A stretch of 64,000 nt of DNA from Fibrobacter sp. (GTDB lineage Bacteria; Fibrobacterota; Fibrobacteria; Fibrobacterales; Fibrobacteraceae). The stretch spans positions 62,001 to 126,000 of the forward strand of contig JAKSIJ010000001.1 in NCBI GenBank assembly GCA_024398875.1, in the 5' to 3' direction. The number at the start of each line of letters is the position of its first letter. Positions within the stretch are counted from its first letter, which is position 1. The translations under genes were made by a program, and so were the position numbers. The notes under the pieces were generated by a model. It was not told where the DNA came from and searched no databases. It saw only the letters and a program-made list of their open reading frames with translations. This document shows, piece after piece, positions 1 to 64,000 of this stretch.

Positions 1-585
1 GCATCCAAGGCCGCACAGAACGGAAAGAAATCTCTAGAGGAACTTCTCAACACCATTCGTGGAAAAACGCAAACTGCAGCAGACAACGTGGAGTTCTTCC
101 CCTACATGATTGTGGAAGACGTGAAGAAGAAAGTGGTGCTGACGCTTCCGCCAAACATTTCCATTGTCACGCCACACCTGGACAAGAAAATCAAAATCAA
201 GGGACAGCCCGCTTCCCTGGACCGCATTCTCAGCAACATGGCCAACAATGCCGTTTTCGCCATGAAGGAAACGGGCGGAACACTCACCCTCAAACTGGAG
301 CGCGCCACGCTGGAAACAGAACTAGTTACGCCACACGCAGCCCCCATTCCTCCGGGAGATTACGCAAAATTCTCCATCATCGACACGGGCACAGGAATGG
401 ATTCCGGAACCCTGGAACGTATTTTCTCCCCCTTCTTCACCACAAAAGCACCTGGCGAAGGCCTGGGACTCGGACTATCTTCTGCTCTTAGGCTCCTAAA
501 AGAGGGCAATGCCTATTTCACTGTGGAAACAACACTAGGCAAGGGAACCCAATTTAATCTATATTTCAGTGTGTATAAGGAATAG
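1..585 (+). CDS. Sensor histidine kinase, C-terminal part (5' end outside window)
   Basis: The reading frame is open from base 1, so the gene begins upstream of the window; 194 residues are visible. They form a HATPase_c ATP-binding domain. The N box is around fragment residues 76-89 (LSNMANNAVFAM), the G1 box at 128-133 (DTGTGM), the F box at 141-149 (FSPFFTTK) and the G2 box at 152-160 (GEGLGLGL). The phosphorylated His domain and any sensor domain are not visible. It would autophosphorylate and pass phosphate to a response regulator. The single-domain receiver 8 nt downstream is the obvious partner, followed by an NtrC-type activator. Class confidence is high; the signal is unknown. Confidence 0.9.
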   Translation, partial: ASKAAQNGKKSLEELLNTIRGKTQTAADNVEFFPYMIVEDVKKKVVLTLPPNISIVTPHLDKKIKIKGQPASLDRILSNMANNAVFAMKETGGTLTLKLERATLETELVTPHAAPIPPGDYAKFSIIDTGTGMDSGTLERIFSPFFTTKAPGEGLGLGLSSALRLLKEGNAYFTVETTLGKGTQFNLYFSVYKE

Positions 586-593
586 GAGTTGTT

Positions 594-968
594 ATGGCAA
601 AAATCCTGGTGATTGACGACAACGAACAATTTAATTTGATGCTAAAATCCGCCTTGGAAATCAAGGGTTATGAGGTGGAAACCGCTGTTAACGGAAGGGA
701 CGCCAAGGCCCTCTACCAGAAAAACACCTATGACGCCATCATCACGGACATCATCATGCCGGATGTGGACGGTTACGAAGTGATTTTGGATCTACGCCGC
801 ATGGGCATGAGCGATAGAACCATCGCCGTTAGCGGTGGCGGAAGAACTGCCGCTGACGACTATCTGACGACAGCAAAGCATTTTGATGTGGCAGCCACAT
901 TCAGCAAACCCATTGATTTACAAGCCCTTCGCGCAAAAGTCGAAGAAATCGTCAAGAGCCATTCTTAA
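594..968 (+). CDS. Single-domain response regulator (CheY-like receiver)
   Basis: The 124-residue protein is a complete receiver domain with no output domain. The acidic pair is D8/D9, the phosphoacceptor is D52 (in ITDIIMPDVDG), the Ser/Thr switch is S80 and the conserved Lys is K105 (FSKP). The ATG is preceded by AGGAG at a good distance. It lies between the histidine kinase and the NtrC-family gene, with gaps of only 8 nt on each side, so the three probably share one transcript. It may act as a phosphorelay intermediate or as a protein-interaction output. The lack of a DNA-binding domain is clear from the length. Confidence 0.92.
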   Translation: MAKILVIDDNEQFNLMLKSALEIKGYEVETAVNGRDAKALYQKNTYDAIITDIIMPDVDGYEVILDLRRMGMSDRTIAVSGGGRTAADDYLTTAKHFDVAATFSKPIDLQALRAKVEEIVKSHS

Positions 969-976
969 TTCGCGCT

Positions 977-2443
977 ATGAATATCCTCATCGCCGATTTG
1001 GATAAAGGTTTTACCAAGGAAATTGAGCAGGCTTGGACCGTGCCCGATGTAGAGTTGTTCTTCTGCAATAGCGAAGACAACCTGATGCCCCTAGTAAAGA
1101 AAACTCCCGTTGATCTCGCCTTCATTGAAGTGCCGTTTTTGACCATCGACAACATGGACATGGTGAGTTTTTTGAAGGAAAAGAATCCCGGAACGGAGAT
1201 TTTCGTCCTCTGCGATAGCAAAAACTGGCCCGGAGCCACTAGCGCCATCAATCGCGGCGCCAATAGTTTCATAATGAAACCTGTTTCCGTCACCCAGATG
1301 GAGGAAACCGTCAAGAAGTTCCAGGCACAGCAGCAGAACAAGTCCACCCATCAGTTGATGGAGTCCCAGGTGCTGAACAGCCTTCTGGGCGACACTCCCG
1401 AGATGCGGAAGATTTTGAAGACGGTGCAGAAAATTGCCCCCACTACCAGCACGGTGCTTATTACCGGCGAATCAGGAAGTGGTAAGGAATTCCTCGCCAA
1501 CGTGGTGCACCGCTACAGCAAGCGAAAAGACGCACCTTTCGTGGCGGTGAACTGCGGCGCCATTCCCGAGAATCTGGTGGAAAGTGAACTCTTCGGTGCA
1601 AAGAAGGGCTCCTATACAGGCTCCACCGCCGACAAGAAAGGTCTTTTTGAATCCGCCAACGGCGGCACGCTGTTCCTGGATGAAGTGGGCGAGCTCTCCC
1701 CCGCCACCCAGGTGAAACTCCTGCGCTTTTTACAGAGCCGCGAAATCCGCCGCGTGGGCGAAACAGAAGCCCGCTATTTGGACGTGCGCATTATCGCCGC
1801 CACCAATCGGGATTTGCAGGCTGCCATGCTCCAAGGCAAATTCCGCGAAGATTTGTATTACCGCTTGAACACCTTCCACCTGCACCTGCCCGCCTTGCGG
1901 GAACGCCGTGCAGTGATTCCCACGCTAGTCCGTTACTTTATTCTAAAAAACAAAGAGGCCCATGGGAAGGACATTGTGGATTTGGAGCCTCAGGCACAAT
2001 ACGCCTTGAGCAAATATCCTTATCCGGGAAATATCCGCGAACTGGAGAACATCATCGAGCACGCCATCGTGCTTTCGGAAAATGGCATCATCCGCTTGGA
2101 GGACCTGCCCGAAAACGTGCAGGAAGAAGCCAAAGAAAAAACCATGGCCATTCCTCATATCAAAGGCTCGGGGACTGCAGCTGAGGAAACCGCAAAGGTG
2201 GAATACGCACCTGCGGAAACGACCGCAAGCCTAGTTTCTTCAAGCATTGTTTCGCCAGCCACTGACGAACCTTCCGACGAAATCCTCTCTCTGGACGAAA
2301 TGGAACGCCGGCATATTCTTCACGCCTTAAGCCTCTGTAAAGGCAACCGCAGTGAAGTCTGCAAGAAGCTCGGCATCAGCCGCGCCACCCTCTGGCGCAA
2401 ACTGAAAGAGCTGAAAATCCAGATGGACGGCGAAGAAGAGTAA
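977..2443 (+). CDS. NtrC-family sigma-54 activator with degenerate receiver
   Basis: The 488 residues comprise a receiver (1-115), an AAA+ sigma-54 interaction domain (about 135-370) and a C-terminal Fis-type helix-turn-helix (about 440-485). The AAA+ part has Walker A GESGSGKE (164-171), Walker B LFLDEVGEL and the arginine region REDLYYRL. It would remodel sigma-54 holoenzyme at distant promoters. Two features are odd. The phosphoacceptor Asp is replaced by Glu (E51 in LAFIEVPF) and the acidic pocket reads ADLD, although K101 is kept. The sigma-54-contacting loop reads GSYTGS (211-216) rather than GAFTGA. The receiver may therefore not be phosphorylated, with Glu mimicking phospho-Asp. Probably one operon with the kinase and receiver upstream. 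Confidence 0.93.
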   Translation: MNILIADLDKGFTKEIEQAWTVPDVELFFCNSEDNLMPLVKKTPVDLAFIEVPFLTIDNMDMVSFLKEKNPGTEIFVLCDSKNWPGATSAINRGANSFIMKPVSVTQMEETVKKFQAQQQNKSTHQLMESQVLNSLLGDTPEMRKILKTVQKIAPTTSTVLITGESGSGKEFLANVVHRYSKRKDAPFVAVNCGAIPENLVESELFGAKKGSYTGSTADKKGLFESANGGTLFLDEVGELSPATQVKLLRFLQSREIRRVGETEARYLDVRIIAATNRDLQAAMLQGKFREDLYYRLNTFHLHLPALRERRAVIPTLVRYFILKNKEAHGKDIVDLEPQAQYALSKYPYPGNIRELENIIEHAIVLSENGIIRLEDLPENVQEEAKEKTMAIPHIKGSGTAAEETAKVEYAPAETTASLVSSSIVSPATDEPSDEILSLDEMERRHILHALSLCKGNRSEVCKKLGISRATLWRKLKELKIQMDGEEE

Positions 2444-2448
2444 AAAAT

Positions 2449-2802
2449 TTACTCATCATAATCTTCGTCATCGTCCTCTTCTATTTCATAAACCACTTTT
2501 CTTTTACGTTTTTTCTTTTTCTGCTTAACGACTCCCGTATCATTATCACAACCGGGAACGTATTCATAATATGACAAATTACTTGTTGCAACATCAATAA
2601 CTATTGGTATAAGGCCTAACAGTAACACATCTACCAAAATAGCTCCCACTCTTGTAGAGGGGACATAACATGTTTCATTAATCATTCCCGTTGATGACAT
2701 AGATTCATATTGTTTCTCCGTTATATTAGGATAACTAGGAGGAACAAGCGTCGCACATCCGACAAATACAATTACTATAGCTATCAAAATAAAATTTTTC
2801 AT
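2449..2802 (-). CDS. Small lipoprotein with Lys-rich then Asp/Glu-rich tail
   Basis: The 117-residue protein starts with a lipoprotein signal (IVFVGC, lipidated Cys at 16). A hydrophobic stretch follows at about residues 52-70 (VGAILVDVLLLGLIPIVIDV). The C-terminus is highly charged: a run of Lys/Arg (KQKKKKRKRK) and then DDDEDYDE. I do not recognise the family. Its 3' end converges on the NtrC-type gene with a 5-bp gap. It lies downstream of two other envelope genes on the same strand. Similar charged tails occur on barrels elsewhere in the window (20542-22092 and 60175-61443). Confidence 0.7.
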   Translation of the reverse strand: MKNFILIAIVIVFVGCATLVPPSYPNITEKQYESMSSTGMINETCYVPSTRVGAILVDVLLLGLIPIVIDVATSNLSYYEYVPGCDNDTGVVKQKKKKRKRKVVYEIEEDDDEDYDE

Positions 2803-2813
2803 ACCACCGCCTT

Positions 2814-3362
2814 CTATTTATGCACATATCCTACAAATATGACGAAACCCACGGTAGTTTCGTCCGCATTACTTTCATCTAATGTGACTGATGAAGCGTA
2901 TATTTTTGCACCTATTAAAGCTCCATTTTCAATGCCTGTATCGTAAGCAGCCGTTAGAGAGAGGGAAGCTCCAGTACCATCGTATGCATAGAACCCAGGA
3001 ATATCCGTAACATTAGATGTCCAAGAAAAACCGATAGACCCTGATAGATGAAAATGGTCAACAGGATAATAAATAAAACTTGGGCCAATCATATAAGAAT
3101 TGAATTGTAGGTAATTATCGGAATCATAGTAACGATTTCCAAGACCGCTTAATTCCCCTGCAATCCAGAAATTATTGCTAACGGCCCCACCAATGCGGAT
3201 GCCTAAATTTACTGCAAGTTCGTCGCAACTCGATCCACAAGCATCTCCAAAATCACGATTGTCAATTTCCGTTGACGCTCCGCCGAATCCAAAGCCTACA
3301 TCAAAGTAGAAGGCAAAAGAATTGATGCTGGCTAGTAAAATAACACATAAAAGTCTTTTCAT
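2814..3362 (-). CDS. Probable outer-membrane beta-barrel protein, signal peptide
   Basis: 182 residues from the ATG at 3362, which has AAAGGA upstream. The frame stays open further upstream, but that stretch overlaps the coding end of the next gene, so this start is preferred. The N-terminus (MKRLLCVILLASINSFAF) is a signal peptide. The remainder is rich in Gly and aromatic residues with alternating strands and ends in FVIFVGYVHK, like small porin-type barrels. No enzyme motif is visible. It sits between two lipoprotein genes on the same strand. A cell-envelope role is inferred from the fold type only. Confidence 0.65.
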   Translation of the reverse strand: MKRLLCVILLASINSFAFYFDVGFGFGGASTEIDNRDFGDACGSSCDELAVNLGIRIGGAVSNNFWIAGELSGLGNRYYDSDNYLQFNSYMIGPSFIYYPVDHFHLSGSIGFSWTSNVTDIPGFYAYDGTGASLSLTAAYDTGIENGALIGAKIYASSVTLDESNADETTVGFVIFVGYVHK

Positions 3363-3387
3363 AATTATAAATCCTTTATCAAAAAAA

Positions 3388-3990
3388 TTATTGTAATGAG
3401 AACATTCCGAAATTGGATATGTATTTGAAATCTTCTGCAAATACATCTTCTAATTTGCTAGTTTTTCCTTTTTTTTGAAGACCAGACCCATCGCCCACTT
3501 TTTCTACATATAAGAAGTTAGTACCACTTGTAGCATTGTAAATAAAGAATGCTTCCGGACATTTTGTTATCTGGTTATATATGGCACTCATCTCAGCCTC
3601 ACCAAATTTTAAATTTGATGACAAATAATTTATTACTTGATCAATTGTGAGATTGTCAAACTCTCGAAAATGCATTGCCTCTGTATCACATTCAAATACT
3701 GCAATAACGCTGGCAATCGCATCCGTTTGACATCCGGTATTTGCGGCTGTTGTAGATGAAGTTGGAGTAACCAATTGACACACTCCTCCAACAACAATAT
3801 CATATAAAGTTGTGTTATTTGCAGGAGTATTTGTCCCTGCCGATGTAGGTACAGAAGGCGTACTTGCTGAAGAAGCTGGATTACTTGGCGTATTGGTTGG
3901 TGCAGCAGAGGGATTACTGCTATCAGAGTCACTAGAGGAACACGACTCTAATACAAAACATAAAGCCGCAGCAATAAGGATTTTTTTCAT
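3388..3990 (-). CDS. Lipoprotein with Pro/Ser/Thr linker, unknown function
   Basis: The 200-residue protein has a lipobox (CFVLESC, Cys at 17) followed by about 45 residues of Ser, Asn, Pro and Thr, a typical surface linker. A small Cys-containing domain follows (about residues 65-200). An excellent ribosome site (AAGGAGATGAAAT) precedes the ATG. Upstream, TTGACA sits near 4052-4057 (minus strand) with a weak -10 (TAAGTG) 17 bp on. This is the first gene of a minus-strand set with 2814-3362 and 2449-2802. The family is not recognised. Confidence 0.7.
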   Translation of the reverse strand: MKKILIAAALCFVLESCSSSDSDSSNPSAAPTNTPSNPASSASTPSVPTSAGTNTPANNTTLYDIVVGGVCQLVTPTSSTTAANTGCQTDAIASVIAVFECDTEAMHFREFDNLTIDQVINYLSSNLKFGEAEMSAIYNQITKCPEAFFIYNATSGTNFLYVEKVGDGSGLQKKGKTSKLEDVFAEDFKYISNFGMFSLQ

Positions 3991-4449
3991 ATTTCATCTC
4001 CTTGATGAAGTTGAGGTTAAACGCAAATGCACTTACCCCATTCTACAAGGAGTGTCAAGATCCACAATTTTATGAAATAAAAAAACGTGGGTATGAATGC
4101 ACTCACGCCTTGGAGGTTCTGGTAAACCGGTAACGCCATAAGCACAAACAACCCACGCACACGGTGCGTGAGCGCTTGCTTATTCTTGGCGTCCTTCAAA
4201 ATTTACCAGATTTCCAAGGCCAGAATAGAGCAAATACTCAAAAGCCAAACGCTCCGTATATCGCTATACAGAACTATGTCAATTATGAATATAGATAATT
4301 ATTTTGTTTTTGCATTTTGAATTTTGTATACTCGGTGCGGCGGGAACTCCGTCCTTTACCTTTATTTTTTAACCATTCCCAAATACACTTTCCAAACCCC
4401 TAAAGCTTTTAAAGCACGTGGGATTTTTTGCCTTTTTAGAAGTAAGGAG
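3991..4449. other. Intergenic stretch without a supported gene
   Basis: The stretch is AT-rich. It contains a perfect hairpin (CACGCA/TGCGTG) near 4155-4171 and the likely promoter of the minus-strand lipoprotein near 4030-4060. A 60-codon minus-strand frame at 4017-4199 has no signal, motif or good ribosome site and crosses the hairpin; I do not call it a gene. No RNA gene is recognised. Confidence 0.5.
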
Positions 4450-4489
4450 TTGACTTTTGAATCAAATTAAATTACATTGTAATTACAAT
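4450..4489 (+). promoter_or_regulatory. Promoter and palindromic operator of the RelB-type antitoxin
   Basis: A -35 TTGACT (4450-4455) and a -10-like TACATT (4473-4478) are 17 bp apart. A perfect 14-bp palindrome ATTGTAATTACAAT (4476-4489) overlaps the -10 and the start site. Ribbon-helix-helix antitoxins usually repress their own promoter at such sites. The operator function is inferred. Confidence 0.5.
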
Positions 4490-4510
4490 ATATTACAAAC
4501 GAGGCGTATT

Positions 4511-4789
4511 ATGGCTAATGCAGTTCTTCAAATTCGTACCGATGCCGACATCAAGGCAAAATGCGACACTTTGTTCAAGGATCTCGGCATTACCATTTCT
4601 GACGCAGTAAACATGTTCTTGCGCCAGTGTCTGATTCATGAGGGAATCCCCATGGAAATAAAGAGACCTCGTCCCAACGCAGAAACCATGCAAGCCCTTG
4701 CGGAAGCAAAGCGATTGGAACACGACCCCCATAAAAAAGTCTATTCCAATTTCGACGAATTGCTAAGCGAGGTTGCATCTGATGTATAA
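4511..4789 (+). CDS. RelB/DinJ-family antitoxin
   Basis: 92 residues from the ATG at 4511, preceded by GAGGCG. The frame extends 18 codons upstream, but the extension crosses the promoter/operator and has no ribosome site. The N-terminal half fits a ribbon-helix-helix fold (VLQIRTDADIKAKCD, then GITISDAVNMFLRQ), as in DinJ/RelB. The acidic C-terminal half (FDELLSEVASDV) would bind the toxin. The toxin frame overlaps the last 8 bases but survives only as a stub, so this is probably an orphan antitoxin that may still act as a repressor. Confidence 0.8.
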   Translation: MANAVLQIRTDADIKAKCDTLFKDLGITISDAVNMFLRQCLIHEGIPMEIKRPRPNAETMQALAEAKRLEHDPHKKVYSNFDELLSEVASDV

Positions 4790-4883
4790 AATCATTTCTA
4801 CCACTCGTTTCAAAAAAGACCTTAAATTAGCACTCATCCTCTGTTTGTCTAGGACCGGTAGTCACGCAGATTTATTTAGATAG
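4782..4883 (+). pseudogene. Truncated YafQ-like toxin remnant
   Basis: An ATG at 4782 overlaps the antitoxin stop, the normal arrangement in dinJ-yafQ modules. The first 17 residues (MYKIISTTRFKKDLKLA) look like the start of a YafQ/RelE-type toxin. The sequence then runs for 16 unrelated residues to a stop at 4881. A full toxin needs about 90 residues, so the catalytic core is missing. The remainder seems to have been lost by deletion against the convergent methyltransferase gene, whose stop is at 4885. The assignment rests on the N-terminus and gene order. Confidence 0.6.
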
Positions 4884-4884
4884 A

Positions 4885-5913
4885 CTACACTTCCACCCAG
4901 GTGGCTACGAGGCTGCTTTCCTTCATAGTTCCGGCCCCTGGGAAATCTTCGCCCTGCGTGCGGGACCAGACAGTTTTTGCGTCTGGGCAATGTTGCCTTA
5001 CTGCAGAAAGCACGTCGCGACTGAAACGGGCCAGTTCAAATTCGCTGTAATTGGAACTCACCATCAAGAAGGCTCCGGGCTTGAGAAGTCTGGCGCAATC
5101 AGATACTAGCGGCATCAAGTGTTCCCGCACATTGAAGTTGAATCCTTTGAAGCGCGCAAAACTTGGCGGGTCGAGAACGATGCCATCAAACTTAAGACCT
5201 TTCTTCTCGGCCCAATGCACATACTCGATGGCGTTCCCTTTGAAGAATTCACCCGGTCGGAGGTCCAGATTATTGAGGGCGTAATTGGCGCGGCCCTTCT
5301 CCAGAATTTTACCGCTGATGTCTGCGTTGGTCGCGATGGAGGCACCTCCCAAGCGCGCATGCACCGAGAAACTGCAGGTATAACTAAAGAGATTGAGGAA
5401 ACGAGTCGCCGCGACAGTAGCATCGGCGACGGCATTGACAGCGATTGCATCGCCAACTGTGCGCTCACGATTTACAGACAAATTAGCAAAATGTTTTTCT
5501 ACCTCAAATCGCACATCGCGCATGTCGAGAAAAAGGCCCGGGTTCACCGTGTCCAAAAGGTCTACATGAAATTTTGCATTCCCTTCGCGGACAATTCCTG
5601 CGGCAAGAGTTTCATCGCCCACGATGATATCCATGCGGGGGTGCTCCAAGGCAGCGCCCGAAGGCGATACCCGCCACTTTGCCACCAGAAATTCCGGCTG
5701 GAACAAGGCTTGCACCGCCTCGCAGATGGCTTTGACGTCCGACGGTCCCACCGCCGTAAAAAACTGTAGCTGGTATTTTTCCCCAAAGCGGTCCAACGTC
5801 ACCCCCGGAAAACCCTCGGAAGCCCCGTTGAACACCCGGTAGGCATCCGTCACCTGAGAGAGCATTTCCCGTTTTTTTGCGGAATTTCGAAAGATTTGGA
5901 GAAAATCAGCCAT
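4885..5913 (-). CDS. Class I SAM-dependent rRNA methyltransferase, RlmI/RlmK-like
   Basis: 342 residues from the ATG at 5913 (MADFLQIFRNS). An upstream extension of 38 codons is rich in Trp and Arg and has no ribosome site. The SAM-binding motif I is RFLNLFSYTCSFSVHA, and the catalytic-region motif is VLDPPSFAR, as in the RlmI family (COG1092), which makes 5-methylcytosine in 23S rRNA. The N-terminal part (VFNGASEGFPGVTLDRFG) matches the substrate-recognition region of this family. It is a single gene, convergent with the antitoxin module and divergent from the sigma factor. Target base not determined. Confidence 0.85.
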   Translation of the reverse strand: MADFLQIFRNSAKKREMLSQVTDAYRVFNGASEGFPGVTLDRFGEKYQLQFFTAVGPSDVKAICEAVQALFQPEFLVAKWRVSPSGAALEHPRMDIIVGDETLAAGIVREGNAKFHVDLLDTVNPGLFLDMRDVRFEVEKHFANLSVNRERTVGDAIAVNAVADATVAATRFLNLFSYTCSFSVHARLGGASIATNADISGKILEKGRANYALNNLDLRPGEFFKGNAIEYVHWAEKKGLKFDGIVLDPPSFARFKGFNFNVREHLMPLVSDCARLLKPGAFLMVSSNYSEFELARFSRDVLSAVRQHCPDAKTVWSRTQGEDFPGAGTMKESSLVATWVEV

Positions 5914-6080
5914 ACCTGCCCTAAAATAGAAAACCCTCCAGCCAACCCATCCCCTGGAAAGCCAAACCGACCCGAAAACGAGCCGTCTCGTAAACAAAAA
6001 TTTTTCATGGCAGAAAATAAAGTTCATCCGTATTTATTATGCAGAACGACAACAATCAACCCCTAACGGAGGATAAAATC

Positions 6081-6872
6081 ATGAATAATTCAAATGCCAC
6101 AATGGCATGGATTAAGAACAAATTCAAGAACGAGAACCCGCTTACTCTCGAGGAAGAACGGGCACTCTTCGAAGAAATCAAGAAGGGCAACATGAATGCG
6201 AAGGCGAAGATGCTTCACGCAAACATGAAGTTCGTCATCCAGGTGGCGGCACAGTACCGCAACGACACCCTTACACCGGAGGAACTAGTGAACGAAGGGG
6301 CCATCGGGCTCTGGCGTGCATTGGAAGCCTTCGACCCCTCGCGCGGCGTCCGCTTCATCACTTACGCCGTCTGGTGGGTAAAGGCCTGCATCGCTAGGGC
6401 CATCAGCGAAAAGGGAAGCCTGGTGCGGCTCCCCCTGAACCAGCAAACCAAACTCCACAAAGGCGTGCGCGCCTGCAAAGACGTCAAGGATTTGGATGAG
6501 GAACTGAAAACCCTGAACTCCATTTCTGGCCGTGCCACTTCGATAAACACTCCTCTCAATGACGACGGAAAGTTAACGCTGGAAGATGTCATTGAAGACA
6601 CGGAAGCGGAATCTGCGGACAAGGCCGTAGAAGACCAATTTCGAACAAACTATACTCACAAACTTTTGAACCGCCTCCCTAGCCGGGAAAGGCAGGCTCT
6701 GGAACATCTCCATGGAATCGGCACTAACGAAAAGAGTGTCCGGGAAACCAGCGTCATCATGGGTGTTTCTAGAGAACGCGTCCGCCAATTGCGCGACCAG
6801 GCCATGGTCCGTTTGCGGAACCTGAACTACGACGGGCACATGGACGATACCATCCGAGAACTCTGTTCCTAA
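6081..6872 (+). CDS. Sigma-70 family RNA polymerase sigma factor (short, RpoD/RpoH-like)
   Basis: 263 residues from the ATG at 6081, which has GGAGGA 7 nt upstream. An in-frame ATG at 6039 has no ribosome site. Region 2 is clear (EELVNEGAIGLWRALEAFD, then TYAVWWVKACIARAI), with region 3 next (GSLVRLPLNQ) and a region 4 helix-turn-helix at the end (SVRETSVIMGVSRERVRQL). It lacks the long non-conserved region of a full RpoD, so it is a primary-like or alternative sigma factor of about 30 kDa. It is divergent from the methyltransferase and convergent with nrdR. Confidence 0.88.
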   Translation: MNNSNATMAWIKNKFKNENPLTLEEERALFEEIKKGNMNAKAKMLHANMKFVIQVAAQYRNDTLTPEELVNEGAIGLWRALEAFDPSRGVRFITYAVWWVKACIARAISEKGSLVRLPLNQQTKLHKGVRACKDVKDLDEELKTLNSISGRATSINTPLNDDGKLTLEDVIEDTEAESADKAVEDQFRTNYTHKLLNRLPSRERQALEHLHGIGTNEKSVRETSVIMGVSRERVRQLRDQAMVRLRNLNYDGHMDDTIRELCS

Positions 6873-6910
6873 TTAGCCCAGGCTTAAAACAAGCCGCGCC
6901 TATTTCCTGA

Positions 6911-7363
6911 TTATTTTTTCTTCAAGTCGCGAATTTGGGAAACGAATTCCCCGACTTCCTTGAACTCGCGATAGACGGAAGCGAATCGCACATAGGCGAC
7001 CTGATCCAACTTCTTCAATTCCTGCATCACCAAGTTTCCAATCTGGTCGTAAGTCACTTCCAGACTGTCGTTGGAAATTAGGTTGTTTTCAATGGCGGCG
7101 GCCACATCTTCGATGGCCTGCTGGGTGACAGGGCGTTTCTTGCAGGAATTTTCAATGCCTCTCAGGAGTTTTTCCCGCTGGAATGGCTCCCGGTCCCCAT
7201 TGCGTTTTACCACGATGAGGGGTTGGATTTCGATGTATTCCCGAGTTGTAAAGCGACGACCGCAAGCCGTACATTCACGACGGCGACGGATGGACATGCC
7301 ACTGACGCGGCTATCCACCACCTTGTCGTTGTCTGCTTTGCAAAAGGGGCAAATCACGGGCAA
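6911..7363 (-). CDS. nrdR: Transcriptional repressor NrdR
   Basis: 150 residues, the usual length. The N-terminal zinc ribbon uses C5, C8, C31 and C34 (ICPFC, then ECTACGRRFTT). An ATP-cone domain follows (IVVKRNGDREPFQREKLLRG). NrdR senses ATP/dATP and represses ribonucleotide reductase genes at NrdR boxes. It lies 20 bp downstream of transketolase on the same strand and is probably co-transcribed. No nrd genes are in the window. Confidence 0.95.
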   Translation of the reverse strand: MPVICPFCKADNDKVVDSRVSGMSIRRRRECTACGRRFTTREYIEIQPLIVVKRNGDREPFQREKLLRGIENSCKKRPVTQQAIEDVAAAIENNLISNDSLEVTYDQIGNLVMQELKKLDQVAYVRFASVYREFKEVGEFVSQIRDLKKK

Positions 7364-7383
7364 TCCCTATCCGCGACTGAAGA

Positions 7384-9459
7384 TTATGCGTTGGCGGCCT
7401 TGAAGTCTGCCACATTCTGGGCGAATTCTGCCAAGTATTCCTTGGCGGCCTTCACCACAGCCTCAGGCACGTAGCCGAATTCCTTCTCCAGCACGCCCGC
7501 CGGAGCGGAAGCGCCAAAGCGTTCGAGACCGCAGGCCTTGCCGAAACCGCCGACAACGCGGTCGAAGAGCACCGGGAGGCCGCTACTGAGGGCGAACACC
7601 GGAGTCCAGGGCACGAGAATCTGGTCGCGGAAAGACTTCTCCTGCTTGAGGAAGAGGTTCGGGCTGATCATGGAGACCACGCGAACGGCCTTGCCCTCGG
7701 CGCGGAGGACTTCTGCTGCCTGATGTTCCAGAAGAACGTCGGAACCGTTGGCCACGAAGGTCAGGTCCGGTTTCTTGCCGGCAGCGGTGTTGTCGCTCAC
7801 GATGTAGGCGCCCTTGCGGCAGGCCTTGGCGGCTTCATAGCGATTGTCGCCCGGAAGCGTATTCACCACCTGGCGCGTGAGGATGAGAGCCGTGGGGCTG
7901 TCGGTATTTTCAAAAGCCATTTCCCAAGCGGCCAGAGTTTCGTAAGCATCTGCCGGACGAAGCACCAGCATCTCTGCCTTGCCGCACTTCTTGGTAAGAC
8001 TTTCCAGCAAGCGAATCTGAGTTTCATGCTCGATGGGCTGGTGCGTCGGGCCATCTTCACCCACGCGGAAGCTATCGTGAGTGAACACGTACTTCACGGG
8101 GAGACCCATGAGGGCGGCCATACGCATAGCAGGCTTCATGAAGTCGCTGAACACGAAGAAGGTGGCGCAAATCGGATAGAGTCCGCCATGGAGGGCGATA
8201 CCGTTACAGATGGCACCCATGGTGAGTTCAGCAACGCCCACCTGGACAAAAGCACCCTTGAAATCGTTCGGACGGAAAATGCCCGTCTTGTTGAGGAACG
8301 CCTGAGTGTTGTCGGAGTTACTAAGGTCTGCAGAACTGCAGATGATGTTGTGGAAGTTTTCGGCGAGATAACCGAGAACCGTACCGCTCGTTACGCGGGT
8401 AGCAACGCCTTCCTTAATCGGGAGGTTACCAAGGGCGAGCTTCGGTCCCTTGCCTTCCATCCATTCCTTGATGGTAGCAGCCTTCTCCGGATTCTCCTTA
8501 TCGTAGGCAGCCTTCTTCTGCTTCCATTCGTTAGCGATAGCCTTCAGTTCTTCCAGACGTGCATCAAAAGCAGCCTTCACTTCGGGGAAAATCTGGAACG
8601 GATTTTCTGGATCGCCACCGAGGTTCTTCACCGTGGCAGAAGTGCTTGCACCAGCAGCATTGAGCGGCTGACCATGCGTGCTAACTTCGCCCTCATAGCT
8701 CTTGCCGTCTTCCGCAACGGCACCCTTAGCCATGGTTGTATGACCATAGACCAGCACCGGCTTTTCGGTTTCCGCCCAGGCAGTCTGGAAAGCCTTGCGG
8801 AGTTCGGCAATGTTACTGCCATCGCACTCAATGACGCGGAAGCCCCAGGATTCATACTGGGCCACGAAGTTGTGGCTCATCACGTCCTTGGTCTTGCAAC
8901 TGAGCTGCACCTGATTTGCGTCGTAGAAGAAAATCAAGTTGTTGAGTTTAAGGTGACCGGCCATACGACCCACACCGTAAGCAATTTCTTCTTCCAAGCC
9001 GCCATCAGAAACCAAGCAGACGGTTTTGTGTTCGCAGATGGAACCGAACCGTTCCACCATGAAGCGTTCCGCAATGGCAGCACCAAGAGCAATGCCATGA
9101 CCAATACCGAGGGGGCCGGAGGAGTTTTCAATACCAAGAGTCACATCCACTTCCGGGTGGCCAGGCGTGCGGCTTCCCAACTGGCGGAAATCCTTCACAT
9201 CTTCCAAAGAGAGGCGGTTCGTCAGCACCAACTCGGAATAGAGGAGCGGGCTCATGTGGCCCGGATCCATGAAGAAGCGATCGCGGGCAATCCACTTGGG
9301 GTCGCAGGGGTCAAAGCGCAGGAATTCGCCAAAAAGCAGGGTGATGGCATCGGCGGCACCCATGGCTCCACCGGGGTGTCCGGACTTTGCTTTCTGAACC
9401 ATAGCGGCAGAGAGAATTCGAACGTTATCTGCTGCTTTTGTAACTATCGCGTCTTGCAC
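7384..9459 (-). CDS. tkt: Transketolase
   Basis: 691 residues starting at a GTG (9459) preceded by AAGGGG. The thiamine-diphosphate domain shows SGHPGGAMGAADA, HGIALGAAIAERF and VSDGGLEEEIAYG. The central domain contains VGVAELTMGAICNGIALHGG with the catalytic Glu, then GPTHQPIEH. The C-terminal domain follows. It moves two-carbon ketol units between sugar phosphates in the non-oxidative pentose phosphate pathway and needs thiamine diphosphate and a divalent cation. It is the first gene of a likely tkt-nrdR unit. Confidence 0.96.
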   Translation of the reverse strand: MQDAIVTKAADNVRILSAAMVQKAKSGHPGGAMGAADAITLLFGEFLRFDPCDPKWIARDRFFMDPGHMSPLLYSELVLTNRLSLEDVKDFRQLGSRTPGHPEVDVTLGIENSSGPLGIGHGIALGAAIAERFMVERFGSICEHKTVCLVSDGGLEEEIAYGVGRMAGHLKLNNLIFFYDANQVQLSCKTKDVMSHNFVAQYESWGFRVIECDGSNIAELRKAFQTAWAETEKPVLVYGHTTMAKGAVAEDGKSYEGEVSTHGQPLNAAGASTSATVKNLGGDPENPFQIFPEVKAAFDARLEELKAIANEWKQKKAAYDKENPEKAATIKEWMEGKGPKLALGNLPIKEGVATRVTSGTVLGYLAENFHNIICSSADLSNSDNTQAFLNKTGIFRPNDFKGAFVQVGVAELTMGAICNGIALHGGLYPICATFFVFSDFMKPAMRMAALMGLPVKYVFTHDSFRVGEDGPTHQPIEHETQIRLLESLTKKCGKAEMLVLRPADAYETLAAWEMAFENTDSPTALILTRQVVNTLPGDNRYEAAKACRKGAYIVSDNTAAGKKPDLTFVANGSDVLLEHQAAEVLRAEGKAVRVVSMISPNLFLKQEKSFRDQILVPWTPVFALSSGLPVLFDRVVGGFGKACGLERFGASAPAGVLEKEFGYVPEAVVKAAKEYLAEFAQNVADFKAANA

Positions 9460-9597
9460 TGTAAACCCCTTGGTAGGTTAAAATTTTCGCGCTGCAAATC
9501 TAGTTTTTTACCCCCATTCTCTCAAGGTGTTTTGCGCGAGGAAAGGCATAATGAAAGAAAAAGTTATATTATGAGAAAAGCCTTTCGGATTACAAAA

Positions 9598-12201
9598 ATG
9601 AACACAAAAGAACGTATTTTGTTGATGCTCAAAAACTTAGTTCATCCCATCGGAATAATCGGGATTATTCTCTCCATCGCCATCCCGGTGCTCGTCTATC
9701 TGGGGCCAAACCTGGGACACAAAAACACTCTCAAGTGGCTGGACCTAAATCTTCCCCTCCCGCTCTTTGCCGCTCAATTCATTTTAGGCATCGTCCTTCT
9801 CATCATCTTGCGTAAAGATTTACGCGAATGGCTAAAGTCCATCCTGCCGGAAAAATCCATCAGCATTCTCACCCTCGTCTTTGCTATCACCATTGCCGTT
9901 TTTGCCGCCACACAGATTGAAGCGAGAAGCCGCGTACAAAGCGACGAAAGTATTTTCTTTGCCGTAGCCCAGAACATGTACTACAACCAGCAAAGCGGCA
10001 CCTGCAACCAAGGCGAATTTTCGAATGAAGGTTTGAAATGTTTTGCAACTTCCAACAGTTTCAAAACTAAAGGCCTCGCATTCCTCTACCTTATCGGCAT
10101 GCCCCTTTTGGGAACAGACCTCCACTGGGTTTTCCACATGGAACTTCTGCTCCTTCCGCTGTCGGTTCTCCTCATGTTCCTCGCCGTTGTCGCTTGGACA
10201 AGGCAACCCTTGCTAGCGTTCTTTGCGGCCCTGCTCACAGCCATACAGCCGACCGTCCTCTTCCAGTTCCGCTCCATGTCCGTGGAACCCCTCTACATCT
10301 TCCTTTCCGCACTTGCACTTCTCATTTTCAAATGGGCCTATGACCGGAACACTGTAAAACACTGGATGCTATTGGCTTTGGTTCTCGCATTCTTCGGCCA
10401 GACCCGTCAAGAAACCGTATTCTGCTTCTTTCCTTTCATTCTCTTTGCCCTACCGAAAATCCTGGATAAAAAGGATTTCAAAGCGCCCTCCTTCTTCTTC
10501 ACTCTTTCCCTCTTCTCCGTCCCCGTGCTGATTACCATCAGTTACTTCCAGGGGTTTGGATTCCAGGGCGGCGAATTTGAAGCACATGGGCACTTCTTGG
10601 AGGACTTATCTAAGAACTGGTCTGAAATGACGAAGCCCCTAAACAAAGACGGAGAACTCGTCAACCCCTTCCTCACCTATTTCAACTACCTCTTTGCCCT
10701 TGGCGGAATCTACCTGATTTTCCGTGCCATCTATGATGCATCCAAGAAGAATTACTTCTACCTGAAAGTTCTAGCATTCCTGCTCCTCTACCACATCCAA
10801 ACCTACGTGATTCTGGAAAATGTATCCGGAGATTTCAGCATCCAGATTAACCAGCGGTACAGCTTGGTGATGCTCCCTAGCATGGCTTTTGTCGGTGCGT
10901 TACCCGTAGCTCATGCGCTGGAAAAATTCATTGAAGTTTTCGCCTCGGGGAACAAAAAAGTTTTCGCTTTCGTCTCCACTCTGATTGTCGCCTGTATTTT
11001 CGCTGGGTGGACCGCCCACTACAAAGAAGATTTCAACAAGAACATCATGTATAACAGGAACCACCTCACCATGGAGGAGCATGAAATCTGGAACTGGCTC
11101 AAGGATCAACCACAGAAAGACCGCTTCTTCATTTATGGGCGTCCCTGGCATTTTGTGGGTTACGGAATTTCCTCCATCCATTACGACCGCGCGCGGCAAA
11201 TGTCCAACGACGAACTGCAAGCGCTCATCGATCGGTACAACGGCGAAGTTTATTACGTTCGCGGCTTGGATTGCTGGGATAGCCAGACCTACCACAAGAA
11301 GGCGGTGGAGCACCGTATTGCCACTACTTGTGACGTCTTTGAGCGTGAAATGGATTTGGTTGGCGTGAAGAACATTTTGATAACCAACAACTACTGGCTC
11401 CAATTCGCCAAGTTCAATGGCCGCAAAAATTACAATCCCCAAAACATCATCACCGTCGAGGAGCCTGCTTTTGAGGGAGCCCCCGAAATCAAGGAAGCGA
11501 ACCTGAATGAAGTCAGCGAAAATGAGGATGTGAACAAGGTAACCACGGACACCTTGAGGGTAAAGTACAACTTAAAAGTGAATAGCGAAGCCGCCAGCAA
11601 TTGGATTATCACCACCATTGCAAACCAAACGATTGTTACTCAAGAAAAATACGAGATGGGTGAGCACATCGCCGCCATTCCCGAAGATATGCTGCAGCCA
11701 GGTTATAACCACATTCGCTTTCATATTCAAGACAAAGCCACTAACAAAAAGATTGCCGACGTTTCCAAGTTCTATTTCAATGGGAACGGCGGCGTTATCA
11801 ATCTTGGTGATTTGAACTATGAAAGCCATCGCCAAGACTGGGGTTCCATGCAAAAAGACAAGAGCATTGAAAATCATAAAATGACTGTTGACGGAATCGC
11901 TTACGACAAGGGATTCGGGGTCCACGCATCCTCGGAAACCACCTTCGACATTGGGAAGAAATTCATGGCATTCCGTTCCAGTTTTGGGTTGGACGACGAA
12001 TCCCTTTGTAGCGAAGGCGTCCGTGTGGAAGTCTGGGGCGACAGCGAAAAACTGGCCGAAACTCCCGTATTCAAAAACGGCATTTTGCACACCCTTACTG
12101 CCCGTACCGAAGGCAATTCCAAACTCACAATCAAGACTTTCCCTGTAGGTAGTATTGACTGCAGCCATGTGGACATCATCCAGCCGGTACTGATTCCTTA
12201 A
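9598..12201 (+). CDS. GT39/ArnT-like membrane glycosyltransferase with C-terminal NPCBM domain
   Basis: 867 residues from the ATG at 9598. An ATG at 9571 directly follows a TATATT -10 hexamer (9565-9570) and would lie upstream of the expected transcript start. The N-terminal two thirds hold about ten membrane segments, with a first-loop acidic motif (QSDESIFFAVAQNM) and GQTRQETVF, typical of GT-C enzymes that use polyprenyl-phosphate sugars. A soluble segment follows. The last 140 residues match an NPCBM/NEW2 carbohydrate-binding module (AYDKGFGVHASSETTFDIG, then FGLDDESLCSEGVRVEVWG). The next gene probably makes the lipid-linked sugar donor. Acceptor unknown. Confidence 0.75.
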   Translation: MNTKERILLMLKNLVHPIGIIGIILSIAIPVLVYLGPNLGHKNTLKWLDLNLPLPLFAAQFILGIVLLIILRKDLREWLKSILPEKSISILTLVFAITIAVFAATQIEARSRVQSDESIFFAVAQNMYYNQQSGTCNQGEFSNEGLKCFATSNSFKTKGLAFLYLIGMPLLGTDLHWVFHMELLLLPLSVLLMFLAVVAWTRQPLLAFFAALLTAIQPTVLFQFRSMSVEPLYIFLSALALLIFKWAYDRNTVKHWMLLALVLAFFGQTRQETVFCFFPFILFALPKILDKKDFKAPSFFFTLSLFSVPVLITISYFQGFGFQGGEFEAHGHFLEDLSKNWSEMTKPLNKDGELVNPFLTYFNYLFALGGIYLIFRAIYDASKKNYFYLKVLAFLLLYHIQTYVILENVSGDFSIQINQRYSLVMLPSMAFVGALPVAHALEKFIEVFASGNKKVFAFVSTLIVACIFAGWTAHYKEDFNKNIMYNRNHLTMEEHEIWNWLKDQPQKDRFFIYGRPWHFVGYGISSIHYDRARQMSNDELQALIDRYNGEVYYVRGLDCWDSQTYHKKAVEHRIATTCDVFEREMDLVGVKNILITNNYWLQFAKFNGRKNYNPQNIITVEEPAFEGAPEIKEANLNEVSENEDVNKVTTDTLRVKYNLKVNSEAASNWIITTIANQTIVTQEKYEMGEHIAAIPEDMLQPGYNHIRFHIQDKATNKKIADVSKFYFNGNGGVINLGDLNYESHRQDWGSMQKDKSIENHKMTVDGIAYDKGFGVHASSETTFDIGKKFMAFRSSFGLDDESLCSEGVRVEVWGDSEKLAETPVFKNGILHTLTARTEGNSKLTIKTFPVGSIDCSHVDIIQPVLIP

Positions 12202-12319
12202 CAATTCATAATTAATAATTCAAAATTCACAATTTTTTTCAAGGAAAAAATGTCCCTAATCTCATGCTTTTTAATTTTTAATTTTGAATTTTGAATTTTA
12301 AATTTCTAGAATTATTCAT
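12202..12319. repeat. AT-rich intergenic degenerate repeat
   Basis: The gap between the two glycosyltransferase genes is made of overlapping units of the type AATTCATAATTAATAATTC and TTTTAATTTTGAATTTTG, partly inverted. Similar units appear at 13232-13260, 13350-13372, 14452-14480, 37160-37200 and 53412-53452. No clear ribosome site precedes the GT2 start. Confidence 0.55.
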
Positions 12320-13231
12320 ATGCTTTTATCGGTCATCATTCCCGTCTATAACGAAGAAGAAATCGTAGCCAAGACTTACGAGGTTTTGGAAAGTGAATTA
12401 AAAGACATTGAGCACGAGCTCATCTTCGTGAACGATGGTTCAAAAGACCGCACCCGAGAAATCGTGGAAGGACTGCTCCCAGGCAATCCCAACAACAAGA
12501 TTATCAACTTCAGCCGCAATTTCGGGCACCAAGCCGCCTTCAGTGCAGGTCTTGACAAGGCGACTGGCGATGCGGTTGTGATCATTGACGGCGATTTGCA
12601 GGACCCTCCAAGCCTCATCCATGAGATGATTGCTAAATGGAAAGAAGGCTATCAGGTTGTTTATGCCCAACGAAACAAGCGTGCCGGAGAAACTCTTTTC
12701 AAACGCTTTACCGCTTTCTGCTTCTACCGACTGATTGGAAAACTCACCAGCATTGATATTCCTGCAGATACCGGCGATTACAGGCTCATGGACCGCTGTG
12801 TGGTGGACCAGTTGAAAAATCTTCCCGAACGTAGTCGATTCCTTCGCGGGCTTGTATGCTGGGTAGGCTTCAAAAAAATCGGCGTGAAATACGACCGGGC
12901 AGAGCGCACTGCAGGGCAGTCCAAATACCCCTTGAAAAAAATGGTGCGACTCGCTGCAGACGGCATTACCGGTTTCAGTTCCGCGCCACTAAAAGTCAGT
13001 TTCTATTTTGGAATGATTGCCACCGTGGTAGCGTTTGGTGTTTTTGTCTGGTCTATTTTGGAAAAATTTCTTTCTCCAGAAACTACGGTTCCTGGCTGGG
13101 CATCCCTCATGACGGCCATCGTATTTTTTGCCGGCGTGCAACTCATGTCCATCGGCATTCTTGGAGCCTACATCGGACGCATTTACGACGAAGTCAAGCA
13201 GCGCCCGCTGTATATCGAAGACAAGAAATAA
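12320..13231 (+). CDS. GT2 glycosyltransferase, polyprenyl-phosphate sugar synthase (DPM1/GtrB-like)
   Basis: 303 residues. The GT-A domain begins SVIIPVYNEEEIVAKTYEVL and has the metal-binding DGD (VVIIDGDLQDPP). It continues with TGDYRLMDR and GQSKYPLKKMVRLAADGI, typical of the DPM1/GtrB group. Two membrane segments lie near residues 228-250 and 262-285, followed by GAYIGRIYDEVKQRPLY. It would transfer a sugar from a nucleotide donor to undecaprenyl phosphate on the cytoplasmic face. The GT-C enzyme 118 bp upstream on the same strand is the likely user. The sugar cannot be read from the sequence. Confidence 0.88.
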   Translation: MLLSVIIPVYNEEEIVAKTYEVLESELKDIEHELIFVNDGSKDRTREIVEGLLPGNPNNKIINFSRNFGHQAAFSAGLDKATGDAVVIIDGDLQDPPSLIHEMIAKWKEGYQVVYAQRNKRAGETLFKRFTAFCFYRLIGKLTSIDIPADTGDYRLMDRCVVDQLKNLPERSRFLRGLVCWVGFKKIGVKYDRAERTAGQSKYPLKKMVRLAADGITGFSSAPLKVSFYFGMIATVVAFGVFVWSILEKFLSPETTVPGWASLMTAIVFFAGVQLMSIGILGAYIGRIYDEVKQRPLYIEDKK

Positions 13232-13613
13232 ATTCACAGTTAAAAATTCACAATGCAAAATTCGGTTGCGGACAGTTGCCGCATCTGATATAATTATGCA
13301 TTCTCAATTCAAGGCCCTTCGTTTTAAAATGGCCTCTCTCATAATGCGTACTTTATAATTCATAATTAGTATTTTGCTCTCTCCTCGACAAAATTTCGCA
13401 TTCTGCATTATTTCCTATGTCCGAAATCAATTCTGCATTAGTGCTTCGCACTCATTTTGACTTCGGCTCGACACAAACCCATAAGCGAGCAAAGTAGAAA
13501 AGCTTGCTTTTCTATTTTCGAGCGACAGGTTTGGTACTTGTACAATGCCCGAGCAAGCTCGGTCGCTGCACTCGCCTCGACAAAATTCAGCATTCTGCAT
13601 TCCGCATTCTGCA
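13232..13613. repeat. Gene-free stretch of palindromic and AT-rich repeats
   Basis: No gene is visible. The stretch holds AT-rich octamer-like units (13232-13260, 13350-13372). A hairpin GTGCTTCGCAC lies near 13441. A nested palindrome at 13473-13535 has core TAGAAAAGC/GCTTTTCTA, and another palindrome CCGAGCAAGCTCGG is at 13549-13562. A near-direct repeat CCTCGACAAAATT...GCATTCTGCATTATTTCCT occurs twice, near 13384 and 13574. The second copy runs into the last codons of the ABC ATPase gene. The 13473-13535 palindrome resembles the insertions in the carB fragment. Confidence 0.6.
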
Positions 13614-14453
13614 TTATTTCCTGTGTATGACCGGCACACTATCCAGCAGTTTTTTCGTGTAGTCGTTCTGCGGATTGGTGAGGACTTCGTCTGAAATTCC
13701 CCGTTCCACAATCTTCCCCATGTACATCACCAGCACTTCATCAGAAAGTGCCCGCACCACCTGCATATCGTGACTGATGAAAATGAGGCTGAGACCAAGT
13801 TCATGGCGTAAATCATCTAACAAGTGAAGAATCTGGGCCTGCACGGATACGTCCAGCGCGCTAGTGACTTCATCGCAAAAAAGAACCTTCGGTTCCACCA
13901 TGAGGCTGCGAGCAATGCAGAGCCGCTGCCGCTGGCCCCCCGAGAACTCGTGGGGGAACTTTGCTAGGGCGCTCACAGGCAAACTCACACGGTCTAGCAA
14001 AGTTTTGGCCCGGGCTTCTGCGGCCTCGAACTTCACTCCCCGGGCCATCAGCGGCGCCGCTAGAATTTCTAGAATCGTCTGACGCGGATTCAAACTGCTG
14101 AAAGGATCCTGAAAAATCATCTGCACTTGGACCCGCACTTCCCGCATAGAATCCCGGCTCTTGAAATCCACAGGCTTCCCGAACAAAGACATCTCACCCG
14201 CATCCGAGGGAACTAGCCCCACCAGAGATTTCACAAGAGTAGACTTCCCGCAACCAGACTCGCCAACAATCGCAAGAATACTTCCTTCTTTCAAACTGAA
14301 GGAGACGTCATCCACCGCGGTGAAGTAATCCGTCACACGGGAAAGCACGCCCCCTCTAATCGGGAACCGCACCCGCCAATGCTTCACATCCAATGCAATC
14401 GACGACGCCATATCCGTCAACGGGTTGCCCGTCCCGCAATCATCATTGTGCAT
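13614..14453 (-). CDS. ABC transporter ATP-binding protein, oligopeptide (OppF/DppF-like)
   Basis: 279 residues if the ATG at 14453 is used. An ATG at 14411 (MASSIALDVKHW) is equally possible, because the first lies in repeat-like AT-rich sequence without a ribosome site. Walker A is GESGCGKST, the signature FSGGQRQRL and Walker B VLFCDEVTSALD. The pattern IFQDPFSSLNPRQTI is typical of the oligopeptide/nickel importer family, and the C-terminus LTNPQNDYTKKLLDSVP is the OppD/F tail. It lies 30 bp downstream of xseB. No permease or binding protein is nearby, so it is an orphan subunit in this window. Confidence 0.88.
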   Translation of the reverse strand: MHNDDCGTGNPLTDMASSIALDVKHWRVRFPIRGGVLSRVTDYFTAVDDVSFSLKEGSILAIVGESGCGKSTLVKSLVGLVPSDAGEMSLFGKPVDFKSRDSMREVRVQVQMIFQDPFSSLNPRQTILEILAAPLMARGVKFEAAEARAKTLLDRVSLPVSALAKFPHEFSGGQRQRLCIARSLMVEPKVLFCDEVTSALDVSVQAQILHLLDDLRHELGLSLIFISHDMQVVRALSDEVLVMYMGKIVERGISDEVLTNPQNDYTKKLLDSVPVIHRK

Positions 14454-14483
14454 TTTAAATTTTGCATTTTTAATTGCACTTCT

Positions 14484-14702
14484 TTATCCAGCGTCGCCCA
14501 CTTCACCATCCAAATCCGAAAGCGCTTCCTGAACATTCTTCTCTGTTTCTAAAAGAATCTTCCGGCACTTTTTCAACAGCTCCGTAGCCTCCTGGACACT
14601 ACCTGCCAATTCGTCAATTTCCATCTCAGAATTGTCAATCCGCTCCAAAATGGCTTCCAGGCGGTCCATGGCATTTTTATACTCAAAATTTTCCTTACTC
14701 AT
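14484..14702 (-). CDS. xseB: Exodeoxyribonuclease VII small subunit
   Basis: 72 residues from the ATG at 14702 (MSKENFEYKNAMDRLEAIL), the normal length. Motifs are RLEAILERIDNSEMEIDEL and LLKKCRKILLETEKNV. With XseA it degrades single-stranded DNA. There is no ribosome site. TATATT at 14710-14715 (minus strand) ends 7 nt before the ATG, so the mRNA is probably leaderless. The gene is divergent from the lipoprotein at 14732. xseA is not in the window. Confidence 0.9.
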   Translation of the reverse strand: MSKENFEYKNAMDRLEAILERIDNSEMEIDELAGSVQEATELLKKCRKILLETEKNVQEALSDLDGEVGDAG

Positions 14703-14731
14703 GGCTTGGAATATAGTTACATTTAGTAGTG

Positions 14732-15472
14732 ATGGGAACGAACCATTCTCATACAAAGGTCCATTTCCCGGAACCTCTCAAAAAAAGCGCCCTTCTGGCA
14801 GCTGTTTTTTTCTGTATTCTTTTTTCGCTGGCCGGGTGTCTTGATTTGCCCGACGACCCCGAAACCGGGAACAAAATCGAACGCATCTCGCTCACTATTT
14901 CACAACCCGGAACCGCGGATTCCTCGCCACTAAAAATTCATCCCGGCGATTCCGCAACACTTGTGGCAAACGTCTACCCTCAGCAATTCCGGGACGAGAT
15001 TGCCATCCAGTGGTTCTACATCGACGCACAAATCAAAAAAAACTTGGGCAAGGGATTGACCTACGGCATCGCCAAAAATTTCACGCTCCTCCCCAATTAT
15101 TTTGTCGCCACCGATAAAGAAGGAAACGAACTCGCCGAGGCGTTTGAAATCATTGTCAATTCTCCGCCCAAGCTCTCCGAAACGACAATCCCCGCAAATG
15201 GAGACACCCTCTGGGGTTCTCAAAACATGGCGTTTCTCTTCCAGTGGAAATCTACAGATATTGACGTAGCATTGGGAATGGATTCCCTCCGCCACTCCCT
15301 CCAGATTGATGGAGACAACTATCCTGTTGGACCCCTCACCCATGTGATGCAATCCGGGTTTTCCGCCGGCAAGCACAGTTTCCGCGTGATTGTGGAAGAC
15401 GCCCGCGGCGATACAGACACCCTAGGGATGCGTACCTTCTACGTCTATGAAAAAGTAGGAGGGCAACCATGA
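14732..15472 (+). CDS. Envelope lipoprotein 1 of a six-gene locus (Ig/FN3-like)
   Basis: 246 residues from the ATG at 14732. The lipobox is LFSLAGC (Cys 36). One Ig-like region (about 50-140) is followed by an FN3-like region. Landmarks are NSPPKLSETTIPANGDTLWG, MAFLFQWKSTDIDV and GKHSFRVIVEDARGDTDTLG. The same two-part layout recurs in the next two genes, so the three are probably diverged paralogues. The stop overlaps the start of the next gene by 4 bases (ATGA), indicating translational coupling. No enzymatic motif. Confidence 0.72.
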   Translation: MGTNHSHTKVHFPEPLKKSALLAAVFFCILFSLAGCLDLPDDPETGNKIERISLTISQPGTADSSPLKIHPGDSATLVANVYPQQFRDEIAIQWFYIDAQIKKNLGKGLTYGIAKNFTLLPNYFVATDKEGNELAEAFEIIVNSPPKLSETTIPANGDTLWGSQNMAFLFQWKSTDIDVALGMDSLRHSLQIDGDNYPVGPLTHVMQSGFSAGKHSFRVIVEDARGDTDTLGMRTFYVYEKVGGQP

Positions 15473-16890
15473 GAATGCAGCCCTCGGCATATGCGATTTT
15501 CGCAATTTTCTTTACAGTTCTCGCCTTGGTTGCCTGCACTGACAGCGATGATTACATTTTCGACGAAGACGACAAGGCCGTTATTGAAGTGAAAGCAGAG
15601 ATGACTCACTTCTACAACAGTTTCTACAACGAAAATCCAGAAGAAACTTCATTTTTTGCTCCTCTAGATGGAGAAGACGAGCGCGTCAAAAGTGACACCG
15701 TTTTTAGCAGCGACACTCTTGTTTTCATTGGAACGGTAAACGGCCCTCAACCTATACGCCTGCAATCATACGGCTGGACTTTAGACAACACCTACCTTGC
15801 AAACGAATACATTTTTCGGTCCCCCATTGTAGACCCCGGTTTTCACGAGGTGGTATTCAGCGTTGTTGACTTTTTCGGAGATACCTTAAGCGACACATTG
15901 AAGGTATGGGTTTCCAACTCGCCCATCCTTGACACCATCAACGTCATACCCGCAGACCAAAGCCAAGGGTTACCTTCCCAAGGAGGAATTCGATTCGCCT
16001 GGAACGGCTATGACCCCGACTCTCTTGCCCGAGTTGATTACCGATTTATTTTGGAAGATTCCCGTCGCCAAACAATCATTGACACTCTCATACACAACCC
16101 CTATTTTACGCTGCATCAAAGACTAAATTCCCTATCCCGATACACGTGGTTCGTTTATGCCATCAATGAATATGACTTTGGAGCAAGAGAGGTTATCCGC
16201 AAGCAGTTTTTCACAAAGGGAGCCGACGACGAAAGCGGGCTTCTGCTGCAATTCGACTTCAACACCATGGCTTGGTCTTTTGAAGGAGATGTTTCTATAG
16301 ATATCCTTGATACCAACAATCTCCCCATTACTTCTAAAACCATTTCCATGAAAGATCGGGATTCATACAATTTTATCCAGGCACTTTTTGCCCCACTTAG
16401 CCCCGGCAAATACAAAGTTTTTGCTTCAACCCCACAATACCCCGATTTCAAAGCAGATACTGTCAAAGTCCAGCTAAAGACCCAGGAAGTTTTTGTCGCC
16501 GATACCATCCACCTTCTGGATACCATTCCCCCAACCATTACCATTTTGAATGCTGAAAACGATTCCATCAGTATCGACACTCTTGATTTTGCAGACACCC
16601 TTAAATTCATCATTCACGATGGTGGGGGATTAGCGGATTCCAGTTATATCGATCGGTTCATGAATGCAACCTTGGACAATGTCACCTCACTGAAAATAGA
16701 AAGCCGTAACATTTCCCAGAGCCTATTCGATACACTTCTGGTGTTTTTGCCTGAAGCAGACAAAAGTTGGAATACCCGTCTTTTGCATTTGACGGTCGCC
16801 GATCTGAGCAAAAACGTTGCCCATCGGACCCTCTATATCCGCCCCGCAAAGCCCTGGCCCTTTGATAACAACGATATGGAGGGCAAATGA
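15469..16890 (+). CDS. Envelope lipoprotein 2 of a six-gene locus
   Basis: 473 residues with lipobox LALVAC (Cys 23). Regions: an Ig-like part (FHEVVFSVVDFFGDTLSDTL), a spacer NSPILDTINVIPADQSQG, and an FN3-like part with FAWNGYDPDSLARVDYRFIL. A C-terminal half follows, with repeated DTLDFADTLKF-type strands and a carboxypeptidase-regulatory-like segment (SFEGDVSIDILDTNNLPI). It shares 4-base ATGA overlaps with both neighbours. Probably a surface or periplasm-facing structural lipoprotein; the family is not recognised. Confidence 0.7.
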   Translation: MRMQPSAYAIFAIFFTVLALVACTDSDDYIFDEDDKAVIEVKAEMTHFYNSFYNENPEETSFFAPLDGEDERVKSDTVFSSDTLVFIGTVNGPQPIRLQSYGWTLDNTYLANEYIFRSPIVDPGFHEVVFSVVDFFGDTLSDTLKVWVSNSPILDTINVIPADQSQGLPSQGGIRFAWNGYDPDSLARVDYRFILEDSRRQTIIDTLIHNPYFTLHQRLNSLSRYTWFVYAINEYDFGAREVIRKQFFTKGADDESGLLLQFDFNTMAWSFEGDVSIDILDTNNLPITSKTISMKDRDSYNFIQALFAPLSPGKYKVFASTPQYPDFKADTVKVQLKTQEVFVADTIHLLDTIPPTITILNAENDSISIDTLDFADTLKFIIHDGGGLADSSYIDRFMNATLDNVTSLKIESRNISQSLFDTLLVFLPEADKSWNTRLLHLTVADLSKNVAHRTLYIRPAKPWPFDNNDMEGK

Positions 16891-18266
16891 ACCGCATCTA
16901 CGCCTTCCTCGTATCCATTCTGCTACTACTCTCTGCCTGTGGTGAAGATTACCGCGTGTCTGACAGCCAGACTTCTCAATTGGAGCAGTTCGTTTTTGTG
17001 GTTCCAGCAAACTTTTCTGGAGAGCCATACCAAACAAGAACACCCATCAAAACCGCCGTCTATGTGAATGCCGGTGACGATGTCAAATTTATGGCCTCCT
17101 ACACTCTGGACGGAGCCTTCCTCCCCATGGAAATTGCTTCCGACTTGTACATCAACCATATCTGGAATATCGAAGATGACACCATCATTTCTACCGTATT
17201 TCCCTACACGTTTGACTCCGCAGGAATTCAGCACGGTTCGCTCCGTACCATCGACTTTCTTGGAGACACCCTTGTAAACAACTTCAACATCTACATCAAT
17301 ACGCCCCTACAGGTAGGCCTCGCGTTTCCCTCCAATGGATACAACCTGGTGGATCCAAATTCAAAAGACGGGGTAGAACTCCGCTGGAACATAGAAGGAA
17401 GAGACTCCTGGGAACTCTCGGATTGTCAAATTTTCGCTTCTCTGCATGCAGATTCCGTTTGGAAGAATTCTCTAAAAACCATAGACTGCAATAAAGAAAT
17501 CTCCCTGACTCTGGACATTCTGTCCAATAAGGATTGGCTCAAGAAGAACAAAATTTCTCTCAAGGACTCTTCCATTACCGTATATTGGGCCGTTGTCGCC
17601 AAAAATTACAGACTTGGAGAATTCGCTGAAATAGATTCCTCCGAGATTTTCCATTTTTCTACCCTGTTTGCTAGCGGAGATTCTTCCAAACTCATCATCC
17701 CCATCCATTACAATGGATTCAATCCCACACAGAAGCCACACACGCAAATCACGCTGGTACGGGCAGCAGGTGACACCCTAGCCGTTTTAAAAGACTCCCT
17801 GGGGCACACGGAACTTTCCACTTGGGTTCTTCCCCAAACAGGTTTGCAGATTTTCGCCGAAGATAAAGCCAATACTGAATTCAGAAGTGAACGAATCGTC
17901 GTTGATGTTCCTCAAAGGGCACGAGTCCTAACGGATACCGTCCAATTTCAGGATAGCGTTTTGCCCCAAATTGCGCCACGCCGGACTGTTTTAGGCATAG
18001 ATGAGCCCCTGGAATTCTACGCCCTTGACCTTGGCTCCGGCATTAACGAAAAGAAGATTTCTATTGTGGTCGATTCTGACACCCTGCAGCAAGCAACCAT
18101 GCTATTCAATGCACCCATTCTTTCTTTTGCAAACCCTTGCAAAAAAGAGTGCAATCTCAGGATTTCCCTTTTTGATAACGCCCGAAACCCTAGTCCCGAT
18201 GTGTACTGGAGAATCACTCCCGAAAAGGATTCTCTATACCTGACGGGGCCCTTTATTGAGGACTGA
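16887..18266 (+). CDS. Envelope lipoprotein 3 of a six-gene locus
   Basis: 459 residues with lipobox LLLLSAC (Cys 18). The Ig-like N-terminal part ends HGSLRTIDFLGDTLVNNF. The next domain begins NTPLQVGLAFPSNGYNL and has VELRWNIEGRDSWELSDC. The order matches lipoproteins 1 and 2. The C-terminal part contains DTVQFQDSVLPQIAP and a paired-Cys loop (PCKKECNLRISLFDNA). The start overlaps the preceding stop by 4 bases, and the next gene begins 2 bases after the stop. Unknown function; the tight packing suggests that fixed stoichiometry matters. Confidence 0.7.
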   Translation: MNRIYAFLVSILLLLSACGEDYRVSDSQTSQLEQFVFVVPANFSGEPYQTRTPIKTAVYVNAGDDVKFMASYTLDGAFLPMEIASDLYINHIWNIEDDTIISTVFPYTFDSAGIQHGSLRTIDFLGDTLVNNFNIYINTPLQVGLAFPSNGYNLVDPNSKDGVELRWNIEGRDSWELSDCQIFASLHADSVWKNSLKTIDCNKEISLTLDILSNKDWLKKNKISLKDSSITVYWAVVAKNYRLGEFAEIDSSEIFHFSTLFASGDSSKLIIPIHYNGFNPTQKPHTQITLVRAAGDTLAVLKDSLGHTELSTWVLPQTGLQIFAEDKANTEFRSERIVVDVPQRARVLTDTVQFQDSVLPQIAPRRTVLGIDEPLEFYALDLGSGINEKKISIVVDSDTLQQATMLFNAPILSFANPCKKECNLRISLFDNARNPSPDVYWRITPEKDSLYLTGPFIED

Positions 18267-18268
18267 GA

Positions 18269-18907
18269 ATGAAGTTATTTCTAAAAATCATTTTCAGCAT
18301 TTGTCTTGCGTGCGCATTCCTCTGGGCCGAGGAACCGGAGGTTTCCAGCAAGTACCTCCACATCTCCACCAATCCCTCCGGCGGTGATGTCTACCTGGGC
18401 GAAATCCATCCCGATTTTGCAAGCCAACCGGATTATATTTTGCCCTCATTCATTGAAGTACCCGCAGGAGAATCTCACATTCTCGTGACTCTCTTCAGGC
18501 CCGATTTTAGGGATACCACCATCAATGTGCGGCTCTCCGAAAAAGACACCTCTTACCTGAGGGTTGCCTACACTCCCATTGAAGACGAAGAACTTCTAAA
18601 CGACCGCGAGGGGATTCTCGCCCACCGAAGCCGCAGAGCCTTTGGCCACAGGCTCATCATCGCCTCGGCGGTTCCTCTGATTGCAAGCGGTATTTCTGCC
18701 CTTGTAGCCACCTACGAAATAGACAAAGCCAACGACAAGAAAAAATCTATTGAGAATAGTTTTATTCAGAATAAAAAGCAGATTGCGGACAAAGTAAAAG
18801 ATTACAATGATTATAGAGACAAGGCCAAAACGGCTCGTACGGCAACCTTCTCAACCCTTATCGCAGGGGGGGTAATCCTCTCCGCAGGCATCATCCTTTC
18901 CTTCTAG
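18269..18907 (+). CDS. PEGA-domain protein with C-terminal membrane hairpin
   Basis: 212 residues. A signal peptide (IIFSICLACAFLWAE) precedes a PEGA-type domain (YLHISTNPSGGDVYLGEIH, then FIEVPAGESHILVTLFRPDF). Two hydrophobic stretches follow near residues 128-150 and 190-211, separated by a charged helical segment. The next gene ends with the same hairpin design. PEGA domains are usually extracytoplasmic and found in surface or secretion-related proteins. The position directly after three lipoproteins suggests a joint envelope assembly. Confidence 0.75.
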   Translation: MKLFLKIIFSICLACAFLWAEEPEVSSKYLHISTNPSGGDVYLGEIHPDFASQPDYILPSFIEVPAGESHILVTLFRPDFRDTTINVRLSEKDTSYLRVAYTPIEDEELLNDREGILAHRSRRAFGHRLIIASAVPLIASGISALVATYEIDKANDKKKSIENSFIQNKKQIADKVKDYNDYRDKAKTARTATFSTLIAGGVILSAGIILSF

Positions 18908-18914
18908 GTTCCTC

Positions 18915-20507
18915 ATGAAAAAGTTTTTCATTCCACTTCTTCTCTGCCTAGCCGCACTCCTCTACGCCGAAGACCCTCAGGGTATCTTCGTCAACGTGGA
19001 ACTCCTTTCCGGCACCAAGCAGAAGGCGCAATTTCTCGGCATCGAGAAAGATACCGTTCACCTCGGTGGCTACATCAACAACAAGTTCACGGTAGTCCGC
19101 ATCGTCAAGAGCCAGTTCAAAAGTATTGTAGACGAGAAAGGCAACGACCTTCTCCACCAAGCCTCCAAGGATACAACTTCTGCAAGCCCAGATTCCTCAA
19201 CCTCCCCCACTGCAACAGATTCCATCACCCAAAACGTAGCCTCTGTAGATTCGATAGCCACCGCAGATTCGGCGACCGTTGCTGCCGCCAATAATTTTAT
19301 CGGCACAAAGATTTTCATCCCTTTCAACACAAATGGTTTCGGAGCATCTCCGGAGGACAGTGCCTATGTCAGCAATGTGAACGTTTTTACCTTCACCATT
19401 CTGCAAGGCATGTATGCAGGCATCAAAGTCTTTGACCCAAAAGTTTTAGACGCCGTTTGCGATGACAACTTCTGCATTCAAAGAACTCTTCATGAAAGAG
19501 GCGCCGACACGCTATTCGTGGGGAAACTCAACAAATCTGCAACCGCCGATTCTATGATTGTAGAGCTGTCTTCCATTATATTCGAAGACAGCCTTCCCAC
19601 ACTGCACAAGGCCCAAAAGACTTTCAGCATTTCCCGTTTTGTAGATGACGCTCTTTCTGCGAACAAAATGAAGGACCTCCTTGCAGAATCCATGGGAGCT
19701 GCCCCTGCAGAGGTTGTCAAAGACACAAAGAGTTATGTCCACGTAGAAACAGACCCTGAAGGCGCCACCCTCAGCCTCCCCGAGGAATACGCCATCTGCA
19801 AAACGCCCTGCACCTTTGCCACACAGGACACCAGCAAATTAAAACTCTATGCCTACTGGAATGTGGACCAGCACCTGTGGGGTGCGGAAGCTAACCTCCG
19901 CCCCATTCCCGGCGATACGGCAAAGGTCTCCCTCCGGCTAAAGCGTGTGGACCCAGAGTTACGCATTATCACCTCTCCCGCAGGAGCAGAAATCTTCCGC
20001 GGGAACGAGCCCATCACCGCAAATAGCGAGGTCATCGGGAAGGCGCCCGGCACCTTCCCCATCTGGGAACCCGGGATGGTCCACTTCAAACTTCGGAAAC
20101 TGGGCTTCCAAGATACTCTGGTAAGCGTCTTTGTCCCGCCCACCTCGGAAACCTCCATCAACATCAACCTGGAAACCTCCACCGACCTGAATGAAATTCA
20201 AATTCAAGAGCAATGGCAAAAGGAACGCCGCAACCGCTTTATCGGGAAAACCCTCATGGGCTCCTCCATCGCACCCATCATCGTCGGGGCCATATTCACC
20301 TACCTCGCCTATCTGGACTATGAAGACGCCGACGATATCAAGGCAGACCTTGCGATTCCTGCCTCCTCTACTGGAGAAAATTACAAGGCAAAAGTGAAGA
20401 AAAATAAGGATTTGGTGGACAAGGGCGACACGAAAATGATTGTAGGCGGCTCCCTCATCGGGGCTGGAATAGCCCTATTTGGCGTAGGTTTCATTCTCAA
20501 CTTTTGA
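18915..20507 (+). CDS. PEGA-domain protein, two copies, C-terminal membrane hairpin
   Basis: 530 residues. A signal peptide (LLLCLAALLYAED) is followed by a small domain about response to a ligand or partner (GIFVNVELLSGTKQKAQF). An Ala/Ser/Thr/Asp-rich linker covers about 75-130, and the middle domain reads GTKIFIPFNTNGFGASPE. Two PEGA repeats follow (YVHVETDPEGATLSLPEEY and ELRIITSPAGAEIFRGNEP). Two hydrophobic segments end the protein (GSSIAPIIVGAIFTYLAYL and IVGGSLIGAGIALFGVGFIL). The C-terminus resembles that of the previous gene. The locus is transcribed in one direction with gaps of 2-34 bp. Confidence 0.75.
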   Translation: MKKFFIPLLLCLAALLYAEDPQGIFVNVELLSGTKQKAQFLGIEKDTVHLGGYINNKFTVVRIVKSQFKSIVDEKGNDLLHQASKDTTSASPDSSTSPTATDSITQNVASVDSIATADSATVAAANNFIGTKIFIPFNTNGFGASPEDSAYVSNVNVFTFTILQGMYAGIKVFDPKVLDAVCDDNFCIQRTLHERGADTLFVGKLNKSATADSMIVELSSIIFEDSLPTLHKAQKTFSISRFVDDALSANKMKDLLAESMGAAPAEVVKDTKSYVHVETDPEGATLSLPEEYAICKTPCTFATQDTSKLKLYAYWNVDQHLWGAEANLRPIPGDTAKVSLRLKRVDPELRIITSPAGAEIFRGNEPITANSEVIGKAPGTFPIWEPGMVHFKLRKLGFQDTLVSVFVPPTSETSININLETSTDLNEIQIQEQWQKERRNRFIGKTLMGSSIAPIIVGAIFTYLAYLDYEDADDIKADLAIPASSTGENYKAKVKKNKDLVDKGDTKMIVGGSLIGAGIALFGVGFILNF

Positions 20508-20541
20508 CCAGCATCGTAATAAAAACTAAATTCACCACACG

Positions 20542-22092
20542 ATGCGTAAGGTATTGGTTTTTTTGTTGCTTTTGGGCACTTTGGTGTGCGCCGCTGATTT
20601 TGAGCGGTCTAATTGGCATACCCAGTTGTATATCCAGGGTGAATTCGCTTTTTTGAACATTAAGGATGACGATCCGGAATTATTGACAAAGAAGATTGAT
20701 CGGGAAGCCATGACGTTCCCCATCAACATGGGTTACCTGTTCAGTCCCTTGGTCACGCCTTTCTACAAAGCGGACATTCCCTTCACCATTTGGCTTGGTT
20801 TGGAAATCAATTCCTTCCAGTTTGGTGAAATCGGCAATACTCCCGCTTTTGAATATGATAATGGAGAAGAAGTCATCAATTGTGCAGATAGGGGAAACTG
20901 TGCTGACCGCAGTCTTTCATTCCTGACTTATGCTCCCTCTGTACTAGCAGGTTTCTCCTTTAACATCGTCGGCGATTTGGACATCCGCGTTTTGGGCGGT
21001 TATGGCTTCCATTTCTTCAGTTTCTACGACGAATACCTAGGGCACACTAACCAGCACACTTCCATGGCTCCCACGGCCTTTGTCTCCGGCGCTTTGGAAT
21101 ACCGCATTGCAGAAATCTTCCAAGATGTGGACCTGAAAATTGGCGTCAATGTCCGGCGGGAATTTTTGCCCTACGAAGACATCAAGGCAACAGACAAGGC
21201 CCCCAAGAAGGTGGAATCCATTCCCTCTGGATATTCCGGCATAACCTTCGACGAAATCTCCTACAAGCTTCCCGTCCGCATTGGCCTGGAACTCTCCCTA
21301 GACTTTGGGCGTGAAAGCCGCCGCGACCGCCGCATGCGTTTCAACCTCCGCGATCGCGATGGCGTACTCCGCCAGAACAGCGAAGTGAAGGACACCCTGA
21401 CGGAATGGGACTGCATGGCCATCGAACGCGACTACCGCTTCTTCCTGGACGAAGATGGCGAACTCCCTGACATGAGCGAATCCTTCACCAAGGCGCAGTT
21501 CTCTGATGTGTTGGAAAGTTTCCTCGCCTTCTGCCACCCTGCAGACCTTGCCACCAAGGAAAAACTCTACGCCTCTCTGGATACCGGAAGAGTCCAGTTG
21601 AAGGAATACCAGACCCAGCAGGAAGACTCCCGCTTTGAGCAGGTCATGGCAAGCAACGATCCTGAACTCTTGGAAATGTACTTAGAGTACTATCCAGATT
21701 CCCCCCATCGTGCTGAAGTGGAAGCCAAACTCAATGTTCTGGGCGAATACCACAAGTTCCGTGAAATTCAGGCCAAGAACACCTTCAAGGCCTACCTGAC
21801 CTACTTGAATGATAATCCCAACGGAGCCTTCCGCAAAGAAGCCGAGACGGGCATCTTTGAACTGGTGAAGGCCGGGAACCGCAAGAAGGATTATGAGATT
21901 TATCTGAAGCGCTTCCCCGAGGGAATGTACGTTCAGGAAGCCACTGCGGCATTGCAGGCGGCAGAGACCGAGCAGCCCTCCATGATTGAAGTGCAGACTC
22001 AGCCAGAAGAAGAACAGGAAGAAGTTCAGTCCAAGAAGAAGGGCAAGAACAAGAAGGCCGCCAAGTCTAAAAAGAAAGGCAAGAAGAAGTAA
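20542..22092 (+). CDS. Outer-membrane beta-barrel with periplasmic helical-repeat and Lys-rich tail
   Basis: 516 residues. A signal peptide (VLVFLLLLGTLVCAAD) precedes a barrel-like region to about residue 255 (LDIRVLGGYGFHFFSFY, then LPVRIGLELSLDFG). A helical region follows with TPR/Sel1-like spacing (NDPELLEMYLEYYPDSPHRA, then TFKAYLTYLNDNPNGAFRKE). The tail is Glu/Gln-rich, then Lys-rich (KSKKKGKNKKAAKSKKKGKK-type). It closes the six-gene set begun at 14732. The repeats would lie in the periplasm and could contact the PEGA proteins. Function inferred from architecture only. Confidence 0.68.
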   Translation: MRKVLVFLLLLGTLVCAADFERSNWHTQLYIQGEFAFLNIKDDDPELLTKKIDREAMTFPINMGYLFSPLVTPFYKADIPFTIWLGLEINSFQFGEIGNTPAFEYDNGEEVINCADRGNCADRSLSFLTYAPSVLAGFSFNIVGDLDIRVLGGYGFHFFSFYDEYLGHTNQHTSMAPTAFVSGALEYRIAEIFQDVDLKIGVNVRREFLPYEDIKATDKAPKKVESIPSGYSGITFDEISYKLPVRIGLELSLDFGRESRRDRRMRFNLRDRDGVLRQNSEVKDTLTEWDCMAIERDYRFFLDEDGELPDMSESFTKAQFSDVLESFLAFCHPADLATKEKLYASLDTGRVQLKEYQTQQEDSRFEQVMASNDPELLEMYLEYYPDSPHRAEVEAKLNVLGEYHKFREIQAKNTFKAYLTYLNDNPNGAFRKEAETGIFELVKAGNRKKDYEIYLKRFPEGMYVQEATAALQAAETEQPSMIEVQTQPEEEQEEVQSKKKGKNKKAAKSKKKGKKK

Positions 22093-22098
22093 TCCCCT

Positions 22099-22851
22099 AT
22101 GAAGCCAGTGTTTCGCTTCTTATTTCTTCTCCTGTTCTGCTCGCAATTTGTTTTTGCAGATGTAAATGCCACCGAACCGGTTATGGCGGATGGTTCTGCA
22201 TTGGCAGATTCTGTAAAGTCCGTCGGCATCTACGAACAGATTATCGATTGGTATAATGACAACCTGAACTACGGCACCGTCACCCTGTTGATGGCCATCG
22301 AAAGTTCCTTCATTCCCTTCCCCTCAGAGCTGGTTGTGCCGCCGGCCGCCTACAAGGCAATGCAGCCAGAGTCAGGGCTGAACATCTTTCTCTTGGTGGT
22401 TTTTGCAAGCCTCGGTGCCCTCATTGGGGCCTTCTTCAACTACTATCTGGCGAAGTTCCTCGGCCGGCCCATTATATACAAATTTGCAGACAGCCGCCTA
22501 GGGCATTTCTTCTTGATTAACGTGGAGAACGTTCAGAAGGCCGAAGATTACTTCCGCAAGCATGGCGCCATTTCCACATTTGTGGGACGTCTCATCACCG
22601 TTATCCGACAGTTGATTTCAATCCCCGCGGGCCTTGCCAACATGAAGCTCACTACCTTCACGCTGTACACATTCCTTGGCGCCACCATCTGGAACTGCGT
22701 TCTTGCGGCCCTCGGTTACTTTGCCCACGGGCAGAAGGACATCATCGAGAAATACAATTCCGAGCTAGCGATTGCGCTCCTGGTTTTGGGAGTGCTGTTC
22801 ATCGGCTACATGATTTGGAATGCGGTGAAGCCTAGGAAGAATCAGAAGTAG
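22099..22851 (+). CDS. DedA/SNARE-associated family membrane protein
   Basis: 250 residues with several membrane segments. Family hallmarks are ESSFIPFPSELVVPPAAY, GALIGAFFNYYLAKFLGRP and FVGRLITVIRQLISIPAGLA. DedA proteins are polyprenyl-phosphate or phospholipid scramblases of the inner membrane. This one has a longer N-terminal leader than usual (FLFLLLFCSQFVFAD). It begins 6 bp after the barrel gene and may be co-transcribed with it. Its end overlaps the convergent MORN-like gene by 10 bp. Confidence 0.88.
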   Translation: MKPVFRFLFLLLFCSQFVFADVNATEPVMADGSALADSVKSVGIYEQIIDWYNDNLNYGTVTLLMAIESSFIPFPSELVVPPAAYKAMQPESGLNIFLLVVFASLGALIGAFFNYYLAKFLGRPIIYKFADSRLGHFFLINVENVQKAEDYFRKHGAISTFVGRLITVIRQLISIPAGLANMKLTTFTLYTFLGATIWNCVLAALGYFAHGQKDIIEKYNSELAIALLVLGVLFIGYMIWNAVKPRKNQK

Positions 22852-23510
22852 CAGTTCTTCACGCAGCGGTTAGAGACGAACTCCGCCTCAAAAACTTTCA
22901 CCCCTTTATTGAAACGACGGTACGTCCCGTGGCGGATGCCATGTTCAAAAGTCATTTCTTCCTTGAGGGCACCAAGTTCGTCATAACTCAAGGCCTTACC
23001 ATGAATGGAACCCTTCACATACGGGATTTTCCGTTTAATAGTGCCTCGCTCCGTCCATTCCTCGCTCAAACCCTCTAAGACTCCGTCCTTGTAAATGTCC
23101 TTGGACTTCTTTACGCCAGATTCGTAGTAGGTGACGCTGGGCCCTTCTTCGATTCCATCCATATAGCCCGTGGTCTGCCACATCTTTCCATTTTCAAAAA
23201 ATGTCCGCAGTACGCCTTCCAGTTTGCCCTCCTTATAGGGGGCTTCCACAGCCAGGTTCCCATTGGGGTGGAACGAAAGGGCTCTCCCCTCACGAATATC
23301 CGTCCCCTTTTTCACGATATAGCAGCGGGCCAGTGTGCTATCGGCAAAATAGGACTTCACCTGCTCATATTCGCCAGAGGCAACGAGGGCAGAGTCTGCC
23401 CCATCGGCAAGGCATGGGTCATTTGTGGGCACCGCAACAGGCAAGGCATCCTCGGCAAAAGCTGAAGCGACCATTACCAGAAAAGCAACAACATAAACCA
23501 CATTTTTCAC
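22842..23510 (-). CDS. MORN-like repeat protein (YwqK-type), exported
   Basis: 222 residues with a signal peptide (VVYVVAFLVMVASAFAED). At least five MORN_2/YwqK-type repeats follow, for example YKEGKLEGVLRTFFENGK, DGIEEGPSVTYYESG, KDGVLEGLSEEWTERG and HGIRHGTYRRFNKG. Such repeats form antiparallel sheets used for protein or lipid contacts. Four Cys lie in the mature protein, two near the end (RCVKNC). It is divergent from the radical SAM gene. Annotation pipelines often call this family a YwqK antitoxin, but nothing here supports an antitoxin role. Confidence 0.8.
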   Translation of the reverse strand: MKNVVYVVAFLVMVASAFAEDALPVAVPTNDPCLADGADSALVASGEYEQVKSYFADSTLARCYIVKKGTDIREGRALSFHPNGNLAVEAPYKEGKLEGVLRTFFENGKMWQTTGYMDGIEEGPSVTYYESGVKKSKDIYKDGVLEGLSEEWTERGTIKRKIPYVKGSIHGKALSYDELGALKEEMTFEHGIRHGTYRRFNKGVKVFEAEFVSNRCVKNCYF

Positions 23511-23560
23511 ATTCCCAAATGTAATTTATTACCCCGTTTTTTTGTATCTTGTGGGGGCTC

Positions 23561-25078
23561 ATGCGTGTTACTTTTTTAAACCCGCCCTTTCACCCGATGT
23601 TCAGTCGGGAATCCCGCAGCCCCTGCGTGACAAAGTCCAGCACTCTGTACTGGCCCATGTTCCTAAGCTATGCAGCTGGCACTTGCGAAGCTGACGGAAA
23701 TGAAATCCAGCTTATCGACAGCCCCGCGATGGAACTGGATTTGCCCGCAACGCTTGCAGGAATCCAAAAGTTTGCACCGGAACTGGTGATTTGCAGTACC
23801 AGCACTCCCAGTATTTTAAATGATTTGAAAGTCGTGAAGGCGATTAAGGAACAAGTCGGCGCCGACCTTCCCGGCATAAAGATTGCCATCATGGGGACCC
23901 ACGCTACCGCAGAGCCCCTCGAGAGCATGGAGATGTGCCCCGAGTTGGATTTTGTGGTGATTGGCGAAGCGGACTATACCTGCCGCAACCTGGTGCGCCA
24001 CTTGCGCGGTGAAATTGCACGGCCTGCGGATATCGCCGGACTCGCCTACCGCACTGCCGAGGGCAAGGTGGACTTCCAGCCCGAAGGCCCGAAGATTGAG
24101 AACATCACAGAACTGCCCTGGGTCTCGAAAGTTTACCGCAAGTACCTTTACAGTTGCTACAAGAAGTATTTCTACGGGGCGAACCTGAACCCCCTCATTG
24201 TGATTCTCACAGGACGCGGCTGCCCCAACCGCTGCAGCTACTGCGTGATTCCCCAGACCTTGAACGGCCACAAGTTCCGCATGCGCGACCCGAAGGATGT
24301 GGTGGACGAGCTCCAGTACATCAAAGAGAATTTCGAAGACTTAGGCGAAGTCTTCTTTGAAGACGACACCTTTACCGCCAACCATCAGCACGTGCGGGAC
24401 ATTTGCAACCTGATTCTGGAGCGAGGTCTCAAGATTACGTGGAGCTGCAACGCCCGCGCCGACGTTCCGCTGGAACTTTTGCAGCTCATGAAAAAAGCTG
24501 GCGGCCGCGAAATGTGCGTCGGCTTTGAAAGTGCTAGCCCCGAAGTTTTGGAGAACATCCACAAGGGCGTGAAGAATACAGACAAGGCCATCGAATTCAC
24601 GAAGAACGCCCGCAAGGCTGGGCTCCTGGTGCACGGATGCTTTATGGTGGGTAACCCCGGCGATACGCCCGAGACCCTCCGCATGACGCTGGATTACGCC
24701 AAGAAGCTGAACCCGAACACGGCGCAGTTCTACCCCATCATGGCGTACCCCGGCACGGAAGCTTATAAAGAGGCACTGGAAAGCGGCGCCCTCAAAACGA
24801 AGGATTACAGCCAGTGGCTGGACAAGGACGGTTTCCACCGCACAACGATTCAGCGTGGCGAACTCACCAGCCAGGCTCTTGTGGACTTCTGCGACAAGGC
24901 CCGCCGAGAATTCTACCTGCGGCCAAGCTACATCTTACGCCAGGGAATCATGGCCATCAAAAACCCGAGAGAGCGCTACCGCGTGTTCCGCGGGTTTAAG
25001 ACGCTGGTGAAGCACTTGTTCAGGAAGCATGGCGAGCTGGCCCCAGTGGCACGCCAAGCCCCGACGATAAAGACGTAG
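23561..25078 (+). CDS. Radical SAM protein with N-terminal B12-binding-like domain
   Basis: 505 residues from the ATG at 23561, preceded by GGGGG. The N-terminal 150 residues resemble a cobalamin-binding domain (VTFLNPP, then ELVICSTSTPSILNDLK and IAIMGTHATAEP), but the usual DxHxxG motif is not evident. The radical SAM core has C221, C225 and C228 (TGRGCPNRCSYC), then EVFFEDDTFTANH and GFESASPEVLENI. The layout matches the BchE/HpnJ-like group, which includes methylases and ring-forming enzymes. No biosynthetic partners are adjacent, so the substrate is unknown. Confidence 0.85.
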   Translation: MRVTFLNPPFHPMFSRESRSPCVTKSSTLYWPMFLSYAAGTCEADGNEIQLIDSPAMELDLPATLAGIQKFAPELVICSTSTPSILNDLKVVKAIKEQVGADLPGIKIAIMGTHATAEPLESMEMCPELDFVVIGEADYTCRNLVRHLRGEIARPADIAGLAYRTAEGKVDFQPEGPKIENITELPWVSKVYRKYLYSCYKKYFYGANLNPLIVILTGRGCPNRCSYCVIPQTLNGHKFRMRDPKDVVDELQYIKENFEDLGEVFFEDDTFTANHQHVRDICNLILERGLKITWSCNARADVPLELLQLMKKAGGREMCVGFESASPEVLENIHKGVKNTDKAIEFTKNARKAGLLVHGCFMVGNPGDTPETLRMTLDYAKKLNPNTAQFYPIMAYPGTEAYKEALESGALKTKDYSQWLDKDGFHRTTIQRGELTSQALVDFCDKARREFYLRPSYILRQGIMAIKNPRERYRVFRGFKTLVKHLFRKHGELAPVARQAPTIKT

Positions 25079-25110
25079 GAGAGAAACTTCTAAGACGGGG
25101 AAAGAACGGA

Positions 25111-25322
25111 GAAAGGCGGGGGAAACACTGCTGATTTGTGAAAACCCCCGCTTTTTCCTCAAGAATCAAGAGCAGGTAGCGGGGTAGCAAGCATTTTACG
25201 AGCAAAATTCCAGCCGTCATCAGCATTCCACCCATTTTTTATTACAGACAACTGAAGAATGGCGGAGAAAAGCCGGGAAAAAGCGGGGAAATACCGCACT
25301 TTGCCTCTTCACCACCGCCTTT
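25111..25322. repeat. Direct repeat copy A flanking the PD-(D/E)XK-like gene
   Basis: A 212-bp segment nearly identical to 26316-26528, in the same orientation, 1205 bp away. It begins GAAAGGCGGGGGAAACACTG and ends CCTCTTCACCACCGCCTTT. It contains an inverted repeat GCGGGGG (25116-25122)/CCCCCGC (25145-25151) followed by TTTTT, which could terminate the radical SAM transcript. Frames open in both copies (starting MRKKRGFSQIS on the minus strand) are repeat-derived and not called as genes. Confidence 0.85.
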
Positions 25323-25368
25323 TGCAGAAAAGCACCACCTTTTGCAGAGAAACTCAGCCTTTTGTTTT

Positions 25369-26229
25369 CTAGAGCAAAAACTTATTTACCATTTGTTCTA
25401 CTTTCTTGGAACTCAGAGGAGCCTCTCTAGTTTCTGTCGTCATCAATAAATTGCAACCAACGCCATAGCCATTTGCTTGATAAAGCATCAACTTTCCCGC
25501 CATATTCAAAGCATACTCTACATCGTCGATTAATCCAAAGTGCTCCCAAATGAATTCCTTGCGGGTTCTCACATTTAAGCACGTAAAATCGGGACTTAAG
25601 TAAACTACCCGTCTTTTTCGCACCTTTCGAGACAAATTTTCATCTTCTGCCACCGACATGGCATAAGGGAACTCATAGCGATAGGGAACTTTAAATCTAT
25701 GCAGCGTGTCAGCAATGATAACTTCAGATTTAGAGCGAACGAGATCCCCGTGTGCAGTAACAAACACAGGTTTCTCTCCCAAATCTCGCCGTTTATATTC
25801 GACAGCATTCCAGCGATTGGCAAAATCCTCGTCCGAGGCTAAAGAAGGCGAGACCAATTTTTTGCGGGCGATGTGCAACGCTTTCCACATATCTTCTGCA
25901 AATGTTGGGCAATACCTTTCCTCACAAGTTTGCAATACTTTCAATTGCATGCGAATCTTCGACAGCAGTTTGGCGTCATAATCTCGCTGTGCCAAAGACT
26001 GCGCCAAGCCAATATTCTGATTTGAGATATACACCCCTTTTTTAGTTGTAGATGGCAAGACGTGAAAATACTGATATGTCCCTGCATGCGGAGAAATTCC
26101 CAGTTGTCCTCGCGGTGCGTTTTTCAGCGTTGATTCAAGCCGAGACGCCTCAGACTTTAGTTCATTTATCCGCTCGCGTAGAAACGATGCAAGACGGTCT
26201 TTGGGCAAATGTTCAAAAACATTTTCCAT
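25369..26229 (-). CDS. Uncharacterised protein with PD-(D/E)XK nuclease-like core
   Basis: 286 residues from the ATG at 26229, which has GAAGGGAATAAT upstream. The frame extends upstream only through repeat copy B. A coiled-coil N-terminus (LRERINELKSEASRLESTLK) precedes a C-terminal domain with the spacing of a PD-(D/E)XK fold: VRSKSEVIIADTLHRF (Glu), VVYLSPDFTCLN (Asp), EFIWEHFGLIDDVEYA (Glu, His). The same motif order occurs in a widespread group of uncharacterised bacterial proteins. Flanking direct repeats suggest insertion or duplication. Nuclease activity is inferred. Confidence 0.65.
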   Translation of the reverse strand: MENVFEHLPKDRLASFLRERINELKSEASRLESTLKNAPRGQLGISPHAGTYQYFHVLPSTTKKGVYISNQNIGLAQSLAQRDYDAKLLSKIRMQLKVLQTCEERYCPTFAEDMWKALHIARKKLVSPSLASDEDFANRWNAVEYKRRDLGEKPVFVTAHGDLVRSKSEVIIADTLHRFKVPYRYEFPYAMSVAEDENLSRKVRKRRVVYLSPDFTCLNVRTRKEFIWEHFGLIDDVEYALNMAGKLMLYQANGYGVGCNLLMTTETREAPLSSKKVEQMVNKFLL

Positions 26230-26315
26230 ATTATTCCCTTCAATAAATGATGTAAAACGGGCGTAATATCCAAAATCCGCCATCAAAAAGCAAGGGAAAT
26301 GCGGATTATATCGAG

Positions 26316-26528
26316 GAAAGGCGGGGGAAACACTGCTGATTTGTGAAAACCCCCGCTTTTTTCTCAAGAATCAAGAGCAGGTAGCGGGGTAGCAAGCATT
26401 TTGCGAGCAAAATCCCAGCCGTCATCAGTATTCCACCCGCATTTTTATTACAAACAACTGAAGAATGGCGGGGAAAAGCCGGGAAAAAGCGGGGAAAATA
26501 CCACACTTTGCCTCTTCACCACCGCCTT
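26316..26528. repeat. Direct repeat copy B flanking the PD-(D/E)XK-like gene
   Basis: The second copy of the 212-bp direct repeat at 25111-25322, with roughly a dozen differences and small indels. It carries the same GCGGGGG/CCCCCGC inverted repeat with a T-run. It ends 87 bp upstream of the start of the nuclease-like gene as transcribed, so the two copies bracket that gene. The homology stops at ACCGCCTTT; beyond it, short CACCACC/TTTTGCAGA-like units occur only beside copy A. Confidence 0.85.
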
Positions 26529-26596
26529 TCACCATTTTTGCGAACATTCTCCGCTTTTTGCAATTCTGCGGACATCTACCGCATTTTCATTATACA

Positions 26597-26624
26597 AAAA
26601 TGGCTCGCCGAAGCGAGCCATTTT
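26597..26624 (-). terminator. Intrinsic terminator of the 26648 lipoprotein gene
   Basis: A perfect 12-bp stem, AAAATGGCTCGC/GCGAGCCATTTT, with a 4-base loop, lies 24 bp past the stop codon on the minus strand. It is followed by a T-run in that direction. Confidence 0.85.
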
Positions 26625-26647
26625 GAAATTTTAGGGGTTAAAGAGGA

Positions 26648-29600
26648 TTAATTAATATAATCAACCCATTCCCAGGAACCATCACTCTTGCATTCATAGA
26701 TACTTCCGTCATATCCAATCGTTCCTTCATTAGGGCTGAAGGCCTCCTTGGAATACGGGCTATATATTGCAGTACAGGGAGCCTCATCAAACCTATCAAG
26801 CCAAACTCCAGTTTTTGCATTGCAATAGTAGTAATCGCCTTGATATTCGCGAGCCGCATAATGATTACCATCGGTAGATGGCGCATACTCGGAAGCATCT
26901 ACACTAGTGCAGGGGAAGCCCATTGCAATTTCGTCAGCCGAAAGTGAATACCATGAGCTATCGCTATCACAGACAAGTGTCTCCGTACCAAATTTTACAC
27001 TTTCACCAATAGCAAAAGCCTTGCCCGTAGCAGGATTCAGGTAATCCGTACATCCGACGTAACCATAACGGAAGTACCAGTCATCGTATACCCATTCACC
27101 TGTTTTTGCATTACAATAATACGGACTTCCATCATAGGTATATGCAGCCGTTTCCTTGTCAAAATCCTCCTTCACGCTGGTGCAAGGATAACCGACATCT
27201 ATATCTATTGAAGAAACATTCCAATAATAATAGGGATCTTCTGCGGACCCGGCATTCACGCATTTGTCGTAATAGACTTTTGTCATGCCATATTCATCAA
27301 CAACCCGCTTATGCAGGCCAAGTTTTTCCTCATTACAAAGGCCGAACATAGAATAAGCTGACACCCATTGGGAGGAGTCATTATTGCACACTACTAACTG
27401 TGTAGAGTCTCCATAGGTAGAGCGACGAGGCCCATCAAAAGACCGAACGGTATCATGCATATCTGCATTACATTCGCCGAACAATGTCTTTCCAATCACG
27501 GCAATCGCTGCTGAACTATTATAAGCTCCAATTTCCTGCCAGAAATACGTTGTTTCACCCGTGAATTGGCTTACAGTATCGGCACATACATAATAATCTC
27601 CGTCAAATTTATAAATAGAGTCTTGTTTTGTTAACGAATCGCAGGCATATTCATACATAACCTGATCTGCGTCTATCTTAGACCACTGGTGATTATGGCA
27701 AGCGAAATAGTAGCCAGCGACATAATAATATCGTGCAAGTCCTTCATAGTATCCATCGCAGAATCCAATTTCTGTCTCTATTGAATCGGGGCGAGTCCAA
27801 CTATATTTACCGGTGGCATCCTTTTCGCAACGTATGGGGAAGCCCATATTTTTCTGTTGCCATTCATTAGCAGCAGAACACTCGCCCGCAGCAGCCAAAA
27901 CGTTCTCTTCCCCAAGCATGACAAGGACTTCGCTATCATCAGCAACTCTCCAATAAGGAACATCTGTAGCACAGACAAACGGATATCCGTATGCCGAAAG
28001 CATCGTTCCCTTCTTATTGGCAAATACCAAAGTATCCTTTGTGATTTTGGCACAGTCACCCAAGCCATATTCTTCTTCAACCATACGGCTAGCATAATGG
28101 AGGATTGTTCTGTAGGCGTCATTCACCACGTCTACGTCAAACATTATGAGCATGTCAGCCATCATTACAGACTCTATACCAGCCGAGCTCATCTCTTCTT
28201 CCAGGACTTCTTTGTTAAAGATTCCATTAACAGAAATAGGTGTATTGAAGTCGCCATTTTCAGCGAAGGAATCCTTAAGTCTGGAATAGAACTCATTCCT
28301 ATTCATGAAATACCAAGGCGCGCCGCTAACACCATACATAAACCTAGCGTTAAGGTTAAGCATCCAGAACATATCGTAATCCATAGCCGTCTTATTCATG
28401 AAGGAATCCACAGAGCCCTTATAATCCATACCATGGGCCTTATAGAGTTCCTTGTCCGCCTGTTCCGTAGCCTCTTCAAAAGTCGCTCCATTAGCAACAA
28501 CCAACTTCTTGACACGAGAAGCCTTCATATCGGTCAAATAAGATACGGTCAACATGGAGGTGTCGCGCAAATCCGCATAGGCATAATTGTCAAAAATGAC
28601 AGGTGCGCCGCCACCCATATAAACTTCACTCTTCACGCGAACCAAGACGTACGGATTAGTTACAGAGGCTCTCACTGTTCCCTTAAGGAATAACCCATCA
28701 AGCACATCATCACTATTATACGTCAAATCATTATCATACAACATCTTTGCTGGAATATCCACAACAGGCTTTGCAACATTATCCACATCCGCACTCAGCT
28801 GAGAAATAAAGACCTGACCATTAGGCTCCCATTTAGCGTCAAGACTAAACACTGTTACTTCAGTAATTGGCGCAGAGTAAACAGTCCACGACGTGAAATA
28901 CGGAATTACCATTTGGATGTTGCGGGTATAGGTCTTTGCTCCTGCACCGGGAAGGGCAATGGCAGCAACTTCTTCACCGCAGGCAATCCACACGGAATCG
29001 GCAGTGGCGGAGTCAATGACGCAGGAAGTTCCCGCTTCACCCGGAAGACCATCGACGCCATTCTTGACAAAGCCGGCAAGAGTATCGGCGCACATGAGCT
29101 TGAAGCCCACCACAGCCTTGGTCTTAGCATTGACGGAATCTGCAACTGTGCAGCTGGAACCAGATTCGCCGGCAGCGCCATTCCAAACGATTCCCATCAG
29201 AGAATCCGCACAAATCAACTTGTAACCCAAAACAGCCTTGGTCTTGGCATCCACAGTATCGGCAACAGTGCAACTAGCACCATCGATACCAACGCCATCC
29301 TTACCATTGGTACCATCCTTACCAGCAGCGCCGACCTTACCGGTGGCGCCAGCCTTACCATTCTTCACCACGCCAATGCTATCACCATCGCAATAGATGG
29401 CAATGCCGCTGGAATCCTTCAATGTCTTGGTTTCGCAGCGGAACAAAGGAGAATCCTTGCCGGCAATAGCAGTCCACTCACCATCGGCGCAGGCATACAT
29501 GCCCTTGTCTTCTGTAGAGTAAATGATTGCACCTTCATTCTCTTCGGTACATTCACTATCCTTGAGGGAGGTTACGGACGAAAATTCTCCGTCTTCGTAA

Positions 29601-29680
29601 ACCTTGGTGACATCATCACCACAAGCCGTGAGAGCAAGGGCGCTGAATACAGCCAGCAGGCCATATTGCACTTTTTTCAT
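26648..29680 (-). CDS. Large surface lipoprotein with collagen-like segment and Cys/Trp repeats
   Basis: 1010 residues from the ATG at 29680, preceded by GGAGAAAT. The frame continues upstream but without a signal. Lipobox is ALALTAC (Cys 20). Near residues 90-115 there is a Gly-X-Y run (GKAGATGKVGAAGKDGTNG). Two copies of a module with SCTVADTVDAKTKAVLGYKL and LICADSLMGIVWNG follow, then a large globular region. The C-terminal half has at least six Cys/Trp modules of the type YYCNAKTGEW or YECKSDGSWEW. It is probably an exposed structural or adhesive protein. Single gene with its own terminator. Confidence 0.75.
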   Translation of the reverse strand: MKKVQYGLLAVFSALALTACGDDVTKVYEDGEFSSVTSLKDSECTEENEGAIIYSTEDKGMYACADGEWTAIAGKDSPLFRCETKTLKDSSGIAIYCDGDSIGVVKNGKAGATGKVGAAGKDGTNGKDGVGIDGASCTVADTVDAKTKAVLGYKLICADSLMGIVWNGAAGESGSSCTVADSVNAKTKAVVGFKLMCADTLAGFVKNGVDGLPGEAGTSCVIDSATADSVWIACGEEVAAIALPGAGAKTYTRNIQMVIPYFTSWTVYSAPITEVTVFSLDAKWEPNGQVFISQLSADVDNVAKPVVDIPAKMLYDNDLTYNSDDVLDGLFLKGTVRASVTNPYVLVRVKSEVYMGGGAPVIFDNYAYADLRDTSMLTVSYLTDMKASRVKKLVVANGATFEEATEQADKELYKAHGMDYKGSVDSFMNKTAMDYDMFWMLNLNARFMYGVSGAPWYFMNRNEFYSRLKDSFAENGDFNTPISVNGIFNKEVLEEEMSSAGIESVMMADMLIMFDVDVVNDAYRTILHYASRMVEEEYGLGDCAKITKDTLVFANKKGTMLSAYGYPFVCATDVPYWRVADDSEVLVMLGEENVLAAAGECSAANEWQQKNMGFPIRCEKDATGKYSWTRPDSIETEIGFCDGYYEGLARYYYVAGYYFACHNHQWSKIDADQVMYEYACDSLTKQDSIYKFDGDYYVCADTVSQFTGETTYFWQEIGAYNSSAAIAVIGKTLFGECNADMHDTVRSFDGPRRSTYGDSTQLVVCNNDSSQWVSAYSMFGLCNEEKLGLHKRVVDEYGMTKVYYDKCVNAGSAEDPYYYWNVSSIDIDVGYPCTSVKEDFDKETAAYTYDGSPYYCNAKTGEWVYDDWYFRYGYVGCTDYLNPATGKAFAIGESVKFGTETLVCDSDSSWYSLSADEIAMGFPCTSVDASEYAPSTDGNHYAAREYQGDYYYCNAKTGVWLDRFDEAPCTAIYSPYSKEAFSPNEGTIGYDGSIYECKSDGSWEWVDYIN

Positions 29681-29758
29681 GGGATTTCTCCTTTTTTTTT
29701 GCATTAAATAATTTGTTACAAAAGATAGAATTCTGGGCAAGGTCTGTAAAGAGAGCTG

Positions 29759-29786
29759 CAAAAAACGGCCCGCTAAAGCAAGCCGT
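29759..29786 (-). terminator. Intrinsic terminator of argD
   Basis: The stem ACGGCTTGCT...AGCGGGCCGT (minus strand, 29786 to 29765) with G-T pairs is followed by TTTTTT. It lies 28 bp after the argD stop. Confidence 0.75.
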
Positions 29787-29813
29787 CTAATTTTTTTGCA
29801 ATGGCAGGAATGA

Positions 29814-31001
29814 CTAAATCGCAGCCAAAGCCTTCTCAAGCTTTGCGAGAGCCTCATCGCATTCCGCGGCACTTACCGTCAAAGGCGGAAGCATCCGGAG
29901 CACGTTGCCCTTGGCGCTCAAAACCATGAGCTTCTCCGCCCGGGCAGCAGCGATGATGTTGTTCACGGGAACTTTTTCATCTACGGCAACACCGAGAATG
30001 AGGCCTTCGCCCCGGACTTCCTTGAGGAAGCTGAACTTGGCCATTAACGCGGAAAGACCTGCCTTAAGTTGGGCAGACCGGGCTTCCACATTGGCGAGGA
30101 AGCCGTCGGCAGTCACCTGATTTACAACAGCAAGGCCGGCAGCGCAGGCGATGGGGTTACCGCCAAAAGTCGTTCCGTGATCGCCTGCCTTCAACTGGGC
30201 GGCAATGGCTTCACGCATGAGCACAACGCCCAGTGGAAGACCGCCGCCTATGCCCTTAGCCATGGTGACCAAGTCCGGATTCAGGCCATACTTTTCAAAC
30301 CCGAGGAAGGTGCCTAGGCGGCCGGTGCCGGCCTGTACCTCATCCACAATCACGAGGCATCCGCATTCCTTCTGCAGGCTGTTGATGGTAGCGACCATCT
30401 CGGCAGAAAGCGTCATGACGCCACCCTCCGCCGCCAAGCTTTCCAGCATGATGGCGCAGGTGTCCTTATTCACTTCCGCCTTCAAGGCAGCCGTATCATT
30501 CCAAGGCACATGGACAAAGTCGCCCGGCATGTTGCCGAAGCCTTCCCGAAGAGCGGGCTGACCCGTTGCAGAAAGTGCAGCGTACGTCCGACCATGGAAG
30601 CTGTTCACGAAGGTGACAATCTTCTGCCGATTCACTTCGCCCTTCCGGTTGAAGAACTTACGGGCCATCTTGATGGCGCCTTCGTTGGCTTCCGTGCCGG
30701 AATTGCAGAAGAACACCTTGTCGAACTTCGTCACTTCCCGAAGTTTTTTGGCAAGTTCAATCTGCGGATAGTTGGGGTAGAGATTGCTGATGTGGTTGAA
30801 GTGGTTCAACTGCTCCACGATGGCAGCCTTGATGCCTGCGTTCTGGTGCCCGAGGGCATTCACCGCAATGCCAGCCACAAAGTCAAGATACTTATCGCCT
30901 TTGGTATCGAAGAGGTAAGAGCCTTCGCCCTTTACGAATTCCACATCGGCCTTGCCATAGAGTGGCGCAATGTTTTCCTTATCCTGTTCAATAAAACTCA
31001 T
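29814..31001 (-). CDS. argD: Acetylornithine aminotransferase
   Basis: 395 residues from the ATG at 31001 (MSFIEQDKENIAPLYGK); a 10-codon extension is possible but unsupported. It is a class III PLP aminotransferase. Motifs are FCNSGTEANEGAIKMARK, the PLP-contact Asp in LVIVDEVQAGTGRLG and the Schiff-base Lys in VTMAKGIGGGLPLG, then DHGTTFGGNPIACAAG. It converts N-acetylglutamate semialdehyde to N-acetylornithine. It lies downstream of argB on the same strand (78-bp gap), so the two are probably co-transcribed. Confidence 0.95.
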   Translation of the reverse strand: MSFIEQDKENIAPLYGKADVEFVKGEGSYLFDTKGDKYLDFVAGIAVNALGHQNAGIKAAIVEQLNHFNHISNLYPNYPQIELAKKLREVTKFDKVFFCNSGTEANEGAIKMARKFFNRKGEVNRQKIVTFVNSFHGRTYAALSATGQPALREGFGNMPGDFVHVPWNDTAALKAEVNKDTCAIMLESLAAEGGVMTLSAEMVATINSLQKECGCLVIVDEVQAGTGRLGTFLGFEKYGLNPDLVTMAKGIGGGLPLGVVLMREAIAAQLKAGDHGTTFGGNPIACAAGLAVVNQVTADGFLANVEARSAQLKAGLSALMAKFSFLKEVRGEGLILGVAVDEKVPVNNIIAAARAEKLMVLSAKGNVLRMLPPLTVSAAECDEALAKLEKALAAI

Positions 31002-31016
31002 TTTTTTATTCCCTAG

Positions 31017-31043
31017 ATTGCTTCGCCCCAAGGGGCTCGCAAT
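31017..31043. repeat. REP-like palindrome (ATTGC...GCAATGACG family)
   Basis: An imperfect palindrome, ATTGCTTCGCCCC/GGGGCTCGCAAT, followed by GACG, lies between argB and argD. Related copies are at 48608-48640 and 53456-53482. A half copy (CTTCGCCCCAAGGGGTCAC) is near 43321. Confidence 0.7.
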
Positions 31044-31079
31044 GACGTTTTTGGTTAAAAGTCCGTGCGACGGCCACCA

Positions 31080-31868
31080 CTACCCGAGAATCGTCCCGTA
31101 GTTCAATTCTCCGTTAATCTGTTTTACAAAGTGATCCGCGTCCTTCCAGCCCACAATGTGGATGGACTTGAGTCCACGAGAAATACTCTTGAAGCTCTCG
31201 CGCACCTTGGGAATCATGCCTCCACTGATGACACCAGAAGCGATGAGGGCCTCTGCGGCATCTTCCGTGAGTTCCGGAATCACCGTCTTAGAATCGTCCA
31301 TAACGCCCGGCACATCGCTCACCAGCACAAACTGGTCGGCGCCAAGAGCCACCGCAAGTTCGCTCGCTACAGTGTCCGCGTTCACGTTCCAGCTGGCAGC
31401 GCCATCTTCACCAGGTCCAAAGGAAATGGGGCTAACCACAGGCACCCAGCCCGCGGCAAAGAGGTCTTCCACAATCTTCGGGTTCACCTTCGCCACCTCG
31501 CCCACCAGGCCAAGATCCACCTTGCCCTGCTTTTTGACCACTTCCACCAGCTTTCCATCCACGCCGGAAAGGCCGATGGCGTTCACCCCATTGTCCAGGA
31601 GCAGGCGCACCAGCTTCTTGTTCACATGGCCCGAAAGCGTCATCTCCACCATCTTCATGATGGAGGGCGTCGTGACGCGAAGACCGTCGATAAAGGTCGG
31701 TTGTTCTCGGAGGAGCGCGATGTTCTCGTTGATGTCCTTGCCACCACCGTGCACCACGGCGACCTCGCAGCCCATAGCGGGGAGTTTGCTGACTGCCGCC
31801 ACAAAATCGGCCAACTTGGCTTCGTCGATAGCCAAACTGCCACCAATTTTCACAACCACTTTTTTCAT
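31080..31868 (-). CDS. argB: Acetylglutamate kinase
   Basis: 262 residues from the ATG at 31868 (MKKVVVKIGGSLAIDEAKL). It is an amino-acid-kinase fold with the phosphate loop KIGGSL, the substrate loop EVAVVHGGGKDINENIA, and the later FVLVSDVPGVMDDSK and GVISGGMIPKV. It phosphorylates N-acetylglutamate, the second step of arginine synthesis, just before ArgC and ArgD. In-frame upstream residues (CRQKQERTIKT) lack a ribosome site. It is probably the first gene of an argB-argD unit. Confidence 0.95.
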   Translation of the reverse strand: MKKVVVKIGGSLAIDEAKLADFVAAVSKLPAMGCEVAVVHGGGKDINENIALLREQPTFIDGLRVTTPSIMKMVEMTLSGHVNKKLVRLLLDNGVNAIGLSGVDGKLVEVVKKQGKVDLGLVGEVAKVNPKIVEDLFAAGWVPVVSPISFGPGEDGAASWNVNADTVASELAVALGADQFVLVSDVPGVMDDSKTVIPELTEDAAEALIASGVISGGMIPKVRESFKSISRGLKSIHIVGWKDADHFVKQINGELNYGTILG

Positions 31869-32002
31869 CGTTTTTATGGTCCTCTCTTGTTTTTGGCGAC
31901 AAAAATAGAAAATCCTTCCTCTTTGCAAGCCATTTTGTTATATTAAGGCAAGGATTATGCCCCCAGGGCAGATATTTCACTAAACCTAAACGAGGTATTT
32001 TT

Positions 32003-32200
32003 ATGGCTATTTCTAAAGTTTGGTTGGACGAATCCAACGACGAATGCGTTTCCTGCGGTGCTTGCGAAGCCACCTGCGACGCTGTGTTCAGCGTTCCCGA
32101 AAAGATGCAGGTGAAGGAAGGCGTGGATTTCTCTGCTTTCGAAAGCGAAATCAAGGACGCTGCTGATTCCTGCCCCGCCGGCGTGATCAAGTACGAGTAA
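32003..32200 (+). CDS. Ferredoxin, single [4Fe-4S] cluster
   Basis: 65 residues. Cys 15, 18 and 21 (ECVSCGACEATC) and Cys 57 (DSCPAGVIKYE) would bind one cluster. Cys 25 is a further Cys of the kind seen in Thermotoga-type monocluster ferredoxins. It is a small soluble electron carrier, probably serving fermentative oxidoreductases. ACGAGG lies upstream of the ATG. It has its own terminator, so it is probably monocistronic and strongly expressed. Confidence 0.92.
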   Translation: MAISKVWLDESNDECVSCGACEATCDAVFSVPEKMQVKEGVDFSAFESEIKDAADSCPAGVIKYE

Positions 32201-32222
32201 TCCTCGCGCGAATCTGTTTTGA

Positions 32223-32250
32223 GAAGCCTCCCTCGGGGGGGGCTTTTCTT
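32223..32250 (+). terminator. Intrinsic terminator of the ferredoxin gene
   Basis: The stem AAGCCTCCC/GGGGGGCTT with a short TCGG-type loop is followed by TTTTCTTTTTTT, 23 bp after the stop. Confidence 0.8.
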
Positions 32251-32289
32251 TTTTTCCAGTTCCCGCCAAAATTTACCGTGCGGCCCCAG

Positions 32290-32318
32290 TTGACGGCTCG
32301 GCCTCAAAAAAATATATT
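32290..32318 (+). promoter_or_regulatory. Promoter of tRNA-Ala
   Basis: TTGACG (32290-32295) and TATATT (32313-32318) are exactly 17 bp apart. The expected start is 5-6 nt before the mature tRNA. This is the clearest promoter in the window, and its -10 hexamer recurs at rnpB, carB, xseB, cytX and other genes. Confidence 0.85.
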
Positions 32319-32330
32319 TGGGCTACCTTT

Positions 32331-32403
32331 GGGGGTATAGCTCAGTTGGTAGAGCGCTAGGTTCGCAATCTATAGGTCAGGAGTTCGACTCTCCCTACCT
32401 CCA
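32331..32403 (+). tRNA. tRNA-Ala, anticodon CGC
   Basis: 73 nt with a full cloverleaf. The acceptor GGGGGTA/TACCTCC contains the alanine identity pair G3-U70. The D arm is GCTC/GAGC, the anticodon loop TTCGCAA (anticodon CGC, reading GCG), the T loop TTCGACT and the discriminator A73. CCA is not encoded. Two stem mismatches stand out: C27-U43 in the anticodon stem and A49-C65 in the T stem. Confidence 0.93.
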
Positions 32404-32410
32404 CTTAAAG

Positions 32411-32438
32411 GCCTGTCGGCATCCCGGCAGGCTTTTTT
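32411..32438 (+). terminator. Intrinsic terminator after tRNA-Ala
   Basis: The stem GCCTGTCGG/CCGGCAGGC (one G-U pair) with a short loop is followed by TTTTTT, immediately downstream of the tRNA. Confidence 0.85.
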
Positions 32439-32479
32439 GATTTTGAAGCTTTTTTGGATAGGGGTTGGACGAATAGGCT

Positions 32480-32508
32480 CCGCAAACCCAGGACCGCCTT
32501 TCTATATT
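32480..32508 (+). promoter_or_regulatory. Promoter of rnpB
   Basis: A -10 TATATT at 32503-32508 ends 7 nt before the predicted 5' end of RNase P RNA at 32516. The -35 region (32480-32485, CCGCAA) is weak. The agreement between this -10 and the P1 helix start supports both calls. Confidence 0.7.
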
Positions 32509-32515
32509 TGGGCAT

Positions 32516-32870
32516 GAGTAGCGGATGACCGCCGGCGCAAGCTGGAGGAAAGTCCGGGCACCAAAGAGCAGGATGCTGGATAACGTCCAGGCGCGGTAAC
32601 GCGACAGAAAGTGCAGCAGAAAGCAAACCGCCTGCAGCAATGCAGGTAAGGGTGAAAGGGCGAGGTAAGAGCTCACCGCACTCTTGGTGACAAGGGTGGC
32701 ACGGTAAACCTCATTCGGTGCAAGACCAAGCAGGAGTCCGTCCGCAAGGACCAGCCGCGGCTCGTGGCTGCTGGGCATCCGGGTAGGTCGCTTGAGGCGG
32801 TCGGTAACGATTCGTCCAGAGAGATGGTCATCGCCCTGCAAAGGGTACAGAACCCGGCTTATAACTACTC
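32516..32870 (+). ncRNA. rnpB: RNase P RNA (bacterial type A)
   Basis: The ends are set by helix P1, GAGTAG (32516-32521) with CTACTC (32865-32870). The conserved core is present: GAGGAAAGTCCGGGC near 32545, GGCACGGTAAACC near 32698, AGAGAGATGGTC near 32818, and ACAGAACCCGGCTTA near 32848. The latter pairs with the first to form P4. It is the catalytic RNA that trims 5' leaders from precursor tRNAs, including the tRNA-Ala just upstream. Length about 355 nt, normal for the family. Confidence 0.96.
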
Positions 32871-32875
32871 CTTAT

Positions 32876-32905
32876 GAAGGCTCTTGGCTTAACGCCAGGA
32901 GCCTT
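32876..32905 (+). terminator. Hairpin after rnpB, probable terminator
   Basis: GAAGGCTC and GAGCCTTC flank an inner TTGGC...GCCAG pairing. The T-run after it is poor (TCTCC), so termination may be partial. A further inverted repeat TTAGGAG/CTCCTAA follows at about 32912-32936. Confidence 0.6.
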
Positions 32906-32955
32906 CTCCGATTAGGAGAGGCTCCGCCCCTCCTAACACCTTCCTCTTCCATATC

Positions 32956-32980
32956 AAAAACCCTCGGCTAACGCCGAGGG
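32956..32980 (-). terminator. Terminator of the 33013 lipoprotein gene
   Basis: The perfect stem CCCTCGGC/GCCGAGGG with loop TAAC (32961-32980) is followed in the minus direction by TTTTT. It lies about 30 bp past the stop of the lipoprotein gene. Confidence 0.85.
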
Positions 32981-33012
32981 CTTTCTCCGTATAAACCAAT
33001 TATACCGCTTGA

Positions 33013-34611
33013 TTACAGCACCGTTCCGGAACCGCCTTCACAGGTGCCGTACTTACCAATTCTGTAAATCTTGATGGTGTTGCTAGCAGAGCCATAGTAA
33101 TAGGAGCATTCCGATGCAGTGTAGTATTCATAATAGCAATCTACACCAGACTCATCATTGGTATACTTAAAGTGCAATGCCTCCACATTTTTCAAAGCGT
33201 TAGCCTTTGATAAAGTTGTCGTTGCATATTGAGAACGTGTCAGACCAGAAGCGAAAGTAAAGTTGACTGTTTTAGGAGAAGAGGATTTCTTTGCAGAGTA
33301 GTAGTACGCCATTCCTCCGTCGCCTGTAGCAGGGAGCGCTATTTCAAAATTACCAGAAGACGAATAAGTTACACATAGCCCTTCCCATTCTGACAAATCC
33401 ACAGTTTCCCCATCAACCGGCGACCACTTGAAACCAAAGCCTGCATAAGGGTACGGATCGGGAGCATAGTAATAATCTGCTCCACTTCTTACTTCGTGCC
33501 AATTATTGTACTTCAAGGTAATGCTCAAATCTAATGAGGAAGAATTAAATGTGCCTACTGCTGTAGATGTACCAAAATCGGCAGCATCCAGATACTTGAA
33601 CCACCAACCGGAACTATCCTTGGTCACTTCGTTTTTATCAAGGAAGGTGTATTCGTCAACAGTATTAAAGAAGGTGCGGGCTCTTGATTTGTAAGAGGGC
33701 TGCCAGATAATGCCATCCTCAAATGTGACCACCTTCTCCTTTTTACCGGAGCCGCTAGAGGACTTGGGAGTAGGATCATCGGAAGACTCGCTACTGGACG
33801 AGCCATATTCCGCCTTCAACGCCTCACACTCTTCCACATTCTCTTCATAGATTTCGTCTAAGGTTATGCCTGCCATATCACTAACGTCTTCTGTGACAAC
33901 GCATTTTCCCTCTTCATAGTTTGCAGTAGCGCCAGCAAGAGCGTACGCACTGCAAACTGCCTGAGCGGTGGCATCATCACCAAGGGAAGAAAGATCTATC
34001 GTGTTAACCAGGGAGGACAATTCTCCACCAACAAACACGAAAACGCCCGTCATCTGTTCGCCGTTAATGTTACTCTTCATCGTGACTGTCGTAGCCGTCT
34101 TGGATACAGAGCAAATTTCATCATCAGAGGCGCCGGAGTTACTACTCTTGGCAAAAGGATTATCCTTGGAACCGCTGCTTTTAGGATTTGCAGCTTCGTT
34201 AGCAGCATCGCAGGCCTTTTTCTGCACTTCATAAATCTGGTCCATGGACCCGCCCGGAAGACCAACCGTCTGTCTCACAGTGCACTGAGTGCCTTCCAAA
34301 CTAGCTTCAAAACCGTCCATCATCGCCATAGCATCGCAAGCAGCCTGGGCGTTATCGCCCATAGCGGACATATCTGTAACCGTGGACTGCGCAGACAGTT
34401 CCCCGCCATCAAATTCGTAGATAGTGGTAGTGCTAACGCCATTCGCTTCCATCGTCATGGTGATGGAAGATGCGTCCTTTGAAATGGAGCAGACATCGCC
34501 CTGAGCGTCTGCTCCCGTTCCATTAGAATCTCCACCGCAACCAAACAAGCCGAAGCTGGCTGCGCAAATTGTCGTTGCAAGTGCAATTGAACTTTTTTTG
34601 CTATTAAGCAT
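33013..34611 (-). CDS. Lipoprotein with two tandem Cys-containing repeats and a carbohydrate-binding-like C-terminal domain
   Basis: 532 residues, lipobox GLFGC (Cys 25), ATG preceded by GGAGGAATTTT. Two diverged repeats of about 100 residues follow (near 39-143 and 165-270). Each begins with xCSxxK, contains GGELS and an EG(T/K)C motif, and ends (Q/E)IYE. A Ser-rich linker (SSSESSDDPTPKSSSGSG) leads to a C-terminal domain (about 300-532) with YPYAGFGFKWSPVDG and DLSEWEGLCVTYSS. That segment resembles CIA30/CBM11-like jelly rolls and also occurs in the membrane regulator at 55227-56138. Probably surface exposed; ligand unknown. Confidence 0.75.
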   Translation of the reverse strand: MLNSKKSSIALATTICAASFGLFGCGGDSNGTGADAQGDVCSISKDASSITMTMEANGVSTTTIYEFDGGELSAQSTVTDMSAMGDNAQAACDAMAMMDGFEASLEGTQCTVRQTVGLPGGSMDQIYEVQKKACDAANEAANPKSSGSKDNPFAKSSNSGASDDEICSVSKTATTVTMKSNINGEQMTGVFVFVGGELSSLVNTIDLSSLGDDATAQAVCSAYALAGATANYEEGKCVVTEDVSDMAGITLDEIYEENVEECEALKAEYGSSSSESSDDPTPKSSSGSGKKEKVVTFEDGIIWQPSYKSRARTFFNTVDEYTFLDKNEVTKDSSGWWFKYLDAADFGTSTAVGTFNSSSLDLSITLKYNNWHEVRSGADYYYAPDPYPYAGFGFKWSPVDGETVDLSEWEGLCVTYSSSGNFEIALPATGDGGMAYYYSAKKSSSPKTVNFTFASGLTRSQYATTTLSKANALKNVEALHFKYTNDESGVDCYYEYYTASECSYYYGSASNTIKIYRIGKYGTCEGGSGTVL

Positions 34612-34736
34612 AAAATTCCTCCAAAGGGGTATATTTTACTCAAATATAGATTCATTACCCCCCCCTGTTTGTAAATTTATTTTTTACAATAATTTTACAG
34701 AAATTTCCCCCTTGAAAAACTTTATCCTACCCCGTT

Positions 34737-36149
34737 TTAAATCCTAAAGTCAAGGCCTATGCCAAAGCCCTGGCTTTCCCTACTATAGGTGTCTACACCA
34801 TACTCCACAGTTTCTTCGTAGTCGTTGTAGAACGATTTGAAGTAGGCCACATTCACCCGCATCCAATCCGTCGCCTTGTAGGCAAAACCAAAGCCCACCG
34901 TGGTTGCATCCAAATTAATATTCATGTCGCTGAGGTATTCATCGCTAAGCCCATAGCGCACCACCTGAAAACCGCCACTCAAAGTGAGCCACTTCAGGGC
35001 ATCAATTTCTACACCAAACAGGAATTCGTTAGTATCGTCAATATAATCTTCCAAATCGCCCTTATAATTTGTCTTGCTATCAAACCAGTGGTGGTAACCC
35101 AGAGACAGGCGGGCATTATCCAGCACCCCATAAGTCAGGCCTACCGAAATCAAAGTGGGAATGTCGTTGTGGTCCTTAACCCCGTCGTTAAATTCGGCAA
35201 GGGGCGAGCTATTGACCTTTGTATCATTCTCCATCTCAATGGAAGTGTTGTATTCCAACTTTGCACCCACCGTCAACCTTTTATATTGAAATCCCAACCC
35301 AAAAATGGGAGTAATTCCCCAGCCGGTCTGTTCCAAATCAATTTCCATGGAAGTCTGGCCGTTTAAAGCACTATAGGTTTTTGCCAAAGTCGCATATTGA
35401 ATCCGCTCCTCTTCCGTTTTCGCATTCTGCGCAAGTTCCTCGAACACCTCCGCAAACTTAGAAGCCTCCATTTCCTTTCCATCCGGATTGACTCCCGGGA
35501 TAACGGAATTCAAACGGAGATTTCCTATGGAACCCTCATAACTATTCATCGCATAATTGAAGCGAGCGCCTGCATAGACGGAAACCATTTTATTCCATTC
35601 GTAGGCCGCCCCCAGCGTGGCTCCGAAAATATAGGCGTTCGCGTCTAAGGAGATGTCCACGCTACTGGACGTCGTCTTTAATCCTTTGTCTGTAAGCGTA
35701 GATTCAATCTGTTTCAGAGGCCCATGCATCAAAGCCGCAAAACTAGGAATGCCATCATTGAACTGGACCGTACCGCCTCCACCCACAATTCCAAAATGGC
35801 TGGAAATTGCAAAACTCCCATGATGCCATGTCGCCAAAACGCTGGGCATGGAAGGAACGAAAGTTTCCCCTTTAAACTCCGTTCCTTCTTCAAAAATGGG
35901 CGAGGCATTTACTGTTGTAGACCTGGATTGGAAAAAGGTCTGATGGTTAATGGAGAGGTAGAGGCCATCTTCCATAAAGGCCGTTCCTGATGGGTTTGCA
36001 TAGGGCGCGTCCACATCCGTACTTGCGTCTCTTGCCACCTGACGGAGATATAAGACTGACTGGTTGGTGTTCGTATTGATTCCCCCTGCAAAGGCCATGG
36101 AGGTTATCGCAAGGGAGAGTCCGATTTTTAGAGCATTGTGAAATTCCAT
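34737..36149 (-). CDS. OmpP1/FadL-family outer-membrane protein
   Basis: 470 residues from the ATG at 36149, preceded by AAGGAGATGAT. After a signal peptide (ALKIGLSLAITSMAFAGG) the mature protein shows FadL features: YANPSGTAFMEDGLYLSINH (an NPA/NPS-type hatch near the N-terminus), barrel strands, and a final FGIGLDFRI. FadL proteins carry hydrophobic compounds across the outer membrane. The length fits the family (about 430-480). It is a single gene followed by an AT-rich gap. Substrate not predictable. Confidence 0.82.
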   Translation of the reverse strand: MEFHNALKIGLSLAITSMAFAGGINTNTNQSVLYLRQVARDASTDVDAPYANPSGTAFMEDGLYLSINHQTFFQSRSTTVNASPIFEEGTEFKGETFVPSMPSVLATWHHGSFAISSHFGIVGGGGTVQFNDGIPSFAALMHGPLKQIESTLTDKGLKTTSSSVDISLDANAYIFGATLGAAYEWNKMVSVYAGARFNYAMNSYEGSIGNLRLNSVIPGVNPDGKEMEASKFAEVFEELAQNAKTEEERIQYATLAKTYSALNGQTSMEIDLEQTGWGITPIFGLGFQYKRLTVGAKLEYNTSIEMENDTKVNSSPLAEFNDGVKDHNDIPTLISVGLTYGVLDNARLSLGYHHWFDSKTNYKGDLEDYIDDTNEFLFGVEIDALKWLTLSGGFQVVRYGLSDEYLSDMNINLDATTVGFGFAYKATDWMRVNVAYFKSFYNDYEETVEYGVDTYSRESQGFGIGLDFRI

Positions 36150-36358
36150 ATCATCTCCTTCTAGGTTTATGTCTTTCACAACAAATGAAGTTGACTCTAA
36201 GCTAGAAAAGAGAATTTCTAATTTTCTTACAACCCGCTTACATATTACTTTCCATAAGAAAGAAGATATATTCTTGTAAGTTTTGCCCTAAGCAAAAATC
36301 TATCGTGGATTCGCACCATCCTTTTGGCACGGCAATCATTACGCATTCGAAAGCGTGT

Positions 36359-37006
36359 TTAGGCGGCGCAGAAATGGCGAAGGGATAACGCCGTAACAAC
36401 AACGCAAATGAGGCAAGCCATCCCTAAAGTAAGGAAGGGAATGAATGGGCTTGCAAAGAAAAAATCATGCGCAAACTGGACTGCAAATAAAAGGGGAATA
36501 ATGAGGAACAAGGAGCTCTGGGTTGCGGCGCGGACCGTCTTCGCCCGCAGTGAAAGCAGGAGGGAGAAGGCGTTCACCAAAAGGCAAGCGGATATGGCGC
36601 CGAGGATTGCTGCGGCGGCGGAGGCGCCCGTGATGGACGGGTGCACGGCCCAGTAGATTCCCTGAGCGAGGAGGGCGAAAACCACCGGGAACGGAAGCAC
36701 CGCCAAAAGTTTACCCCAGAACAACTGGGCCGGTTTCACTGGCGAAAGTTGCAGGAGTTCCAGGGAATTGCGTTCCCTTTCGCCAGCGAAACTATCCGCC
36801 GCGAGGGGCGCCCCCATGGGCGCCATGAGGCAACCCAGCATGAGCATCATATAGCTCTCCATGCCCTCCATGATGGCACCGCCATAGCGGCCAACAGCAA
36901 TCGCCTGCGATGCCGCCAGAATCACCGGCGGAATAATGAAGGGAATCCAGAAGCGGGGCTCCCGGAAAACCAGGCGAAGTTCATGTTTAAGAACGTGAAA
37001 AAACAT
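36359..37006 (-). CDS. ABC-2 type transporter permease
   Basis: 215 residues with six hydrophobic segments. The N-terminus (HELRLVFREPRFWIPFIIPP) and the motif DSFAGERERNSLELLQLSPV are typical of NatB/CcmB-like ABC-2 permeases. No ATPase gene is adjacent; the neighbouring ABC-F gene is a translation factor, not a transporter. A 39-bp palindrome lies upstream (37051-37089). The partner ATPase must be elsewhere in the genome. Substrate unknown. Confidence 0.8.
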   Translation of the reverse strand: MFFHVLKHELRLVFREPRFWIPFIIPPVILAASQAIAVGRYGGAIMEGMESYMMLMLGCLMAPMGAPLAADSFAGERERNSLELLQLSPVKPAQLFWGKLLAVLPFPVVFALLAQGIYWAVHPSITGASAAAAILGAISACLLVNAFSLLLSLRAKTVRAATQSSLFLIIPLLFAVQFAHDFFFASPFIPFLTLGMACLICVVVTALSLRHFCAA

Positions 37007-37050
37007 TTAAAAAATTCATGCAAAAAAAACATTTTTATTCAATAATTTCA

Positions 37051-37089
37051 CTGTATTGAATAAAAAAGTACATTTTTTATTCAATACAG
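37051..37089. promoter_or_regulatory. Perfect 17-bp inverted repeat upstream of the ABC-2 permease gene
   Basis: CTGTATTGAATAAAAAA (37051-37067) and its exact complement (37073-37089) flank GTACA. A further half copy, TTTTTATTCAATA, lies at 37032-37044. It could be an operator for the permease gene (start at 37006) or an AT-rich terminator for ettA. No protein binding to it is known. Confidence 0.6.
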
Positions 37090-37211
37090 GGTTAAAAACG
37101 AATAAAAACAGTAAAAATGGCGACGTGCAGAAAGATTTTCAACCCTGGATTACAGGATTTCGTATCGTCTCATAATTCATACTTCGTAATTCACGAAATT
37201 AAAGCTCCGCT

Positions 37212-38903
37212 TTAATTTCGTGTCAGCGTCTTGTACTTGATGGGCTTCGGGTTGTCGGCATCTTCGCCAAGGCGCTTTCTGCGGTCGGCTTCGTATTCGC
37301 TCCAGTTGCCTTCGAACCACACAACCTTGGAATCGCCTTCGTATGCAAGAATGTGGGTCGCAATGCGGTCCAGGAACCAGCGATCATGGGAGATGATTAC
37401 AGCGCAGCCTGCGAACTTGAGGATAGCCTGTTCCAAAGCCTGCAACGTTTCAATGTCCAAGTCGTTGGTCGGTTCGTCAAGGAACAACAAGTTACCCGGC
37501 TGCTGTAAATTCTTCGCCATGAGCACGCGGTTGCGTTCACCACCGGAAAGCTGCGAAAGCTTCTTCTGCTGGGCGGCGCCCGTAAAGTTGAAGAGTCCGC
37601 AATAAGCGCGGCCGTTCATCTTCTTGTCGCCAATCATGATTTCGTCGTTTCCGCCCGTGATGGATTCCCACACGGTCTTCGAATCGTCGAGGCTTTCGCG
37701 GCCCTGTTCCATACTGATAATCTGGACGGTTTCACCAATTTTCAGGGTACCGCCATCCGGTTTTTCCGTTCCGGTAATCATCTTGAACAAAGTTGTCTTA
37801 CCAGCGCCGTTCGGACCGATGATGCCCACAATGCCGGAACGCGGCAAGCTGAAGTTCAAGTCGTCGAACAGCACCTTTTCGCCAAAAGCCTTCTGCAAGT
37901 GTTCCGCCTGAATTACGATATCGCCCAGGCGGTTCCCGTTCGCGATGTGAATCTGGGCCACCTTAATTTGTTCGCGAGAATCTTCGGCAAGCAAGTCTTC
38001 GTAAGCCTTCAAGCGGGCCTTGCTCTTCGCCTGGCGAGCCTTCGGGCTGGCCTTCACCCATTCCTGTTCGCGGGCAAGGCGCTTCTGGCGGTCGGATTCG
38101 CCCTTCTCTTCGTTCTTCATGCGTTCGAGTTTCTGGTCGAGCCACTGGGCGTAATTGCCTTCCCAAGGAATGCCGCGACCGCGGTCGATTTCCAAAATCC
38201 AGTTCGTGACGTTATCGAGGAAGTAACGGTCATGGGTCACGAGAATCACGGAGCCCTTGTATTCGCGCAGGTGGCGTTCGAGCCATGCGACGGTTTCCGC
38301 ATCCAGGTGGTTCGTCGGTTCGTCGAGCAACAACAAATCCGGTTCTTCCAAGAGCAAACGGCAAAGGGCCACGCGGCGCTTTTCACCGCCGCTCAAGTTC
38401 GTCACCGGCCAGTCGCCCGGCGGGCAGCGGAGAGCGTCCATCGCGATTTCGATGTTGCGGTCGAGGCTCCACAAATCCTGGGCGTCGATGATGTCCTGGA
38501 GCTTCGCCTGTTCGTCCAAGAGCTTGTTCATCTCGTCGTCTTCCATGGGTTCTGCGAACTTCATGGAAATCTCGTTGAAGCGGTCCAAGACGGCCTGTTT
38601 TTTAGCGACGGCCTGCATCACGTTTTCCTTCACGGTGAGGTTCGGGTCCAGCTGCGGCTCCTGTGGCAGATAGCCTGCGGTGCGGCCCGGTTCAATCCAA
38701 GCTTCGCCCTGGAATTCCTTATCGATGCCCGCCATGATGCGGAGGAGTGTCGACTTACCGGCACCGTTCTGGCCGATAATACCAATCTTCGCGCCATAGT
38801 AGAAACTCAAGGAAATGTCCTTCAAGACTTCCTTGTTAGGCGGGTAGGACTTGGTCATCTTGTACATGTAGAAGACGAATTTCTGCGCATTATTTTCGGC
38901 CAT
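37212..38903 (-). CDS. ettA: ABC-F protein, energy-dependent translational throttle EttA
   Basis: 563 residues with two ABC cassettes and no membrane segment. Cassette 1 has GQNGAGKSTLLRIMAG, LSGGEKRRVALCRLL and LLLLDEPTNHLDAETVAWLE. Cassette 2 has GPNGAGKTTLFKMITG, LSGGERNRVLMAKNL and LLFLDEPTNDLDIETL. The linker and the start (FVFYMYKMTKSYPPNKEVLKD) are diagnostic for EttA rather than Uup or a resistance ABC-F. It binds the ribosomal E site and gates translation by ATP/ADP ratio. It lies 72 bp downstream of skp on the same strand. Confidence 0.95.
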   Translation of the reverse strand: MAENNAQKFVFYMYKMTKSYPPNKEVLKDISLSFYYGAKIGIIGQNGAGKSTLLRIMAGIDKEFQGEAWIEPGRTAGYLPQEPQLDPNLTVKENVMQAVAKKQAVLDRFNEISMKFAEPMEDDEMNKLLDEQAKLQDIIDAQDLWSLDRNIEIAMDALRCPPGDWPVTNLSGGEKRRVALCRLLLEEPDLLLLDEPTNHLDAETVAWLERHLREYKGSVILVTHDRYFLDNVTNWILEIDRGRGIPWEGNYAQWLDQKLERMKNEEKGESDRQKRLAREQEWVKASPKARQAKSKARLKAYEDLLAEDSREQIKVAQIHIANGNRLGDIVIQAEHLQKAFGEKVLFDDLNFSLPRSGIVGIIGPNGAGKTTLFKMITGTEKPDGGTLKIGETVQIISMEQGRESLDDSKTVWESITGGNDEIMIGDKKMNGRAYCGLFNFTGAAQQKKLSQLSGGERNRVLMAKNLQQPGNLLFLDEPTNDLDIETLQALEQAILKFAGCAVIISHDRWFLDRIATHILAYEGDSKVVWFEGNWSEYEADRRKRLGEDADNPKPIKYKTLTRN

Positions 38904-38975
38904 AATAAGACTCGCTCCGCTTGAATTATGAGTTACGAATTAAAAAAATTAATTGCGGCTCCACCGCTTTTTCAT

Positions 38976-39491
38976 TTATCTGTTATTCAGATAATCCAGA
39001 ACCTTCTGGGTCAGGTCATTCTCTTTCTTCCAGAAGAGCACTGCACCTGTGGCACGGTCCACAACCATGTCATAGCCTTCCTGCAAGGCAATCTCGTTCA
39101 CCGCCTTGCGAATCAGCTGGATGATGGGTGCGCTCACCTTCTCGTTCTGGGTGATGAGTTCGCCCTTACGGCCATAAACGCGGTCAATGAAGTTCTTCAG
39201 CTCGGTATCCTTCTTCTGGTACTCGGCCTCAAGTTCGCGCTTTTTCTCATCACTGAGCATCAAGACCTGCTTATCCAGCTTTTCCTTGATGGCGGAGAGT
39301 TCCTTCTGCAAAAGGTTGGCTTCCTGTTCCCACTTTGCCACCTGACGGTCGTACTCTTCCTGAGCCTTCCTGGTGCCCTTGTAGCCATCAAAAATGAGCT
39401 TGGAATCCACATGGGCTATGCGGAGGCCGTCTTCTGCGAAGGTAGCGCAGGCAAAGACCATCACAAGTGCAATTACCATTCTACGAATCAT
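38976..39491 (-). CDS. skp: Periplasmic chaperone Skp (OmpH family)
   Basis: 171 residues. A signal peptide (MVIALVMVFACATFAED) precedes the Skp start RIAHVDSKLIFDGYKGT. A long charged helical hairpin follows (QVAKWEQEANLLQKELSAIK), and the end VDRATGAVLFWKKENDLTQKV is typical of OmpH. It holds unfolded outer-membrane proteins and hands them to BamA, whose gene ends 11 bp upstream on the same strand. The bamA-skp order is conserved in diderms. AAGCGG/CCGC with a T-run after the stop may terminate the transcript. Confidence 0.93.
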   Translation of the reverse strand: MIRRMVIALVMVFACATFAEDGLRIAHVDSKLIFDGYKGTRKAQEEYDRQVAKWEQEANLLQKELSAIKEKLDKQVLMLSDEKKRELEAEYQKKDTELKNFIDRVYGRKGELITQNEKVSAPIIQLIRKAVNEIALQEGYDMVVDRATGAVLFWKKENDLTQKVLDYLNNR

Positions 39492-39502
39492 AGAACCTCC
39501 AC

Positions 39503-42283
39503 TTAGAATCCCTGACCGATGACGAAGTTGAATTCCATGTCACCCACTTCGCTCCGGTCGAGGCCACTGTAGGTTTCACCCACATCCATTGGCCAGGCAA
39601 AGTCGAAGCCGATAATGCCAAGCATAGGCACCACCACGCGGAAACCGAAACCGATGTCCTTCTTTAAGCTGGTGGGATCCCATTCGTTAAGCGGATTCCT
39701 TTCCGGCTTTGCAACGAGAGTGCTGGGGTCATAGCGTTCACCGAACACGTTACCTGCATCGAAGAAGAAGGGCAGTAGGTAGAAGGTTTGGGGTACAATG
39801 CCAAGCTGGAGTTCCGCACCCAAATACTGGTAACTGCGGCCCAGGCGGCGATAACCGATGGAGCCCGAACTATAGCCACGCATCATGCCTTCGTAGCCCA
39901 GCACACCACCCATGGAATAGAGAGTGCGGTACTGGAGCTGATCGCCGAAGATGACACCATATTCATTAGTGAGGGCGATTGCCAAGCGGTCCCTGAACAG
40001 CGGGAACCACCACTTCACCGTAAGTTCCGTCTTCACGAAGCTGAAGTCACTGAACAACAGGTCGTCTGCCACCTGCACATCCAACACATAGCGGGAACCC
40101 TCCGTGGGGAACTGGGGCAGGTTCTTGTCGTCGCGGAGGAGCCTGAAGTTGATAGCCGATTCCACACCAGTATAAACAACGTAACTCTCATCGATGTTCG
40201 GGCCCTGCTTGTTCATAAGCCAGCCGTAACCAATCTGGCCGTAGAAGTAGTCGTCGGGCCACTTGAGGCGCTTACCCACATAGACGTTACCGCCATAACG
40301 GGTAATGTTCGGGTCGTCATAATCCGACATGTTCCACCAGCTATAGCTGAGACTCGTGCCCAGGGTAATGGGCTTATCGAGGAACCAGGGCTCCTGGAAA
40401 CTGATGGCGGCACTCTTCTTATCTTCACCGTATTCCAAGCTCAAGGTTGCGGCCTGACCATCACCCATACAGCAGTTGGGGATGGAGATGCTAGCCGTAC
40501 CCACGAGACCATCACTTTCGCTATAGGAAACACCCAAGCTAAACTGACCAGTGCCTGCTTCCTTCTCCTGAACCGTGAAGTCCAGATCCACCTCCTGCTC
40601 ACCCACCACCTTAATGTCCGGCACCACCATATCAAAATAGTTCAACTGCATGATTTCGCGGAAGGAGCGTTCCAACGCAGACTGGCGGTAGGTATCGCCC
40701 GGGTACAGGCGCACTTCGCGGCGAATAACCTTCTCATTGGTCTTGGTATTGCCGTGGATGTAGACCTTGTGGATGCTGGCCGGCAAGCCTTCACGCATGC
40801 GGTAGGTCAAGTTCACCACGGAATCATTTTCAAAGGTCCGTTCCTCGTCAAACTGGGCAAACAGGTAGCCATCTTCGCGATAGGAATCCAGAATAGCCTT
40901 TTTGGAGGCATCGTACTTGTACTGGTCAAAAACCTCTCCGCTATCCATACGGAAGGCATATTCCAGAATGTTGTCGTTCAGCACCTCGTTCCCGGAGAAG
41001 TGGACGTTGCCCATGTAGTAGCGCTGGCCCTCTTCCATGTCAATATGAATGCAAATGGCGCTAGAGGTTTTGATGTTATCGTACTTGTTCAACAGCGGGA
41101 ACATGTCCTCAATCATGTAGCGGACCATCAACTTCTCGTCGTAGGTGGAGCGGCGCTTAAGTTTCTTCAAACTGTCAATTTTCGGATTGTTGAACCTGCG
41201 GCCATCCACAATATCCAGCCATTCCTTTCGGGCATTCTCATAGCGGATAATGTCGTTGATGAGCTTCAAGGCATCTTCTTCATTCTTGACTTGCGGAAGC
41301 GGACGGGTCACCTTGTCATGGGCCTGCGCCTCATGCATCCGGCGGAAGTAGTGGGTCACCTCCATGGTGGGCTTCCCCGCCATCTTGTACATAGCCGTAG
41401 CCGTATCGCCCATGGCCAAATTCAGCTGGTCGTAGAGCGGCTCCAGCTTTTCGCCCACAGGAACCATGCGGCCCAGGTAGAAGAGGCAGCTGGAATCCGG
41501 CAGATATTCCGCCCAATATTCCAGCAGTTCCGCATCCAGGTAGCCAAAATGACGGATGGCGTTGAGAACCGTATCCCGGTCCGCCTCGAAAACAGCTTCC
41601 TTGAACTCGCCACCACCCCACCATTGGTCGACCTTCGTGAGCATGTGGTCTGTAATGTCTTCCGGAGGCACATTGTCGTTGCCCGTAATCTCAATCCGGC
41701 GGACTTTTACCTTCTCCCCTTCCCGAACAATGAAGCGAACCTCATTCTTGTTCTCGTCCGTAGGGGTCTCCCGATAGCCCACCTCCGCCAAGAGGTAGCC
41801 CTCGGAACGATAATACTCTATCAAAGCCTGACGGTCGCGCTCCAGCTGGCTCTTGCTGTAGACCTTCCCCGGAATCATCCGGAGCTTGAGGCGCAAATCC
41901 TCCTCCGAAACCTCGTCTGCGCCATCGATGATGGCCGTATCCAAAGCCGGAAGTTCCTTAATCTTGAAAATCAGGTCCACCGTGGAACCATCGTCCACAT
42001 AGTCCACCCAGGCCGTCACGTCATCAAAAAGGCCAGATTCATAGAGGGCCGTCACCGCCCCCTGCACCTTGTCCGTCAATGCAGATGGTGCATAGCTCTG
42101 ACCATCCCGAATGCCAATGCGGCTCAGGATAGAGCGTTCGTCCATGTGTACATAGCCCTCCACCTTCACCTTGCGGATGGTATTTTCCGCCATATAGTTG
42201 GTGGACATCTGGGACATATCCAGAAGCTGAGCCTGAACTAGGGCAACAAAAACGAGTAAAATAGCAACAATGCGAAAGTGCAG
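39503..42283 (-). CDS. bamA: Outer-membrane assembly factor BamA (probable CTG start)
   Basis: 926 residues if the CTG at 42283 is the start. POTRA domains occupy about 1-450 (VKVEGYVHMDERSILSRIGI, then VRRIEITGNDNVPPEDITD and VYIHGNTKTNEKVIRREVRL). The 16-strand barrel ends with the surface-antigen region and MEFNFVIGQGF, with the barrel-lock motif YSSGSIGYRRLGRS nearby. It inserts beta-barrel proteins into the outer membrane. The first ATG is at 42217, but the 22 codons before it encode HFRIVAILLVFVALVQAQ, a convincing signal peptide. The only suitable initiator before it is a CTG with AGGTAGGTG upstream. A lost ATG or sequence error is possible. Confidence 0.93.
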   Translation of the reverse strand: MHFRIVAILLVFVALVQAQLLDMSQMSTNYMAENTIRKVKVEGYVHMDERSILSRIGIRDGQSYAPSALTDKVQGAVTALYESGLFDDVTAWVDYVDDGSTVDLIFKIKELPALDTAIIDGADEVSEEDLRLKLRMIPGKVYSKSQLERDRQALIEYYRSEGYLLAEVGYRETPTDENKNEVRFIVREGEKVKVRRIEITGNDNVPPEDITDHMLTKVDQWWGGGEFKEAVFEADRDTVLNAIRHFGYLDAELLEYWAEYLPDSSCLFYLGRMVPVGEKLEPLYDQLNLAMGDTATAMYKMAGKPTMEVTHYFRRMHEAQAHDKVTRPLPQVKNEEDALKLINDIIRYENARKEWLDIVDGRRFNNPKIDSLKKLKRRSTYDEKLMVRYMIEDMFPLLNKYDNIKTSSAICIHIDMEEGQRYYMGNVHFSGNEVLNDNILEYAFRMDSGEVFDQYKYDASKKAILDSYREDGYLFAQFDEERTFENDSVVNLTYRMREGLPASIHKVYIHGNTKTNEKVIRREVRLYPGDTYRQSALERSFREIMQLNYFDMVVPDIKVVGEQEVDLDFTVQEKEAGTGQFSLGVSYSESDGLVGTASISIPNCCMGDGQAATLSLEYGEDKKSAAISFQEPWFLDKPITLGTSLSYSWWNMSDYDDPNITRYGGNVYVGKRLKWPDDYFYGQIGYGWLMNKQGPNIDESYVVYTGVESAINFRLLRDDKNLPQFPTEGSRYVLDVQVADDLLFSDFSFVKTELTVKWWFPLFRDRLAIALTNEYGVIFGDQLQYRTLYSMGGVLGYEGMMRGYSSGSIGYRRLGRSYQYLGAELQLGIVPQTFYLLPFFFDAGNVFGERYDPSTLVAKPERNPLNEWDPTSLKKDIGFGFRVVVPMLGIIGFDFAWPMDVGETYSGLDRSEVGDMEFNFVIGQGF

Positions 42284-42528
42284 AAAACACCTACCTAAAC
42301 AAAAAAAAACAGCGATTTTCCGCTCAAAGATACAAAATATCCATGAGGGGAAAACAGCTGTTTAGAAAGGATTGGCCAGAATTTATGGTAGCTAGCCTTA
42401 CACCTCTTCAATCGTGGCGTGATATTCCTGAAGAGACTTCACTTCGCCATGACCCTTCTTGGCAGCGGCAATACCCTTCACGGTATTATAGGCACCAGCC
42501 AGAGTGGTGATGTAAGGAATCTTGTACT

Positions 42529-42606
42529 GGACGCCTTTGGCGTCCGTACTGCGGTTCGGTCATAGAAAAATGCAAGCATTTTTCTGCGACACTCACCTTG
42601 CGTACT
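42529..42606. mobile_element. Palindromic insertion 1 in the carB fragment
   Basis: About 78 bp absent from intact carB, bounded by GTACT on both sides (42524-42528 and 42602-42606). It contains the hairpins GGACGCC/GGCGTCC and AGAAAAATG/CATTTTTCT (42564-42585). The motif GCGACACTCACCTTG follows. Layout matches insertion 2. It encodes nothing. Confidence 0.6.
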
Positions 42607-42628
42607 ATTGATGGCAGCCTTACGGATG

Positions 42629-42707
42629 GCGCATGGGCATAGCCCAAATGCTTGGCTCAGCCATGCCAGAAAACAAGTTTTCTGTCGCGGCATTCGCCTT
42701 GTGCATT
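42629..42707. mobile_element. Palindromic insertion 2 in the carB fragment
   Basis: About 78 bp absent from intact carB. It has a small hairpin (GGGC/GCCC), outer arms AAATGC/GCATTT, the core AGAAAAC/GTTTTCT (42668-42683) and the motif GTCGCGGCATTCGCCTTG (42684-42701). This is the same order of parts as insertion 1 with different arm sequences. Confidence 0.6.
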
Positions 42708-43180
42708 TGTCATCGGCAACGGCGTCGCGCTTGGCCCAAGGCGTATTGATGATGAGGCTCACCTGCTTGTTGACGATGACATCGAGAACGTCCGGGCGAC
42801 CTTCATTAATCTTGTTCACCACTTCGCACTTCACGCCACCCTTCTCGTAGAACTTGGCGGTGCCTTCCGTAGCGTAGATCTTGAAGCCAAGTTTCTGGGA
42901 AACGCCACAAGCCGAATGTCGCGACAGGCCGCTTGCGGACTGGCATGACTGAGGCGAGGATGTTTCTACAATTCCTTGCCGATTTCGATGGCCTGCTCAG
43001 ACAAGTTAACCTTGTCGGAGAGGCCGAGGACTTCGATTATGACGACCGTTCGGCTTACAGCCTCACTCCCACCTAAAGGTCGCCATGCCCACATAAGCAC
43101 TAAAGTGCTAAGTGGTCAAAGGTCGCCTCCGGCTCACAGGCGTGTTGCAAACCTTGGAAACCAGAGGCACGGTGCGGGAA

Positions 43181-43369
43181 AATTCTTCTTTGGGCGTTCC
43201 CGCACATACATGTGCGGTCGGGCTATATTCTAGGGGCAATTCGTGGCGCTTCGCACCTCAATTTGCCTCCTAGAACGAAGCCTTGCTCCCGAGAACATCA
43301 AGACGAAACCGCCCACAAGTCTTCGCCCCAAGGGGTCACTATCCCTAACGCGAAATTGGATTTTTTTTA
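43181..43369. repeat. Gene-free palindromic patch beside the carB fragment
   Basis: Contains the hairpin CCGCACA/TGTGCGG near 43199-43217. A 48-bp hairpin at 43228-43275 has arms TTCTAGGGGCAATT/AATTTGCCTCCTAGAA. A half copy of the ATTGC...GCAATGACG palindrome lies near 43321. No gene or RNA recognised. Confidence 0.6.
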
Positions 43370-45022
43370 TTAATTATCCTTAATACAGCGCATGGATCCT
43401 TTACCATTCCATCCGACTGAAGAATCATAGCTCTTTTCTGCCCTTACTAGACGGGCAATGTCAGAATCAACAACGAAAACAAAGAGAGAATCTTTATCTA
43501 TTTCATCTGATGTTATAAAATAGCTGTTGTCTTCTGCCGAAAATCCGTACAGGTCAGCTCCGTATTCATCACCTTTATTACTTCTCAAAAAGAAGCCTGC
43601 GATATTTTCGCCACCGGCAAAAGAAATTAATTTTTCATAATCTTCCGCAGATGGTACTTGCCATCCTTCGGGGCAAATTCCCTGTTTTGAAATTCCCTCC
43701 ATGCAAAGCCTCCCATAACCACACAAAGTATTCACGGAATCCATTGCGCCAGCAAAGCTATAGACTCGAGATGAGCCAGAGCCAGCACTCCAATAATGAG
43801 TCAATGAGCAGGTATCTTGAATATAACAGCCAAGTACACAGGAATAATTATCATAATAGACGCAATTTCCATAATACTGCATTGTGCCAGGGTCAAATCT
43901 TAAATTTTCCGCCATCCATTTCTGTGAACCTATCGTTACAAACTGATATTTTTCTTCATCCCTTTCATCTGTAAAAGTTTCCTTTTTTATTGTAGTATTA
44001 AATATTTCCTTATTTCTTGTTGACGGGGAATAATCTACGGAATCTTTTACACATCGAACAGACTTCATCTCTTTATTTGCGTATTTTAAGTTAGTTCCAC
44101 TTATCAGGTATGACTCCGGCCGTTCCCAATTACAACCAAAGCTATACATTTTGCGATCACTACTGTCAGTCCCCCAAAAACCAGCGTTTTCGGTAATATG
44201 GCGAAATTTTGCTTCACCCGTATAACCATAGTATTGTGTTTCACCCTGTCCAGCCGGCAAAAGATTAAATCCGTAAGCATCTGAACCATTTTTTTTCTCA
44301 TGCCACAAATAAGCGGACATTATTGGGCTACATGAGTATTGAGTTCCCATTTGAAAACCAATATTTTTTATGAGTGTAGCAAAATCTTCGTATGTTGGGA
44401 TATGCCACCCATCTGGGCAAATGCCCTGAATAATTTTTGATGAGCAATCTACACCATAACCGCAACCTGAAGTTAATGAGTCTACAGCAGCTACCCATGA
44501 ATAGAGGCGTCCAAATAGGTTGCAAAGTTCTTCATTGCCATTATAGCACCACGAACGATCCTCAAGAATAGGAGACTTGATTGAATCTGCATAATTCAAG
44601 TTCTCTGCCATCCAAGTTTGGGTTTTTATTGTTACGTATTTATAAGTATTTCCATCACGACTATCAATAAAGGTGCCGTATAAAGTTTGATTCTTGTTTA
44701 TTGAAGAACTGCTAGATTTAGTAGAACTAGAAACAGCATAAGAACTTGATGAATACAAGGAACTTAAATTTATCTGTACAGGAACATCTTCATCTAAAGA
44801 AGATGATGACATTTCTGCTTGTATTAGAATACTTCCGTCCGAAGAAGGCAACGAAGATTCGCTTAAAGGCATTGCGCCACTTTCTGCATCAGACATAGAC
44901 GGAGCATTAACCGCATCAGTACTAGTCTCAGAACCACAGGCGGCAAGCACCACTATCATGCTCGCGAGAATAGCACAATAGAGTCTCTTTCGTGTAAGCA
45001 TTTTGTTTTTGCAAATACCCAT
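43370..45022 (-). CDS. Lipoprotein with two FISUMP domains
   Basis: 550 residues from the ATG at 45022 (GGAGGTTTAAC upstream). The lipobox is MIVVLAAC, followed by a Ser-rich linker. Two FISUMP modules follow. The first has VTIKTQTWMAENLNYADS, FGRLYSWVAAV, ICPDGWHIPTYEDF and MKSVRCVKDS. The second has VTIGSQKWMAENLRFDPG, GICPEGWQVPSAEDY and GSMRCIKDN. FISUMP modules are typical of Fibrobacter surface proteins and of unknown function. The start is one base past the GIY-YIG stop, so translation is coupled. Confidence 0.85.
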   Translation of the reverse strand: MGICKNKMLTRKRLYCAILASMIVVLAACGSETSTDAVNAPSMSDAESGAMPLSESSLPSSDGSILIQAEMSSSSLDEDVPVQINLSSLYSSSSYAVSSSTKSSSSSINKNQTLYGTFIDSRDGNTYKYVTIKTQTWMAENLNYADSIKSPILEDRSWCYNGNEELCNLFGRLYSWVAAVDSLTSGCGYGVDCSSKIIQGICPDGWHIPTYEDFATLIKNIGFQMGTQYSCSPIMSAYLWHEKKNGSDAYGFNLLPAGQGETQYYGYTGEAKFRHITENAGFWGTDSSDRKMYSFGCNWERPESYLISGTNLKYANKEMKSVRCVKDSVDYSPSTRNKEIFNTTIKKETFTDERDEEKYQFVTIGSQKWMAENLRFDPGTMQYYGNCVYYDNYSCVLGCYIQDTCSLTHYWSAGSGSSRVYSFAGAMDSVNTLCGYGRLCMEGISKQGICPEGWQVPSAEDYEKLISFAGGENIAGFFLRSNKGDEYGADLYGFSAEDNSYFITSDEIDKDSLFVFVVDSDIARLVRAEKSYDSSVGWNGKGSMRCIKDN

Positions 45023-45023
45023 G

Positions 45024-45542
45024 TTAAACCTCCGCTTCGTTGTTCGATTTCCCTTCATATCTTGGATTGTATTTGTAATGCAGACAGGCTTCTACCAGTT
45101 CACTTGCAAATGGATTTGTTTCTTTCCCATCAAAAAGGACATTTATTCGACGGCAATTTTCCTTAATCCATCCACCAATATTTTCATTGGTTAGTTTGAA
45201 ATTCATTTTCATTTTATCATCATTCAAAATGGAACTTGCTAGGTTACTTTTGGAATAAGTTGGATTATAATGTTGATAAGAAAATCTGGCATTACTTTTT
45301 ATCCCAACTCGTCCTATTTTAAGGAAACTCTTTTCCTTTGGACAATAGAACATATATACAGCAGTTTTCCCTTTTGGCAAAGGCTTCGGTTTATGAGGTA
45401 AACCTAGGTCATCAATTTCATATTTTGAGGAAGGATTCTTTTCGCTCATAGCCTTCAATACTTTATTGACAGTCTTGGATATTTCTTTTAAGAAGGAATC
45501 GGATTTACCCTTAGTTATGGCAGTTGTTCTCAACTTTCCCAT
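45024..45542 (-). CDS. GIY-YIG nuclease-like protein
   Basis: 172 residues, cytoplasmic (no signal). The core reads TAVYMFYCPKEKSFLKIGRV, which fits the two short strands of the GIY-YIG fold (VYMF and LKIG). ARFSYQHYNPTYSKSNLASS follows, with the conserved Arg and His, then ELVEACLHYKYNPRYEG carrying the catalytic-type Glu and a final Asn. This motif order occurs in a group usually annotated GIY-YIG nuclease family. It lies between two FISUMP lipoprotein genes with gaps of 19 and 1 bp. Nuclease activity and target are inferred. Confidence 0.7.
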   Translation of the reverse strand: MGKLRTTAITKGKSDSFLKEISKTVNKVLKAMSEKNPSSKYEIDDLGLPHKPKPLPKGKTAVYMFYCPKEKSFLKIGRVGIKSNARFSYQHYNPTYSKSNLASSILNDDKMKMNFKLTNENIGGWIKENCRRINVLFDGKETNPFASELVEACLHYKYNPRYEGKSNNEAEV

Positions 45543-45561
45543 TTTAGTTTCTCCTTACCCG

Positions 45562-47718
45562 TTAATCTGCATCCTTTATGCAGCGAACAGACGCACACAA
45601 ACCAGTTATATTGTTTTCCAGGTTCATTCCGATAATGCCCACTCCTTCTCCAACCAAACTAACATAAGCGGAATTTGAATTTTCTTTTGTAGAAGTCCAG
45701 AAAACAGCTCTATTTGAACCCCAGTTGTATTCAGTGGATTGTACCGAAAACATATAATCATCAGTACCATTACAATCACTACCTTTAAAACAATTTGCAT
45801 CCCAAGAACGAATATCTTTCAATTTTGAACCATCTCCTTCGACATATTCAATAAGAGTGTCCCATTCAGCGTAACTAGGCAAATGCCAGCCAACAGGACA
45901 AGAGCTATTTGCCGACTTCCAATAGAAATGTTCTTTTTCCTTATCTCTATTTTCATAATTCAAGTTTTTCGCCATCCAGGTTTGAGTACCAATAGTCACT
46001 ATTGGATAAATTTGACCATCACGCGGATCCGTCATATAATCAAGCGGAATCGGTTCTCTTGGATTAGATGTCTGTTTAGTTCCTTTGATGCATCGAACTG
46101 AATAAGCATTATTTTTATATCGATCGTAATTATCAATGGATGTGACTTCGACATACTTTGCATGGTTTGGATATTTATCTGTTCCAAGCCAAAATCCTGC
46201 AGTTTTTCCAATATTCCTAAACTTGCCACTAACCTGTTCCCCAGCAGGAATAATGGAAAAACCATAAATATCGGTTCCTCCTTGATACTGCCATCCATGC
46301 GATATAAAACATCCTGAATTTCCGCAACTTTCATTTTTATAGGTTGAGAGAGTTTTCCACTCTTTTTCTGTGGGTAAATGCCATTCATCCGGGCAAGCCT
46401 TCATTGCAGCCACCCAGGTGTAGAGTCGTCCATATTTTGCACAGGAATCTGCACTATTGTTGTAGCAATAACTTGCAGCTGTATTGCTTTCGTTATAATT
46501 GAAATTCAAGTTTTCAGCCATCCACACCTGATCACCGATTTGAACAGTCTTGTAAACCTGCCCATCACGCATATCTTTAAGCTCGCCGTAATCAATATCT
46601 GGATTAAAGTTCCAGCTGACATTTGAACTGCTTGAAGATTGAGCGCTAGAAGATGAACTTATTATTTGTGGAGCAGTACCTTCAACGCATCGAACGGATT
46701 GATAATTCTCAGTCCTTTGATGCCCTACCACAACATACTTATACTCACCTATAAACAAGTCGCAGGCGTAATGTCTTCCATCCGCATCTTCATATTCCTC
46801 GCCAGCACACCATAAAGATGTATAATATCCAGATGGGAAAAAGTCTTCATTAAGAACTTCAAAAAATCCACCAGGAAGTAGAGAAAAACCAAAATCATCA
46901 GTTCCGTTTCCGTATGCGTTCGCTGCAGTGTTTTCCCAACCTGAGGTGGATTTAAGTTTTGTTTTGGCATCAATTGAGTCGCCTGCATATATTACAAGCG
47001 CTCTCCACTCATCTTTCGTAGGCAGATGCCAACCTTTAGGACACGCGGTCTTTGCGGCTTCCCAAGTATATAGTTTTCCATATTTAAAGCAGGAGTCGGC
47101 ACTGTTTTGATAGCAAGTACTTTTGACAGAACCTGTGTTATAATCGTAGTTCAGGTTCTCCGCCATCCAAACCTGGTCTCCGATTTTGACGGTCTTGTAA
47201 ATTTGTCCATCACGGCCGTCTTTGAATTCACCATAACTTATATTTGGATTTAAATACAACCAAGTTCCCTTCATTTTGGAAGAGCTGCTAGAATTGCCTT
47301 TGCTAGAAAGTTTTTCTAGACTTGAAGAACTTGATTTTGCCGAGGATGACAAGCACGGCATCTCTTCGAAAGACGAAGAATAAGATAGAATGGCGGAAGA
47401 GGACAAATGCAAAGAAGATGAAGAAAAAACATAAGATACACTACTTAAAGAAAACGAACCATCTTCATTTTCTTTGACCCAAATCTCCTTTGTGCAGATG
47501 TAGCCAGAGCTTTCGTTCTTTACATAAACCGAAATTCCTTCTAATTCATAAGAACATTTTCCCAATTCAGAAGATGTCTCTACTTCAGAAGCAATTGGAT
47601 TTGCCGTTGTGTCAGTTTCAGATTCGGAACCACAAGCGGAAAATACAATCATAGCTGCGAGATATATCGCAAAAATCAATGTTTGTAATAATTTTTGTTC
47701 TTTATTGAAATTATTCAT
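45562..47718 (-). CDS. Lipoprotein with three FISUMP domains
   Basis: 718 residues from the ATG at 47718, preceded by AAAGGAGAAGTAAT. The lipobox is AAMIVFSAC. A Ser-rich linker leads to three FISUMP modules. Typical pieces are VKIGDQVWMAENLNYDYN, ACPKGWHLPTKDEWRALV and SVRCVEG in the first. The second has VQIGDQVWMAENLNFNYN and ACPDEWHLPTEKEWKTL. The third has VTIGTQTWMAKNLNYENR and SCPVGWHLPSYAEWDTL. The ATG follows the stop of the upstream gene by one base. Surface display is inferred from the lipobox and linker. Confidence 0.87.
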   Translation of the reverse strand: MNNFNKEQKLLQTLIFAIYLAAMIVFSACGSESETDTTANPIASEVETSSELGKCSYELEGISVYVKNESSGYICTKEIWVKENEDGSFSLSSVSYVFSSSSLHLSSSAILSYSSSFEEMPCLSSSAKSSSSSLEKLSSKGNSSSSSKMKGTWLYLNPNISYGEFKDGRDGQIYKTVKIGDQVWMAENLNYDYNTGSVKSTCYQNSADSCFKYGKLYTWEAAKTACPKGWHLPTKDEWRALVIYAGDSIDAKTKLKSTSGWENTAANAYGNGTDDFGFSLLPGGFFEVLNEDFFPSGYYTSLWCAGEEYEDADGRHYACDLFIGEYKYVVVGHQRTENYQSVRCVEGTAPQIISSSSSAQSSSSSNVSWNFNPDIDYGELKDMRDGQVYKTVQIGDQVWMAENLNFNYNESNTAASYCYNNSADSCAKYGRLYTWVAAMKACPDEWHLPTEKEWKTLSTYKNESCGNSGCFISHGWQYQGGTDIYGFSIIPAGEQVSGKFRNIGKTAGFWLGTDKYPNHAKYVEVTSIDNYDRYKNNAYSVRCIKGTKQTSNPREPIPLDYMTDPRDGQIYPIVTIGTQTWMAKNLNYENRDKEKEHFYWKSANSSCPVGWHLPSYAEWDTLIEYVEGDGSKLKDIRSWDANCFKGSDCNGTDDYMFSVQSTEYNWGSNRAVFWTSTKENSNSAYVSLVGEGVGIIGMNLENNITGLCASVRCIKDAD

Positions 47719-47719
47719 A

Positions 47720-48412
47720 TTACTTCTCCTTTTTCCAAAACCCCATATCAAGGATTTTCATTTGCGGATAAGGGGTTGCCTTGCCTTTAGAGGAATGGAA
47801 TGAAAGAAGTGTCTTATTTATTGAATTTTCGTTTTTTTCATAAAACTTGCACAAAACTGTCACATAATCGACTGCCAAAGTTCTTCTATGCCAATTTGCT
47901 TTTCCTGAAATTCCCTCTTTGAATAAATTATCAAACGCAGGAATACAGCCTAATGTTCCGAGCAAAACCTTAGTAACCAAAGTGTCTGTACCCGTAACGC
48001 CTAATGCTTCGTATTTATCACGAATTTCTTGATACAATTCATTGAGTTTGTTTCGGCAATTTTCCTTGTCATCAAGCCAATCTTGACATTTTAGGTTATT
48101 CAAAAGTTTTAAGTCCTTCTTGTCCATATCAAGAATGGCGTCGACAATTGATCTATGAATTTTGTAGTTATTGTTTAACAACTCTGAATTATGCAACATT
48201 CCCCAGCTTGCCAAATACCAAGCGAGCCATAAACAAAGCATATCTCTATCTACTTTGCGACTTATAATGGCTTTCTGAAACTGAACATAGCAATGCTCCC
48301 ACGAACGATATCTCGACAATTCTTTTTGAGAATCTTCAAGGTATCTTTCTAGGTTCGACTTAAAATGGCGAATATCTGTTGCCAGTTTTCGAACATCCTT
48401 TTCTTTTGCCAT
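47720..48412 (-). CDS. Uncharacterised helical protein with YLASWGM motif
   Basis: 230 residues from the ATG at 48412 (GGAGGCTGTA upstream). No signal peptide or membrane segment; mostly helical and charged. The most distinctive stretch is LWLAWYLASWGMLHNSELL, followed by YKIHRSIVDAIL and, later, GTDTLVTKVLLGTLGCIPAF and TLAVDYVTVLCKFYEKNE. I have an impression of similar uncharacterised proteins but no known function. It is the first gene of a four-gene coupled operon with FISUMP and GIY-YIG genes. Confidence 0.7.
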   Translation of the reverse strand: MAKEKDVRKLATDIRHFKSNLERYLEDSQKELSRYRSWEHCYVQFQKAIISRKVDRDMLCLWLAWYLASWGMLHNSELLNNNYKIHRSIVDAILDMDKKDLKLLNNLKCQDWLDDKENCRNKLNELYQEIRDKYEALGVTGTDTLVTKVLLGTLGCIPAFDNLFKEGISGKANWHRRTLAVDYVTVLCKFYEKNENSINKTLLSFHSSKGKATPYPQMKILDMGFWKKEK

Positions 48413-48928
48413 TACAGCCTCCATCGGTTAAAATCCTATGGAGTTTCGCCTTGTTCGGCTTCGAAAACACAACACCAATTTTGAGTGAATACAAAAAAAG
48501 GGGTGCGGGTTCGCTGCGGTTTACCATTCTGAGGCTCTGCAATGCCCGTGCAAGATAAACGCAAACGACCCACGCCCCAAAAAGGGCGACAACACTGCTG
48601 GATTGAGATTGCTTCACCCCTATTCGGGGTTCGCAATGACACATTCTTCTCGTGTTGTTGCACAAGAATAGCAGTTTGTCGAAATACGCCCAAAGGAACC
48701 GCTGTGGGCGGCTCGTCAAACGTATCTACGTGAGTGTTCGCCTTGTCCTCTTGCACTTGAAATTTGCAGATTTCAGAACGAGAACAAGAGCTAAACTCTC
48801 TATTTCGTTCTAAAAATAACAAAAAAAAAGAGCAAAACGCTCAAAAAGTAAAAAAGTGCTTTTGTGAAGAAAACGGCATTTTTGAGCAGATTTGTAAAGC
48901 CAACGGGCTATTCCAACTTGGAAGGGGG
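48413..48928. repeat. Gene-free stretch with several palindromes
   Basis: Contains a 79-bp imperfect palindrome at 48500-48578 (outer arms GGGGTGCGGGTTCG/CGACCCACGCCCC, inner arms TGCGGTTTA/TAAACGCA). An ATTGC...GCAATGAC palindrome lies at 48608-48640, and ACGTATCTACGT (48720-48731) is followed by GAGTGTTCGCCTTG. Hairpins AGAACGA/TCGTTCT (48777-48815) and GAGC/GCTC near 48830 follow. Short frames crossing these are not convincing genes. Confidence 0.6.
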
Positions 48929-48958
48929 TTGCCTTTTGTGCGGGTAAAAAGGTATATT
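48929..48958 (+). promoter_or_regulatory. Promoter of the PIN toxin-antitoxin pair
   Basis: TTGCCT (48929-48934) and TATATT (48953-48958) are 18 bp apart, ending 17 bp before the antitoxin ATG. GGAGG lies between them as the ribosome site. Confidence 0.65.
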
Positions 48959-48975
48959 TAGAGTGGAGGTCCACC

Positions 48976-49203
48976 ATGGCAGCAGCACAAACGCTAAATC
49001 CGACTCAGATTCATCTTCTTGAGATGTTTTCCTTTTGCAAAGATGCAGAAGCCTTGCAGGATTTGAAGGCTGTTCTTGCCGATTACTATGCCAAGAAGGT
49101 TCAAGAAGAAGCCGACGCTCTGTGGGATGATGGCGTGCTAGGCGCAGACGCTATTGAACAGATTGGCAAAGAACACTGGAGAACCCCATATTCCAAGGTA
49201 TAA
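48976..49203 (+). CDS. Putative antitoxin of a PIN-domain module
   Basis: 75 residues (LNPTQIHLLEMFSFCKDAEA, then LKAVLADYYAKKVQEEADAL and EHWRTPYSKV). It is short, helical and acidic in the middle. Small proteins with this pattern occur just upstream of PIN-family toxins in Bacteroidetes-like genomes. The stop is 2 bp before the toxin start. It would neutralise the toxin and probably repress the shared promoter. The TATATT-type promoter and GTGGAGGTCCACC ribosome region precede it. Confidence 0.75.
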   Translation: MAAAQTLNPTQIHLLEMFSFCKDAEALQDLKAVLADYYAKKVQEEADALWDDGVLGADAIEQIGKEHWRTPYSKV

Positions 49204-49205
49204 CC

Positions 49206-49622
49206 TTGCGCCGCATTTGCCTCGACACAAACTGCCTGTTGATGAGCCTCCCGTCTAAAAGTCCATATCATCAAATATGGACCGAATTCTTGAACGGGGA
49301 CTTGGAAATTTGCGTATCGCCAGAGATACTTCTTGAGTACGAAGAAATTGTTTCCCAGAAAATTTCAAGTCGCATGGCAACCTTTTTAATGGAAGCCTTA
49401 ACCAATCGCTCGAACCTTGTGAGAACAACTCCGACTTGGCGTTTCAACTTGATTACGCAAGATCCAGACGACAACAAGTTCGTTGATTGTGCCATCTGCG
49501 GAATGGCAGAATACATCGTTTCTAACGATCGGCATTTCGATATTCTGAAGAGCATCGACTTTCCGCTGGTCACAGTTCGGTCCATTCAAGAGTTTTCCAA
49601 AGAACTCGCGGACGAGATGTAA
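49206..49622 (+). CDS. PIN-domain toxin (ribonuclease-like)
   Basis: 138 residues starting at a TTG (49206), with AAGG 8 nt upstream. The PIN acidic set is present: D7 (CLDTN), E44 (VSPEILLEYEEI), D89/D94 (DPDDNKFVDCA) and D108 (VSNDRHF). These would bind metal for RNA cleavage. It belongs to the group often annotated as putative toxin component, PIN family. It is followed by a strong terminator, so the pair is a self-contained unit next to carB. Confidence 0.85.
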   Translation: MRRICLDTNCLLMSLPSKSPYHQIWTEFLNGDLEICVSPEILLEYEEIVSQKISSRMATFLMEALTNRSNLVRTTPTWRFNLITQDPDDNKFVDCAICGMAEYIVSNDRHFDILKSIDFPLVTVRSIQEFSKELADEM

Positions 49623-49652
49623 ATGATTTCATAAACTTCTACTTATGCAAAC

Positions 49653-49691
49653 AGAAAGCCATTGCTGATAAAGCAATGGTCTTCTGTTTTG
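49653..49691 (+). terminator. Terminator of the PIN module
   Basis: The stem CCATTGC (49660-49666)/GCAATGG (49674-49680) is extended by CAGAA/TTCTG and followed by TTTT. Confidence 0.8.
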
Positions 49692-49786
49692 GGCGGGTGG
49701 GTGGGAGAAGCCCGGGCGTTGCGGGTGCGGCGACTGAGCATCCGCTAGAAGGGGTAGCGGAAGACCCGACCGGGGTGGTTTATATA
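49692..49786. other. GC-rich structured intergenic segment
   Basis: Nested pairings are visible: CGGGT...ACCCG outside and CCGCTA/TAGCGG inside (about 49715-49767), with CCCGGG nearby. It lies between the PIN terminator and the carB terminator. It may be a structured RNA or a repeat; I cannot identify it. Confidence 0.4.
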
Positions 49787-49813
49787 GAAAACGCCCACTC
49801 ATTGAGTGGGCGT
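49787..49813 (-). terminator. Terminator of carB
   Basis: A perfect 11-bp stem ACGCCCACTCA/TGAGTGGGCGT (49791-49813) with a one-base centre is followed by TTTT in the minus direction, about 55 bp after the carB stop. Confidence 0.8.
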
Positions 49814-49868
49814 GATTATAAGGGTCGGGGCTGGAGCTAGGGGGATTCTTCCCCCTCACCCCTAATCC

Positions 49869-52800
49869 TTAAATCTCTTCAATCGTGGCGTGGTATTCCT
49901 GCAGAGATTTCACTTCGCCATGACCCTTCTTGGCGGCGGCAATACCCTTCACGGTATTGTAGGCACCGGCCAGAGTGGTGATGTAAGGAATCTTGTACTT
50001 GATGGCAGCCTTACGGATAGCGGATTCATCCTTAATGGCATCGCGCTTGGCCCAGGGCGTATTGATGATGAGGCCCACCTGCTTGTTGACGATGACGTCG
50101 AGAACGTCCGGGCGACCTTCATTAATCTTGTTCACCACTTCGCACTTCACGCCACCCTTCTCGTAGAACTTGGCGGTGCCTTCCGTAGCGTAGATCTTGA
50201 ATCCAAGTTTCTGGAATTCCTGGCCCACAGCCATTGCCTGGTCAGCAAGATTTACTTTGTCTGAAAGGCTGATGAGAACCGCACCTTCGCTGGGAAGAAT
50301 GGAACCTGCAGCTTCCTGGCTCTTGTAGTAGGCCAAGGCGTAATCGCTGGAGAGGCCCAGGACTTCGCCGGTGGAGCGCATTTCAGGGCCAAGCACCGGG
50401 TCCACCTTCGGGAACTTGTCGAAGGGGAACACTGCTTCCTTGGCGCCGTGATGGTTGAACTTCTTTTCTTTCAGCTTCAAATCACCGATCTTTTCGCCGA
50501 GCATGAGGCGCGTGGCAAGGCGGGCCATCTGCGTGTTACAGACCTTGGAAACCAGAGGCACGGTGCGGGAAGCACGCGGGTTAGCTTCGAGGACGAACAC
50601 CTTGCCGTCTTCGATAGCGTACTGCATGTTCATGAGGCCGCAAACGTGGAGGTTTTCAGCAATCTTCCTGGTGTAATCCTTGATAGTCGCGAGATTTTCC
50701 TTCGTGATGGTGACCGGCGGGATGATGCAGGCGGAGTCACCGGAGTGTACACCCGCAAGTTCCACGTGCTCCATCACAGAGGGGATGTAGACGTGTTCGC
50801 CATCGGCCAAAGCGTCGGCTTCGCATTCGAGAGCGTTGTGGAGGAAGCGGTCGATGAGGAGCGGGCGATCCGGAGTCACGCCAACAGCCTTCGCCACATA
50901 TTCGCGGAGCATGTTCTCGTCGTAGATGACTTCCATGCCGCGGCCGCCAAGCACGAAGCTGGGGCGAATCATCACCGGGTAGCCGCCAATCTGCTTGACG
51001 CAAGCGAGGGCTTCGTCGATGTTTGTGGCCATGCCGCTTTCCGGCATCGGGATTTCCAGGCGGTCCATCATCTTGCGGAACAGGTCACGGTCTTCGGCGA
51101 TATCGATAGAATCAATGCTCGTGCCGAGAATCTTCACGCCCTCGTCGCTCAAAGCGCGGGCGATGTTCAGCGGAGTCTGGCCACCGAACTGCACGATGAC
51201 GCCAGCCGGCTTTTCCTTATTGTAAATCTGGAGCACATCTTCGAGGCTCACCGGTTCGAAATACAGCTTGTCGCTGGTATCGTAGTCGGTAGAAACGGTT
51301 TCCGGGTTGCAGTTCACCATGATGGTTTCGTAACCCAAATCCTTCAAGGCCATAGCAGCGTGGCAGCAGCAGTAGTCGAATTCGATGCCCTGGCCGATTC
51401 TGTTCGGGCCACCGCCGAGAATCATAATCTTCTTCGGGTTCGTCGTTGCAGTGGATTCGTCTGCGCAATTGTAAGTGCTATAGTAGTAGAAGCGGTTCTT
51501 GACGCCAGAAACCGGCACTGCGCACCAGCCTTCCACAACGCCGAGTTCGGTACGCTTCTTGCGCACATCCTTTTCGCGGATGCCGAGAATCTTCGCGATG
51601 TACTTATCGCTAAAGCCATCCTTCTTCGCCTGAATGAGGAGTTCATCCTTCGGCATCATTCCCGGTGTCTTGAGCATTTCTTCTTCAAGTTCCACCAGTT
51701 CCTTCATCTGCTGAATGAAGTAAGCCTTTTCGAAGGTCACGGCGTTCACTTCTTCAACAGTAGCGCCCTTACGGAGAGCTTCGTACATCTGGAAGTGGCG
51801 TTCACTGGAAGCCACCTTCATCATGTCCAGCAACTCTTCCTTGGTCTTCTTGTTGAAATCCTTGGCAAAGCCAAGACCAGAACGACCATTTTCCAAGCCG
51901 CGGATAGCCTTCTGCAAGGTTTCCTTGTACGTCTTGCCAATAGCCATCACCTCGCCCACAGCCTTCATCTGAGTGCCAAGGCAATCGTCGATGCCGCGGA
52001 ACTTTTCAAAAGCCCAGCGAGCAAACTTCAGCACGATGTAATCGCCGCTGGGAGTGTACTTTTCCAGGGTGCCATCACGCCAGTAATCCATCTGGTCGAG
52101 GGTCATGCCTGCAGCGAGCTTTGCAGAAACAAGAGCGATGGGGAACCCAGTAGCCTTGGATGCAAGAGCAGAAGAACGGCTAGTACGCGGATTGATTTCG
52201 ATGATCACGATGCGGCCGTTCTTCGGGTTGTGAGCGAACTGCACGTTGGTACCGCCAATCACACCAATCTTTTCCACAATCTTGAAGGCCTGACGTTTCA
52301 GTTCTTCTTCCAGCTTCTTGTCGATAGTGAGGAACGGAGCAGCGCAGAAGGAGTCGCCCGTATGCACGCCCACAGCGTCGATGTTTTCGATGAAGCAGAT
52401 GGCAATCATCTGGTTCTTAGAATCGCGAACCACTTCCACTTCCAATTCTTCCCAACCGAGAATGCTCTCTTCAATGAGGCACTGGTGAGTCATGGAGAGT
52501 TCAAGGCCGTTACCGCAAATGTTGCGGAGTTCTTCCACGTTGTAGCAGAAGCCGCCACCTGCGCCGCCCATGGTGTATGCCGGGCGAACCACAACCGGGT
52601 AGCCAATTTCAGCAACAATCTTTTCGGCTTCTTCAACCGTGTGGCAAATGCCAGAGCGAGGCGTATCAATGCCCAGTTCCTGCATGGTGGCCTTGAAAAT
52701 CTCGCGGTCTTCGCCGCGTTCGATGGCGTCCAGGTTCACGCCGATGACCTTCACGCCATACTTTTCCAAAACGCCAGCCTTGTTCAAAGCGCAAGCGAGG

Positions 52801-53087
52801 TTAAGCCCCGTCTGACCGCCCAAGTTCGGGAGCAAAGCCTGCGGGCGTTCCTTGGCGATAATCTGCTCCAAGCGAGCCACATTCAAAGGTTCGATATAGG
52901 TAGCGTCGGCCATCACCGGGTCTGTCATGATGGTAGCCGGATTGCTGTTCACCAGCACAATCTTGTAGCCCTGTTCACGCAAAGCCTTGCAAGCCTGGGT
53001 GCCAGAGTAGTCGAATTCGCAAGCCTGGCCAATCACAATCGGGCCAGAGCCAATGATCAATACCTTATCGATTCCTTCAATCTTCAT
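49869..53087 (-). CDS. carB: Carbamoyl-phosphate synthase large subunit
   Basis: 1072 residues, the normal length. The two synthetase halves each carry an ATP-grasp domain. The first begins [20 protein letters not shown] and has [16 protein letters not shown]; the second begins [20 protein letters not shown] and has [19 protein letters not shown]. The C-terminal MGS-like allosteric domain follows. It makes carbamoyl phosphate from bicarbonate, ammonia (from CarA) and two ATP for arginine and pyrimidine synthesis. carA is not in the window. Its leader carries a terminator-like hairpin, suggesting attenuation. A broken copy of its 3' end lies at 42398-43180. Confidence 0.97.
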   Translation of the reverse strand: [1072 protein letters not shown]

Positions 53088-53125
53088 CTTTCTTTCTCCA
53101 TTTAGTTAAACCCTATCATAAAAAA

Positions 53126-53151
53126 AATGCCGAACCAACAAGTTCGACATT
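53126..53151 (-). terminator. Terminator-like hairpin in the carB leader (possible attenuator)
   Basis: In the minus direction ATGTCGAAC and GTTCGGCAT form a 9-10 bp stem with one mismatch and a 6-base loop. A run of eight T follows. It lies between the carB promoter (53283-53311) and the start codon, about 40 nt upstream of the ATG. Confidence 0.65.
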
Positions 53152-53282
53152 CATAAAATCAAGAAACGGGAAAACTTCAACTGCATCGGAATGGTGAGTT
53201 CCGCAAGGTGCCTGTGCTTTGAAAATCTGCTTCAAAATCATGGGTTTACCCGGTCAAAGTTCCATTGGTTCAAACTTGCGCA

Positions 53283-53311
53283 AATATAGACAAATAGACC
53301 CGCCCTTGCAA
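53283..53311 (-). promoter_or_regulatory. Promoter of carB
   Basis: On the minus strand TTGCAA (53306-53311) and TATATT (53283-53288) are 17 bp apart. The start would be near 53276, giving a leader of about 190 nt with several possible hairpins (GGG/CCC, TTTTGAA/TTCAAA) before the terminator-like stem. Confidence 0.7.
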
Positions 53312-53339
53312 TATATAAGGAAGAATATTTTTTTGATTT

Positions 53340-53632
53340 TTATGGGTTGGAAACGGACGCCAACCTCACGAACAGGAGCGCTAACGTGTTGACATTCATA
53401 ACGATAGAATCAATTCATAATTCACAATTCACAATTCAAAATTAGTAATTCATGGATCGCCACGCCCTAAAGGGCTCGCGATGACGTTTCCGAGGCATCT
53501 CATAGCTAGTACTTCGGCTCGGTCGTTTCTCTCGCCTCCTCAAAATCCATAATTAATATTTTTATTGTCGTCAACCATTAAATTTTAAACAAACTAACAA
53601 ATTACATACAAATTAAAAACGCAAAAATAGCA
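53340..53632. repeat. Gene-free stretch with dispersed repeats
   Basis: AT-rich units (AATTCATAATTCACAATTC type) lie at 53410-53452. A REP-like palindrome is at 53456-53482 (ATCGCCACGCCC/GGGCTCGCGAT, then GACG). The motif GGTCGTTTCTCTCGCCTCCT at 53521 matches GGTCGCTGCACTCGCCTCGA at 13561. No gene or RNA recognised. Confidence 0.6.
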
Positions 53633-53662
53633 AAAAAAATAAGACCACCCGAAGGTGGCCTT
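53633..53662 (-). terminator. Terminator of the HU gene
   Basis: The stem AAGGCCACC/GGTGGTCTT with a TTCG loop (53641-53662) is followed by A and eight T in the minus direction, 28 bp after the stop. Confidence 0.88.
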
Positions 53663-53689
53663 ACTCTGCAAATTCAGTTTGCGTAAGAA

Positions 53690-53986
53690 TTACTTCTTAG
53701 CAGCCTTGACCTTAGCAGCGGTAGCCTTGAGAGCAGCACCAGCCTTGAAACCAACGGTCTTGGAAGCCTTGATCTTGATCTTTTCGCCAGTGAGAGGATT
53801 GCGGCCATCGCGAGCAGCGCGAGTCTTCACAGCGAAGGTGCCGAAGCCGATGAGCTGGACGTTGCCGTCCTTCTTGATGCCAGCAGCGATACCGTCGAGG
53901 ACAGCGTCAACAGCGCGGCCTGCAGCAGCCTTGGAATCGAATGCCTTGCTAGCGAGTACGGCTTCAATGAGATCTTGTTTGTTCAT
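53690..53986 (-). CDS. HU-family DNA-binding protein
   Basis: 98 residues: MNKQDLIEAVLASKAFDSKA, then the HU core VQLIGFGTFAVKTRAARDGR and NPLTGEKIKIKASKTVGFKA. The C-terminus is extended and Lys/Ala-rich (ALKATAAKVKAAKK). It binds and bends DNA as a dimer and shapes the nucleoid. The ribosome site AGGAG lies inside the palindrome TTAACTC/GAGTTAA (53990-54005), so translation may be feedback-controlled. Monocistronic with its own terminator. Confidence 0.94.
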   Translation of the reverse strand: MNKQDLIEAVLASKAFDSKAAAGRAVDAVLDGIAAGIKKDGNVQLIGFGTFAVKTRAARDGRNPLTGEKIKIKASKTVGFKAGAALKATAAKVKAAKK

Positions 53987-54097
53987 TTTTTAACTCCTGA
54001 GTTAAGTTTGTGAATTGTATGGTGATATTATAACTTTTTTTTAAGCAAGTGGGGAAACTTTTTTTAAAAAAAGTGAAATCTTTTTTTCCCTTATAAA

Positions 54098-55234
54098 TCA
54101 AGCCTCGGGGGGCGGTTCGGTCTTTTCAGAGTCCAAATTTTCTGAGCGACTAGCCCGTTCCTGGAGCTTGCGGAGGTACACCAAGCAAAGGCAAGTGAAT
54201 GGGATAGCAACAAGTAACCCTAAGAAGCCCAACAACTTACCCCACACAGAAAGTGAAAGAAGAATGCCCACAGGAGGCAGGTCCATAGACTTCCCGACAA
54301 TGTGGGGAACCAGGAAAAAGTCCTGAATAACTTGCACCACCAGGTAGATGGCGAGGATAATGAGGGCCACCTCCCAAAACGGCATTCCCGTATTGAGGGC
54401 ATGCATAATGGCCAAAAGCAGGGCCAAAGGGATGGTGGTGAGCTGCATATAGGGAATCATGTTCAAGGCGCCGGAGAAAAGCCCGAAAGCCACCCCCATC
54501 GGGAGCCCCATCAAGCCAAATCCTATAGCATAAAGAACGCCAACCGTCAAGGCCACCAGAGACTGTGCGCGGAAATATGCCCCCATAAAACGGTTCGTTT
54601 CTGCCGCAAAAGAGCTGGCTTCGTCGCGGAAACGCACGGGAATGAGGCCCATAACGCCTTTTCTGAGTTTTGGCATGTCCAGCATAATGAACACCAGGTA
54701 CATGAAAATGATGGCAGCGCTAGAAAACCAGAAGAGAACCGTGGTAGACGCGGAAAGCACGCCCCAGGCCTTGGGAAGCACGCCGGAAGCCACATTCTGC
54801 ACTTCACTCCAGAAATCCAGGCTCTGCATGGCTGTAGCAAGTTTATCCCAGGAAATCATGTTCTGGATAGATTCCCAGGAATTTGCAGGCAACAAGTTGG
54901 AAAGCCTAGCAGACCAATCCGAATCCGTAAACATCTTGGATATCATGGAGCCCAGAGACTGCACTTCTCGTACAACCAGCGGAATGAAAAACTTGCAGAA
55001 ACCGGCAATAATGAGAGCCGCCGCGAGAAGCACCGTCACCACTGCGATAATGCGGTGCTTAAACTTCTTTTCCAGTTTTCCCACGATGGGGTCCACGATA
55101 TAAGCCAGAAGGAATGCAGCAAAGAAGGGGAAAAGCACCCCGCGGAGGTAATAAACCAGCGCGAGAATGGCAACAGCACCAACTGCCGTCAGAATAAACC
55201 GCATGATTCTATCTAAGGTCCACTGCCTACGCAT
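54098..55234 (-). CDS. AI-2E/PerM family membrane transporter
   Basis: 378 residues with about seven or eight membrane segments. Typical family pieces are FPFFAAFLLAYIVDPIVGKL, GVLYAIGFGLMGLPMGVAFG, LNMIPYMQLTTIPLALLLAI and VVQVIQDFFLVPHIVGKSM, then GKLLGFLGLLVAIPFTCL. The family includes exporters proposed for autoinducer-2 and Na+/H+ antiporters; the substrate cannot be read here. The start overlaps the stop of the half-AraC gene by 8 bases, so it is the last gene of a four-gene operon. Confidence 0.88.
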   Translation of the reverse strand: MRRQWTLDRIMRFILTAVGAVAILALVYYLRGVLFPFFAAFLLAYIVDPIVGKLEKKFKHRIIAVVTVLLAAALIIAGFCKFFIPLVVREVQSLGSMISKMFTDSDWSARLSNLLPANSWESIQNMISWDKLATAMQSLDFWSEVQNVASGVLPKAWGVLSASTTVLFWFSSAAIIFMYLVFIMLDMPKLRKGVMGLIPVRFRDEASSFAAETNRFMGAYFRAQSLVALTVGVLYAIGFGLMGLPMGVAFGLFSGALNMIPYMQLTTIPLALLLAIMHALNTGMPFWEVALIILAIYLVVQVIQDFFLVPHIVGKSMDLPPVGILLSLSVWGKLLGFLGLLVAIPFTCLCLVYLRKLQERASRSENLDSEKTEPPPEA

Positions 55235-56138
55235 TTTTACGCCTGTATTCTAGAGGTTTCTGCTTATATATTTTACAAAAATGTCGTTCAAAAGATGAGG
55301 GAGATTTTTCTCCAACGGTAATGGCAATTTCTGCAATGGAGCGGTCCGTGGTCTTCAGAAGCTTCGCCGCCTTCTCCATCCGCTTTACCAGTTCCGCACT
55401 CTCGGGCTTTTTCCGAACGAGAACCACCACGAAAGCAATTAGGGCAACCACCCACAAGCCTAAGGCAAAGAACATTCCTTTCTCAAAATCGCGGTTCACG
55501 CCCCACAAGCGGATGGACTTAAGCATAATGCTATCGGGAATCCCGCGGAGAATACCTTCCCCATTCACCACTTCCAGGAACACACCCCGATGGAAGAAGG
55601 TGAGGCCATCATCCTTATCCAGGCCCTGAGCTGCAAGCCACCAATCCGGAACCTTGAAATCCCTAAGTGCAGCCTTGGCTTCCACCTCATCAAAAGTCGC
55701 TGAGAAGGAATAGTTCAGCGGGCGATAACTGAAGGGGTTTCCCTTTTTCGAATAAACCGGATCGTCATTCCAAATCCGCAACTGCACATAGCGCATGCGA
55801 TCTACCGAAGTAACCACCGCAATAGAATCATACTTTGAGAAATCAAAGAAACCGGCCGGACGCTTGTTCACAGACATGAGGTTGAACCCGATTCCCGCAT
55901 AGGGATAGGCTACTCCGGAGCGGATATTGATGGAAGCGTAAATTGCGGTGTCCACTACGGCAAGTTGCGCAGAAGAGCCCCCGCCCAAAGCCTCATCAGA
56001 GGGCGCATAGACTTCGTATGGCGTCTTCGGAAAAATCTCCACATATGAAGTTCGAAAAGCAAAAAAGGCAAAGGCCCAAATCGCTCCCAAAATCACCCAG
56101 ACAATGGGGAAAATAATCTTACTTTTTTTGCTCATCAT
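55227..56138 (-). CDS. Membrane-anchored regulator: periplasmic CIA30/CBM-like sensor and half AraC-type DNA-binding domain
   Basis: 303 residues. Membrane segment 1 is at about 8-28 (IIFPIVWVILGAIWAFAFFA). A periplasmic domain of about 190 residues contains VAYPYAGIGFNLMSVNKRPA and SKYDSIAVVTSVDRMRYVQL. Membrane segment 2 is near 222-242. The cytoplasmic end (AAKLLKTTDRSIAEIAITVG, then SSFERHFCKIYKQKPLEYRR) matches only the second helix-turn-helix of an AraC domain; the first is absent. It would sense a periplasmic ligand and bind DNA from the membrane, probably as a dimer. It overlaps both neighbours (20 and 8 bp). Confidence 0.78.
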   Translation of the reverse strand: MMSKKSKIIFPIVWVILGAIWAFAFFAFRTSYVEIFPKTPYEVYAPSDEALGGGSSAQLAVVDTAIYASINIRSGVAYPYAGIGFNLMSVNKRPAGFFDFSKYDSIAVVTSVDRMRYVQLRIWNDDPVYSKKGNPFSYRPLNYSFSATFDEVEAKAALRDFKVPDWWLAAQGLDKDDGLTFFHRGVFLEVVNGEGILRGIPDSIMLKSIRLWGVNRDFEKGMFFALGLWVVALIAFVVVLVRKKPESAELVKRMEKAAKLLKTTDRSIAEIAITVGEKSPSSFERHFCKIYKQKPLEYRRKNA

Positions 56139-56850
56139 TCAAGATTTTATGGCGACGACCCACAGCAACAATGGTTAGCACCAAGAATATGCCGAGAACT
56201 ATACCGAAGGCGATATTGCTCATACCGCGAGCAGTTACGCTATAGAAGGTCACCGAGAACTTTGAACCGCGAGACTGGTTCCAGCCGGGAGCGATTTCCA
56301 AGCGAGCAGCAGCCTCCATATGGCGCTGCGTCAGTTCCGGGTCGGCTTTTGCATTTTCATACCAGAATTCCGGGGTATACAAATGCTCCACAGGAATGGC
56401 AACGCGCTGGCGACCCTCGCGAAGCGGCAGTTCCTTCATCAAAAGCCGGAAGGTGCGAGGCTTCTTGATGTCTGTAACGTCGGGGTCAAAAGTCCAAAGC
56501 TTCACAAGAACTTCTCGGGTTCCATGAACTTCCACATCAAAAACCAGAGTATCTACAAATGTCCAGTTTTTATATAGATGTGTACTGGCGCTATCCAAAT
56601 TCCAAAGCAAGCCGCACCAAGCCGCCTTGGAAGTATCCGCCCCCAATCGACAGCTGAAGTGCAAAGCATCTTCGCCCATCTTGAATTCCACCGCAGATTC
56701 GCCGCCATCAGCGATGTCATCGTAAGCGATAACCGTAGCGCCTGTAGGCAACGGGAATACGGGTTCTTCAAAATAATACTTGGGCATAAAGTAGTAGACC
56801 GCCAAAACGACAGCCGCAATCAAGCCCAATATGGTGTAGGTTTTTCTCAT
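56119..56850 (-). CDS. Membrane protein with periplasmic CIA30-like domain, no output domain
   Basis: 243 residues: membrane segment 1 (about 7-22, ILGLIAAVVLAVYYF), a periplasmic domain with VIAYDDIADGGESAVEFK and SKAAWCGLLWNLDS, and membrane segment 2 (about 210-232). A short charged tail (GRRHKILNDEQKK) ends it. The layout is that of the next gene without the helix-turn-helix. The two overlap by 20 bp and are probably paralogues that work as a heteromer. One could bind ligand, the other DNA. Carbohydrate sensing is inferred from the fold impression. Confidence 0.7.
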   Translation of the reverse strand: MRKTYTILGLIAAVVLAVYYFMPKYYFEEPVFPLPTGATVIAYDDIADGGESAVEFKMGEDALHFSCRLGADTSKAAWCGLLWNLDSASTHLYKNWTFVDTLVFDVEVHGTREVLVKLWTFDPDVTDIKKPRTFRLLMKELPLREGRQRVAIPVEHLYTPEFWYENAKADPELTQRHMEAAARLEIAPGWNQSRGSKFSVTFYSVTARGMSNIAFGIVLGIFLVLTIVAVGRRHKILNDEQKK

Positions 56851-56852
56851 GA

Positions 56853-57356
56853 CTATTCGAAAATATCTCTAAAATGGTGCTCGTACTGGATTAAATCCAA
56901 AGGATCTTCTTCTGGCATTTTTTCTCCGAAAACCTTGGAAACCAGATTATCCAGCCAACGAATGAAGAAAAAGTGATGTTTACCCTTGCGTTCCACAAGA
57001 TGCACGGACGTATTCAGCGTATGTTCCAAAAGACGGAGAGTCAATGACGGCGTCAAGTGAAACATTCCACAACAAGTGGTCACCTTGCCTGGATAGCCAT
57101 AATCTGGAAGAGTTCCCTCTACGAGCGGCTCGCCGTGATCGATGCACTTTGCGTTTGCTGTGTCCGGATCTACAGGATTTTTTGCAGACAGAGCCTTGAA
57201 CCAAAGTTCCCGCGTCTTATCCAGAAGTTCGCTCCGGAAAGGCATGGTCTGGTTACACGGGAAAAAAGCGGAATAGCACTTGGGGCAAATCCGCAAATTC
57301 AAGTGGGGAAAATTGATTTCCCGAACTTCTGCAGAACAAAAAGGACACTGACTCAT
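56853..57356 (-). CDS. Small double zinc-ribbon protein
   Basis: 167 residues from the ATG at 57356. There is no ribosome site, and TATATT (57363-57368) ends 6 nt before the ATG, so the mRNA is probably leaderless. The N-terminal zinc ribbon is CPFC (QCPFCSAEVRE) with CPKC (LRICPKCYSAFFPC). A second Cys/His cluster follows (KCIDHGEPL, then TTCCGMFHLTPSL). Family not recognised. The membrane-regulator genes begin 2 bp after the stop, so it leads their operon. It may be an assembly or regulatory partner. Confidence 0.7.
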   Translation of the reverse strand: MSQCPFCSAEVREINFPHLNLRICPKCYSAFFPCNQTMPFRSELLDKTRELWFKALSAKNPVDPDTANAKCIDHGEPLVEGTLPDYGYPGKVTTCCGMFHLTPSLTLRLLEHTLNTSVHLVERKGKHHFFFIRWLDNLVSKVFGEKMPEEDPLDLIQYEHHFRDIFE

Positions 57357-57375
57357 AGGCAAAATATACTATATT
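57348..57375 (+). promoter_or_regulatory. Divergent promoters with abutting -10 hexamers
   Basis: The plus-strand -10 TATATT (57370-57375) serves the riboswitch-cytX transcript, with CTGACT (57348-57353) 16 bp upstream. The minus-strand -10 TATATT (57363-57368) serves the zinc-ribbon operon. Only one base separates the two hexamers, so two polymerases could not occupy them together. Confidence 0.6.
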
Positions 57376-57385
57376 TTGACCATCA

Positions 57386-57466
57386 TTCGGGGTGCTAGCG
57401 TCTTAAATTAGGCGTATGCTGAGAAAATACCCGACAACCTGATCAGGGTAATTCCTGCGGAGGTAA
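57386..57466 (+). ncRNA. TPP riboswitch (THI element)
   Basis: The conserved pieces are in order: CGGGGTGC near 57388, GCTGAGA (57418-57424), ATACCC, AACCTGATCAGGGTAATTCC (57436-57455), then GCGGAGG. The last bases include the ribosome site GGAGG (57459-57463) of cytX. TPP binding would therefore hide it and block translation. There is no terminator between the aptamer and the gene. Confidence 0.93.
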
Positions 57467-57467
57467 T

Positions 57468-58598
57468 ATGAAGTCAAAAGGTGTATTCACCAATGGCCTT
57501 ATTTGGTTTGGGGCCGCCATCTCTATAGCAGAAATTGAAGCCGGCATCCAATGTGGAAGCAATTGGGTGCCTCTTATTCTAGGGCATTTTCTTGGCGGGC
57601 TAATGCTTTTCGCCATGGGAATTCTAGGTGCAAAATCTAAGAAAAATGCCATGGAAACCGTCAAAGAGGGCTTCGGCAATGTTGGTTCAAAAATCTTTGC
57701 ATCACTGAATTTTCTTCAACTGGTTGGTTGGACCTCAGTGATGATTACCCAGGCAGCAGCAGTTCTAGACCAGTTGGGAAATCCATTCAGCCTCCCCCTA
57801 ACCTATTCCATCATTGGCGTCTTTGTCTTATTCTGGATTTTTGTGGGGCCGCAAAACAAAGCCCACCTGGGAACCATAGGGATGAGTATTCTCACCGTCC
57901 TTTTGGTCTACATGTCTTACAAGCTATTCTCGCTAAGCCCTAAAAATCTTACAAGTTCTGCGGGAGCATCTTTCTGGCAAGCTTTTGAAATTTCTATAGC
58001 CATGCCGCTTTCCTTTCTGCCCTTAATTTCTGATTACACAAAAAATGCCGAAAAGCCCGTGACGGAGACCCTCGTGTCCGCATTAGCCTACACCATCGCA
58101 AGTCTATGGATGTATGCCATCGGAATTTTCATTTCCATCTGCACTGATGCAGGCATTTGTACGCCCGAATTCACCTCTATTCTACAAATATTGAAAATTG
58201 GGGTTGCAGGAATCTTAATCGTTCTTCTATCAACTGTAACGACAACTTTTTTAGATGTATATTCCGCCGGGGAATCCGCCCACACCATTATCCAAAAGAT
58301 ATCTCCTAAAATCGCAGGAATGAGCACGTGTCTTCTAGGGGTTCTTTTGTGTCTTTTAAAATTCTTTGATTACTATGCAAACTTTTTATACCTCATCGCA
58401 TCCGTTTTCGCCCCTATGGCATCGGTTCTTATTGTAAGCCATTATTTCGTGAAAAAATATCACCCCCATTGGAATGGGTTCGCCTGGTTTATCGGTTTTG
58501 CAGTCTATCAATTCGCAGGGAATTCCCCTATCGGCCCATCCATTTCTGCAATACTTGTCTCCGCATTTGTGTGTGGCATACGGGCATTACGAAATTAG
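57468..58598 (+). CDS. cytX: Putative hydroxymethylpyrimidine permease, NCS1 family (CytX-like)
   Basis: 376 residues with about twelve membrane segments, the size of NCS1 nucleobase:cation symporters. The N-terminal GLIWFGAAISIAEIEAGIQC and GHFLGGLMLFAMGILGAKS resemble CytX. The TPP riboswitch directly upstream indicates that it imports a thiamine precursor, most likely hydroxymethylpyrimidine. It is the only gene of the transcript before a new promoter. Substrate is inferred from the regulation. Confidence 0.85.
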   Translation: MKSKGVFTNGLIWFGAAISIAEIEAGIQCGSNWVPLILGHFLGGLMLFAMGILGAKSKKNAMETVKEGFGNVGSKIFASLNFLQLVGWTSVMITQAAAVLDQLGNPFSLPLTYSIIGVFVLFWIFVGPQNKAHLGTIGMSILTVLLVYMSYKLFSLSPKNLTSSAGASFWQAFEISIAMPLSFLPLISDYTKNAEKPVTETLVSALAYTIASLWMYAIGIFISICTDAGICTPEFTSILQILKIGVAGILIVLLSTVTTTFLDVYSAGESAHTIIQKISPKIAGMSTCLLGVLLCLLKFFDYYANFLYLIASVFAPMASVLIVSHYFVKKYHPHWNGFAWFIGFAVYQFAGNSPIGPSISAILVSAFVCGIRALRN

Positions 58599-58622
58599 AA
58601 TGCAATTTGCTATATTTGGGAT

Positions 58623-59447
58623 ATGGCAAAAGTTGTTCAAATCACTTCAGAAAATTTTCAGGCCGAAGTCATCGAAGCCTCCAACACGAGAGCTGTGGCG
58701 GTCTTATTCTCCTCTGCAGAATATCCCGATTGTGCATCCTATTCCCAACTGCTAGGAAGTCTTTCCACAAGCCTTGACTTCACCCTCGGCGTGGTAAGCT
58801 GTGACGACCGAGAAAACATGCGGCTCATCCAGGCATTCCGCGTGCAGAGCGTGCCTGAGGTGCATGTGGTGGACAAGGGCCAGATTGGCGATGTCATCCA
58901 AGGTGTATTGCCCGAAGCCGATTTGAAGAAGCGTTTAGAAAAGTTCTTTATGAGCGACGAGGCACGGCTCATGACAGCCCTCGAAGAGGCCATTGCCGCA
59001 AAGCAGTTTGACGAAGCCCTCCCCCTCCTGAACGATGCCCTCCAGAAAACGCCCGACGACAAGAAACTGCAGCTACTGTGGGCAAAAGCTTGCCTCGGTA
59101 TGGGCGATACGGAAAAGGCGAAAGAAAAGTTGCAGAAGTTTACAGAGGCCGATGACGAATATCGTGAGGCAAAATCCCTGCTGGAGCTTTTAGACTTCCA
59201 TGCCGAAGCCGCAAAGAAGGATGTGCAGGGAAAAGAAGCTGTGGTTTACCAGCAAGCCTGCATTCTCGCCGCTGGAGAACAATTCGAAGAAGCGCTCCAA
59301 GCATTTTTAAACCTCTATGTGGAATCTCCGGAGTGGAATGACGGCGCCGCCAAGAAAGCTATGCTCACGCTATTTGGCGTCCTGGGTCCAAAACACGAAC
59401 TCACCTGGAAGTACCGTGCCAAATTGAACACCATGATGTTCATCTAG
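58623..59447 (+). CDS. Thioredoxin-fold protein with TPR tail (CnoX/YbbN-like)
   Basis: 274 residues. The N-terminal 105 residues form a thioredoxin fold without the redox pair: the active-site region reads SSAEYPDCASYSQ, so only one Cys remains. The cis-Pro loop is VQSVPEVHVVDKGQIGDVIQ. The remainder is TPR-like (AIAAKQFDEALPLLNDALQK, then LWAKACLGMGDTEKAKEKL). It probably acts as a chaperone-like holdase or scaffold. TATATT (58611-58616) ends 6 nt before the ATG, so the mRNA is probably leaderless. Confidence 0.82.
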   Translation: MAKVVQITSENFQAEVIEASNTRAVAVLFSSAEYPDCASYSQLLGSLSTSLDFTLGVVSCDDRENMRLIQAFRVQSVPEVHVVDKGQIGDVIQGVLPEADLKKRLEKFFMSDEARLMTALEEAIAAKQFDEALPLLNDALQKTPDDKKLQLLWAKACLGMGDTEKAKEKLQKFTEADDEYREAKSLLELLDFHAEAAKKDVQGKEAVVYQQACILAAGEQFEEALQAFLNLYVESPEWNDGAAKKAMLTLFGVLGPKHELTWKYRAKLNTMMFI

Positions 59448-59454
59448 GGTTTCC

Positions 59455-60123
59455 ATGAGAAAGTTTTTATTCATTCTTATCGCCTGTGCAGTTTCTGCCG
59501 GTTTTGCCTTTCCGGACGATTACTGGCCCCGCACCTACTTTGTGGGCGCAGGCGCTAGCGTGGGCGGCTCTTTTGGCGATTTGAATGACCATACTTTGTC
59601 TGCAGTGGATTCCGCCGGAAATAAGGAAAAGGTTTATCCACCTGATTTGGGCTTGATTTTCCATCCTGATTTTTACATGGGCGTGAATATCCGCGATTTC
59701 TCTTTGGCAATCGCTTTTCAATACCAGAAAATGGATTACGACCTGACAAAAGCCCCTAACGATCTAGACGAAACAGAAAGCCGCATCTGGCGTTTTGGTT
59801 TTGAATTTACATACAACTTATTCTGGCCTGACCCGTTGCAATTCGGCTTTGGCATGGGTTACTCCTTTACCAACCTAAAAACCAAGAAAAGTGCCGTTTC
59901 TGAAGAATGCATTTCTGCATCAGAGCTAATGGGTTCCGCACTGGTCTTTGTGCTGAACGCCCACTATTTCTTCAACGATTATATGGCCATCGTCCCCTCC
60001 ATCAAATTTCACGAAACCTGGTTCAAGAGCGTCTATACCAAGCAAAGCGGCACCAGCGATTTAGACGATTACTTGTGGCAAAGTTTCCTTGTAGGCGGCA
60101 TAGCCCTTCAATTCCAGTTCTAG
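59455..60123 (+). CDS. Outer-membrane beta-barrel protein
   Basis: 222 residues. A signal peptide (LFILIACAVSAGFAFPDD) is followed by alternating strands (YFVGAGASVGGSFGDLND, then FSLAIAFQYQKMDYDL and FGFGMGYSFTNLKTKK). The C-terminal strand SFLVGGIALQFQF ends in Phe, the usual BAM signal. It starts 7 bp after the CnoX-like gene. It is an 8- or 10-strand barrel of unknown role. Confidence 0.7.
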   Translation: MRKFLFILIACAVSAGFAFPDDYWPRTYFVGAGASVGGSFGDLNDHTLSAVDSAGNKEKVYPPDLGLIFHPDFYMGVNIRDFSLAIAFQYQKMDYDLTKAPNDLDETESRIWRFGFEFTYNLFWPDPLQFGFGMGYSFTNLKTKKSAVSEECISASELMGSALVFVLNAHYFFNDYMAIVPSIKFHETWFKSVYTKQSGTSDLDDYLWQSFLVGGIALQFQF

Positions 60124-60174
60124 CTAGGAACTTTGTTTGCCATCAAAGGGCGCAAAAGCTAAATTTGCACCCGT

Positions 60175-61443
60175 ATGAAATTATTTAAAATCGCCACCTT
60201 TTTTGCCCTTAGCGCAGCCACTTTTGCGGGTGCCGCAGACTGGGCCTCCATTTACCATTCCCTCATCGCATTTGATGAACGTCCCGAAGTAGCCGATGGC
60301 AATCGTCCTGGTTACGTGAAACCCATTGTCACCAATCTGGGAGCCATTCTCAATAGCAACTGGGCCGCAAGCGCCAGCATTCCCGAAAATTTCGCCTTTG
60401 AAGCTGGTATGCCTTTTGCTCTCGTCCCCATCACTGACGATGACCGCAAATACGCTGGCAGCGCTCCTACTATTTTTGGCGGCAAGGACTATGAATGGGG
60501 AACAACCCAATCTATGATTGGCTCTAGCTTCCCCTGTAATGGCACTGACTGTCACGTGGTGAACGGAAACGAAAATCTGAACGGCCTGCCCCTTTTCACT
60601 TACCCTTACCTGCAATTGGCGGGTAGCTATTACCACGCCCGCCTCGTATTGCGCGGCATGTGGCTTCCTTCTATTGCCGAACTGAAGAGTTTTAGCCTAC
60701 TCGGCATTGGCGCCCAATATAGTTTTGGTCACTTATTCCAGTATATGCTTCCGAAAGCCGCGCAAGGACTTGACGTAAGTTTGCTTTTAGGCTACAACAG
60801 TTCCAGCATCGGTTACACCCCCGAAGATTACGAAGGCCAGTTAGATTTAGACGTCAGCACATTCACTTTTGACGTGGTGATTGGTTATAAAATCATTGAA
60901 ACCGTAGAAGTGATGTTGACTCTCGGCTATCAATCTGCCGACATGGAATCTTCTGGACATCTTACCAGTCACGCAGATGGCAGCATGGGTGCACAAATCG
61001 AACCTACTCTTAGTGTGAGTGGCAATAACGGGTTCCGTTTCGGGCTAGAGGTCGCCTTCTCTGTAGGCGGTTCCTTCCACCCAGTCGTAGGCTACGATTA
61101 CGTGGGCAAGTCCAGCTTCACGACGAACATTCTCTACTTCAAGCAGCAATTCGGCAAGGATAAAACGCCGGATGAAATCGCCAAGGAAAAAGGCTATGTC
61201 CGCGGCGGAAAGAAATCGACCGAAGAAGCGGACGATACCGAAGATGCAGAAGAAAAAGGAATCTCCGACGACGACAGCGCTAGCGACGACGAGGCCGTCG
61301 AAGAAACCCCTAAGGCAAAGAAAAAGAAGAAATTGAAAGAAAAAAAGAAGTCCAAAAAGAAAAAACGCGTTGTAGAAGAAGATGAAAGCGCAGAAGACGA
61401 CAACGAAGAAAGCTCTACCGACGACTTCGACGAAGATTTTTAA
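60175..61443 (+). CDS. Outer-membrane barrel-like protein with Lys-rich/Asp-rich C-terminal tail
   Basis: 422 residues. A signal peptide (FALSAATFAGAADWASIY) precedes a barrel-like body (LVLRGMWLPSIAELKSFSLL, then VVIGYKIIETVEVMLTLGYQ) to about residue 320. The last 90 residues are unusual: acidic (EEADDTEDAEEKGISDDD), then Lys-rich (KAKKKKKLKEKKKSKKKKR), then acidic again to the end (SSTDDFDEDF). Similar tails occur at 2449-2802 and, Lys-rich only, at 20542-22092. The tail would be periplasmic or surface-located. Function unknown. Confidence 0.68.
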   Translation: MKLFKIATFFALSAATFAGAADWASIYHSLIAFDERPEVADGNRPGYVKPIVTNLGAILNSNWAASASIPENFAFEAGMPFALVPITDDDRKYAGSAPTIFGGKDYEWGTTQSMIGSSFPCNGTDCHVVNGNENLNGLPLFTYPYLQLAGSYYHARLVLRGMWLPSIAELKSFSLLGIGAQYSFGHLFQYMLPKAAQGLDVSLLLGYNSSSIGYTPEDYEGQLDLDVSTFTFDVVIGYKIIETVEVMLTLGYQSADMESSGHLTSHADGSMGAQIEPTLSVSGNNGFRFGLEVAFSVGGSFHPVVGYDYVGKSSFTTNILYFKQQFGKDKTPDEIAKEKGYVRGGKKSTEEADDTEDAEEKGISDDDSASDDEAVEETPKAKKKKKLKEKKKSKKKKRVVEEDESAEDDNEESSTDDFDEDF

Positions 61444-61458
61444 CAAAGAAGGCATAAA

Positions 61459-62991
61459 ATGATTACGTTTCTAATTGGTGTTGCAATCCTCATTGGTGGA
61501 TACTTCACTTATGGAAAGTTTGTTGAACATGTTTTCGGCCCAGATGACCGTAAAACCCCAGCACTGGAAAACCCCGATGGCGTTGATCGTTTGGTACTTC
61601 CCCACTGGAAAAACACCCTCATCCAGCTTTTGAACATCGCTGGCATCGGGCCCGTGATAGGTGTGATTCTCGGAATCAAGTTCGGCGCCATCGTATTCAT
61701 TCTGCTCCCCATCGGTAATGTGTTCGGCGGAGCCGTCCACGACTACTTCTCGGGCATGATTAGCATGCGAAACAACGGGTACAACGTCCCCGCACTCTCC
61801 CGCAAGTTCCTCGGAAAGGGTCCCTCAAAAGTGGTCATGGCCCTCATCTCTGTGGCACTCATTCTCGTAGGCGCCGTCTTTACCAACACGCCGGCACAGC
61901 TCATCAACACGCCCATTCTCGTCGGGCAGCCCACTCCCACTATCTTCTGGATAGCAGTCGCCGCAATCTTTGCCTACTATTTCATTAGCACCTTCTTCCC
62001 CATCGATAAGGTCATCGGCCGTATCTACCCCATTTTCGGTGCCCTCCTGATTTTGGCGTCTGTTGCCATCCTCATTGGCATCGTTCCCCACCTGAATGTT
62101 TTGGATGAATTCTGCCTTTCCGACATTGGCAGCAACTTCACGAAACACCCTGCACACCAGCCCATCATTCCCATGCTGTTTGTCACCATCGCTTGCGGCA
62201 TCATCAGCGGTTTCCACAGCACCCAGAGCCCTCTGGTGGCCCGCACAGAAAAAAGCGAACGCCTTGGCCGCCAAACCTTCTATGGCATGATGATTATCGA
62301 AGGCCTCATTGGCATGATTTGGGCCGCCGGTGGCATGTTCATCTACCATCAGATGCCAGAACTTCTCACTGGAGCAAGCGGCGTGAAGGTGCTGAGTGAG
62401 CTCGTCTCTACCGTAATCCCCTTCGCTCCTATTTCTATCATGGTGGTGATTGGCGTGATTGTTCTTGCCATCACCAGTGGCGATACGAGCCTCCGGAGCC
62501 TCCGCCTCACCATCGCGGAACTTTTCAACCTGGATCAGAAGGACCCCAAAAAGCGCCTCGCTCTCACCGTCCCCATGTTCGCTATCTGCCTTGGCATCAT
62601 CTTCTGGAGCAATCTGAACCCGGAAGGATTCAACGTGCTGTGGAACTATTTCAGCTGGAGTAACCAACTCATGGCCGTCTGCAGCCTCTGCGTCACGGTG
62701 GTTTACCTCCGCAGCAAAAAGAAGAACTACCTCATCGGGCTTATCCCCTGCATGTTCATGTCTTTCATCTGCTTCGATTACATTTTCTGGGTGAGTCCCA
62801 CCAACATGAAGGGCGCTCCTCTCGGCTTTGGCTTGGATTACAACACCGCCATCGTCATTGCTCTCATCTGCGCCATCGCCCTGGGCTTCCTACTATGCGT
62901 TCGCGGTAAGATTCTCTCCAAGATGGAGGGTTTTGACCCGGACAAGTGGGATTACTCAATTGACGAGAAGAACAATTACAAAGCGAAATAG
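61459..62991 (+). CDS. CstA-family carbon starvation/peptide transporter
   Basis: 510 residues with about 13 membrane segments. Family motifs are GIGPVIGVILGIKFGAIVFI, NVFGGAVHDYFSGMISMRNN, TIACGIISGFHSTQSPLVAR and ITSGDTSLRSLRLTIAE. E. coli CstA is about 700 residues; this shorter type is common in anaerobes. Members import pyruvate or peptides during carbon shortage. It begins 15 bp after the barrel gene and probably belongs to the same transcript. Confidence 0.9.
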   Translation: MITFLIGVAILIGGYFTYGKFVEHVFGPDDRKTPALENPDGVDRLVLPHWKNTLIQLLNIAGIGPVIGVILGIKFGAIVFILLPIGNVFGGAVHDYFSGMISMRNNGYNVPALSRKFLGKGPSKVVMALISVALILVGAVFTNTPAQLINTPILVGQPTPTIFWIAVAAIFAYYFISTFFPIDKVIGRIYPIFGALLILASVAILIGIVPHLNVLDEFCLSDIGSNFTKHPAHQPIIPMLFVTIACGIISGFHSTQSPLVARTEKSERLGRQTFYGMMIIEGLIGMIWAAGGMFIYHQMPELLTGASGVKVLSELVSTVIPFAPISIMVVIGVIVLAITSGDTSLRSLRLTIAELFNLDQKDPKKRLALTVPMFAICLGIIFWSNLNPEGFNVLWNYFSWSNQLMAVCSLCVTVVYLRSKKKNYLIGLIPCMFMSFICFDYIFWVSPTNMKGAPLGFGLDYNTAIVIALICAIALGFLLCVRGKILSKMEGFDPDKWDYSIDEKNNYKAK

Positions 62992-63042
62992 CGGAACGCA
63001 GCATCGGCGGCATCCACCACTATTTTGCTAAATTATACAGCG

Positions 63043-64000
63043 ATGAAAGATAAAGCGCGCAAACTGATTGAAAAGTACGAAGAATTGGAATCTGAACTGG
63101 GGAATCCTGATGTCCTTGCAGACCAGGCCCGCTATAACAAGATTCACAAGCAGTACAAGGGCATTGAGAAGGCTGTCATCAAAGCGAAGGAATTCCTGAA
63201 GATGAACGCCGACCTGGAGGAATGCAAAGCCGCCCTGGGCGATAGCGATGCAGAAATCGTGGCCATGGCGAAGGAAGAAATCTCCACCATCGAGCACGCC
63301 CTCCCCGCCCTCACGGAAGAACTGCAAATTCTCATGGTCCCCAAGGACCCGTGGGATTACCGCAACGCCACGCTGGAAATCCGCGGCGGCACCGGCGGCG
63401 ACGAATCCGCCCTCTTTGCAGGCGACTTGTTCCGCATGTACCGCGGCTATTGCGACAAGATGGGTTGGAAGATGACCATCCAGGATGCAAGCGAAGGAAC
63501 CGTAGGCGGCTATAAGGAAATCCGCGTCTTCATTGAAGGCGATAGCGTCTATGGAACATTAAAGTTTGAAAGTGGTGTTCACCGCGTGCAGCGCGTGCCT
63601 GAAACGGAAACTCAGGGCCGCGTGCATACCTCTGCAGCAACAGTTGCAATCCTGCCGGAAGCTGAAGAAGTGGACGTAGAAATTCGTGAAGCGGACATCC
63701 ACATGGACACCTACCGCAGTAGTGGCGCTGGTGGCCAGTACATCAACAAGACGGACTCCGCCGTGCGCCTCACCCACATTCCCACTGGCGTGGTGGTGAG
63801 CTGCCAAACAGAACGTTCCCAGCTGCAGAACCGCCTGCACGCTATGGAAATGCTCCGCTCCAAGATTTTGGATGCCGTGATTGCGAAGAAGGAACAGGAA
63901 GAAGCCGCCAGCCGTAAGGCTTTAGTGGGCACTGGCGACCGCTCCGCAAAAATCCGCACCTACAACTATCCGCAGAACCGCGTCACCGATCACCGCATCG
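63043..64000 (+). CDS. prfA: Peptide chain release factor 1, N-terminal part (runs off the window)
   Basis: 319 codons are visible from the ATG at 63043 with no stop before the window end; the full protein should be about 355-360 residues. The tripeptide-anticodon region reads [16 protein letters not shown] (PxT type, so RF1 not RF2), which recognises UAA and UAG. The catalytic GGQ is in [20 protein letters not shown]. The N-terminal helical domain is complete. It follows the CstA-type gene by 51 bp and may have its own promoter. Confidence 0.95.

Follow-up and report, generated by a model that had tools for sequence, protein, structure and literature searches.

A family of short mobile palindromes, defined by its structure and read here as new, is dispersed through the genomes of Fibrobacter, and none of the enzymes for which we searched tracks it. 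On balance, the element would seem to be a non-autonomous mobile palindrome of about 70–80 bp, recognised by the fold of a single strand, of DNA or RNA, and not by the sequence of the duplex. The family is defined by its fold, has a recurrent anatomy, is present in all 19 genomes of the genus examined and has carriers in other phyla.

Insertions in a duplicated carB fragment

The window, the whole 64,000-nucleotide stretch that was analysed, corresponds to positions 62001–126000 of contig C1 in the 2.78-Mb assembly of the genome (G000:C1). On its minus strand it holds a degenerate second copy of carB, restricted to the 3′ part of the gene (42396–43180), pieces of which are 94–97% identical to the intact paralog on the same strand (49947–53078; TIGR01369, 1339 bits, no stops). 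The two lie approximately 7 kb apart, the corresponding regions being 42396–43180 and 49867–53078. The broken copy gives a partial match to TIGR01369 at C1:104691–104897, and beyond 43031 it is rearranged further, about 110 bp replacing about 255 bp. Aligned to the intact gene as the reference for an empty site, the broken copy contains three clean insertions, seen as gaps of 80, 75 and 71 columns, the pieces that adjoin the second and third being locally more diverged from the paralog. Two insertions at 42529–42707 had been proposed in the initial annotation and are borne out by these gaps; the third, on the opposite strand, was absent from it and was revealed by the carB alignment.

The first insertion, E1 (80 bp, 42528–42607, plus strand), opens with a hairpin, H1, at 42529–42545 (GGACGCC and GGCGTCC around TTT), which is apparent from the sequence and the fold. 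This is followed by an arm that we term x′ (GTAC, 42546–42549), by the core (42551–42601, 67.5 bits with the covariance model described below) and by the partner of the arm, x, at 42602–42605; the sequence, the alignment and the fold agree on the arms. E2 (75 bp, 42635–42709, plus strand) has the hairpin GGGC-ATA-GCCC at 42635–42645 (sequence and fold), the arm AAATGC at 42646–42651, the core at 42652–42702 (70.0 bits) and the partner GCATTT at 42703–42708, the arms being identified from the sequence, the fold and the arm analysis. E3 (71 bp, 42899–42969, minus strand) is without H1, is closed by the arms GAAAC/GTTTC seen in its fold, and has its core at 42907–42957 (minus strand, 69.0 bits). 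All three were among the copies from which the model was built, and score 67.5–70 bits with E < 2e-15. The first two had been described as having the same length and order of parts. The order of hairpin, arms, core and 3′ motif holds, while the lengths, 80 and 75 bp, are similar only. E1 is flanked by GTACT on both sides, as had been noted, but this need not be a target duplication: given two extra bases on the right, the paralog is matched equally well by an insertion of 80 bp that duplicated nothing. GTAC also stands directly before the insertion of E1 (42524–42527) and GCAT directly before that of E2 (42631–42634). No palindrome that might have pre-existed in the target was seen by eye in the paralog at the E2 and E3 sites. 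Folded as single sequences, E1 and E2 are more stable than their shuffles (z −5.5 and −2.7), whereas E3 taken alone folds no better than shuffled sequence (z only −0.9).

Four other genomes (loci L067, L068, L069 and L352) have a duplicated carB-type C-terminus in which the element always occupies one and the same codon, between SLQE or SLQG and YH. L067–L069 each have an intact carB-type end and then a second short copy that is split by the element, and what the element splits in L352 is a fragment of carB with stops before it. Ends of carB and the element recur together, in the window and at these four loci.

A further likely member had been placed at 13473–13535. It is real, yet divergent, and lies on the minus strand, with the core at 13481–13525 (24.6 bits, E 3e-4 for 64 kb, in a model search with the filters off) and with limits of 13471–13544 and arms CAAACC/GGTTTG assigned by eye. 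It is nested within, and splits, a host element on the plus strand (13441–13587, limits by eye; 21.8 bits at 13531–13580) of the ATTTTGAC-TCGGCTCG...CGCTGCACTCGCCTCGA-CAAAAT subfamily, uninterrupted siblings of which are found at L049, L053 and L061–L064. A 20-base form of the 3′ motif, allowing at most 3 mismatches, is present three times in the window (in E2, in E3 and at 13560, not in E1) against 0.01 expected, and over the genome a 16-base form, allowing at most 2 mismatches, matches 43 times and its reversed control 19 times; a looser 14-base form, with 26 occurrences in the window against 25.2 expected, is no better than chance. With Rfam, the window and seven loci gave no match for the element at the gathering score, and the five weak matches around 42300–43300 all fall under their gathering scores. 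The window also contains a tRNA gene (32331–32403) followed by a bacterial class A RNase P RNA gene (32513–32877).

Fold and distribution of the family

The covariance model, R1, has 51 columns and 16 pairs and was built from nine copies in the same genome; its E-values are rough owing to a short calibration. In the nine training copies 94.2% of the pair cells can pair, against 68.3% after shuffling. In 43 ungapped copies from the collapsed set (see below) that lie outside the training set the figure is 96.9% against 71.5% (maximum 75.0% in 1000 shuffles), and both sides of a pair have changed in 191 cells compared with 57.5 in the shuffled data (maximum 78 of 1000). As these 43 copies were found with the model they lean towards it, and the weight therefore rests on the count of double changes. 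Further copies and covariation, the lack of either of which would have told against the initial reading, are both present.

Most of the letters in the stems are free, while the loops and mismatches are conserved, both in E1–E3 and in the core of the family. Invariant in all 43 copies are the G3–C47 pair, T6, C7, A12, the T13.G36 wobble, A25, T43, C44 and T48; C37, opposite A12, is nearly so (41 of 43), as is the CAAG loop. The core is laid out as a paired box, a TC/TC spacer, a second paired box and a fully variable stem. P2 and both short helices covary as the arms do, and H1 varies too. Conserved loops and mismatches together with free stem letters suggest that a protein, or RNA itself, reads the folded strand.

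The search for further copies scored the best 150 candidates of a first look in each genome, and the copy numbers are lower bounds for this reason. The genome of the window has at least 51 matches at E ≤ 1 and at least 47 at E ≤ 0.01. All 19 genomes of the genus, this one included, carry the element, each with between at least 9 and at least 134 copies at E ≤ 0.01 (G004 has at least 118 even at E ≤ 0.001), and among the 31 genomes searched in all, none of the 12 from the same order or class has a copy at E ≤ 0.01. Six other genomes were reached through named loci with the element. At E ≤ 0.01 Clostridiales Firm_16 and Treponema Th196P3bin63 have at least one copy each, Oscillospiraceae Pal332 at least two, Peregrinibacteria CG2_30_44_17 at least three, the Spirochaetes MAG Cu122P1bin9 at least 43 and Fibrobacteraceae RGIG8517 at least 23. 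A search with stricter filters through 41 genomes centred on the spirochaete gave matches at E ≤ 0.001 in three of them (at least 30, 2 and 1). Such a patchy distribution is as expected for a mobile element.

A pattern scan of genome contigs returned at least 120 stretches, 99 titled Fibrobacter or Fibrobacteraceae and 21 otherwise. Ten of the 21 match R1 at E < 1e-4, a test in which part of the sequence had been preselected by the pattern, and some copies in MAGs of other phyla share the same layout. One of the ten, L296 from a Gastranaerophilales MAG, looks like sequence from Fibrobacter and might have been mis-binned, and two others come from the same spirochaete. Since all ten carriers are MAGs, single copies could be contamination, though 43 copies over many contigs of one spirochaete MAG are harder to explain in this way. 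A link to viruses was not upheld, as the four pattern matches in viral contigs are all weak under the model (at most 17.7 bits). In several genomes copies stand in tandem, 80–95 bp apart. One copy (L020, near G000:C12 position 195140) lies within a repeat that by eye resembles a structured RNA (GTAAGTCRCTAAGC...GCGTGYGAGCTTAC...ACTTATACAAC), with an element-free sibling just upstream. Among the Peregrinibacteria loci (L351, L355 and L358), the copies at L355 and L358 are beside or within sequence that by eye is like the 3′ half of a tRNA.

Arms, target sites and the search for a mobiliser

A frequent layout of the element is a direct repeat, H1, x′, the core and a second direct repeat that contains x. 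The arms were analysed on 183 copy records (168 distinct), mainly best-scoring matches, which reduce to 72 non-redundant sites; copies with identical cores, considered as a test of transposition, lie mostly within longer repeats and were hence collapsed. A stem of at least 5 bp between x′ and x is present at 38 of the 72 sites, compared with a mean of 6.2 expected (maximum 14 in 1000 re-pairings). Exact direct repeats of at least 7 bp occur at 23 sites against a mean of 1.8 (maximum 7), and 49 sites are without one. By eye the direct repeats measure 4–10 bp, examples being CTACTTGTT, GCTACCA, GATTACT, ACTCCCAC, GGGGTTTTT and TTGTCATT.

The arms depend on the site. Similar cores were defined by at most 6 differences, the last four bases left out, which gave 32 pairs among 35 loci, the pairs not being independent. 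A locus's own arms pair better than swapped arms in 26 of these, worse in 2 and equally in 4, and given that the swap lowers pairing in 26 of 32, it would seem that many sites make or choose an arm of their own. L070 and L072, for instance, have two core differences, and their arms (AAGCCAA/TTGGCTT and ATACCT/AGGTAT) and H1 hairpins differ; similar cores elsewhere also carry different H1 and x′, with x′ mostly fitting its own flank better. The closest pair of cores, L084/L185, with one difference, behaves in the opposite way (own arms 5, swapped 7). For the three insertions whose empty site is known, the fit between inserted arm and native flank extends over 4, 4 and 5 bases, which random carB junctions reach in 5.6%, 9.1% and 3.4% of cases; the combined Fisher p is 0.008, or 0.04 with either side allowed, for arms that were chosen after looking. 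These fits are suggestive of the arms being copied from the target.

How such an arm might arise can be sketched. An enzyme acting in trans would join the folded core to a nicked target, and the free end of the hairpin would fold back on the attached target and copy it, giving x′. At the other junction the same might happen once more and leave H1 as its record. Repair would leave the short direct repeats, whether from a staggered joint or from that second copying. If the arm is indeed copied, every insertion carries an inverted copy of its landing site, which would serve as a signature of insertion; a site-dependent arm in this role was not found in the open-licence literature searched. We put forward only tentatively the full reading, namely folded-strand mobile palindromes that cross phyla, with arms from fold-back copying, an inverted copy of the landing site at each insertion and a kind of mobiliser new to REP-like repeats.

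A possible alternative, likewise to be entertained with reserve, is that the arms are a fast-evolving internal helix kept by compensating changes, with x′ owing nothing to the target and the direct repeats being ordinary target duplications. In the subfamily with the H1 hairpin GACGCC-NNN-GGCGTC, x by eye is variable between fixed letters, and x′ and x vary together there (L067, L069, L073, L079, L204 and L211), as an internal helix would. As x looks internal in this subfamily, it is not always target DNA. The like covariation of P2 and both short helices, and the variation of H1, also fit an internal helix. Some loci have clear direct repeats yet poor pairing of x′ (L084, L088, L112 and L163), a point against the main reading. 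Against it, loci with 1–3 core differences, the last four positions left aside, can differ wholly in their arms, each fitting its own flanks (L091/L150 and L070/L072, though L084/L185 does not follow). Within longer repeats of the TTGTCATT type, x is part of the repeat and x′ still fits (L105, L121 and L075). At L083 the direct repeat ACTCCCAC belongs natively to a 467-aa ORF (guaA by eye) whose end, at 1643, reads PPGTIEWE; the model core closes there with TTAC, made up of the stop codon of this neighbouring gene and the next base, which again tells against an internal helix.

Longer Fibrobacter repeats that start with TTGTCATT or TGTCATT are recurrent hosts, with the element near their first bases (L105–L111, L117–L119, L121–L126, L155–L157, L162, L164 and L168); we take these repeats to resemble CGTC-tagged REPs. 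The right end of the element by eye is often CTA or TTA (L163, L137, L088 and L067), from which it follows that an antisense gene entered at its 3′ end would get an immediate stop codon.

Mobilisation in trans by some enzyme, as first proposed, is likely, and that proposal stands as regards the dispersed family, the conserved pairing and the insertion into the duplicated carB fragment; its REP/MITE part is not supported as regards the RAYT enzyme or, by eye in E1–E3, the MITE termini. The Y1/RAYT transposase, the reverse transcriptase and the integron integrase do not track the element. It is unlikely, but not without points in its favour, that a tyrosine recombinase, of the host or of a mobile element, acts on the folded strand in the manner of an integron attC site. 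The succession of paired box, TC/TC spacer, paired box and variable stem and the tandem arrays would suit such a substrate, and tyrosine recombinases matching the integron-integrase model (TIGR02249) below its cut-off are present in 8 of 9 carriers, as well as in 4 of 14 control genomes. None of the nine genomes has a match over the curated cut-off, however, the element has no GTT core, and direct repeats of 7–10 bp would be unexpected.

We regard as improbable a REP-like element mobilised by a RAYT or IS200/IS605 Y1 transposase, with x′ and x as the guide and cleavage-site pair. In IS200/IS605 elements the left cleavage site pairs with its guide, and E1 and E2 are each preceded by a tetranucleotide (GTAC, GCAT) complementary to x′; the element is also short, palindromic, dispersed and mostly outside ORFs. 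Its carriers, however, mostly give no support to this enzyme. Y1_Tnp (PF01797) was found in only 6 of the 19 genus genomes, all of which have the element, and in 1 of the 12 others. A transposase of this kind was to be looked for where copies are many, and the searches of G006 (134 copies) and of the spirochaete genome G033 (43 copies) gave none. Some of the genus genomes are incomplete, though the Y1-free G003, G008, G010 and G014 are 99–100% complete. Ten Y1 loci, with about 1.5 kb on each side, contain no copy of the element by model at E ≤ 1. In addition, many copies have direct repeats of 7–10 bp, the tetranucleotide varies and there is no orientation bias. A resident reverse transcriptase, acting by target-primed copying of RNA, was rejected as well: of the 19 genus genomes only four have RVT_1 (PF00078), G000 and G004 not among them, and so do four of the 12 others. 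By eye, no obvious transposase of an autonomous parent was seen among the ORFs between clustered copies at one G004 locus, and the ORFs around copies in other phyla are housekeeping-like.

Copies are seldom within genes. In the Fibrobacter stretches 10 of 64 lie inside an ORF of at least 100 aa, by crude ORF calls, against 947 of 1149 random points. Among 55 copies the neighbouring genes were convergent in 15 cases and divergent in 4, but this apparent preference was gone in a larger sample (13 and 15; 13 and 16 in its forerunner). The strand of the element shows no bias with respect to local GC skew, with 41 of 80 stretches positive (45 of 86 in an earlier count that included stretches with non-Fibrobacter titles); a lagging-strand element of single-stranded DNA would be expected to show such a bias, so this counts against one. 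That the element is now immobile, a structured RNA such as a 3′ UTR or terminator-like element selected as RNA and spread by duplication of larger repeats, has little probability: many copies do lie inside longer repeats (hence 72 sites from the 168 distinct records), most are outside ORFs and the same codon of duplicated carB ends is occupied in four other genomes, but the insertions in the carB pseudogene, the nested insertion and the occurrence in other phyla imply that the element has moved at one time or another, and the convergent preference did not last.

Comparison with known systems

Short palindromes for which no transposase is known have long been puzzling in bacterial genomes. GTAG REPs, with their RAYT enzymes, are similar in being short dispersed palindromes with variable stems that lie mostly outside ORFs. 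The element differs in that it is longer, in its paired arms outside an internally looped core, in its direct repeats and in that Y1/RAYT was not found in most of its carriers. A constant GTAG tag was not seen by eye in the copies inspected, although the E3 insertion happens to start with GTAG. As for a MITE of a DDE transposase, E1–E3 by eye have no terminal inverted repeats beyond the short arms, their ends being H1 on the left and x on the right, and the direct repeats, taken as target duplications, would range from 4 to 10 bp by eye, with 7 bp or more at 23 of 72 sites.

Integron attC sites consist of two paired boxes, an unpaired central spacer and a variable terminal stem. The element is alike in all three features, but its sequence is different and no integron integrase passed the cut-off in the nine genomes. 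Rickettsia palindromic elements are palindromes inserted within genes. Insertion within genes is shared, whereas E1–E3 lie in a pseudogene and E1 (80 bp) and E3 (71 bp) are not multiples of three. The Rickettsia elements are named in PMC3733652, which also treats the CGTC-tagged REPs.

The latter are described there as palindromes of several phyla, spirochaetes among the carriers, without a dedicated transposase, and with a stem of 8–9 bp, an unpaired CGTC tag and a CCA-like tail; the question of their transposase was left open there in 2013 (PMC3733652). The likeness is in the spread of palindromes over several phyla including spirochaetes and in the want of a dedicated transposase. The differences are that the fold of the element is compound, that there is no constant CCA tail and that its GTC is paired, core columns 9–11 pairing with 38–40 in 126 of 129 cells. 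The hairpin elements of sponge mitochondria (PMC2800124) are single, tandem and double hairpins whose route of spread is unknown; they are alike in hairpin forms and in spread, differ in belonging to organelles, and are likened by their description, not by sequence.

No description of the element was found in the open-licence literature searched, a search outside which most subscription papers fall. With a family defined by its fold, filled sites beside an empty paralog and carriers in other phyla, the questions of which enzyme acts and whether the folded strand is its substrate become directly testable. By its behaviour, the element belongs with the short palindromic repeats for which no transposase is known; its defining features place it outside the GTAG and CGTC REPs, the classical MITEs, the Rickettsia palindromic elements and the attC sites.

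Follow-up and report, generated by a model that had tools for sequence, protein, structure and literature searches.

A conserved PerM transporter operon of Fibrobacter whose membrane-tethered AraC-type regulator appears to be eroding

Transporters of the PerM/AI-2E family are widespread but poorly understood, and the function of PerM is unsettled in general. Fibrobacter, the source of the operon described here, is a major fibre degrader of the gut. Membrane-integrated one-component regulators of the ToxR/CadC type unite a periplasmic input and a cytosolic helix-turn-helix (HTH) in one membrane protein, as the sensor considered below is predicted to do; ToxR is accompanied by an adjacent HTH-less membrane partner, ToxS, much as the sensor is by a paralogue, and CadC is a homodimeric membrane regulator (PMC5936718). 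In the hybrid two-component systems of Bacteroides with AraC output, periplasmic input is likewise coupled to an AraC-type domain within one membrane protein. AraC/XylS DNA-binding domains themselves comprise two HTH subdomains and a linker helix (about 100 residues), and according to simulations of MarA and Rob it is the first HTH that drives recognition of DNA (PMC8279559). In the literature searched, nothing pertinent came up on AraC regulators of Fibrobacter, on AraC proteins with a single HTH or on AraC factors anchored in the membrane.

The operon lies on the minus strand of the window, that is, the whole stretch of 64,000 nucleotides analysed, which is G000:C1:62001-126000 of a Fibrobacter-like genome. 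From open reading frame calls, its four genes encode in order the zinc ribbon, the paralogue without an HTH, the sensor whose HTH is C-terminal, and PerM, with the following features:

57363..57368, minus strand: TATATT, putative -10 element, 12 nt 5' of the first ATG; hexamer in 59 related loci
56853..57356, minus strand: first gene, zinc-ribbon protein, 167 aa; weak Zn_ribbon_TFIIB match; family-conserved
56119..56850, minus strand: HTH-less paralogue, 243 aa; transmembrane (TM) helix, CBM11/CIA30-like domain, TM helix
55227..56138, minus strand: sensor with half-AraC tail, 303 aa
55497..56051, minus strand: periplasmic CBM11/CIA30-like beta-sandwich of the sensor, residues 30-214 (AlphaFold2 and VIA-align)
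55416..55493, minus strand: second TM helix of the sensor, residues 216-241 (AlphaFold2)
55230..55406, minus strand: cytosolic half-AraC HTH of the sensor, residues 245-303, linker helix and second HTH only (profile match and AlphaFold2)
54098..55234, minus strand: PerM/AI-2E family transporter, 378 aa; PF01594 E 1.4e-49

These coordinates reproduce exactly the spacings given in a preliminary description made from the sequence, with 2 bp between zinc ribbon and paralogue and overlaps of 20 bp between paralogue and sensor and of 8 bp between sensor and PerM, and the overlaps, together with the conservation described below, suggest that the four genes are co-transcribed. The transporter and zinc-ribbon members named there are also recovered: PerM is a full-length match to the Pfam family AI-2E_transport (PF01594; E 1.4e-49, 169.5 bits, profile positions 7-323 of 327), which places it within the AI-2E/PerM family, and the first gene product has visible N-terminal CxxC pairs and a Zn_ribbon_TFIIB match (E 0.01) under the curated cut-off. 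Paralogue and sensor are related to each other (E 2.3e-5 within the same genome) and share a predicted fold. PerM is the only AI-2E protein, and the half HTH the only HTH_18 domain and only AraC-type domain, found in the source genome, whose completeness is 99.3%; a second AraC regulator there was considered and rejected, the HTH_18 search having matched the half HTH alone. An HU-type gene (53690-53986, minus strand) lies downstream of PerM, as it does in a distant locus of genome G124 (L099:6523-6822), an arrangement that suggests old synteny.

The AlphaFold2 model of the sensor, built with 24 homologues and, like all those used here, of a monomer, has a pLDDT of 88 and consists of a TM helix (residues 4-28), a beta-sandwich, a second TM helix (216-241) and then the HTH, while the paralogue (pLDDT 82.6) has a sensor-like layout without the HTH. 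The models thus match the proposal that two proteins carry a carbohydrate-binding-like domain between membrane segments and that only one of them has an HTH. The best structural matches of the two periplasmic domains are CIA30/NDUFAF1 (Z 16.2 for the sensor and 16.8 for the paralogue) and the beta-sandwich of CBM11 (Z 15.5 and 14.9), so that CIA30/NDUFAF1 matches at least as well as CBM11. A sequence-profile search of the PDB matched second HTHs of AraC proteins and not the periplasmic domain. The basis of the CBM/CIA30 assignment is therefore the predicted structure together with weak Pfam CIA30 matches (E 0.007-0.2), and what would point to polysaccharide sensing by these domains is solely their modelled fold.

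The cytosolic tail spans about 60 residues after the second TM helix and has the fold and signature of an AraC/XylS second HTH without the first: residues 252-301 match positions 31-80 of the 80-position HTH_18 profile, its second half only (37.7 bits against a cut-off of 33.6), and the modelled helices (245-263, 268-274, 280-291 and 295-302) superpose on AraC second HTHs of 3oio (0.7 A over 58 residues), ToxT (1.1 A over 60) and DNA-bound AdpA (0.9 A over 61). The C-terminal HTH, on which the preliminary description had made its reading depend, is therefore borne out in prediction. The final 52 residues carry a net charge of +8. When the Fibrobacter half forms are compared with 33 complete AraC domains from the phylum, several of them close relatives and not independent, residue 277, after a conserved Gly, is aromatic in 33/33 complete domains and E or A in 28/28 half forms, and position 284 of the recognition helix is E in 28/28 half forms and in 0/33 complete domains. 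K occupies position 278 in 27/29 half forms, and core residues are invariant across them. Judged from these alignments, the surface of the half domain is altered, the change having come when, or after, the first HTH was lost; the substitutions at 277 and 284 would be compatible either with a new specificity or with loss of DNA binding.

The linkage of these genes, already proposed from the single locus, recurs beyond chance. Their order is the same in all 23 same-genus genomes of the initial comparison, the paralogue alone being absent from one, and across most of the Fibrobacteraceae, although most of the genomes compared are metagenome-assembled (MAGs). The genome missing exactly the paralogue is G006, in which the zinc-ribbon gene borders directly on the sensor gene (L051:3970-5259, on the contig that also holds L177). 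In two divergent genera (G112 and G124) paralogue, sensor-AraC and PerM stand together and the zinc-ribbon gene is elsewhere, for which reason the zinc ribbon is probably a later arrival. Genus g13 (G101, G114, G123; loci L092, L095, L098) has a paralogue-like gene after two other conserved small genes, and no adjoining sensor or PerM was found there. The named relatives retrieved with the sensor are Fibrobacter or Fibrobacterales MAGs, except for an AraC-only match in Rhodobacteraceae (L188).

Within this conserved frame the DNA-binding domain varies: among 70 operon loci, 3 have a complete two-HTH AraC domain, 29 the half domain and 38 none, and the 57 loci within the genus divide into 28 with the half domain and 29 without. 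The complete domains (HTH_18 positions 2-79 of 80, E 8e-23 to 4e-24) occupy the sensor slot, with both HTH subdomains, in three different and divergent genera (G089, G112, G124), and a membrane-tethered regulator is therefore the likely ancestral state; the direction from full to half to none rests partly on long-branch outgroups, although complete AraC joined to this kind of input domain is seen in other families of the phylum as well. On a tree of PerM and paralogue, from which the trait was left out, the distribution takes 8 unordered changes, or 9 losses of the second HTH if loss is irreversible. Several losses have left traces, in that the HTH was lost in frame with an AYRRENA remnant kept in G013/G115, the sensor tails of a 12-member clade end in CRRENAKKLDA-like residues, and G011 has an out-of-frame NRKEYRRKGEK remnant; in these HTH-loss relatives an AGGAGG-like sequence immediately upstream of PerM overlaps the remnant 3' codons, and this overlap may explain the retention of the 3' end of the HTH gene. 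That the losses are assembly artefacts was considered and rejected, as they are common to clades and their junctions carry the remnants. In G128 the half HTH is degenerate (HTH_18 E 0.004).

Similar input domains occur more widely, being fused to complete AraC domains in other families of the phylum (G025, G026, G028, G030). In the source genome a TM - CBM-like - TM segment is fused to GGDEF (L002:1459-2778; G000:C1 near 219700) in a genus-conserved gene that adjoins an SGNH/CE2-like esterase, and in G028 (L060) a similar input domain precedes what reads as kinase and receiver-like sequence. The TM - CBM-like - TM domain seems to serve the phylum as a general-purpose input module.

Selection was gauged by omega computed on close pairs of loci. 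For the periplasmic domain, omega is 0.05-0.16 in pairs with the HTH and 0.05-0.08 in pairs involving HTH-less forms. The constraint on the domain is thus similar whether the HTH is present or absent, from which DNA binding is expected to be unnecessary for the core function. Loci that have kept the HTH show an omega of 0.06-0.18 for it, so that it is not drifting freely; as far as such pairs tell, it is constrained where kept, yet evolutionarily dispensable.

Upstream of the operon, the TATATT hexamer stands at -12 to -15 from the ATG of the first gene in 59 loci, the same in genomes with and without the HTH, and this position predicts a leaderless mRNA. The upstream regions share little beyond this -10-like hexamer; no conserved operator 5' of the operon was seen by eye, and autoregulation through such an operator was rejected on this by-eye comparison and on the identity of the hexamer in HTH-less genomes. 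Elsewhere in the window, starts at 12320, 14729, 20542, 58623 and 60175 (plus strand) and at 45058 (minus strand) have -10-like hexamers 11-15 nt upstream and no obvious Shine-Dalgarno sequence, and leaderless mRNAs may be common in Fibrobacter. A candidate TPP riboswitch (57378-57483, plus strand; E 2.1e-9), whose 50.2 bits fall just below the Rfam cut-off of 54.3, precedes a permease of the cytosine/purine/thiamine type (57468-58598).

We consider it probable, with moderate confidence, that this is a conserved envelope/transport operon in which an ancestral membrane-tethered AraC feedback on transcription is now eroding and the half HTH is accessory. PerM would form its core together with a pair of paralogous periplasmic proteins, CBM11/CIA30-like and anchored in the membrane, and a cytosolic zinc-ribbon protein would accompany them. 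One of the two paralogous proteins would ancestrally have been a complete membrane-tethered AraC one-component regulator, from which, in Fibrobacter, the first HTH has presumably gone and the second, selected where kept, has then been lost repeatedly. Judged by fold, both periplasmic domains may recognise a ligand in the periplasm, either a glycan or a wall-derived compound, and most likely both proteins would act with PerM in the inner membrane, the ancestral AraC tail having passed the ligand state back to transcription; in the source species the half HTH would be an accessory output and not what the operon essentially does, and the main job of the operon is probably independent of gene regulation. 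Of the sensing-plus-transport unit with a regulator acting from the membrane, as first proposed, the conserved unit of PerM and two CBM-like proteins stands, along with the predicted AraC HTH and its complete counterpart in three relatives, whereas regulation as the main function sits poorly with the absence of the HTH from 29/57 genus loci, some nine losses across the family against continued purifying selection on the remaining parts, the altered residues of the half HTH, the lack of a visible operator and a promoter hexamer that is the same with and without the HTH.

The half-AraC protein could instead be a working membrane-tethered transcription factor, in which a periplasmic ligand or dimerisation, perhaps with the paralogue in the manner of ToxS and ToxR, pairs two single HTHs on DNA, and this is possible enough to be taken seriously, if short of probable. 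An HTH predicted with high confidence and lying within 0.7-1.1 A of AraC second HTHs, that of DNA-bound AdpA included, the net charge of +8 over the 52 C-terminal residues, the purifying selection that acts on the HTH and the relatives with complete AraC all speak for it, and two copies in a membrane dimer could, by analogy with CadC, compensate for the missing first HTH. Yet the absent first HTH is reported to be the driver of recognition in MarA/Rob (PMC8279559), which makes canonical DNA binding by the second alone less likely, and the replacement of the invariant aromatic residue at 277 by E or A, the E284 of all half forms and of no canonical domain, the lack of a conserved operator 5' of the operon and the repeated losses weigh in the same direction. 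More doubtful is that the half HTH has given up DNA binding and become a cytosolic protein-interaction bundle, with PerM, the zinc-ribbon protein and RNA polymerase as examples of possible partners: K278 and E284, nearly fixed under purifying selection in place of the canonical residues, would suit such a role, but the strong positive charge is retained, the partners are candidates only, and half of the genus does without the domain. A decaying relic without present role, which about nine independent losses and the degenerate half HTH of G128 might suggest, is improbable given an HTH omega of 0.06-0.18 and core residues invariant across half forms.

We suggest, only tentatively, that a membrane-tethered AraC derivative working with the second HTH only, its recognition helix changed at K278 and E284, represents a still functional stage at which a transcription factor is losing its DNA-binding domain step by step, while sensor and transporter live on in the operon. 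Complete, half and missing DNA-binding domains in one operon slot form a natural series for the dismantling of a one-component regulator, the same series can test whether a single AraC HTH suffices, and the tie between the PerM/AI-2E family and two specific membrane-anchored periplasmic proteins offers a handle on PerM function.

Compared with membrane-integrated one-component regulators in the broad sense, the sensor is predicted to join periplasmic input, TM helix and cytosolic HTH in one chain, but only half of the DNA-binding domain is present here and many orthologues have none of it. Regulators of the ToxR/CadC type differ from it in that the sensor has two TM helices and an HTH that is dispensable across species; the N-terminal winged HTH that strictly defines the ToxR family is not present, the HTH of the sensor being C-terminal and of AraC type. 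The hybrid two-component systems of Bacteroides are set apart by the histidine kinase and receiver that the sensor lacks. With the AraC/XylS DNA-binding domain (PF12833; YesN, ToxT, MarA, AdpA) it shares the linker helix and the second HTH, which superpose at 0.7-1.1 A across 57-61 residues with at most 40% identity, but it is without the first HTH, and the aromatic residue at 277 has given way to E or A, position 284 to E and position 278 to K. CBM11 and CIA30/NDUFAF1 resemble sensor and paralogue at the level of fold (Z 15-17 across about 160 residues), at 9-16% identity, and here a TM helix stands at each end of the beta-sandwich. PerM is a full-length family member (PF01594, E 1.4e-49) that differs from other PerM/AI-2E transporters in its place within a fixed operon with two CBM-like membrane proteins.
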